Positions 1-38,736 of a stretch of 38,736 bases of DNA are shown here, piece after piece. Under the pieces are notes generated by a model. The model was given only the letters and a program-made list of their open reading frames with translations. It was not told where the DNA came from and ran no database searches. The position numbers were made by a program, and so were the translations under genes. The first letter of the stretch is position 1. Each line of letters starts with the position of its first letter. Source of the DNA: Clostridia bacterium (GTDB lineage: Bacteria; Bacillota; Clostridia; TANB77; SIG350); contig JAQVRJ010000003.1 of NCBI GenBank assembly GCA_028701115.1, positions 1 to 38,736 of the forward strand, read 5' to 3'.

Positions 1-77
1 TCGTGTTGGTTTGACACTTACATTATACTGGATTGTCTATGTTTTTTATATAGTTTTTTTAAAAAAAGATAAAAAAC

Positions 78-109
78 TAGTAGGTAAATCTTTTATGATT
101 TGCCTACTA
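78..109 (-). terminator. Putative Rho-independent terminator downstream of the GltD-like gene
   Basis: 13-nt arms tagtaggtaaatc / gatttgcctacta (one mismatch on minus, G-U on plus), 6-nt loop, followed on the minus strand by GTTTTTTATC. Confidence 0.6.
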
Positions 110-185
110 ATATTTTACACTAACAAGTATTCTTATATATATAAAAATAAGTTATTGAAATTAACTTATTTAAAATCCAAATATT

Positions 186-1475
186 TTATGCATTTTCAAG
201 ATACTCCATTATGCTCTTTGCTGCTTCAATTCCACTTCTACCAGCAAAAGAAACTGTAGAACCTGAACAAGTAGCTAAATCTCCTCCAATGAAAATATGC
301 GGTTTATTAGTTCTATATTTTCTATCTACTTTAACATTTTTCCCTTCAATATCTACTCCTAATGCCTTAAATAGCTCTATATTTGCATTGTTTCCTATAC
401 ATTCAATTACCACATCTGCATTAACTGTATAATTACTACCTACTACAGGAAAAGCAATTCTTCTACCAGTTGAATCAATATCTCCTAAATCCATTTTAAT
501 ACATTCAACTTTTTTAACTATACCATTTTCATCGCCAATAAATCTAATTGGCAAGGATTGATATTCAAAAGTAATTCCATAATACTCCAATTCTTCTGCT
601 GCTTCTTTATTCATTGACATTTCTAATTTACTTCTTCTATATATAATAGTAACTTCTTTTGCAGTTAATTTTTTTGCAGTTATAGCAGCATCAAAAGCAG
701 CTTCTCCAGCTCCAACAACAATAACTTTCTTATCTTTAAAATCTTTTGATTGCAATACACCATCATTAAGATTAAAATGATATAAAAATTTCGAAACTGT
801 ATATATATTTTTTAAATCTTCACCTTCAGCACCTAACTTTGATGGTATCGATAATCCTATACCAAAATATATAGCTTTATACCCTTGATCTAACAAATCT
901 TCTTCAGTAACATCTTTTCCATATTCTGCATTATATTTAATATCTACACCCAATTTTAATAAATCTTTTTCTATAGATTGAATATTTTTTTTTGGTAACC
1001 TATAATATGGTATCCCATAACTTAGTAATCCTCCCAAAAATGATTCTTTTTCAAACATTGTAACATAATATCCATTATTGATTAATGTATATGCACACAT
1101 AATACTTGATGGACCTGTACCTATTAGTGCTACTTTTTCTTCATGAGTTATTTCAACTTTTTCTAATACCTTTTCATTATTTTCAGCTACATATCTTTCT
1201 AACTGTTTAATATTTATTGGATTATCTTTAGCATTCATAACACATGTTTTCATACAATATTTATACGATGGACATACATAACCACAAATCGTTGATAAAA
1301 AACTTGTTTTTAATAATTCATCATATGCTTCAGTTATATTATCCTCTTTTACAAGTTTAATAAAATTAGATATTTTATTTGAAAATGGGCAACCAACTGA
1401 ACACATAGGATTAGCGCAATTTAAACATCTTTTTGATTCTTTAAGAACATCATCTTTTTTAATATTCTCCTGCAT
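186..1475 (-). CDS. GltD-like NAD(P)-dependent oxidoreductase (glutamate synthase small-subunit family)
   Basis: 429 aa ORF; N-terminal Cys clusters (CLNCANPMCSVGCPF, CGYVCPSYKYCMKTC), GTGPSS and GAGEAAFDAA dinucleotide-binding motifs, C-terminal IFIGGDLATCSGSTVSFAGRSGIEAA. Confidence 0.85.
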   Translation of the reverse strand: MQENIKKDDVLKESKRCLNCANPMCSVGCPFSNKISNFIKLVKEDNITEAYDELLKTSFLSTICGYVCPSYKYCMKTCVMNAKDNPINIKQLERYVAENNEKVLEKVEITHEEKVALIGTGPSSIMCAYTLINNGYYVTMFEKESFLGGLLSYGIPYYRLPKKNIQSIEKDLLKLGVDIKYNAEYGKDVTEEDLLDQGYKAIYFGIGLSIPSKLGAEGEDLKNIYTVSKFLYHFNLNDGVLQSKDFKDKKVIVVGAGEAAFDAAITAKKLTAKEVTIIYRRSKLEMSMNKEAAEELEYYGITFEYQSLPIRFIGDENGIVKKVECIKMDLGDIDSTGRRIAFPVVGSNYTVNADVVIECIGNNANIELFKALGVDIEGKNVKVDRKYRTNKPHIFIGGDLATCSGSTVSFAGRSGIEAAKSIMEYLENA

Positions 1476-1484
1476 ATTCTCCTC

Positions 1485-4400
1485 CTATTTTTCATATATG
1501 ATAACATTAGAATCGCCAATAATATTTTTAATTTCACGTAAATTTTCTTTAGTAATATTAATATTATTTAACATCTTTTCTTCTTTACTTCGTAATAAGA
1601 CATTACAATTACCCTCTTCTACACTATTATTATTCAATATATTATTTACTTTGTCAAGCTGATCATTATTTAAATGTGAAAGCTTCATTTCTACAATATA
1701 ACCTTTTTTATTCAAATCTAGTATAGTCATTGTATTTACAATGATTTTAGGCACTTCATCTATTCTAACAGATAATTTACCTTTAATTTTAACAATATTA
1801 TCTATTTGAAGAATATTACTGTAATTCATATATACAAGTGGAAAAACAACTAATTCAACAATACCATATAAATCTTCTATAGATATAAAAGCCATTAACT
1901 GATTATTTTTTGTATTTAACATTTTTTTACCAACAATTATACCTGCATAATCTACTTCTTTTCCATCAACAACTTTTGTATTCTTTTCCTTCTCTTCTGA
2001 TTCTTCATATTCTAATATATCTAAACTAGTAATATTGGTTTGCTTTTCTATTTCAGCTCTATAATCGTCCAAAGGATGTCCAGATACGTATATACCTAAC
2101 ATTTCTTTTTCATTAGCTAACATTTCTTTTTTATTCTCATTCGCAATTTCATTATATGAATATTCTTCTTTTTTATCTTCTACATTCAGCATTGAAAACA
2201 TTGAAACTTGACCTTCAATATTTTTCTTTTCATCATTTGCAATACCATCTAATATATTTTCAAATGATGCAAGTAATGTTGCTCTGTTTTTGCCAAGCTC
2301 ATTAAACACACCTGCTTTTATTAAACTTTCTACACATTTCTTATTAACATTTTCTGAAGAAGTTCTCTTGCAAAAATCAATAAAATCTAAATATTTGCCA
2401 TTTTTTTCTCTTTCTGCAACAATAGCATCTACAGCACTTTCGCCTACATTTTTTATTGAATACATTCCAAACATAATATCATTATCATTAGCAATGAATT
2501 TTCCCATACTCAAATTTATACTTGGTTTTAATACTTCGATATTATTTTTTTTACAGTCATTAATATATGTAGATATTTTAACTTGATTACCTAAAAAGCT
2601 ATTTAATAATGCAGCCATATATTCAACATAATAATATCTTTTTAGATATGCTGTTTGATAAGCAACAACTGCATAACATGCTGCATGAGATTTATTAAAG
2701 GCATAATTTGCAAATTCAGCCATTTCATCAAATATCTTATTTGCAGATTTTTCATCAACATTATTCTTCATTGCCCCCGCAACAAATTTTTCTCTTTTTT
2801 TTACCATTACATCAATTTTCTTTTTTCCCATTGCTCTACGAACTAAATCTGCTTCACCTAAAGAATAATTAGCTAATTCTCTAAATATTTGCATAACCTG
2901 TTCTTGATAAACCATACACCCATATGTTACTTTCAAAATTGGTGCTAAACTTGGATGTGTATATTCAATATTATTGGGATGCAATTTATTTTTTATATAT
3001 CTTGGTATTTGATCCATTGGACCTGGTCTATATAACGCAACACCAGCTATTAAATCTTCTAAACTATCTGGTCTCAATTCTTTCATAAACTGTTTCATGC
3101 CATCACTTTCAAATTGAAACACACCTTCTGTTTTTCCCTCTGCCCAAAGTTTTAATACTTCTGGATCGTTCATATTCTTATCAAAAACCACATCAATATT
3201 TCTATTATGTTTAGCATTATCTATTGCATCTTGAATTACTGTTAATGTTCTTAATCCTAAAAAGTCCATTTTTAACAATCCTAATTCTTCAAGTATTGTC
3301 ATTGTATACTGTGTAACAACACCTGAATCAGATTTATATAATGGTACATATGAATCTACTGGATTCTTTGTAATTACTACACCAGCTGCATGTGTTGAAG
3401 CATGTCTTGGTAATCCTTCTAATACTTTTGAAATATCTATTACTTTCTTAATTTCTGCATCATTCTCATATAAAGCTTTTATTTCTGGATTCATTTCTAA
3501 TGCTTCATTTAATGATGTATTCATTGGTATCATCTTTGATAAACTATCTGTTTTGGCATAATCTACATTTAATACTCTTGCCACATCCTTTACAACAGCT
3601 CTTGAAGCTAATGTTCCAAATGTTATAATCTGAGCAACTCTATCTTGTCCATATTTTCTTCCAACATAATCAATAACCTCTTGCCTTCTTTCATAACAAA
3701 AATCTATATCAAAATCTGGCATACTTATTCTTTCTGGATTTAAAAATCTTTCGAACAATAATTTATATTTTAATGGATCTATATTAGTAATCTCCATACA
3801 ATATGCAGCTAAACTTCCTGCTCCGGATCCTCTACCAGGACCTACAATAATATTATTATCTTTAGCATAACGAATAAAATCCCAAACGATTAAAAAATAA
3901 TCTGTATACCCCATTTTTTGTATTATACTTAATTCATAATCTAATCTTTCTTGTATCTCTTTAGAAATATTTTCATATCTTTTATTTAGTCCATCTTGAC
4001 ACAATTTTATTAAATATTCTTCATGTGTAAATCCATCAGGCACTTTATAATCTGGCAATATTGTATGACCAAAATCAAATTCCACATTACATTTATCTGC
4101 AATTTCTAATGTATTTTCTAATGCTTCTGGTATATTAGAGAAATTTTCAAACATCTCATCTTGTGATTTAACAAAAAACTCATCTGTACCAAATTTCATT
4201 CTATCTTCGTCAATCATCTTTTTACCAGTTTGAATACATAGCAAAACTTCATGAGAATATGCATCTTCACGATTTAAATAATGTGCATCATTTGTTGCAA
4301 TAACTTTCACACCAAACTCATTAGCTAATTTTAATAACCCTTGATTTGCTTTTACTTGTTCAGATAATCCATTATGTTGAAGCTCTATATAGTAATCATC

Positions 4401-4901
4401 TTTACCAAATATATCTATATACTCTTGTACAGCACTTCTTGCTTTATTCATATTATTATTTAATATAGCGGTACTAACTTCACCTGCTAAACAAGCACTT
4501 GTACATATTAATCCTTTTGAATATTTTTTTAATATTTCTTTATCTATTCTTGGTTTATAATAATAACCTTCTGTAAAAGATAAAGATACTAACTTTATTA
4601 AATTTTGATATCCTTCATTATTTTTAGCAAGCAGAATTAAATGAGAATAAGTATTATCCACATTTGCTTCTTTATCTAATCTACTTCTTGGTGCTACATA
4701 TACCTCACAACCAATAATAGGTTTTATATTATTTGCTTTACATTCTTTATAAAATTCTACAGCTCCATACATAACACCATGATCAGTAATTGCTACTGCA
4801 GGCATTCCTAAATCCTTTACCTTTTTTACTAAATCTTTTATTCTATTAGCTCCATCCAAAAGACTATACTCTGTATGAACATGTAAGTGAACAAAATTCA
4901 T
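1485..4901 (-). CDS. dnaE: DNA polymerase III subunit alpha
   Basis: PHP domain start MNFVHLHVHTEYSLLDGANRI, GPGRGSGAGSLAAYCM, PDFDIDFCYERR, FAHRAGP-like RPGPMDQIPRYI. Start moved inward from the ORF-track start to the ATG at 4901, preceded by GAGGTGAAAG. Confidence 0.95.
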   Translation of the reverse strand: MNFVHLHVHTEYSLLDGANRIKDLVKKVKDLGMPAVAITDHGVMYGAVEFYKECKANNIKPIIGCEVYVAPRSRLDKEANVDNTYSHLILLAKNNEGYQNLIKLVSLSFTEGYYYKPRIDKEILKKYSKGLICTSACLAGEVSTAILNNNMNKARSAVQEYIDIFGKDDYYIELQHNGLSEQVKANQGLLKLANEFGVKVIATNDAHYLNREDAYSHEVLLCIQTGKKMIDEDRMKFGTDEFFVKSQDEMFENFSNIPEALENTLEIADKCNVEFDFGHTILPDYKVPDGFTHEEYLIKLCQDGLNKRYENISKEIQERLDYELSIIQKMGYTDYFLIVWDFIRYAKDNNIIVGPGRGSGAGSLAAYCMEITNIDPLKYKLLFERFLNPERISMPDFDIDFCYERRQEVIDYVGRKYGQDRVAQIITFGTLASRAVVKDVARVLNVDYAKTDSLSKMIPMNTSLNEALEMNPEIKALYENDAEIKKVIDISKVLEGLPRHASTHAAGVVITKNPVDSYVPLYKSDSGVVTQYTMTILEELGLLKMDFLGLRTLTVIQDAIDNAKHNRNIDVVFDKNMNDPEVLKLWAEGKTEGVFQFESDGMKQFMKELRPDSLEDLIAGVALYRPGPMDQIPRYIKNKLHPNNIEYTHPSLAPILKVTYGCMVYQEQVMQIFRELANYSLGEADLVRRAMGKKKIDVMVKKREKFVAGAMKNNVDEKSANKIFDEMAEFANYAFNKSHAACYAVVAYQTAYLKRYYYVEYMAALLNSFLGNQVKISTYINDCKKNNIEVLKPSINLSMGKFIANDNDIMFGMYSIKNVGESAVDAIVAEREKNGKYLDFIDFCKRTSSENVNKKCVESLIKAGVFNELGKNRATLLASFENILDGIANDEKKNIEGQVSMFSMLNVEDKKEEYSYNEIANENKKEMLANEKEMLGIYVSGHPLDDYRAEIEKQTNITSLDILEYEESEEKEKNTKVVDGKEVDYAGIIVGKKMLNTKNNQLMAFISIEDLYGIVELVVFPLVYMNYSNILQIDNIVKIKGKLSVRIDEVPKIIVNTMTILDLNKKGYIVEMKLSHLNNDQLDKVNNILNNNSVEEGNCNVLLRSKEEKMLNNINITKENLREIKNIIGDSNVIIYEK

Positions 4902-5159
4902 GTCTTTCACCTCGCATATATTATACTGTATATTAAGCAAAAAAAAAAGAAAAAAAACTAATTTCTTAATTTTTCTTTTATATATCATTTAATGCAATTT
5001 AATAGGATTAATCAGATCTTAAAATAACATTAAAAGCATGTAAAAGTATTACAGTATATAGCTTTAGCCATTTAATAACTAAAGCTTTTATGATTCATTT
5101 ATATATTTTTTTCAATAAATACTTTACATAATATTAAATAGGATTTAAAAAGTACATAA

Positions 5160-5465
5160 TTATTCATTATGCACTAGTTTTGCAATAACTTGTAATGCCT
5201 CTGCACATGTCTCAGAACTAATATTACTTATATTCCCATAAGTAAAATTATATTCATCATTTACCCAGTTTGCAAAATGTAAATCGAACTTGTTAGGATC
5301 AGCAGTAAAACCTACAGATGCCATTAACTTGTTTTTAAACATAATGCAAACTTGCTTTTCGAAAACACTTATGTATTCGATTTTGGGTTTGATAACTTCT
5401 AATTTAAAGTCATTAACAATACGTGAATGATTAGTTTGACATTCATTACCACAATATGCAATCAT
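5160..5465 (-). CDS. Hypothetical protein, 101 aa
   Basis: Intact ORF in an otherwise open intergenic region; no family recognised. Confidence 0.55.
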   Translation of the reverse strand: MIAYCGNECQTNHSRIVNDFKLEVIKPKIEYISVFEKQVCIMFKNKLMASVGFTADPNKFDLHFANWVNDEYNFTYGNISNISSETCAEALQVIAKLVHNE

Positions 5466-5571
5466 GATATATATATTATACCATTTTTAAAACAAAAATA
5501 CAATATAATAATTATATAATTGTCTCAAAATTAAATGAAAATAATATTAAAATGTTATACCTTTAAAAACC

Positions 5572-6348
5572 TTATTTTGACATTTCTGCCATAATGATAC
5601 TTGCCGCATTACTTACATTTAAAGATTCAACAGATTCATTCATTGGAATTACTATACTTTCATTAGAACAAGCTAAAACTTCATCAGATATACCGTTAGC
5701 TTCATTACCAATAATCAATATCCTCTTTATTGCATATTTAGTATCATAAATACTTTTTGCATTTATTAACGTAGATGCATATATTGTATAATCTTTTTTC
5801 TTGTCCATTAACCAATCATATCCATTATCTTCTAATAATATTATATTAATACTAAAAATATTACCCATCGTTGCTCTTAATACTTTTGAATTATATATAT
5901 CTGCACAACCTTTATTTAGTACTACTGTTTTAAAATTAAATGCTAATGCACTTCTAATTATTGTTCCAACATTTCCCGGATCTTGAATATTATCCAAAAA
6001 AATAATACTATCTGTTAATTGTTTTTCTTCTTTATTAATTTCTAATATGGATAAGATACCTTGTGGATTTTTCGTATCTGAAATGCTTTCAAATACATTA
6101 TCTGTTACATATATAACTATATCTTCATTTTTAGATATATATGAATCAATTACACCTGTATCAATCGAAATACTTTTTAACATATCATCACAAATAACTA
6201 TTGATACAATTTTTTGATTAGATAATATAGCTTCTTCTAATATTTTTACACCTTCAATAATATATTGTTTTAATTCTATTCTATACTTTTTATCATTTAA
6301 TTTTTTTATTTCTTTTATTTTATCATTACTGCTACTAGATATAATCAT
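5572..6348 (-). CDS. TrmH/SpoU-family RNA 2'-O-methyltransferase
   Basis: IFLDNIQDPGNVGTIIRSALAF, LIIGNEANGIS, SIVIPMNESVESLNVSNAASIIM motifs; start placed at the ATG after AGGAGGATATT rather than the ORF-track start at 6399. Confidence 0.9.
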   Translation of the reverse strand: MIISSSSNDKIKEIKKLNDKKYRIELKQYIIEGVKILEEAILSNQKIVSIVICDDMLKSISIDTGVIDSYISKNEDIVIYVTDNVFESISDTKNPQGILSILEINKEEKQLTDSIIFLDNIQDPGNVGTIIRSALAFNFKTVVLNKGCADIYNSKVLRATMGNIFSINIILLEDNGYDWLMDKKKDYTIYASTLINAKSIYDTKYAIKRILIIGNEANGISDEVLACSNESIVIPMNESVESLNVSNAASIIMAEMSK

Positions 6349-6389
6349 AATATCCTCCTCAATATATATAAGTATAGCATATAAATAAA

Positions 6390-6414
6390 AACAGAACAAG
6401 CTTATTGTTCTGTT
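6390..6414 (-). terminator. Rho-independent terminator downstream of the HAD hydrolase gene
   Basis: Perfect 10-bp stem AACAGAACAA/TTGTTCTGTT, 5-nt loop, followed by TTT on the minus strand. Confidence 0.75.
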
Positions 6415-6420
6415 TAGTAA

Positions 6421-7146
6421 TCACAATTTGTTTATCAATTCTTTCAAACTATTAACAACCATAATCGGCTCATATTGTTTAGGTAATGCTTCATCATTAC
6501 GATTAAACCAACAAGAATCTATACGAGCATTCATTCCTCCTTGGACGTCTGACTTCAAAGAATCTCCTATTATTAGCAATTTTTCATTATTATGAAAATT
6601 CAAATATTCTTTTAACTCTTCAAAATACTCTTTACTAGGTTTTGTTACTGTTTGTCTTGTCATATCTGCAGAAAAAATATTATCTACAAAATCTAAACAA
6701 TCTATCTTTTTTAATTTTGATTTTACAGCTGAATTTGCTCCATTTGTTGCTATTACTAATTTGTATTTATCATGCAAATAATTTAATACTTCATAAGCAC
6801 CATCTATTGGAACAACAATTTCCTTTAAACTTGCTAAAAACAGGTCATTTATTTCAAAAGCTTTTTCTAATGTTATTTTATCATTAAAATACATTTTATA
6901 TCTTAAGCTCACAACATAATTAATAAAAAGTTCTTGTGGACTTTGATATTCTTTTGGAACAATTATTCTTTTTTCATAAAAATCTATCCAAAATTTATCA
7001 TCCAAATCACACCACTTTTTAAAGCCTTCTTCAGAATATTTTTCGCCAACTAATTCAACCATTTTAGTATATGCATGGCGAACATTTTCTAAATTATCTA
7101 TCAATGTATCATCTAAATCAAATAAAATCATTTCGTACTTACTCAT
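6421..7146 (-). CDS. HAD-superfamily hydrolase (YjjG-like)
   Basis: ILFDLDDTLIDN, VIATNGANS, KPSKEYFEELKE, LIIGDSLKSDVQGGMNA motifs. Confidence 0.85.
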   Translation of the reverse strand: MSKYEMILFDLDDTLIDNLENVRHAYTKMVELVGEKYSEEGFKKWCDLDDKFWIDFYEKRIIVPKEYQSPQELFINYVVSLRYKMYFNDKITLEKAFEINDLFLASLKEIVVPIDGAYEVLNYLHDKYKLVIATNGANSAVKSKLKKIDCLDFVDNIFSADMTRQTVTKPSKEYFEELKEYLNFHNNEKLLIIGDSLKSDVQGGMNARIDSCWFNRNDEALPKQYEPIMVVNSLKELINKL

Positions 7147-7244
7147 AATTAACCTCTTTACTAATTTATTATATAATAATTCTATTAATTTGTAAAGATT
7201 TATATAATTTCTATCCGACTATATAATTCTAATAAAATTATTTT

Positions 7245-7596
7245 TGGTGGAGATGAGGAGAATCGAACTCCTGTCCAATAACCCTTCCATACAAAATTCT
7301 CCGAGTGCAGTTTATTTTTTTATTTCATATATTACAGTTAAATAAACAAAAATGTATTATACTAGTTTCTGGTTTACCCTCTATTATAGAAACATCTAAT
7401 AGATTCCTTGTCACTAAGTTGACACCTATTAAAGTCCGTGACTTACAATAACAGATGTGCTACGCTATTAGGCAGCAAGTGCAAAACTTTTATTATTATT
7501 TGCGTTTATATTTATTTATCGTTGTTTAAAGTGGACTACGATCACCACTACTCGCTATTCATATTTCTGAATCACTGTCGAAACCTTTACATCCCC
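7245..7596 (-). ncRNA. ssrA: Transfer-messenger RNA (tmRNA)
   Basis: 5' end GGGGATGTAAAGGTTTCGACAG, 3' end GGACAGGAGTTCGATTCTCCTCATCTCCACCA. Tag ORF on minus, 7503 to 7468: GCA AAT AAT AAT AAA AGT TTT GCA CTT GCT GCC TAA = ANNNKSFALAA, followed by a second stop (TAG). Confidence 0.97.
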
Positions 7597-7606
7597 GTAT
7601 ATATAT

Positions 7607-7635
7607 ATTATACAATTATTATGTGCAAATTACAA
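7607..7635 (-). promoter_or_regulatory. Promoter of ssrA
   Basis: TTGTAA - 17 nt - TATAAT on the minus strand, upstream of the tmRNA 5' end. Confidence 0.6.
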
Positions 7636-7689
7636 GAATTTGTCACATTATTATTTAAAAACAAATATAACTATTTTAAAAAAATAAAA

Positions 7690-7713
7690 AATAAAAGGTT
7701 TTAACCTTTTATT
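7690..7713 (-). terminator. Terminator at the end of the nrdD-nrdG-FTR cluster
   Basis: Perfect 11-bp stem AATAAAAGGTT/AACCTTTTATT with T-rich tail on minus; overlaps the stop codon of the FTR-like gene. Confidence 0.8.
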
Positions 7714-7888
7714 CTTTTGGTATGTATAGTTTACAACAACAATTTTTATCATCTAAAAATTTTGTACATGGACATAATGTTGTATCGTCTTCTTTTATTT
7801 GACATGGACAATGTCCTTCTTTTCTAAATATACCTTCAATTATTTTTGCAACATGTTCCTTATCTGGATTTAATCTAAAACCTTGCAT
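7709..7888 (-). CDS. Ferredoxin:thioredoxin reductase catalytic-subunit-like protein
   Basis: MQGFRLNPDKEHVAKIIEGIFRKEGHCPCQ...LCPCTKF...CCCKL: CPC-x-CPC-x-CxC pattern of FTR catalytic chains. Start placed at the internal ATG (GTAGGTGAGTGT ATG). Confidence 0.8.
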   Translation of the reverse strand: MQGFRLNPDKEHVAKIIEGIFRKEGHCPCQIKEDDTTLCPCTKFLDDKNCCCKLYIPKE

Positions 7889-7896
7889 ACACTCAC

Positions 7897-8565
7897 CTAC
7901 TTTACTTTTAAATTTGTATAAATAATTTTCCCACATTCTTCTTTTATTTCTACTAGCTCTTCTTGTGTATATTGTTCTTTAACCGTAGCTGAACCAACAT
8001 ATTGATATTGTTGTATAGTATAATCTTGAACACCTATTCCTTTTAAAAGTTTAGCTATTTTAATACAATCTTCTTTCTTTACTTCAGGTGGAAACATTGT
8101 TGTTCTTACTTGAAATTCTTTATTATTATCCACAGCTAATTTAATTGTTTTAATTATATCATCTACATTTACTTCTACATTGCATATACTACTATATTTT
8201 TCTTTGCTCGTTTTAAAATCTATTCCTAAAAAAGATATCTCTTCAATATTTTTTTCTACTACATCAGGATTACTTCCGTTAGTATGTATTCCAACTTTAA
8301 ATCCTTCCATATATAACTTTTGAACTATATCTGTAAACTCAGGACTACAAGTACATTCTCCACCACTTAAAATAATATGCTGTATAAAATCTTTTCTTTC
8401 AATTAGTTTTGGTAATATCTCTTTATCAAAATCTATTGGTTGCATTTTAACTAATTCTCTATTATAGCAAAATTTACATTCAAAATTACATGTTCCAAAA
8501 AACAATACAGAACACACATGATTAGGGCAATCTACCATACTAGTCCAAATTACTTGCGTAATCAT
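7897..8565 (-). CDS. nrdG: Anaerobic ribonucleoside-triphosphate reductase activating protein (radical SAM)
   Basis: CNFECKFCYN radical-SAM CxxxCxxC motif, LSGGECTCSPEF; directly downstream of nrdD and a glutaredoxin-like gene. Confidence 0.88.
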   Translation of the reverse strand: MITQVIWTSMVDCPNHVCSVLFFGTCNFECKFCYNRELVKMQPIDFDKEILPKLIERKDFIQHIILSGGECTCSPEFTDIVQKLYMEGFKVGIHTNGSNPDVVEKNIEEISFLGIDFKTSKEKYSSICNVEVNVDDIIKTIKLAVDNNKEFQVRTTMFPPEVKKEDCIKIAKLLKGIGVQDYTIQQYQYVGSATVKEQYTQEELVEIKEECGKIIYTNLKVK

Positions 8566-8813
8566 AATACTTTACCTAAAATGTTCATAGCTAATTCTTG
8601 AACATTTCCACCAATTACTTGGTTATCAAATTCTACTGCCGGAGTAGCTTCTATATCATTAAATATCATTTTAGCTTTTGCTGCAGATGCTTCAGTCGTT
8701 CCTGCATTAACATCTAATTCAGTATATTCTATATTATTTGCTTTTAATAAATTTTTCAACTCTAAACAATTTGGACAATTTTGTTGTGTATATACTTTAA
8801 ACATATTATTCAC
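8562..8813 (-). CDS. Glutaredoxin/NrdH-like redoxin
   Basis: VYTQQNCPNCLELKNLLKANNIEYTELDV and TPAVEFDNQVIGG thioredoxin-fold motifs (CPNC active site); overlaps nrdG by 4 nt. Confidence 0.85.
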   Translation of the reverse strand: MNNMFKVYTQQNCPNCLELKNLLKANNIEYTELDVNAGTTEASAAKAKMIFNDIEATPAVEFDNQVIGGNVQELAMNILGKVL

Positions 8814-8816
8814 TCC

Positions 8817-10985
8817 TTATACTATTCTTTCTCTTTTTCTATCTGCTAATTCAGCTCTCTTTGAAGAATTAAATTTATCGACAAATACATAATATCCTGT
8901 TATTCTTGTTACACCACGTGTATTTTCGCTTCCACAACTTGGACATTTATCATGTAAACCATTATGTTTAACTAAACAATCTCTACACAATGTATATTCT
9001 GGAGATAATACCCATTGAACACATTTTGTTTTGTACCATGTCTTTTCCAATAAATCATATATTGCCATTGGATCTGGCATAAATTCTCCGCCCCAAATAT
9101 GTATCATACTACCTGCATCAACTAAAGTATGGAATTTAGATTGTTTCATCAATCTTGTAATATAATCCACATCACTATCTGTAGCAAAATGCACTGAATT
9201 TGTATAATATACTCCAAATTCATTTTCTTTATGATATGCTTTTTCTCCATAATGTTTAATATCTAATTTGGCAAATCTTCCTGCTGTACTTTCAGCTGGT
9301 GTTTCTTCTAATTTTATTGTTATCCCATATTGCTTTTGATAAAATTTTAATCTATCATTCATATAAGAAATTATTTCTAATCCTTTTAAATATGCTTCAT
9401 CACTTTCATGTAATTGTTTTCCCATCAAATTATATATACATTCATTTAATCCAACAATACCTATTAACCAAGATATTTGTTCTGTTCTTACATATGGCTT
9501 TTCATCCATACCATTTACATAGAAAGATAATGGTGAATTTTCTGTATGAGAAATTTTTGTTAAATAATCTCTTCTTACTATATGTGCTCTACAAGCTAAA
9601 TCCATTCTATGATCAATTTCTTTTAATACATCATCGTAATTATTACCAACTTTTAATACGACATTTGGTAAATTAATTGACACATTTTGACCACCAACAA
9701 ATCTTAATTCTTCTGGTGTATTTATTAATTGCATATCTTTTTCTGTAAAATCTATTTTTAATCTACAACATTGTGATACTGAACAAGCATTTCTATCAAA
9801 AATGAAATATGGACATCCATTTTTGCTTGCAGAAATACAAGCTCTTACTAATAAAGCCTTTGTATCTTCATCATGGAAGCTTTCTTCATTAATATGGAAA
9901 TTTATTTTAGGGAAAGCAAATGGCATCCCATTGGCATCTCCTTCTTCTACAACTTCCAACATAGCTCTTGCAAACAATTTAGATTGTACAGCAAAATCCT
10001 TATATTTTAAAATTCTATAACCATTTTCTTCAGCAAATTTTTTAGTTTCTTCTCTTGTATCAAAATAGTATACATTTTCAAGATAATCTTTAACCATGAA
10101 TTTACCTTTAACACCCATTGCATAAACTTCTTTATAATGATTTGGCATATTTGCATAAATATTAAAATCTGTAAATGAAACCTGGCCTCCTCTTGCTCCT
10201 GCTAATTGAGACAAATCAAAGATTAATGTTTGTGCTAATTGTTTAATCTCTTTATATGAACTATTCTCCAATAATGGTGCAAAGAAAACATTTACAGCTT
10301 CCCAACCAATTGCTCCTGCAAATTGACCAGATAAAAATTGTGTCATTGAACAAATATGTCTAGCTAATACTCCTGCACTATTTGCTGGTTTTGAATTTGT
10401 TGGAATACTTGGTATATCTTTTATACCATATTTTTTTACATATTCAGGTGAATGTCCTGAGCAATAATATCTATCTATCATTCCTAAATCATGAATATGT
10501 ATCTCTCCCATTAAATGAGCTTTTGATATTTCCTCTTCAAAAATAGTTTTTAAAGCATATTCTTTTAATGCCTTTTCTGCTATTGACATATTTATACTTT
10601 CAGGGTTGTGAGTTGTATTACCATTTTCTTTATTTGTATTTTCAATTAATTCAGTAATATCATAAAAAGGTATTGTTACTTCTGCATTAGATTTTAATTC
10701 TTTATCATAACCTTTTTCAAGCAAAACCATATTAACTAATTGTCTAATAAAAGATGTAGTTATAACTTGCAACTTAGAATCATTTAACTTTTCAGTTACT
10801 AATGATGCCACTTCTGTAGCAACCTCTTCAGATGAATTAATTTCTTTAATCAATGCTTCCTTTATATATTTCTCATCATACTCTGTTCTTTCTAATTTTG
10901 TTGTTGAATCAACCATTAATGCTAAATCAGTAGCATTATTGTGTTTTCTAATTTTTAATACTTTCATTACATTCTCCCCAATCAT
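8817..10985 (-). CDS. nrdD: Anaerobic ribonucleoside-triphosphate reductase (class III), glycyl-radical enzyme
   Basis: N-terminal ATP-cone-like region, MGEIHIHDLGMIDRYYCSGH, CRDC...CPSC zinc site, C-terminal RITGYYVFVDKFNSSKRAELADRKRER glycyl-radical region. Probable true start MKVLKIRKHN a few codons in. Confidence 0.93.
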   Translation of the reverse strand: MIGENVMKVLKIRKHNNATDLALMVDSTTKLERTEYDEKYIKEALIKEINSSEEVATEVASLVTEKLNDSKLQVITTSFIRQLVNMVLLEKGYDKELKSNAEVTIPFYDITELIENTNKENGNTTHNPESINMSIAEKALKEYALKTIFEEEISKAHLMGEIHIHDLGMIDRYYCSGHSPEYVKKYGIKDIPSIPTNSKPANSAGVLARHICSMTQFLSGQFAGAIGWEAVNVFFAPLLENSSYKEIKQLAQTLIFDLSQLAGARGGQVSFTDFNIYANMPNHYKEVYAMGVKGKFMVKDYLENVYYFDTREETKKFAEENGYRILKYKDFAVQSKLFARAMLEVVEEGDANGMPFAFPKINFHINEESFHDEDTKALLVRACISASKNGCPYFIFDRNACSVSQCCRLKIDFTEKDMQLINTPEELRFVGGQNVSINLPNVVLKVGNNYDDVLKEIDHRMDLACRAHIVRRDYLTKISHTENSPLSFYVNGMDEKPYVRTEQISWLIGIVGLNECIYNLMGKQLHESDEAYLKGLEIISYMNDRLKFYQKQYGITIKLEETPAESTAGRFAKLDIKHYGEKAYHKENEFGVYYTNSVHFATDSDVDYITRLMKQSKFHTLVDAGSMIHIWGGEFMPDPMAIYDLLEKTWYKTKCVQWVLSPEYTLCRDCLVKHNGLHDKCPSCGSENTRGVTRITGYYVFVDKFNSSKRAELADRKRERIV

Positions 10986-11090
10986 AATCGCATATTAATT
11001 ATTTCATCATTAGTTATTTAATTTTATTTTTATCTTTAGTGGAATTTTGTCTCAAGAGAATATAAATTTTTTGTTTCTTTGAGATATAAA

Positions 11091-11134
11091 TATTGATAAT
11101 TATTGGAATCAAAAATATAAAATAATTATCAATA
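11091..11134. promoter_or_regulatory. Perfect inverted repeat in the nrdD leader (candidate operator or RNA hairpin)
   Basis: tattgataattatt - 16 nt - aataattatcaata (14/14 complementary). Confidence 0.6.
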
Positions 11135-11156
11135 CTTGTAGAATTTTATTAACTGA

Positions 11157-11185
11157 ATTATAGTATTCAGTATTCAAAAAGTCAA
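11157..11185 (-). promoter_or_regulatory. Promoter of the nrdD operon
   Basis: TTGACT - 17 nt - TATAAT on the minus strand; leaves a ~165-nt 5' leader before nrdD. Confidence 0.7.
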
Positions 11186-11395
11186 TGAAAAATATTTATA
11201 AAATATTTTTTTATTAATTCTGTAACACAAATGTAATATTCTCATTTTTTTACAAATCACATTTCTGTAACTCACTTATATAAAGGCTTTCGTATTCGTA
11301 ATAATTTAATTTTTTTACAATTAAAAACGTGGTTTACATAAGTATTTTCGATTATTTAGATTTTTTTTACTATTTAAGCTGAACATAAAAAAACA

Positions 11396-11429
11396 AAAAA
11401 TAACAAAAAAATTAATTCTTGTTATTTTT
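11396..11429 (-). terminator. Terminator downstream of the ABC-F gene
   Basis: 11-bp perfect stem AAAAATAACAA/TTGTTATTTTT followed by TGTTTTTTT on the minus strand. Confidence 0.75.
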
Positions 11430-11448
11430 ATCTCGTTATAGTAGATCT

Positions 11449-13035
11449 TTATATGTTTTTCCATTTAAGATAATCACTATATGACATTTTCTTATCTAAA
11501 ATTCCATTATCTTGTATTTCAATAATTCTATTTATTGTTGATTCCATTAAATCATAATTTGATGAAGATATAAAAACACAACCTTCAAATTTATTTAATG
11601 CTTTTGTTAATGCTTCTACACTTTCTAAATCCAAATGACTCGTAGGCTCATCAAATATTAAACAATTACAATTATTCAACATTATGTCTGCTAAAATACA
11701 TCTTACCTTTTCTCCACCAGAGAGTACTTTAATATTTTTTAAGGCTTCTTCATCAGAAAATAACATTCTACCTAAATACTTTCTTAGAACCATTGGCTCT
11801 TTTAATGGTTTTCTAGCAGTTAGCCATTGCACTATATTTATATCCTGATTAAAATCATCTTTAAAATTATTTTTAAAATATGATACTGATATTTTATCTC
11901 CCCATTTAAAGCTACCACTATCTGCCTTATTTTTATTAGAAATAATATTATATAGTTCTGTTGTAGCAACTCCATTATTATCTATTATGGCTATCTTATC
12001 TCCAGTATTAACTTTAAAAGAAACATTATTCAACACTACTTGTCCGCATATTTCTTTTGTTATTCCTTTAACATTTAAAACTTCTGTATTTAAATTATTA
12101 CTACATTCAAAACTTATGCTTGGAAATTTTCTTGTCGATGGCTTTATTTCTTCTAATATTATATGCTCTAACATTTTCTTGCGAGAATTTGCTTGACTAG
12201 CTTTTGTAGCTTTAGCTCCGAACCTATCTATAAATCCTTGTAATTCCTTAATTCTATCTTCTTTCTTTTTGTTTTCATTTCCAATTTGTGTTAGCATTAA
12301 TTCATTTAATTTCTCCCACTCATCAAAATTGCCAACATATAATTGTATCTTCTCATAATCTATATTAACCATATGTGTACAAACATTATTTAAAAAATGC
12401 TTATCATGTGATATTACTAAAACTGTATTTTCATAATTGTTTAAAAACTTTTCTAACCATTTTACATCACTTATATTCAATCCATTTGTAGGCTCATCTA
12501 AAAGTAATATATCTGGATTTTGGTATAATGATTGTGCAAGTAAAACTTTAACCTTTTCTCTTTCCAATAAATCCTTCATAAATTTATTATGCTTATCTGC
12601 ATAAATTCCTAATGAATCTAACAATGTTGCAGCATCTGATTCAGCTTCCCATCCATTCATTTCACTAAACCTCTGTTCAAGCATTGCAGCCTTTATCCCA
12701 TCTTCATTATTAAAATCTGGTTTAGCATATATACTATCTTTTTCTTTCATAATATCATAAAGCTTTTTATTCCCCAATATTACTGTATCTATTACAGTAA
12801 TATTGTCATATATGTAATGATTCTGTTGTAAAACAGAAATTCTTGCTTTTTTATTTATTAATATTTCTCCAATTGTTGGTAATATTTCTTTATACAGCAT
12901 TTTTAAAAACGTTGTCTTTCCAGAACCATTAGCACCTATTATTCCGTAACAATTACCTTTTGTAAATTTTAAATTTACATTTTGGAACAAAATTCGTTCA
13001 CCAAATTCTAATTTTAAATCCTTTATATCTATCAT
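11449..13035 (-). CDS. ABC-F family ATPase (YkpA/YbiT-like), second composite ATP site degenerate
   Basis: NBD1 Walker A GANGSGKTT, Walker B ILLLDEPTNGLN, H-loop ISHD; NBD2 signature LSGGE and LIFDEPTSHLD. NBD1 signature is LLERE, NBD2 Walker A is DNNGVATTE, NBD2 H-loop is SSSNYD. Confidence 0.85.
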   Translation of the reverse strand: MIDIKDLKLEFGERILFQNVNLKFTKGNCYGIIGANGSGKTTFLKMLYKEILPTIGEILINKKARISVLQQNHYIYDNITVIDTVILGNKKLYDIMKEKDSIYAKPDFNNEDGIKAAMLEQRFSEMNGWEAESDAATLLDSLGIYADKHNKFMKDLLEREKVKVLLAQSLYQNPDILLLDEPTNGLNISDVKWLEKFLNNYENTVLVISHDKHFLNNVCTHMVNIDYEKIQLYVGNFDEWEKLNELMLTQIGNENKKKEDRIKELQGFIDRFGAKATKASQANSRKKMLEHIILEEIKPSTRKFPSISFECSNNLNTEVLNVKGITKEICGQVVLNNVSFKVNTGDKIAIIDNNGVATTELYNIISNKNKADSGSFKWGDKISVSYFKNNFKDDFNQDINIVQWLTARKPLKEPMVLRKYLGRMLFSDEEALKNIKVLSGGEKVRCILADIMLNNCNCLIFDEPTSHLDLESVEALTKALNKFEGCVFISSSNYDLMESTINRIIEIQDNGILDKKMSYSDYLKWKNI

Positions 13036-13065
13036 TTTATTTTCCCCTTATTATACGCATAAAAA

Positions 13066-13086
13066 AACAGATGTTATACATCTGTT
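13066..13086 (-). terminator. Leader terminator (attenuator) upstream of the ABC-F gene
   Basis: Minus strand AACAGATGT-ATA-ACATCTGTTTTTTT: 9-bp perfect stem plus U-tract, ending ~25 nt before the ABC-F ATG. Confidence 0.8.
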
Positions 13087-13134
13087 AGTAATATATATTT
13101 AATATACTGATTTCAAGTATAGCAAATACGTTTA

Positions 13135-13242
13135 TCAAAATAGATAAACCAGACTAACATTATTATAAAATAACTTATCTTTTATTAAATTATTTTGAAA
13201 TGTTATATTCATTTGCCTTAACTCTTTAACCATATATTCCAT
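13135..13242 (-). CDS. Putative 35-aa leader peptide (uORF) of the ABC-F gene
   Basis: Strong SD GGAGGAAAGTT then ATG...TGA: MEYMVKELRQMNITFQNNLIKDKLFYNNVSLVYLF; lies between a near-consensus promoter and the attenuator hairpin. Absent from the ORF track because it is short. Confidence 0.7.
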   Translation of the reverse strand: MEYMVKELRQMNITFQNNLIKDKLFYNNVSLVYLF

Positions 13243-13263
13243 AACTTTCCTCCACATATGAAT

Positions 13264-13292
13264 ATTATACCATATTAAACATATATTTTCAA
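13264..13292 (-). promoter_or_regulatory. Promoter for the uORF/ABC-F transcript
   Basis: TTGAAA - 17 nt - TATAAT on the minus strand, immediately after the prfB stop. Confidence 0.75.
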
Positions 13293-13295
13293 TTA

Positions 13296-14403
13296 CTATT
13301 TATTAAATTCACTTTTCAAATATGCGTCTATAAAACTATCTATTTCGCCATCCATTACTGCATTTACATTACCTTCTTCATAATCTGTTCTATGATCTTT
13401 AACCATATTATATGGATGGAACACATAAGTCCTAATTTGACTTCCCCAACCTATTTCTTTATAATCTCCTTTTATATCATCAATTTTTTCTTTTTGTTCT
13501 CTTTCTTTGATTTCATATAATTTGGACTTCAACATTTTCATTGCATTTTCTTTATTTTGTATTTGTGATCTTTCATTTTGACAAGTAACAACAATACCTG
13601 TTGGTATATGTGTTATTCTAATTGCTGAATCAGTTTTATTAACATGTTGTCCTCCAGCACCAGATGCTCTATATGTATCTATTCTTAAATCATCATCTTT
13701 TATATCTACTTTAATATCATCAGTTATTTCAGGAATAACATCTAATGATGCAAAAGAAGTATGTCTTCTACCTGATGCATCAAATGGAGATATTCTTATC
13801 AATCTATGAACACCTTTTTCACATTTTAAATATCCATATGCATTTACACCTGAAACAATTGCTGTTACACTTTTTATTCCAGCTTCATCACCTGATTGAT
13901 AATCTATTTCCTTAATATCAAATCCATTTTTAGTTGCCCATCTTGTATACATTCTATACAACATTTCCGCCCAATCTTGAGATTCTGTTCCACCTGCTCC
14001 TGGGTGAAAAGATATAATAGCATTGCTTTTATCATACTTACCATTTAGCAATGTTTGTATCTCAAATTTGTCTAAATCTTTAATAAGTTTTTTAAATAAC
14101 TGTTTTGCTTCTATAACTACACTTTCATCTTGCTCATCCATTCCCATTAGTACAAGAGTTTCAACATCATCATATATATTTTTTAATTCTGCATATTTTT
14201 CGATCCTATATTTAATGCCTTTAATCTCCTGTAATATCTTACTAGAATTATCGCTATCATTCCAAAAATCTGGTTTTGCAGTTTCTCTTTCTAGTTCATT
14301 TAACTTAGAACTTAAACTATCCAAGTCAAAGAGAACCTCCAAGACTTAATATTTTCTCTTTTATTTCAATTAACTTTTCTTTTATTTCCTCTAATTCTAA
14401 CAT
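13296..14403 (-). CDS. prfB: Peptide chain release factor 2, programmed +1 frameshift at CTTTGAC
   Basis: Zero-frame start ATG at 14403 (SD AGAGGTG): MLELEEIKEKLIEIKEKILSLGGSL then in-frame TGA at 14328-14326 within GGAGGTTCTCTTTGAC; +1 frame continues DLDSLSSKLNELERE... to TAG. RF2 GGQ region RASGAGGQHVNKTDSA. Confidence 0.96.
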
Positions 14404-14531
14404 AAATACACCTCTAAAATATATTAACATAAAACAAAGAAATATACAAGAAAGCAATGTACATTAACAAATAAAAAAATATTATTCTTGAAAAAATCCA
14501 AGTTATCTTTATACTTTATAAAAATTTATTA

Positions 14532-14560
14532 TAGACTTGTTTCCTTTCATATGATATAAT
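14532..14560 (+). promoter_or_regulatory. Promoter of the glycosyltransferase gene
   Basis: TAGACT - 17 nt - TATAAT (ATAGACTTG...TGATATAAT). Confidence 0.6.
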
Positions 14561-14582
14561 TACGGCAATAGGAGTGATATAT

Positions 14583-15557
14583 ATGGAAGTCAACAACACA
14601 CCAATTTTAAGTATAATAATACCAGTATATAATGTAGAATTATATTTAAAAGATTGTTTAGATAGCATTCTTAATCAAAATAGCAATGATTATGAAATAA
14701 TTTTAGTTGATGATGGTTCAACAGATAGCTCTGGCATAATATGTGATGAATATACTAATAAGTATTCTAATATGAAAGTTATACATAATAGTAATGGTGG
14801 ATTAAGTGATGCTAGAAATAGTGGATTTAAAATCGCAAAAGGTAAATACATATTATTCATTGATTCAGATGACTTTATCGAACCAGAATCCTTGAAAAAT
14901 ATTATTAAATATACTGATAGTAATGTAGATATTATTTTTCTTGATGCATACAAATATTTTAATAATAAATCAATCAAAAAAATTGATACAGATTTTTGTA
15001 CCGAAAAATTAAAAATAAATAACAAAGATATATTATTAGATAATATATCCCATATGAATAAATTTACAGGTAGTGCATGCTCAAAAGCAATACGCAGAGA
15101 ATTCTTATTGGATAATAATATTTCATTTGAAAGCAATATTACTATGGAAGATATTGATTGGAATCTAAAAATATTAACTAAAGTAAATACTTCGGATTAT
15201 TATTCTGGGAAGTATTACTATTATAGACAAAATAGGAAAAATTCTATTACAAATAGTATTAACGAAAACACTTTTAAATACGGAATTAAAATAATAAAAA
15301 AATGGCAAAATTTCAATGATAATATAAATTCAATATTAGCTTATGAATATATAATTTTATTAGCCAATAGTTATGTTCTTAAAGATAAAAATTTAAAAAA
15401 TGAATTATATTCTTTGTCATGGCTACTTAAATATAAAAATAATAAAAAAGTATTTTACTCATATATAGTATATAAAATATTTGGTATTAGAATTTTATCT
15501 AAATTACTAGAAATATATTTAAAGAACAGATACAAAACTATAAATTATAATTTATAG
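14583..15557 (+). CDS. Glycosyltransferase family 2
   Basis: LSIIIPVYNVELYLKDCLDSILNQ, EIILVDDGSTDSSG, LSDARNSGFKIAKGKYILFIDSDDFI. Start at ATG after AATAGGAGTGATAT. Confidence 0.92.
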   Translation: MEVNNTPILSIIIPVYNVELYLKDCLDSILNQNSNDYEIILVDDGSTDSSGIICDEYTNKYSNMKVIHNSNGGLSDARNSGFKIAKGKYILFIDSDDFIEPESLKNIIKYTDSNVDIIFLDAYKYFNNKSIKKIDTDFCTEKLKINNKDILLDNISHMNKFTGSACSKAIRREFLLDNNISFESNITMEDIDWNLKILTKVNTSDYYSGKYYYYRQNRKNSITNSINENTFKYGIKIIKKWQNFNDNINSILAYEYIILLANSYVLKDKNLKNELYSLSWLLKYKNNKKVFYSYIVYKIFGIRILSKLLEIYLKNRYKTINYNL

Positions 15558-15564
15558 TTTTGTA
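15531..15564. repeat. 34-bp perfect palindrome overlapping the 3' end of the glycosyltransferase gene
   Basis: TACAAAACTATAAATTATAATTTATAGTTTTGTA is identical to its reverse complement. Confidence 0.85.
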
Positions 15565-15572
15565 AATTTAAT

Positions 15573-15611
15573 AAAAATAATTATAATATTAAAAATATTA
15601 TAATTATTTTT
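15573..15611. terminator. Bidirectional terminator between convergent genes
   Basis: 18-bp perfect stem aaaaataattataatatt / aatattataattattttt with AAA loop; U-tracts on both strands; overlaps the end of the thioesterase CDS. Confidence 0.8.
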
Positions 15612-16356
15612 TTCTCCAATTAATAATAATATCCGCATTATTTTTTGAAGTATCATTATTATTTCCGTTTATTATATAAGCATATTTATTATTGTCAATC
15701 TTCTTAACTTGCACTGCATATTTATCTTTGTATACCAATTGATGATTATATCTCACCAATATATCATTAACTATATGTGATTCTAAAAAATCTATTGTCA
15801 TAGTATCTATAGCTTTTATAACATATGCAATATTATTCATATGCCAATTAGTATCTATATCTCCATATATCACTACGTTAGAAAAGATATTATCATAATC
15901 TGTTATCCTACTAAAATCAAAATCTTCAAAAGTTATTCCTTTTTTTTCATCAAAGCTATACATATTTTCTACTTCAATCGGTATATGTATAGGTCTCATT
16001 TTCTCAAAAGAATACATTATCCACTTTGTATAACTTTCAAATAAAATATTTCCATTAATATCTTCAATAACATAATTTCTAATAATAAATAATTTTTCTA
16101 TAGGATTAAGCCATGTTTTTACAATAATTTTATCTCCTAATTTAGGGTATGAATTAACCTTACTATAATTTTCTAATAATATCCACCCTATTTTATTATC
16201 TATCATATAATTAAAAGTACAGCCAACTAAATCGGTATGCAATGTTGACGCTTCTTGCGCATAAGATAATAATCTTGTTAGCAATATATTTCCATTTTTA
16301 TCACAGTCAGAATATTTAATTTCATATTCATTTTGAAAAAAGTTTTTCATACACAT
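15604..16356 (-). CDS. Acyl-ACP thioesterase family protein (hotdog fold)
   Basis: NEYEIKYSDCDKNGNILLTRLLSYAQEAS, GWILLENYSKVNSYPKLGDKIIVKTW, YGDIDTNWHMNNIAYV. Confidence 0.85.
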   Translation of the reverse strand: MCMKNFFQNEYEIKYSDCDKNGNILLTRLLSYAQEASTLHTDLVGCTFNYMIDNKIGWILLENYSKVNSYPKLGDKIIVKTWLNPIEKLFIIRNYVIEDINGNILFESYTKWIMYSFEKMRPIHIPIEVENMYSFDEKKGITFEDFDFSRITDYDNIFSNVVIYGDIDTNWHMNNIAYVIKAIDTMTIDFLESHIVNDILVRYNHQLVYKDKYAVQVKKIDNNKYAYIINGNNNDTSKNNADIIINWRKK

Positions 16357-16415
16357 TTCACCTCATTACTTATTATATAACTTTCATAATATTTTTTCAA
16401 ATAAAAAATATGCAA

Positions 16416-16826
16416 TTAATTAAAAACTACATATTGTTTGATAATTCCTTCAGATTCTTCTTTTCTTTTGATACTAATAGAACAAGATTTACCTGTTATT
16501 AAATCAATACCATTTGGCTCATTACATTTTGTATAAGCAACAAATCTGTTGTTTTTAGGTATATCTATAAAAACACATATTTCTTTTCCAATTAAGTCTT
16601 GTACTTTTTTTACGGTACATAAGCTTAAAAGCTTATGTATTATGACTTTTTCTTTCGGATCAGAGCAGTCATGTTGTAATTTTGCACAAAAAGTTTTACC
16701 TTTAAAATATAAAGTTATCTTTTCCCCTTGTTGTTCTACTTTATAAATAGAAGCCTTAAATTTTTTCATTGAAGCAATATAAACTAATGAGTTGCAAATT
16801 CTTTTGGTCGTAAATATATTATACAT
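16416..16826 (-). CDS. Hypothetical protein (136 aa; may start at internal MKKFKAS)
   Basis: Intact ORF; no recognised family. Confidence 0.55.
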   Translation of the reverse strand: MYNIFTTKRICNSLVYIASMKKFKASIYKVEQQGEKITLYFKGKTFCAKLQHDCSDPKEKVIIHKLLSLCTVKKVQDLIGKEICVFIDIPKNNRFVAYTKCNEPNGIDLITGKSCSISIKRKEESEGIIKQYVVFN

Positions 16827-16881
16827 TATTTTTTCTTTTTTTTCAATAAAAAAAAGATTTATATAAGACTATATAAATCTG

Positions 16882-16973
16882 TGGCGGAGAAGGAGGGATT
16901 CGAACCCTCGCTACCATTACTGGTACTAACAGTTTAGCAAACTGTCCCCTTCAACCTGCTTGGGTACTTCTCC
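16882..16973 (-). tRNA. tRNA-Ser (GCT)
   Basis: GGAGAAGTACCCAAGCAGG...CAGTTTGCTAAACTG...GGTTCGAATCCC...TTCTCCGCCA; long variable arm, anticodon GCT, encoded CCA. Confidence 0.96.
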
Positions 16974-16981
16974 AAAAAAAA

Positions 16982-17072
16982 TGGCGGAGAGGGTGAGATT
17001 CGAACTCACGGTAAGCTCACACCTACGCCGGTTTTCAAGACCGGTGCCTTAAACCAGCTCGACCACCTCTCC
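16982..17072 (-). tRNA. tRNA-Ser (TGA)
   Basis: GGAGAGGTGGTCGAGCTGG...CGGTCTTGAAAACCG...GAGTTCGAATCTC...CTCTCCGCCA; long variable arm, anticodon TGA. Confidence 0.96.
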
Positions 17073-17197
17073 ACATAGTACTTGTATATCTTACCACATT
17101 CTATTAAATTTTGTCAATAGTTAGTTATAAAAATATATGAAAAAAACTCCATTATCCTCTTATATTATCAATACTTAAACTCAAACAATTAAAAAAG

Positions 17198-17231
17198 AAA
17201 AGAATTATATTATTTATACTATAATTCTTTT
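17198..17231 (-). terminator. Terminator downstream of the LTA synthase-like gene
   Basis: 12-bp perfect stem AAAAGAATTATA/TATAATTCTTTT, 10-nt loop, followed by CTTTTTT on minus. Confidence 0.7.
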
Positions 17232-17242
17232 AATTATTTATA

Positions 17243-19240
17243 CTATATACCTAAATATCTATAATAATCATTATCAAGTATTAGTCTTGAATATTTGTAT
17301 TTGTTATATATTTGGTTAGATATTTGCTTTGTATAATTTTCTGGTATATCTAAACCTTCAACAGGTATAAATGTTTTTGTTTTTGCATTATATCTTCCTA
17401 AATCAGTTATAAAGCTTCTATTCGAATATATAACAAGCGAATTTGTATCAGATAATATATCTCTACCCATTAATAATCTTGAATCGAACTCTACACCAAA
17501 TAAGTTTAATATTGTTGGTACCATATCTAAACTTGAACCATATTTTTCAACTTTTATAGGTTCTATCATTGAACCAGACCATAATAAGAATGGCATATGA
17601 TATTTTTCAAAATTATCATCTCTCTCATATGTAGATAATTCATTTATTTCATCTAACGTTAATCCATAAGGATAATGATCTGCTGATAACATAATTACAG
17701 TATCATCCAATTTACCAGCTATTTCTAATCTTGTAATTAATTCTCCAATAGCTTTATCTAATTCAACTTGTGTTGCTAAATAACATCTTGCAGTTTCTGA
17801 ATATGGTAAATCCTTTACAGTATCCCAATTCCAACTTACCATCATATTACCAGTTCTATTATAATTCAAATGGCCACTAACAGTCATATAATATGTAACA
17901 AAATGATCATTATTAATGTAATCATCTGTTGTTGCTTTTATCATTTCATAATCACTATTAGGCCAATATTTTGTAACCATTCTTTCTTCAAGGCCATTAC
18001 CTACTGCAAGATATGAGTTATATCCCATTGCATTAATATATAAATCCCTTCCATAATACTTAGCTGTATGATTATGATATGCATTTGAAGAATAACCCAA
18101 TTTTTCAAATATATTTGCATATGATAACGGCATATAATGATTTTCCAATCTTTTTAAACTCCAGACACCTTCTTTAGGTATTAAAGATGTATCAGTAATG
18201 TATTCTCCATCAGCTGTACTTACTGGAAATACAGGTGTATAAAAATTTTCAAATTGGAATCCTTCTTTATATAGTTTATATAAATTAGGTGTTATATCCT
18301 CTCTAATTGCCATACTACTAAAAGCTTCACATACAAATACTATTAAATTTTTATCTTTAAACATTCCTGTATATTCATTCTTTTTAGATGGTTCTTGATT
18401 CATAAAATATTCATGCATACCAATTATATCTTTATTTGTTTCATTAGCTATTAATGATTCAAAATCAATATTCATAATATTGTATTCTACTTCTTTTTCT
18501 GGTGGTATCTCATTCTGCGGATCTTTTGTTTCTTCTCCAGCAATATCTTTTTCTTCAAATCCAAATACCAATCTTTGAAAATCCAATCTCATTTCTGAAC
18601 ATAACCCAAATTTCTGTATTGTTAATATGGGAGCATGTGTATTATAATATAAATTCTTTGCAGAATATACATCATTTGAAAATGAAATATTTACACAAAT
18701 TACTACTATCAATTGAAATACTATAAAGAAAACTATCTTCTTTATTCTACTTTTACTCTTTTGCTTATTTAAAACAATCTTCCTTTTAGCTAATAGAATA
18801 AACCATAAAATCAAAGGTATAAATAATAATATTATATTAAACCATTGGTTAAGAATCTTTTCAAATATTGTTTCAACAAATTGCATTACTTGCCCAGCAC
18901 CATTAAATATAGAATAAAATGATAGAAACGAATCATATATACTATAATAAACCACCTGTGCCGAGAATATAAAACATAATATAAATAAAATAGTAGTTGC
19001 TACTATTTTATTTGCTTTTTCTTTTCCTATTCCTGATAATAAATAAATAACTGTTGCTAGGGGAATAGAAAATGCAATTTTCCAAATAATGCCTTCAATA
19101 CTTTGAAAAAACATAATAGAAAATACCGTTTCTAAATAAATTACGGCTAATAAAATATATAAAAATCCTGATATTCTCTTAATGCCCTTTACTTCTTTTT
19201 CTTCATTAATATTATTTTTCAATACACTATTTATTCTCAT
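17243..19240 (-). CDS. LTA synthase/sulfatase-superfamily membrane protein
   Basis: N-terminal transmembrane helices then KNLIVFVCEAFSSMAI, STADGEYITDTSL, VIMLSADHYPYGL, YHMPFLLWSGSM. Confidence 0.85.
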   Translation of the reverse strand: MRINSVLKNNINEEKEVKGIKRISGFLYILLAVIYLETVFSIMFFQSIEGIIWKIAFSIPLATVIYLLSGIGKEKANKIVATTILFILCFIFSAQVVYYSIYDSFLSFYSIFNGAGQVMQFVETIFEKILNQWFNIILLFIPLILWFILLAKRKIVLNKQKSKSRIKKIVFFIVFQLIVVICVNISFSNDVYSAKNLYYNTHAPILTIQKFGLCSEMRLDFQRLVFGFEEKDIAGEETKDPQNEIPPEKEVEYNIMNIDFESLIANETNKDIIGMHEYFMNQEPSKKNEYTGMFKDKNLIVFVCEAFSSMAIREDITPNLYKLYKEGFQFENFYTPVFPVSTADGEYITDTSLIPKEGVWSLKRLENHYMPLSYANIFEKLGYSSNAYHNHTAKYYGRDLYINAMGYNSYLAVGNGLEERMVTKYWPNSDYEMIKATTDDYINNDHFVTYYMTVSGHLNYNRTGNMMVSWNWDTVKDLPYSETARCYLATQVELDKAIGELITRLEIAGKLDDTVIMLSADHYPYGLTLDEINELSTYERDDNFEKYHMPFLLWSGSMIEPIKVEKYGSSLDMVPTILNLFGVEFDSRLLMGRDILSDTNSLVIYSNRSFITDLGRYNAKTKTFIPVEGLDIPENYTKQISNQIYNKYKYSRLILDNDYYRYLGI

Positions 19241-20007
19241 GCCATATTACTCTTTTCTTTTTTTTCTATTATTATATCTCCAAATCTTTCTTTTTGATCA
19301 ATAGATATTCTTTTTAGTTTTGCTAATTCTAATAAACTTAAAAATGACGTTACAACTTCAAGTTTTGTTTCTTGTTTATCTGTAAATAACTCATTAAATA
19401 CGAATCTTGGATTTTTCATTAACTCTTTTATTATTTCTTTTGCTTTTGATCTAACTGTTACACTTTCATATTCTGCTAATTTAGTAATATTTTCATAATT
19501 TAAATTTTGCAAATTAGCATTTCTTTTTAACATATTATAATATGTTACAGGAATTACTTCTTTATCATACTGTTTTTCTATTTTTTGCTTTGGTAATTCA
19601 ACTTTATCTGGCTGTTTAGAATATCTATTTGAATATATTGTATATCTATCTCTCAGTTCTACAGAAAAATCTTTATATAACTTATATATCAAAATTCTCT
19701 TAGCTAACTCTTCTTCTGTTAAACCTTCTTCATCTTCATCAGGTTCTAGCATTGGCAATAATTTTCTAGATTTTAAATATATTAAAGTTGCCGCCATTAC
19801 TAAAAATTCGCTAGCTATCTCTAAATCTAATTTTTCCATTGCTTGCATATACTCAATATATTGTTCAATAACTTCATCAAGTTTAATATTAAATACATCC
19901 ATTTTATTTTTATCTATTAAGTAGCATAATAAATCAAATGGCCCTTCGAAATTATCTATTTTAATTAAATATTCTTGTTTTTTTATTTCTTCCACTGTAT
20001 CCTCCAC
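19237..20007 (-). CDS. scpA: Segregation and condensation protein A
   Basis: YLIKIDNFEGPFDLLCYLIDKNKMDVFNI, ASEFLVMAATLIYLKSRKLLP; C-terminal VVTSFLSLLELAKLKRI. Confidence 0.93.
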   Translation of the reverse strand: MEDTVEEIKKQEYLIKIDNFEGPFDLLCYLIDKNKMDVFNIKLDEVIEQYIEYMQAMEKLDLEIASEFLVMAATLIYLKSRKLLPMLEPDEDEEGLTEEELAKRILIYKLYKDFSVELRDRYTIYSNRYSKQPDKVELPKQKIEKQYDKEVIPVTYYNMLKRNANLQNLNYENITKLAEYESVTVRSKAKEIIKELMKNPRFVFNELFTDKQETKLEVVTSFLSLLELAKLKRISIDQKERFGDIIIEKKEKSNMA

Positions 20008-20119
20008 ATTTATTTATAATAATTTGCCTACCAAATTATTATATACCAAAATATATATTAATTCAATTAATTTTGTTTAATCAAATATTTCTTATTTCAA
20101 AGTGTCATTAACTATTATT

Positions 20120-21241
20120 TTAAAGTGCTCCCCATAGAACCGAACGGAACGATATGCTATCATATGCTCCACCATCGTCACTGTTGAAAGCGAACAAACT
20201 GGCAACCAAACAATCATTGTAACCACGTCTGAAGAAAGAACTGCCCGAAGAAATAAAGCGGGAGCGGCCACTATGCCATGATGTGCTATCTGATGAGCTT
20301 GATGATGTCTCGAATACTGCATCTCCATATCTATCTCCATATGATGAATATCCTTCATAATATTTTGCATTTGCACTTCCAAATGTATTTTCTACATTTG
20401 AATTTAATCCTGCTGCTACATATTCCCATAATCCTCCATTCATATCAAATATTCCATAATTATTTCCTGTTGTACTTTCTTCTGCAATACCACCTGTTAT
20501 ATAATCATCAGACCATGATGTTTGTACTCCATTTCTTCCATATTTACTTTGTGCTAAATATGCTACAGCTCCCCATTCACTATTTTTAATTAAATGACTA
20601 TTTAATCCCAAATTTATACTAAGTGAATTTGTAAAACAATTCGCTATTGATATATTTTTCCAACTACTTGCTCCTGGTACTGATACTGCTTTTGTTCCAT
20701 TATTACTCATTTCATATTTTGCTACCCATATTCCTGATAACATTTTTTCTGTTCCGTCGTTATATCTAAATGCTGGATGTATATTAAAATTTTCTTGTCC
20801 TAAACTAGAATTAATTATTATTGTTCCCAACGCTGTCTCTTGTGTTATTCCTTTCATAAATTCTATATGTATTGGACTTGATGTATTTGTATGATACCCT
20901 GTTCCTATACTATATGCATATCTTGGTATCCATACCCAATAGCTTCCATCTGCTGTTACTGCATTTGCCCACTTGCTTGTTGTATTATCTGTTGCAAAAC
21001 TTTCTGTACTAGCTATATAATCATACCAATCATTATATACAAAAACTGTATTTAATACTCCTTCATTATACTGTCTTATTTCATTTCCATTTGTATCCCA
21101 ATATACTGCTGTCATTCCTGTATCTAACTTTGGACTATTCACTCCTTTGGTTGCATCATATTGGCCATCATATAGATTTACAATCGTTGGTATTTCTGTT
21201 GCTGGAGATTCTTCTTGTTCTGATGTTAATGTTTGATCATA
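20120..21241 (-). CDS. FGE/SUMF1 (C-type-lectin-fold)-like extracellular module; in frame with the upstream prepilin-like ORF
   Basis: SYWVWIPRYAYSI, HPAFRYNDGTEKMLSGIWVAKYEMS, NNYGIFDMNGGLWEYV, C-terminal SFRSVLWGAL. The first residue in the ORF track (21142) is a GTG without a well-spaced SD; the frame is open back to the TAA at 21242-21244. Confidence 0.75.
   Translation of the reverse strand, partial: YDQTLTSEQEESPATEIPTIVNLYDGQYDATKGVNSPKLDTGMTAVYWDTNGNEIRQYNEGVLNTVFVYNDWYDYIASTESFATDNTTSKWANAVTADGSYWVWIPRYAYSIGTGYHTNTSSPIHIEFMKGITQETALGTIIINSSLGQENFNIHPAFRYNDGTEKMLSGIWVAKYEMSNNGTKAVSVPGASSWKNISIANCFTNSLSINLGLNSHLIKNSEWGAVAYLAQSKYGRNGVQTSWSDDYITGGIAEESTTGNNYGIFDMNGGLWEYVAAGLNSNVENTFGSANAKYYEGYSSYGDRYGDAVFETSSSSSDSTSWHSGRSRFISSGSSFFRRGYNDCLVASLFAFNSDDGGAYDSISFRSVLWGAL
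20121..20283 (-). other. Candidate DGR variable region (VR) at the 3' end of the FGE/lectin module
   Basis: Abrupt GC rise: hand count 75/160 (~47%) over ~20121-20280 against 10/60 (~17%) for 20581-20640 in the same gene. Many NNC/NNT codons for S/G/R/D/N/Y/F/H/C; ends ISFRSVLWGAL-stop. Confidence 0.6.
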
Positions 21242-21676
21242 TTATATATTCCCTTCATATTCAAATCCTTGATAATATACTTTCCCTAATGTTGTTACAT
21301 AATACTTTAATACTTCTGTTTCGCTTATTGATAATTCATTTTTTAAACTATTATCTATTGCTAATACATCTTTTCCTGCTATTTGTAATACCGATTCTGG
21401 TAATGCATCATTATTTTCTGCATTTGCTTCTGTATATCCTTGTATTACTCCTACCCATTTATATTTTTCTAAATCTCCTTCTGTTGTTGCATATTTCGCC
21501 ATATTATTTAACATTTTTATATTTATTGCTTCTTGTACTGTTGATATGTTATTTAAAAAGACTGCTAGCTGTGCATTTTGTGGTGTGTTTACTCCTGTTA
21601 TTACAACTGCTGCTGTTAATATTATTAATACTATTATTGTTATTATTAACGCTACTAAACTTATTCCTTTTTTCAT
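21242..21676 (-). CDS. Type IV prepilin-like protein (N-terminal module)
   Basis: MKKGISLVALIITIIVLIILTAAVVITGV: short basic leader, G, then hydrophobic helix; SD AAAGGGGAGAAAAAGAT. Ends at a TAA followed by open frame into the FGE-like module. Confidence 0.8.
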   Translation of the reverse strand: MKKGISLVALIITIIVLIILTAAVVITGVNTPQNAQLAVFLNNISTVQEAINIKMLNNMAKYATTEGDLEKYKWVGVIQGYTEANAENNDALPESVLQIAGKDVLAIDNSLKNELSISETEVLKYYVTTLGKVYYQGFEYEGNI

Positions 21677-21729
21677 ATCTTTTTCTCCCCTTTAAATTAC
21701 ATATGTTATACTAAAATATTATACAATAA

Positions 21730-23679
21730 TTATAAGCTTTCTAATTCTTTAATTTTATCTCTTATTCTTGCAGCTTCTTCAAAATCCAAATTTTTAGCAC
21801 AAAGTACCATTTTATCTGTTAAATCATTTATTATTTCTTCTATACTCTTATCTTTATCTTCAGAATATTGTCCTTTTTCTTCCTCAACAATCAATGTTTT
21901 AATAGTATCCCTAATATCTTTTTTAATAGTCATAGGTACAATATTATTCTTCTCATTATATTCTTTTTGTATTTGTCTTCTTCTTTTTGTTTCTCTTATA
22001 GCTTTTTCCATTGATTCTGTTAATTCATCTGCATACATTATTACTTTGCCATTAACATTTCTTGCTGCTCTACCAATTGTTTGTATTAATGATCTTTCAG
22101 AACGTAAAAATCCTTCTTTATCTGCATCAAGTATAGCAACTAATGACACTTCTGGTAAATCCAAACCTTCTCTTAAAAGATTTATTCCAACTAGAACATC
22201 TATATCCCCTGTTCTTAATTGTTTTATAATCTCTAATCTGTCTAAAGTTTTTACTTCTGAATGCATGTAATTTACTTTAATATCTATATTCTTCATATAT
22301 GCTGTTAAATCTTCAGCCATCTTTTTAGTTAATGTTGTAACTAAGACTCTTTCTCCTCTATCTATTACTTCTTTAATTTGAATTAACAAGTCATCTATTT
22401 GATTTATAGCAGGTTTTACAATAATTTCTGGATCAATCAATCCAGTAGGTCTAATAATCTGTTCAACTATTCCTGATGAATTTTCTTTCTCATAATCTGA
22501 TGGTGTAGCACTTACAAAAACAATTTGATTTATTTTTTGCTCCCACTCTGCAAATGTTAAAGGTCTATTATCATAAGCACAAGGTAATCTAAACCCATAT
22601 TCAACTAAAGATTCTTTACGTGCTCTATCCCCATTATACATAGCTCTTATTTGTGGTACTGTTACATGTGATTCATCAACCATTATTAGCATATCCTTTG
22701 GAAAATAATCCATTAAAGTATATGGTGGTGAACCTTTTTTTCTTCCACTTATAATTCTTGAATAATTCTCTATTCCTTGACAAAATCCTGTTTCAACTAA
22801 CATTTCTATATCGAAGTTAGTTCTTTGCTCTATTCTTTGCGCTTCAACCAACTTATTATTCTTTTTAAAATAATCTATTTGTTCTTCTAATTCTTTTTCA
22901 ATTTCTTTAATTGCATTATCCATTTTATCTGTTGTTGTAACATAATGAGATTTAGGAAAAACAATTAAATATTCTTTACTACCTAATATTTTACCAGTTA
23001 TAGGATGAACAACATTTATCTTTTCAATTTCATCACCGAAAAATTCAATACGAATTACACTATCACTAGAATGAGATAAAAAGATATCTACAGTATCGCC
23101 TTTCACACGGAAACATCCACGTTTAAAATCTATATCATTTCTTGTATATTGCATTTCTACTAATCTATGAATTACTTCTTCTCTTGATTTATCCATTCCA
23201 GGTCTTATAGATAAAACCATATTATCATAATCTACTGGATCACCTAAACCATAAATACAAGATACACTCGCTACAATTATTACATCGTCTCTTTCATATA
23301 ATGATGCTGTTGCTGAATGTCTTAATTGATCTATTTCATCATTTATAGATGAATCTTTTTCAATAAATGTATCAGTCTTAGCTATATATGCTTCTGGTTG
23401 GTAATAATCATAATATGATACAAAATATTCAACAGCGTTTTCTGGAAAAAACTCTTTGAATTCTGCATACAATTGACCTGCTAATGTTTTATTATGTGCA
23501 ATAACTAATGTAGGTTTATTTACTTTTTCTATTACATTTGCCATAGTGAATGTTTTACCTGAACCTGTTACACCTAATAATGTTTGAAACTTTTCTCCAT
23601 TATTTATTCCATCAACAAGTTTTTCTATTGCTTGAGGTTGATCTCCACTTGGCACATATTCTGAATGTAACTTAAACAT
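21730..23679 (-). CDS. uvrB: Excinuclease ABC subunit B
   Basis: [73 protein letters not shown]-terminal UVR motif. Confidence 0.97.
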
Positions 23680-23691
23680 AATATCTCCTTT

Positions 23692-24261
23692 TTAATTCTT
23701 TTCTTCCTCTCCAATTTCTCTAATTACTCTTGCTGGATTACCATATGCTAAAGTATTTGACGGTATATCTTTTGTTACAAGACTGCCTGCACCAATTACA
23801 ACATTATCTCCTATAGTTACTCCTGGTAATACAGTAACATTCCCGCCTAACCATACATTATTGCCTACAGTAATTGGTTTAGCGATTTCTATCCATTGAT
23901 TTCTTTTTTTTACATCAAAAGGATGATCTACTGTATAAAAACTACAATTTGGAGCTACAAGAACATTATTTCCAAATGTAACTTTAGCACAATCTAATAT
24001 TATACAACCATGATTCATATAAAAGTTATTACCTACAGAAATATTATATCCATAATCGCACCAAAAATCTGATTCTATTGCTATTTTTTCACCAGTTTTA
24101 CCTAATATTTTTCTTAATAAAATATCTCTATTTTTAATATCTGAAGGTTTTAAATTATTATATTGAAAGCATAAATCTTTTACTCTTCTTCTTGCATTAG
24201 TTAATTCTTCTACATCACTATGAAAATATTCTCCTGCTATCATCTTTTCTTTTTCTGTCAT
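23692..24261 (-). CDS. Sugar/maltose O-acetyltransferase (left-handed beta-helix)
   Basis: MTEKEKMIAGEYFHSDVEEL, NHGCIILDCAKVTFGNNVLVAPNCSFYTVDHP, GNNVWLGGNVTVLPGVTIGDNVVIGAGSLVTKDIP. Confidence 0.93.
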   Translation of the reverse strand: MTEKEKMIAGEYFHSDVEELTNARRRVKDLCFQYNNLKPSDIKNRDILLRKILGKTGEKIAIESDFWCDYGYNISVGNNFYMNHGCIILDCAKVTFGNNVLVAPNCSFYTVDHPFDVKKRNQWIEIAKPITVGNNVWLGGNVTVLPGVTIGDNVVIGAGSLVTKDIPSNTLAYGNPARVIREIGEEEKN

Positions 24262-24395
24262 TTTATTCTCCTAACACATTCATTATATATATTTTTTTTT
24301 ATAAAATTATATCATTCTTATATCTAAAAGACAAGTTTACAAACATATATATTGTCTATTCTCATAAAAAAATTATTAAAATGCTAAACATTAAA

Positions 24396-24427
24396 AAACA
24401 TAGCTATACGTAATACAAGCTATGTTT
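24396..24427 (-). terminator. Terminator downstream of the PAP2 gene
   Basis: 10-bp perfect stem AAACATAGCT/AGCTATGTTT followed by TTT on minus. Confidence 0.65.
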
Positions 24428-24468
24428 CCAATATGTAATTTATATTATAATTAAAACTCAAATATTTT

Positions 24469-25128
24469 TTAATAATTAATGTCTTTTTTTTCTTTAATAC
24501 TATTAAATACAGTTATAAAACATATTAAATATGCTATAGATATTAGGAATCCAGATATTACATCACTAGCATAATGAACCCCTAAGTATACTCTACTAAA
24601 TAATATTACTAATACTAACAAGCTAAATAATCCACATAAAATATACTTAATATATTTATTTTCTACATAATTGAATATTAAATATATTATAAATCCATAA
24701 AAAGCTACACTTACCATTGAATGTCCTGATGGAAAACTATATCCATTTTCAACAACTAACCTATACCCTTCAGGTCTAGGCCTCTGTACAATATTTTTCA
24801 AGATAATATTCAATATGAAACTTACTGCTAAATTACTACAAATAACAATACCAATACTTTTTCTTTTAACAATTATAGTAACAATTAAAGATAATATTGA
24901 TGCTATTATTAAAACATATGCTCCACCTAGATTAGTAATAAATTTCATTACATTGGTTAAAGCATCATTTCTGAAATTTTCTACAATAGATTCATATGCT
25001 ATTATATCCATCTTCATAATTTCTTTTTCAAAAACGTCCTCTGTAATCATTATAAATATTAATAAAACTACAGCAACAATAATCCATTTTATATTCTTAA
25101 TTAATAATTCTTTTATTTTAGATTTCAT
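24469..25128 (-). CDS. PAP2-family membrane phosphatase
   Basis: KNIVQRPRPEGY, SFPSGHSMVSVAFYG, SRVYLGVHYASDVISG phosphatase motifs with TM helices. Confidence 0.92.
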   Translation of the reverse strand: MKSKIKELLIKNIKWIIVAVVLLIFIMITEDVFEKEIMKMDIIAYESIVENFRNDALTNVMKFITNLGGAYVLIIASILSLIVTIIVKRKSIGIVICSNLAVSFILNIILKNIVQRPRPEGYRLVVENGYSFPSGHSMVSVAFYGFIIYLIFNYVENKYIKYILCGLFSLLVLVILFSRVYLGVHYASDVISGFLISIAYLICFITVFNSIKEKKDINY

Positions 25129-25161
25129 TATTCCTCCAATATGAAAAGATTATACAATATT

Positions 25162-26724
25162 TTATATAAAATTACTAGTAACATTTATTAATCCCTCTTT
25201 AGTTAATTCATATACTTCATCACAAACATTTTCTATATATTTTCTATCATGCGAAATACTTATTATAGCACCTGTATAATTAGATAATACTTCTCGTATT
25301 ATTGGATTAGATAAAGGACTAAGATTTCTGGTAGGTTCATCAAGTATTAAAACATTTGCTTGTTCTAAAATAAGTTTTAATAATAATACTTTTGCTTTTT
25401 GTCCACCACTTAAATTTTTAATCATTCCCATTGTTTCTTCAGCTGTAAATTTCATACTTCCCATAAAAGTTCTTGCTTTTGTTACCTCAACTTTTATTCC
25501 AGATGGAACTAAAAACTCTATAACACTCATATTTTCGTTAATACCAAGCTCATAATTCTGCGGCATATATCCTATTTTAATATCTTCTCTGCATTCCATT
25601 AATGAATAAATTTCCCTTATTAATGTTGTTTTACCTGTTCCATTATCACCAATTATTCCTATATGTTTTGAGCCAATAACTTTTAATTCTATATTCTTAG
25701 ATAAAACTTTTTCACTAATAGATAATTCATTAATTTTTAAATCTAAAACTATTTTACCATTAGGAATATATATATTATCTGAAAAAAGAAATAATATTGC
25801 TTCTTCTACATCTGGAATATCTTCAAAATCTTCTTTTTGTTTATCAAATCTTTTTTCTTGAGCTTTTAAAGTTTTCATCTTCTTTTTTAACAAATATCCA
25901 CTATGTGGGTCTTGTCTAGTAATTGTATTCTGCTGACTTTCTACCTTTTGGTAAATTTCATTATACTTATTCATTTGCTTTTTATACTCTGAACGTTGTT
26001 TTTTTGCTATTTTATCTTGTCTTTCAATTAATCCTAATCTTTTTTCTACATATTCTTTATATCCAATATGTTCAATAGTATATCTCATTTCACTTTTTCT
26101 TTTTATCTGTTCTAAATGTATAATACCATTTGCAGTTTTTTCTAAAAGCTTTTCATCATGAGAAATATATAATACTGGTATATTTGCTGAAAGAATAAAA
26201 TCTTCCAACCATTCTAATGTATGTATATCTAAATCATTCGTTGGTTCATCGAGCAACAACACATCTGGATTTTTAATTAATATTTTTGCTAATTGTATTT
26301 TTACTTTTTCTCCACCAGATAATGTACTAATCTGTTGTTCACTTTCTAAAATTTTTTGATCTAAATCTACTTTTTCTATATTTATTTTAATATTAGCTAT
26401 ATCTTTATATTTACTATAATCCACTTCTTCAGTAGGATATTCTTTAAAAAAATACTCTAATACAGTTACATTATCCCAAACTTTATCTAAAAACTGTTCT
26501 AAATAACCAATATATCCATTTTTTATTATATTACCTTTTATATTGCAATAATCTTCTAACAACTTCATATCTACAATAGCTTTTATTAAAGTACTTTTCC
26601 CATTACCTTCTTCACCAATAATTGCAATTTTATCTCCTTTTTGTAAAGAAAAAGAAAAATTAGTTAATAATGGTCTATCATTTTCTTTCATGGTAATACT
26701 TAAATTATTTATTTCTACCATCAT
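25162..26724 (-). CDS. ABC-F family ATPase (ribosomal-protection-like)
   Basis: Two NBDs: GEEGNGKST...LSGGEKVKIQLAKIL...LLLDEPTNDLD...ISHD and GDNGTGKTT...LSGGQKAKVLLLKLI...LILDEPTRNLSPLSNP...ISHD; charged inter-domain linker, no TM. Confidence 0.88.
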   Translation of the reverse strand: MMVEINNLSITMKENDRPLLTNFSFSLQKGDKIAIIGEEGNGKSTLIKAIVDMKLLEDYCNIKGNIIKNGYIGYLEQFLDKVWDNVTVLEYFFKEYPTEEVDYSKYKDIANIKINIEKVDLDQKILESEQQISTLSGGEKVKIQLAKILIKNPDVLLLDEPTNDLDIHTLEWLEDFILSANIPVLYISHDEKLLEKTANGIIHLEQIKRKSEMRYTIEHIGYKEYVEKRLGLIERQDKIAKKQRSEYKKQMNKYNEIYQKVESQQNTITRQDPHSGYLLKKKMKTLKAQEKRFDKQKEDFEDIPDVEEAILFLFSDNIYIPNGKIVLDLKINELSISEKVLSKNIELKVIGSKHIGIIGDNGTGKTTLIREIYSLMECREDIKIGYMPQNYELGINENMSVIEFLVPSGIKVEVTKARTFMGSMKFTAEETMGMIKNLSGGQKAKVLLLKLILEQANVLILDEPTRNLSPLSNPIIREVLSNYTGAIISISHDRKYIENVCDEVYELTKEGLINVTSNFI

Positions 26725-26736
26725 TATTCCCCCTTA

Positions 26737-26757
26737 AAGGCATAACGACTATGCCTT
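26737..26757 (-). promoter_or_regulatory. Hairpin between uORF stop and SD of the second ABC-F gene
   Basis: Minus strand AAGGCATA-GTCGT-TATGCCTT (8-bp perfect stem) directly followed by TAAGGGGG SD and ATG. Confidence 0.65.
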
Positions 26758-26758
26758 A

Positions 26759-26791
26759 TTATATTTTCTTTTTTATATTTAAATTATTCAT
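26759..26791 (-). CDS. Putative 10-aa leader peptide of the second ABC-F gene
   Basis: SD AGAGGTGG, ATG AAT AAT TTA AAT ATA AAA AAG AAA ATA TAA = MNNLNIKKKI. Confidence 0.55.
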   Translation of the reverse strand: MNNLNIKKKI

Positions 26792-26837
26792 TTTACCACC
26801 TCTTTATATATAATATTTTATATATATTTATAAAATA

Positions 26838-28508
26838 TTATCCACATTTTTTTACTTTAACTAAAGAACCACATTTTATTTCATATATATTATCAAATAA
26901 TTTATAATCATTCAATTTATGTGCAATTATTAAAACTGTTTTTCTTTGTTTCAATTGTTTTACAATATTAAAAAATATCTCTTGATTGTATTTATCCAAA
27001 GCACTAGTTGGTTCATCAAATAACAAAATAGGCGTATCTTTTAATATTGCTCTTGCAATTGCTAATCTTTGCTTTTGACCTCCTGATAAATTATTACCAT
27101 TTTCAACAATCAATGTATTGTATCCATTATTCATTTTTTTAATTTCTTCATCTAAATTAACTATTTTGCATACATCATATATTTCTTCATCTGTTGCTTC
27201 TGGTTTTACAATTCTAATATTTTTTATTATTGTATCATTTAGCAAAAATGGTTCTTGATTTACTATACAAACAGTATTCTTTATAGTTTCTTTATCTAAA
27301 GAATTTATATCTTTATTTCCAATATATATTTTTTTCTCTTCACATTCAATTATTTTTGTAATCAAATTAAATAATGTACTCTTTCCTACTCCTGAACTAC
27401 CAATAAACATATTTAATGTACCTGACTTTATATTCAAATTAATGTTATTTAATACTTTATTATTATCATCTTCATAGCAATAAGATAAACCTTTAATTTG
27501 AATAGAATAATCTAATACTTTATTTACATTACTATATTTTATTAAATTATCTTTAGAAATTATTTCTAATATTCTCATTGCTTTAAAATCGCCCTTAACA
27601 AAATAATCCTTCATCTTTGCAAATTGTTCCACTAAATCATACATAAATCCAATATAATTTATTATTGTTAATAACAATACTATTGTTAATGCTTGACTAG
27701 GTATTAAATACATAACTGAATATACAATAAGTATTGCTTCTATTACAAATTGCAAAAATGTTTTAATCCTACTATATTTAGCAAAGGATTTATCTTTCTT
27801 AATTTTTATTGCTGATACTTCATTAATATTTAACATTGAATTGGTTATTATTAATTCACTTATACCTAATCCATTAATATCTTTTATATATTTATAATTT
27901 TCATTCATCTTTGTATTTACAATCTCAGTTTGAGCCTTTAATATCTCAGTATATTGCATATCTTTCTTTATTTTTATATATTCAATTAAATACAGAATTA
28001 ATACTCCTATTGTAAAAATTATTCCGCATTGATAACTCAAAAAATATATAAACACTAAAAAACTTACATTTGTTATTGTATCTATAAATGTTCCTAATGC
28101 ATTACTTAGAAATGAAGATACCTCATCAACATCATCATTAAATCTCTCTAAATAATATCCACTTGTTTTATTCTTAACTATATTATACTTCGTATTATTC
28201 AAATAATACAATATATCTTTACGTATATCTGCTCCTACCTTATTTGTTAGCTTTGAAGAAATATATTCCCAGAAGAACCAAAAAATATGATGGATTAATA
28301 TAATTAATATAATTAATATTGAATAGACTAAAACATTATATGCCGATACCTCTGTAATACCTAATATTCTTTGACTTATAAAATATGGTAACAAAAGGCC
28401 TACAGCGCTTGCCATGATCATAACAAATATGAGAACTTTTTTTATAGATTTATATTTTTTAAAGTATTCTTTAAATTGATATAAAAACTTATATTTTTTA
28501 AAAAACAT
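26838..28508 (-). CDS. ABC transporter, fused permease-ATPase (exporter type)
   Basis: N-terminal six-TM-like region; GSSGVGKSTLFNL, NLSGGQKQRLAIARAIL, ILLFDEPTSALD, IIAHKLND. No peptidase C39 domain. Confidence 0.92.
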   Translation of the reverse strand: MFFKKYKFLYQFKEYFKKYKSIKKVLIFVMIMASAVGLLLPYFISQRILGITEVSAYNVLVYSILIILIILIHHIFWFFWEYISSKLTNKVGADIRKDILYYLNNTKYNIVKNKTSGYYLERFNDDVDEVSSFLSNALGTFIDTITNVSFLVFIYFLSYQCGIIFTIGVLILYLIEYIKIKKDMQYTEILKAQTEIVNTKMNENYKYIKDINGLGISELIITNSMLNINEVSAIKIKKDKSFAKYSRIKTFLQFVIEAILIVYSVMYLIPSQALTIVLLLTIINYIGFMYDLVEQFAKMKDYFVKGDFKAMRILEIISKDNLIKYSNVNKVLDYSIQIKGLSYCYEDDNNKVLNNINLNIKSGTLNMFIGSSGVGKSTLFNLITKIIECEEKKIYIGNKDINSLDKETIKNTVCIVNQEPFLLNDTIIKNIRIVKPEATDEEIYDVCKIVNLDEEIKKMNNGYNTLIVENGNNLSGGQKQRLAIARAILKDTPILLFDEPTSALDKYNQEIFFNIVKQLKQRKTVLIIAHKLNDYKLFDNIYEIKCGSLVKVKKCG

Positions 28509-28559
28509 AACTAATCATCTCCTATTTTTTTAACAAATAGTTCAGATTAGTTATGTTTT
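28502..28559 (-). promoter_or_regulatory. 15-bp inverted repeat enclosing the SD and start codon of the ABC transporter
   Basis: Arms aaaacataactaatc (28502-28516) and gattagttatgtttt (28545-28559). The 3' RNA arm contains the ATG (28508-28506); the loop holds ATAGGAG and an inner CTATTT/AAATAG stem. Confidence 0.7.
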
Positions 28560-28566
28560 AGCATAC

Positions 28567-28594
28567 AAAAAAATTCCTTGATTAAGGAATTTTT
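28567..28594 (-). terminator. Terminator between the 26-aa ORF and the ABC transporter
   Basis: Minus strand AAAAATTCCTT-AATC-AAGGAATTTTTTT: perfect 11-bp stem plus U-tract. Confidence 0.8.
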
Positions 28595-28626
28595 GCATAT
28601 AATTATATAATTTAAGAAATTAAAAA

Positions 28627-28707
28627 TTACGCACAAAAACTAAACCAAATAGAGCTATTTGCTTTTTCAATTGTATTTATTTCCTTTAGTTTAATTATTG
28701 AACACAT
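28627..28707 (-). CDS. Small peptide, 26 aa (leader peptide or exported peptide precursor)
   Basis: SD AAGGAGGGATT then ATG TGT TCA...TGT GCG TAA = MCSIIKLKEINTIEKANSSIWFSFCA; driven by the perfect consensus promoter at 28744-28772. Confidence 0.75.
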   Translation of the reverse strand: MCSIIKLKEINTIEKANSSIWFSFCA

Positions 28708-28743
28708 ATTTTAATCCCTCCTTCTTTCATATAATACATATAT

Positions 28744-28772
28744 ATTATACCACATACAAAAATTATTGTCAA
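28744..28772 (-). promoter_or_regulatory. Perfect consensus sigma-70/A promoter
   Basis: TTGACA - 17 nt - TATAAT on the minus strand. Confidence 0.85.
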
Positions 28773-28785
28773 AAAAATATTAGTA

Positions 28786-28814
28786 TAGACTTGTAGATAT
28801 CTTTTTGATATAAT
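28786..28814 (+). promoter_or_regulatory. Promoter of galE
   Basis: TAGACT - 17 nt - TATAAT, same form as the promoter at 14532-14560. Confidence 0.6.
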
Positions 28815-28830
28815 AAATTCAGGTGATAAA

Positions 28831-29832
28831 ATGCAAATATTAGTAACAGGAGGATGTGGATTCATTGGTAGTCACACATCAGTAGAACTTCTAAATAAAG
28901 GTTATGATATAGTTATAATAGACAATTTATCAAATTCAAAAAAAGAAGTTATTGAGTCTATTAAAACTATTACGAAAAAAGATTTTAAATTTTATGAAGG
29001 TGATGTTAAGGATACAGAATTACTAAAAAAAATATTTACTGAGAATAAAATTGATGCTGTCATACATTTTGCAGGATTTAAAGCTGTTGGTGAATCAGTT
29101 CAAAATCCATTAATGTATTATAGAAACAATATAGACTCAACACTTTCATTATTAGAAATAATGAAAGAAGTAAAATGTAAAAAAATTGTATTCTCATCAA
29201 GTGCAACCGTATATGGTAATCCTCAAAGCTTACCAATAAAAGAAACATTTCCTTTATCTGCTGCAAATCCTTATGGTAATTCAAAATTAATAATAGAAAA
29301 CATATTGAAAGATTTATATGTTTCAGATAATGAATGGAGTATTGCAATATTACGTTATTTTAACCCTATAGGTGCACATGAATCTGGGATTATTGGAGAA
29401 AATCCAAATGATATTCCAAACAACCTTTTACCATATATAGTTAAAATCGCTTCTGGAGAATTAAAAGAATTAAATATATTTGGAAATGATTATAACACCA
29501 AAGATGGTACAGGCGTAAGAGATTATATACATGTTGTTGACTTAAGTTTAGGTCATATTCAAGCTATTAAAAAAATTATAAATGAAACCGGTTGTGATGC
29601 ATATAACCTAGGTACTGGCCATGGATATAGTGTTTTAGATATCGTTAATACTTTTGAAAAAGTAAATAATGTTAAAATACCATACAAAATAGTAGACAGA
29701 AGACCTGGAGATATTGCTGCTTGCTATGCTGATCCTTCATATGCATTTGAAAAGCTTAATTGGAAAGCTACAAAAACAATTGAAGATATGTGTAAAGATT
29801 CATATAATTTTATAAAAAACAAAAATAAATGA
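28831..29832 (+). CDS. galE: UDP-glucose 4-epimerase
   Basis: MQILVTGGCGFIGSHTSVELL, YGNSKLIIE, LRYFNPIGAHESGIIGE, RPGDIAACYADP. Confidence 0.95.
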   Translation: MQILVTGGCGFIGSHTSVELLNKGYDIVIIDNLSNSKKEVIESIKTITKKDFKFYEGDVKDTELLKKIFTENKIDAVIHFAGFKAVGESVQNPLMYYRNNIDSTLSLLEIMKEVKCKKIVFSSSATVYGNPQSLPIKETFPLSAANPYGNSKLIIENILKDLYVSDNEWSIAILRYFNPIGAHESGIIGENPNDIPNNLLPYIVKIASGELKELNIFGNDYNTKDGTGVRDYIHVVDLSLGHIQAIKKIINETGCDAYNLGTGHGYSVLDIVNTFEKVNNVKIPYKIVDRRPGDIAACYADPSYAFEKLNWKATKTIEDMCKDSYNFIKNKNK

Positions 29833-29834
29833 TA

Positions 29835-29870
29835 AAAAAGATATTAATACATTAGTATTAATATCTTTTT
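29835..29870. terminator. Bidirectional terminator between galE and the DUF5131-like gene
   Basis: 16-bp perfect stem aaaaagatattaatac / gtattaatatcttttt, ATTA loop. Confidence 0.85.
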
Positions 29871-30616
29871 ATATATCCTTCTATATAGTAATCTATATCT
29901 GCTTTTTTAGCTTGTTTAATTAAATCTCTTGTTTGCAAATTCCATTGTTTACCATCTTTTATAAAATGTGTACCACATTGTCTAAATTCAAAGCTTACAT
30001 TTTTATTTATACATTGTTGCCTAATATTTAATACCCATTTATAATCTAATGGGCGTGCATTATAATCTGATTCTCCTCCTATTACAAACAACTCTACTCC
30101 ATCTATATATTGTTCAATAGATATATCCTCTAATAATGGTTGTGCTATAATGTATTTATGTTTAATAGGTAAATCTTTAAAAATACCTAATTTGTAATCT
30201 GCATTTTTTTGATTCTCAATTGTACAACATATAACTACATTATCATAGCCATCCTTCCAATCTTCTGGTATACAATCATAAAATCTATCTATTCTTTTCG
30301 TCAAAAATAAAAATAATAAATCACTTCTTTCTTTTATCATTTTCCAGCATTCTTTTCTCCACTCATCTGCTTCTTCTATAAAAAAATCTGATGAAAAACA
30401 TACATATACAAGTTCAGATTTCATTTTGTATTTTCCATTTTTGTATTTTTCTATTGGTTTTTCAAAATCTTTTGTTTTAACGATTTTACTAGTATCTACT
30501 TTTTTTTTCAAATCTCCTTTATATATATAACAATACTTGCAACCTTCACTACATCTTAAGCACCCACGCCATCTTAAGCACCCACGCCAGGGGCTCCACA
30601 TCGACATATCTATCAC
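29858..30616 (-). CDS. DUF5131 / phage Gp37-Gp68-like protein
   Basis: MWSPWRGC...CSEGCKYCYIYKGD, FLTKRIDRF, VVICCTIENQ, LFVIGGESDYNARP; contains a local 6-residue duplication (WRGCLRWRGCLRC). Confidence 0.82.
   Translation of the reverse strand: MIDMSMWSPWRGCLRWRGCLRCSEGCKYCYIYKGDLKKKVDTSKIVKTKDFEKPIEKYKNGKYKMKSELVYVCFSSDFFIEEADEWRKECWKMIKERSDLLFLFLTKRIDRFYDCIPEDWKDGYDNVVICCTIENQKNADYKLGIFKDLPIKHKYIIAQPLLEDISIEQYIDGVELFVIGGESDYNARPLDYKWVLNIRQQCINKNVSFEFRQCGTHFIKDGKQWNLQTRDLIKQAKKADIDYYIEGYIKRY
30553..30588. repeat. Tandem direct repeat, 2 x 18 bp, inside the DUF5131-like CDS
   Basis: ATCTTAAGCACCCACGCC twice in tandem. Confidence 0.95.
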
Positions 30617-30621
30617 ACCCT

Positions 30622-31137
30622 CTAAAAATTTTTTCTTTCATCAAATATAATAATCCTATTAATTATTGGGCTAAATATAAAATAAAATATATATCCAATT
30701 GTCCCACCTATTACATTTGTTACTATATCTGTTATATCTGATGTTCTAGTTCCATGTATTAATGGCTGTATTAATTCTATGCATGCACTAAATATAAAAG
30801 TATACAATATACACCATAATATATTTTTCTTTGTAATTATCCCCATAAAAAATCCAAATGGAATAGTCATTATTACATTTAAAACTATTTGTCTAACAGC
30901 ATCTCCCTTACCATTAAAATAATCTCCAAACAATTCCATGTTCATTATTTGATATGTATGATTAAAAATATCTGGTATTGATGTTATTATTGGCATTAAT
31001 GTAAAATACAATACAAATGATACATATATATACATTAAAGTATTTATAATGAAATTTACTGGTCCTTTTTTTATCCATTTACGCAAAAATACTAAAAAAT
31101 ATATAATTATCAAAACTATTACATCAACTATTATCAT
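30622..31137 (-). CDS. VanZ-like family membrane protein
   Basis: LYFTLMPI, NVIMTIPFGFFMGII, FSACIELIQPLIHGTRTSDITDIVTNVIGGTIGY. Confidence 0.88.
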   Translation of the reverse strand: MIIVDVIVLIIIYFLVFLRKWIKKGPVNFIINTLMYIYVSFVLYFTLMPIITSIPDIFNHTYQIMNMELFGDYFNGKGDAVRQIVLNVIMTIPFGFFMGIITKKNILWCILYTFIFSACIELIQPLIHGTRTSDITDIVTNVIGGTIGYIFYFIFSPIINRIIIFDERKNF

Positions 31138-31223
31138 TATTATTTCTCCTTCACATAAATATTAGCATAAATAATACAAAAAAACTTAAATTTAGCAAAC
31201 ATTTTTAAAAATGTTATTACAAA

Positions 31224-31252
31224 AAAATAAGATTACTTAGTAATCTTATTTT
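31224..31252 (-). terminator. Terminator downstream of the CarD-like gene
   Basis: 13-bp perfect stem AAAATAAGATTAC/GTAATCTTATTTT, 3-nt loop, U-tract on minus. Confidence 0.85.
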
Positions 31253-31261
31253 ATATATTAT

Positions 31262-31771
31262 TTATAATAATTCTTCCATCTTTTTATCATATGCTTTTTG
31301 CATTTTTTCATCAATCATACCCTCAATTGATTCTTTATCCATATTATTAGTTAAGACTAATTCACTAACTAATATTTGCTTGGCATTTGTAAGCATTTTC
31401 TTCTCACCAGTAGATAAACCTTTTTCTTTTTGTTTAAAAGTCAACGAACGAACAACATCTGATATTTCCAAAATATCTCCTGTCTTCATTTTGTCCATAT
31501 TATCTCTATATCTTTTACTCCAGTTAATTACTGCATCTTCTATATAAGTGTCAAAAGTCTTAAAAACCTTACTAACAATATTATTGCTAACTAAGTTTCT
31601 TACACCTACATTTTCAGCGTTCTCAGTAGGAACCATTACTTTTACATCACCAACTGGCATTTTTATTACATAATATTTTCGTTTTTCACCTAAAATTTTT
31701 TGTTCCTCTATTGATTCAATTGTACCTGCACCATGTAAAGGATAAAAAATATTATCGCCTATTTTAAACAT
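31262..31771 (-). CDS. CarD-like transcriptional regulator (CarD_CdnL_TRCF domain)
   Basis: MFKIGDNIFYPLHGAGTIESIEEQKILGEKRKYYVIKMPVGDVKVMVPTENAENVGVR. Confidence 0.9.
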   Translation of the reverse strand: MFKIGDNIFYPLHGAGTIESIEEQKILGEKRKYYVIKMPVGDVKVMVPTENAENVGVRNLVSNNIVSKVFKTFDTYIEDAVINWSKRYRDNMDKMKTGDILEISDVVRSLTFKQKEKGLSTGEKKMLTNAKQILVSELVLTNNMDKESIEGMIDEKMQKAYDKKMEELL

Positions 31772-32290
31772 CTTATCGCCTCCGCATATCTATATTGTAA
31801 TGAAATATGTTTCATTTTTAAATTTTTGTTTACTACTTCATACATTATATCATAATAAATTCATAAATTCAAAGCTTTTATAAAATTTATTTATTACTTT
31901 ATTTTTAAATACTTTATTTCTTCTTTATTATGCATTTAATTATATCACAATTTTATAAATTTTTCAAACATTTTTCTATTTTCATTAATAATAATTGTTA
32001 AAAAGCTTATTTATGTAATTAAAGCTTAAAATACATACACCATAATATCATAAATATATTCTTTTAATTTTAAAAACTTGCCTATTTCCTTTCTTTTCAA
32101 GTATTTTTACATTATTTATAGCTATTAAAATTTTTATCAAATTTATTTTTATTTATATTTTAATTTAACAATATTTAAATATTTTTAATAAATTTTACTT
32201 ATCAAAAATAATTTATTGAAATCTTATTTTCATTCATATAAAAAAAATAAAACATTATTACATATATAATAACATTTTATTTATTATTCT

Positions 32291-32470
32291 TTATTCTAAT
32301 TTCTTTTTTATCATCTTATATGCTTTTTCTCTTTCTACCATAACAACATGTCCACATCCTAAACACTTTAATTTAAAGTCTATACCAACACGAATTATCT
32401 CCCATTGCTTACTTCCACAAGGATGTTCTTTTTTTGTTATTACTTTATCTCCCAAAACATATTCATTCAT
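32291..32470 (-). CDS. DUF951 family small protein
   Basis: MNEYVLGDKVITKKEHPCGSKQWEIIRVGIDFKLKCLGCGHVVMVEREK. Confidence 0.88.
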   Translation of the reverse strand: MNEYVLGDKVITKKEHPCGSKQWEIIRVGIDFKLKCLGCGHVVMVEREKAYKMIKKKLE

Positions 32471-32471
32471 A

Positions 32472-33764
32472 TTATGCCTCTTTTTTATTTTCAATTTTTT
32501 TCAAATCATTATCTTTTAAAATATTACTATTTTTAATTAAAGTAGGCTTTTCTTTATCTCTTATGCATTTCTCTGTTATAACACACTTGTCAACGCCTTC
32601 AATTGAAGGTAATTCAAACATTATATCATTCATTACTTCTTCAAATATAGCTCTTAACCCACGCGCACCAATCTCACGTTCAATAGCTTTATCTACCATT
32701 AATTCAATTGCTTTATCTTCATATTCTAATTCAATATTATCCAACTCCAATAATTTTTTATATTGCTTTATTAAAGAATTTTTTGGTTTTGTTAATATTT
32801 GTATTAAAGCATTTTTATCTAATTGGTTTAAAGTTGTAATTACTGGTAATCTGCCAATTAATTCTGGAATTAAACCAAATTTTAATAAATCTTGTGGTTG
32901 TAAATCTTTGAAACATTCATTTAATGTTAAATCTTTTTTAGATTTAATTTTAGATTCAAACCCTATTGCATTTGTACCTAATCGAGCATTTATTATTTTA
33001 TCTAAACCATCAAAAGCCCCACCGCATATAAATAATATATTAGTTGTATCTATTTGTATAAATTCTTGTTGTGGATGTTTTCTTCCTCCTTGTGGTGGTA
33101 CATTAGCAACAGTACCTTCAATAATTTTTAATAAAGCTTGCTGTACACCTTCACCACTAACATCTCTTGTTATTGATGGATTTTCAGACTTTCTAGATAT
33201 TTTATCTATTTCATCAATATATATAATTCCACGTTCTGCTTTTTTTACATCATAATTTGCAGCTTGTATTAATTTTAATAAAATATTTTCAACATCTTCG
33301 CCAACATATCCAGCTTCTGTTAATGTTGTTGCATCAGCTATTGCAAATGGAACATTTAAATATCTTGCTAATGTTTGAGCTAATAATGTTTTACCACAAC
33401 CTGTTGGTCCTAATAACAAAATATTACTCTTTTGTATTTCAACATCATTTATTTTGCTATTATGCTTTACTCTTTTATAATGATTATATACTGCAACAGA
33501 TAAAACTTTTTTAGCATTGTCTTGTCCTATTACATATTGATCTAATATTCTTTTTATTTCTTTTGGTGTTGGCACGTCTTTTGATTGATGTAATACTTCA
33601 TCAACTTCAATTTCATCTATATCACCATTTAGTATTTCACTGCATAGAGATATACAATCATTACAAATGCATACACCTGGGCCTGCAACTATTTTATATA
33701 CTTCATCTTGAGTCTTACCACAAAAAGAACATCTAAGTTCTTTTTCTTCAGTCTTTTTTGACAT
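32472..33764 (-). CDS. clpX: ATP-dependent Clp protease ATP-binding subunit ClpX
   Basis: [29 protein letters not shown] zinc domain, [40 protein letters not shown]. Confidence 0.98.
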
Positions 33765-33788
33765 TATATAGCATCCCCCTTTGAAATA

Positions 33789-34397
33789 TTATTTTTTCTT
33801 TATAATTATTTCATCAATTAATCCATATTCTTTTGCTTCTTCAACAGTTAACCAATTATTTCTTTCAGTATCTATTTGTATTTGTTCTATTGTTTTTCCT
33901 GTTAATTTACTTAATATGCCATTTAATTTTTCTCTTGTCTTTACCATTTGTTCTGCTTCAATCTTAATATCTGTAGCTTGACCAGAAATACCTTGTCCCA
34001 TTATTAATGGTTGATGTATTAAAATTTCTGAATTTGGTAATGCATATCTCTTTCCCTTTGTACCTGCGGCCAATATAACAGCACCAAAACTTGCTGCCAA
34101 ACCAATAACTGTAGTTGCAACAGGACATTTTATATACTGCATTGTATCATAAATAGCCAATCCAGCTGTTACTGAACCACCTGGACTATTAATATATAAC
34201 ATAATATCTTTATCTGGATCTTCAGCTTCTAGAAATAACATTTGAGCTATTACTAAACTTGCTGATGCATCATCGACTTGTGTATCTAAAAATATTATTC
34301 TTTCTTTTAATAATCTTGAATAAATATCATAAGATCTTTCGCCTCTACCTGTTTGTTCAATAACTATTGGAACATTATATGTATCTTTTATATTCAT
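33789..34397 (-). CDS. clpP: ATP-dependent Clp protease proteolytic subunit
   Basis: [63 protein letters not shown] (atypical GLAASFGA around the nucleophile Ser), [16 protein letters not shown]. Confidence 0.97.
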
Positions 34398-34420
34398 AGA
34401 AAAATTCCCTCCTTTTAAAA

Positions 34421-35710
34421 TTATTTTTTAAACTTTACATTATCTATAATTAATTTAAGAACTTTTTCATATTTTATATTGTCTTTAAAATATTGTTTAT
34501 AACTATCTGATATACCTTTTTTGTATTCTGCTAAATCTTTATTATATTTTTTAGCCATATCTGCTATTTTATTTTCAACATCTTCATCAGTTACTTCAAT
34601 ATTTTCTTTTGCAATTATTGCTTCTAATACTAATCTTGATTTAATGTCTTTTAAAGCTTGATCTTCTAATTGAATTTTAAAGTCATCCATTTTTAATCCT
34701 GAATATTGTAAATATTGTTGTAATGTTAACCCTTGGTATTGCATATTTTGTTCAATATCTTTTACTTTATGTTCAACTTCTAAATCTATCATCGAATGTG
34801 GTATTTCCATTTTCGAATTATTTACAATTACTTCAATTGCTTTACTTTCTTTTTCACTTTTTGCTCTTTCTTCATTTGATTCTTGCATTTTATTTTTTAT
34901 ATCTGTTTTTAATGCTTCTAATGTATCAAATTCACTAACATCTTTTGCAAAGTCATCATCAATCTTAGGTAATTCTTTAATCTTTATTTCATGTAATTTT
35001 ACTTTAAATACAGCTGGTTTACCTTTTAATTCTTCTACTTGATATTGTTCTGGGAATGTTACGTTAATATCTTTTTCTTCTTCAACTTTCATTCCAATTA
35101 ATTGATCTTCAAATCCTGGTATAAAGCTACCACTACCAATTTCTAATTCATGCTTTTCAGCTTTTCCACCTTCAAATGGCACACCCTCTACGAATCCTTC
35201 AAAATCTATAATAGCTATATTACCTTTTTCTAATTGTTGATCATTATTTGTTATAATTCTTGCATTTTGATTAACCATTTCATCTAATCTAGCTTTAATA
35301 TCATCTTCAGAAACATTATATTCTACCTTTTCAATTTCTATACATCTATAATCACCTAATTCTACTTTAGGCTCTAAATCTACTATTGCAGTAAAAACTA
35401 AATCTTCCTTTGTTGACATTGTAACTACATCTATTTCTGGTTTACTTACAACTTTTAAATTATTTTCTTCTATAGCCTTAGGATATTCCTCATTAGCAAC
35501 TTTTTCAAAAGCATCATTATAAAATGTACTTTCACCATAATTTCTCATTACTATTTCCTTTGGTACTTTACCTTTTCTAAAACCTGGTACTTGAAAATAT
35601 TTAGCATTTTCTTTATATACTTGATCTATTGCTTCAACAAATTTTTCTTTTTCTATACTAAACTCCAATTTTGCCTTATTACCCTCTATCATTTCTACCT
35701 TTACACTCAT
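34421..35710 (-). CDS. tig: Trigger factor
   Basis: [56 protein letters not shown]. Confidence 0.97.
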
Positions 35711-35831
35711 ATTTCACATTCCTTTCATTTATTATTGTATCGATTAATTATATCATAAAACTCATTTTTTTCAAGTCTTTACTATATATTTATGTATAAT
35801 ATATTTTATATATAAATTTAAACATATTAAA

Positions 35832-35854
35832 AAAACTACCTATATGGTAGCTTT
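35832..35854 (-). terminator. Terminator downstream of rpmA
   Basis: Minus strand AAAGCTACCATATAGGTAGTTTTTTT hairpin plus U-tract. Confidence 0.65.
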
Positions 35855-35860
35855 TAATAA

Positions 35861-36376
35861 CTATTCAGCTTTTTCAGCTTTTGCAACTTTTTTAGTTGTA
35901 GTTGTCTTTTTAGCAGTTGTTTTCTTTTCAGCTGTTTCTTTTTTAGCTGTAGTCGTCTTTTTTGTAGTTGTAGTTGTTTTCTTAGTTGTAGTTGCTTTTT
36001 TTGCAGGTTGTTTCTTTTCAACCTTTGTTTCTACTACTTCTTTTTCAACTTTTTCTTCTTTTTTAGGTGTAGCTTTCTTAGTTGTAGTTACTTTTTTATC
36101 TTTTACTTTAGCTTCTACTTTTTCTCCTAATATTATGCTAACTTTCTTTTTATCTTTACCTAATCTAGAGTACTTAACATATCCACTTACTAATGCATAT
36201 AAAGTATCATCTGATCCTTTACCAACATTTGTACCTGGGTGTATTTTTGTTCCTCTTTGTCTAACTAATATATTTCCAGCTAATGCATATTCGCCATCAG
36301 CTCTTTTAGCACCTAAACGTTTTGATTGACTATCTCTACCGTTACGAGTACTTCCCATACCTTTTTTATGAGCCAC
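35861..36376 (-). CDS. rpmA: 50S ribosomal protein L27 with Lys/Thr/Ala-rich C-terminal extension
   Basis: [62 protein letters not shown]; then ~80 aa of TTKK/PAKK-like low-complexity sequence. Confidence 0.95.
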
Positions 36377-36419
36377 TTTATTTCACTCCCCTCAATATTT
36401 CCTATTTTCCATTTACTAA

Positions 36420-36731
36420 TTACATTACAATTTTATCTATTTTTACTTTTGTAAATGGTTGTCTATGACCTTGTATTCTCTTATAATTCTTTTTAGCTTT
36501 ATACTTAAATACAAGCACTTTTTTATGTTTTCCTTGTAACATTACAGTTCCTTCAACTGTTACATCTTTAACTGTTGGGTTACCAACTTTAACATCTTTT
36601 CCATCAGACACTAATAGGACTTTATCAAAAGTGATTTTCTTTCCAGCTTCTGCGTCTAATTTTTCAAATAAAACAATCATGCCTTCTGTTACCTTATATT
36701 GTCTGCCACATGCTTCAATTATAGCGTACAT
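36420..36731 (-). CDS. rplU: 50S ribosomal protein L21
   Basis: [63 protein letters not shown]. Confidence 0.97.
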
Positions 36732-36819
36732 CTCATTCCCTCCTCTACATAAAACTCGCTAATCTTTTAATCAGGTAGTCTTTTAAACATTTAAGACCTT
36801 AATTATGCGGATTACATAC
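36732..36819 (-). promoter_or_regulatory. 5' leader of rplU-rpmA (candidate r-protein leader); promoter TTGACA-18-TACAAT at 36826-36855
   Basis: ~88-nt leader with complementary segments (GGTCTT...AAGACTACC) before the SD GAGGAGGGAATGAG; L21 leaders are known in Firmicutes but the consensus was not verified here. Confidence 0.4.
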
Positions 36820-36927
36820 TTTGTTATTGTAACACGAATAATATAGATTTGTCAACATATTAAGCCAATTTTCTTCTTTATTAACTAATACTATAATAAA
36901 ATACTTATATGCTAAATAAAATAAATT

Positions 36928-38145
36928 CTATTTTTCTTTATTTAACATATTAGGTATAACATTATCTAAAAAAACTGCTCTTTTAATTATATTATTCCCA
37001 TACTTATTACGAGTATTGTCTATTACTTTATCTAATTTATTACTTTTTTCTTTTAATCTTTCATCTGCTAAAAAACTAATTTGCCCATCTTTATCATCTT
37101 GCAGTTCATCCAATCGTATGCCGAAACTACGAATAGGTTGACCATTCCAAAATTCATCAAATAATTCCTTAGCAACATTATATATTTCTTTAGTTATATT
37201 TGTAGAATTTAATAACTTTCTTTGATGCGATTGAGTAACAAAATCTGCAGACTTTAATTGAACATTAATAACATTAGTATATTTATTCTCTGCTCTTAAT
37301 CTTTTACCTACTAATTCAGATATAGATAATAAAATATTATATGCTATACTTTTATTCAAAATATCTACATTAGTAGTAATAGAATTTCCAATACCTTTAT
37401 ATTCTTGTCTACTATTATCTACATCTGAATCATCTATACCATTAGCATATTCATACATTTGCATTCCCATTTTACCAAATGTCTTCTTTAATATTTTCAA
37501 ATCAAAGTTAGCTAAATCACCTATTGTGAATATATTTAAGTTATGTAATTTAGGAACACTTTTCCTTCCTGTCATAAATAATTCTTCTATAGGTAATATC
37601 CACATTTTATCTTTAATCTCATTTTTATATATTGTACAAATCTTATTAGGTTTTTCTAAATCTGATGCCATTTTTGCAAGTAACTTATTATCCCCAATTC
37701 CAACATTAACAGTAAAACCTAATTCTGTATATATCCTATTACTTATCTTTTTAGCACATTCATCTGCTGTACCAAAAAGCTTTTGTGAATAAGTATAATC
37801 TAAAAAACATTCATCGATAGAAAACCTTTCAATTTTATCTGAATAATCACATAAAATTTTATACATAGCATTTGAATAATGAGAATACACTCTAAAATCT
37901 GGTAAAAAAACTTGCAAATTATTACACTTTTTTTTTGCACTATATATTGTCTCAGCAGTTTTAATTCCAAACTTTTTTGCATTTTCAGATTTTGCCAAAA
38001 CTATACCAGATCTTTGTTTTTCATCTCCACCAATTATACTATTTATATTTCTAATATCTATCTTATATCCATGTTTAAGCATATCACATGCACTCCATGA
38101 TAAAAAAGCATTATTAACATCTATATGCATTATTATTTTTTTCAT
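36928..38145 (-). CDS. Y-family DNA polymerase (DinB/Pol IV-like)
   Basis: MKKIIMHIDVNNAFLSWSACDMLKHG, IERFSIDECFLDYT, VNVGIGDNKLLAKMASDLEKPN. Confidence 0.92.
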   Translation of the reverse strand: MKKIIMHIDVNNAFLSWSACDMLKHGYKIDIRNINSIIGGDEKQRSGIVLAKSENAKKFGIKTAETIYSAKKKCNNLQVFLPDFRVYSHYSNAMYKILCDYSDKIERFSIDECFLDYTYSQKLFGTADECAKKISNRIYTELGFTVNVGIGDNKLLAKMASDLEKPNKICTIYKNEIKDKMWILPIEELFMTGRKSVPKLHNLNIFTIGDLANFDLKILKKTFGKMGMQMYEYANGIDDSDVDNSRQEYKGIGNSITTNVDILNKSIAYNILLSISELVGKRLRAENKYTNVINVQLKSADFVTQSHQRKLLNSTNITKEIYNVAKELFDEFWNGQPIRSFGIRLDELQDDKDGQISFLADERLKEKSNKLDKVIDNTRNKYGNNIIKRAVFLDNVIPNMLNKEK

Positions 38146-38205
38146 AAAGCATCACCGAACCTTTGTTTGCATTTTATCATAAACAAATTTCATTTGCAAT
38201 ACAAA

Positions 38206-38234
38206 AGATGAATAATTATAATAATTATTCATCT
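38206..38234 (-). terminator. Terminator at the end of the small membrane-protein gene
   Basis: 14-bp inverted repeat agatgaataattat / ataattattcatct with T-tract on minus. Confidence 0.7.
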
Positions 38235-38569
38235 GTAAAATTTAAAACACAATAGCATACTACCATAAATATGGCGACTACTAATACATTTATAATTCCT
38301 CCTATTACTAACAAAATTAGTAATAGAGCAGAAATGATAAATGCTAAACTTGGAATAAAAATCTGCAATAGTAGCATTAGCATGAATACTAAAAACAATA
38401 CTATTATGCATATAATCCGTCCTTTTTTAGTTACAATACTATCCAAAAGCATTCTAATGATTGTATTAGTTCCTAATATTGCAAGTGCCAAAAGAATAAA
38501 TGAAACTACAATCATCGAAAATACATTATCACCAAAAATCTCTGATATGACAAACATGATAATTACCAA
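38225..38569 (-). CDS. Hypothetical membrane protein, ~114 aa
   Basis: ORF with three or more hydrophobic segments; no recognised family. Confidence 0.55.
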   Translation of the reverse strand: MVIIMFVISEIFGDNVFSMIVVSFILLALAILGTNTIIRMLLDSIVTKKGRIICIIVLFLVFMLMLLLQIFIPSLAFIISALLLILLVIGGIINVLVVAIFMVVCYCVLNFTDE

Positions 38570-38736
38570 TTTTATGCAATCATTATATCACACACATAAA
38601 TATAATGCAATAAATATTAAAAGTAAAATGAATAATGTATGTGTCAAGTAAATGTAGGCAATTTTTTTTTTGATTTTTTTACAATCCAATATTTATTTTT
38701 AAGCATGCTTCGCAAACGTAGCTTAATAGCTACATT

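Follow-up and report, generated by a model that had tools for sequence, protein, structure and literature searches.

The 3′ end of a gene on the minus strand of the window (the whole stretch of 38,736 nt that was analysed, from a Clostridia bacterium) was very probably written by a diversity-generating retroelement (DGR), as its codon usage and the template repeats (TRs) of its relatives suggest. The joint reading, in which this variable region (VR) has a DGR origin and is also an orphan or fossil, is held with less confidence but is still rather likely. DGRs are retroelements that randomise the binding end of surface proteins. The features of the gene are as follows:

20123–20266, minus strand: VR of probable DGR origin, codons RSRF... 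to WGAL (NNY codon bias; alignment with genuine TRs; homologs with TR/VR pairs)
20120–20152, minus strand: possible IMH-like invariant 3′ end of the VR (TCGTTCCGTTCGGTTCTATGGGGAGCACTTTAA), suggested by the SFRxVL ending common to TRs
20120–21142, minus strand: predicted C-type-lectin portion of the target gene, of FGE type (TaqVP, 5VF4, by profile and predicted fold)
21242–21244, minus strand: in-frame TAA that splits the gene and has no equivalent in the intact paralogs
21242–21676, minus strand: prepilin-like N-terminal part (MKKGISLVALIITIIVLIILTAAVVITG...), with a weak GspG match and the same start in intact paralogs and relatives

The window gene and its variable end

The open reading frame (ORF) at 20120–21142 comprises the gene body and the VR, and its C-terminal peptide, ...SWHSGRSRFISSGSSFFRRGYNDCLVASLFAFNSDDGGAYDSISFRSVLWGAL, is exactly the one quoted at the gene end in an earlier, sequence-only reading of this DNA. 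The stop-to-stop frame of the FGE part extends to 21241, and the TAA at 21242–21244 separates the FGE/VR ORF from a prepilin-like start that lies upstream in the same frame. The earlier reading had overlooked this stop codon and the five paralogs of the gene. Interrupted in this way, the window copy would be a pseudogene, unless the TAA is an assembly error. The gene is located between a ScpA-like gene (19237–20007) and a UvrB-like gene (21730–23679), both recognised from sequence, and is therefore taken to be chromosomal. A tmRNA (tag ANNNKSFALAA) and a tRNA-Ser pair (gct, tga), found in the window at 7245–7596 and 16882–17072, are ordinary.

The GC content is 0.47 in the last 165 nt of the gene versus 0.30 in the preceding 600 nt. 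The jump to ∼47% reported for the last ∼50 codons was thus reproduced, whereas the ∼17–25% given for the rest of the gene proved too low. In the VR, 37 of 47 codons end in C or T and only 4 end in A, compared with 107 and 155 of the 288 body codons, respectively, in agreement with the abundance of NNC/NNT codons noted previously. At the VR end, GCACTTTAA resembles other VRs, and TRs carry GCACTTCGAYACA. The IMH-like reading of 20120–20152 is only suggestive, because CACTT is found near the stop codon in only 12 of 94 targets.

Fold and domains

When the family profile was compared with the PDB, the only match at E < 0.01 was 5VF4 (E 1e-4), which is TaqVP, the variable protein of a Thermus aquaticus prophage DGR (PMC6328139). 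The AlphaFold model of the window protein has a pLDDT of 85.5, and a Foldseek search with this model placed three TaqVP chains on top (E 4e-8 to 7e-8), followed by formylglycine-generating enzyme (FGE). As the earlier reading proposed, the predicted protein has a C-type-lectin fold of the FGE subtype and a 3′-terminal VR; this assignment is well supported by relatives that have genuine TRs and by the profile and fold matches. The Pfam FGE-sulfatase model (PF03781) scored 14.6 bits against the window protein, below its cut-off of 23.3, and matched 17 of 31 family members at E ≤ 0.01. The family thus appears to be fold kin of formylglycine-generating enzyme, which does not imply that its members are enzymes.

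The prepilin-like part gave a weak match to the GspG model (E 6.7e-4, below cut-off), and a class III prepilin-type signal, common to the relatives, is visible in its sequence. Export by a pilin-type route is plausible, since two PF00437 secretion/pilus ATPase matches above cut-off are present in the same genome. Intact proteins would use their pilin part to display the variable face on the cell surface, where it would bind ligands.

Genuine templates in relatives

A scan of ∼85,000 species for relatives yielded 78 loci, mostly from Clostridia and Bacilli metagenome-assembled genomes (MAGs), and nearly all of these loci have this hypervariable C-terminus. Most of about 90 relatives have a hypervariable C-terminus, usually with a GC jump, so the tail of the window gene is not a chance patch. 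The loci of the relatives were searched for TRs with an adenine-biased repeat screen. In L059, a TR lies 355 nt downstream of the VR, and their best stretch has mismatches at adenines only. Two viral contigs (L102/L103) contain a target, a TR and a reverse transcriptase (RT). In G044, an Erysipelotrichaceae MAG, one TR (L190) matches the neighbouring VR and two VRs on other contigs (L084 and L086); these remote VRs have 15 and 19 adenine mismatches to the TR and 1 and 0 mismatches at about 103 non-adenine positions. A similar TR/VR pattern, including targets on other contigs, was observed in G015. Five dispersed targets of G003, the nearest relative outside the genus, correspond to a single TR, from which they differ at 15 to 22 adenines and at 6 to 14 of about 106 non-adenine positions. 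Judged from these repeats, targeting in trans across contigs evidently occurs in G044, G015 and G003.

Several candidates were rejected as TRs. The screen produced many false matches, for example in G020 and G005, which were set aside because they lie outside coding VRs, in DNA that is A-rich. The L026 match is an inverted repeat in AT-rich DNA, and the similarity of the L174 and L178:2177 matches stems from gene duplication. G002, from the same family as the window species, contains a complete DGR with a pilin-like target, whose VR is of another sequence type, and its TR was discarded as a template for the window VR.

Other arrangements were also noted among these loci. L042 contains, around minus-free offset 11405 and 350 nt downstream of the VR of an FGE target, a truncated TR-like stretch that is perhaps a broken template. 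L230 (G243:C41, minus strand, offsets 3289–7975) is a DGR with about eight TR-like repeats behind one long target; the repeats all end in the IMH*-like GCACTTCGATACAC, the target VR ends in GCACTTTTCC, and the repeat at offset 5838 has lost most of its asparagine codons, as if the template itself had been adenine-mutagenised. In G023 (TR L162; VRs L054, L070 and L071) and G043 (TR L178; VRs L088, L082 and L095), non-adenine identity to the single TR of each genome is lost in a graded manner, with mismatches from about 5% to 34%, as if the VRs were of different ages.

An inferred template retrieves a complete cassette

A template was inferred from the window and paralog VRs by setting their variable codons to AAC/AAT, and it was searched in 388 genomes of the order. 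The query matched 26 genomes, including that of the window species, at E ≤ 1e-6 with identity of up to 82%. Read in frame, most of the examined matches are asparagine-rich template repeats (e.g. NFVNSNNPFFNRGGNYNNDSNAGVFNFN). Among 20 fetched loci, 11 have a DGR-type RT and 7 have an Avd match. Since a query made of asparagine codons favours templates, weight is placed on the adjoining RT and Avd genes and on the matching fixed codons.

One of these loci, L219 (G407, same order), is a complete cassette that consists of a target with prepilin, FGE and VR parts, a TR, Avd, and an RT with an IGNYTSQ motif. Over 386 aligned columns, its target and the window protein share 36% identity. Of the 62 adenines in its TR, 32 are changed in its own VR, as are 6 of the 109 other bases. 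When the window VR was placed against the L219 TR in a protein-guided alignment, which was not tuned to adenines, mismatches were found at 69% of adenines and 24–44% of other bases. The adenine excess has an odds ratio of 4.0 (p = 1.6e-4) and is an indirect test, because TRs available for comparison come from other genera. The adenine-only differences between homologous VRs and genuine TRs bear out the earlier proposal that the segment originated from a DGR.

Six paralogs with unequal drift

The genome of the window species (G000) is a MAG of 908 kb in 70 contigs that is 96% complete. It contains five further, diverged copies of the window gene: one on contig C37, two in tandem on C52, one whole copy on C33, and one that is apparently split across the ends of C33 and C39, where the overlapping peptide is identical. 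The intact paralogs encode one continuous protein from the prepilin start through to the VR. Two of the six genes are interrupted: the C37 copy has a frameshift, and the window copy has the TAA. The six VRs share a pattern of variable residues between fixed ones and a terminal S-F-(R/H)-x-x-L-W-G.

In the closest pair, the window gene and C52a, the VRs differ at 35% of first and second codon positions and 21% of third positions, versus 14% and 20%, respectively, in the gene bodies. The excess at positions 1 and 2 in the VR, which may be an old DGR signal, is significant only in this one of 15 paralog pairs (p = 0.046, uncorrected); the lack of significance in the other pairs pointed to differences in age and not to one live template. 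As a reference for a live shared template, two VRs of G044 differ at 20 to 24% of first/second positions and 2% of third positions. The ordinary divergence of VR third positions in the window–C52a pair, which matches that of the body, indicates that these VRs have not been rewritten from a shared template since the genes separated. The number of third-base C in the VRs declines from 15 in the window copy, the least drifted of the six, through 11, 7, 6 and 3 to 2 in C33a, a gradation consistent with drift toward the AT-rich usage of the genome.

Search for the DGR machinery

In G000, neither an RVT_1 reverse transcriptase nor an Avd (PF22296) was found at E ≤ 1, and the L219 RT had no counterpart at E ≤ 0.01. 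The 908 kb assembly also yielded no TR for the window VR, so the target gene has no template in its own genome as assembled. Its sister genome G001 (97% complete, and the only other genome of the genus) has FGE-VR genes and no DGR-type RT. The RTs of G001 were rejected as DGR RTs, one being of the group II intron type and the other of the AbiP2 type; the latter (G001:C134:28708-29262, L012) has its best match in the AbiP2 defence family (E 2e-177). Phage records contained no match to the VR or to the part of the gene used as a query, and no IMH-like pattern was found in viral contigs. The earlier proposal that the gene is targeted by a DGR elsewhere in the same genome is not supported by these results or by the third-position divergence of the paralog VRs. 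The absence of a TR and DGR RT from the complete genome had been named as one of two grounds for abandoning the DGR reading. Both are absent from the assembly, but with 96% completeness and 70 contigs a missing DGR contig is conceivable.

Origin and present state of the variable region

The preferred account is a former target that has outlived its retroelement. Reverse transcription of template repeat RNA, error-prone at adenines, would have produced a cDNA that took the place of the 3′ end of the gene, turning AAC/AAT template codons into NNC/NNT. In related species, TR/VR comparison shows that the DGR rewrites several scattered targets, both in cis and in trans. In the window species, the six VRs would have gone without refreshment from one template and drifted like the rest of the gene, and the DGR would have been lost. 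The window gene would most likely be a frozen, decaying former target, its copy broken by the in-frame stop. The fossil state is favoured because third-position drift is ordinary and two genes are interrupted, with the caveats that the 70-contig MAG may lack a DGR contig and that the paralogs may have had private TRs.

A live remote target, served in trans on some genes by a DGR (RT, Avd and one or several TRs) that is absent from the MAG or carried on an unbinned mobile element, is the main competing explanation, and we consider it unlikely without dismissing it. Trans targeting in G044, G015 and G003, the modest drift of the window VR with its 15 third-base C, and the 96% completeness of the MAG agree with it. 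The failure to find an RT, Avd or TR in the assembly, the equal lack of a DGR-type RT in the 97% complete sister genome, the third-position drift, and the in-frame stop in the window gene all speak against it. Evolution of the tail with no DGR, either as a fast-evolving ligand-binding face under diversifying selection or through gene conversion among paralogs as in pilin antigenic variation, appears highly improbable. Six paralogs, two in tandem pairs, and the third-position differences in most within-genome VR pairs would fit such processes, but the NNY codon bias and the GC jump would be left unexplained, and genuine TRs match homologous VRs with adenine-only differences. Still more remote is a horizontally inserted foreign GC-rich segment or an assembly chimera. 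The local GC contrast is sharp, as either would produce; however, the difference is confined to the last ∼50 codons, these can be aligned one by one with the codons of paralogs and relatives in which the same break is seen, and this break falls inside one conserved domain across many independent assemblies.

More tentatively still than the fossil reading itself, a lineage with a reduced genome might have lost its DGR and kept six frozen, once hypermutated pilin-lectins. If so, the extent to which the template signature has decayed (third-base C to T and loss of non-adenine identity) would serve as a clock for the last rewriting of each VR, and the intact copies may act as a fixed set of receptors. 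DGR targets can be recognised from codon signature and paralogs with neither template nor RT at hand, and the inferred template was good enough to retrieve real cassettes from related genomes. The largest DGR survey states that DGRs acting on remote targets are missed by it (PMC8144416). The present family numbers about 90 homologous hypervariable FGE proteins, many of them sharing a genome with others, in MAGs of Clostridia and Bacilli; families of this kind indicate that remote and former targets are undercounted.

Comparison with known systems

Remnant DGR targets are already known from Treponema denticola, which has remote FGE-type targets (the TvpA family) as well as target genes left behind in isolates with neither RT nor TR (PMC4891356). 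Less usual features of the window species are its small genome, the anchoring of the targets by a prepilin part and the gradient of age among the VRs. As in the window species, there are several remote FGE-type targets in T. denticola, and the VRs of its RT/TR-less leftovers differ from the TRs of other isolates mostly at adenines (PMC4891356). Unlike the window protein, which is prepilin-anchored and has its nearest TRs in other genera of the order, the T. denticola targets are lipoprotein-anchored and were compared with TRs of the same species. The DGR literature mentions target proteins with putative pilin structures (PMC6642488). TaqVP shares the FGE subtype of the C-type-lectin fold and a VR at the extreme C-terminus, but it belongs to a prophage DGR in which TR, Avd and RT are present, and it is not reported to have a prepilin anchor (PMC6328139). 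L219, with its prepilin start, FGE domain, VR and 36% identity, resembles the window gene; it differs in having a fresh VR with TR, Avd and RT directly downstream. The remote targets of G044 are FGE homologs of the window protein with VRs on contigs away from the TR, but these VRs are fresh and depart from the TR at no more than 1 of about 103 non-adenine positions.
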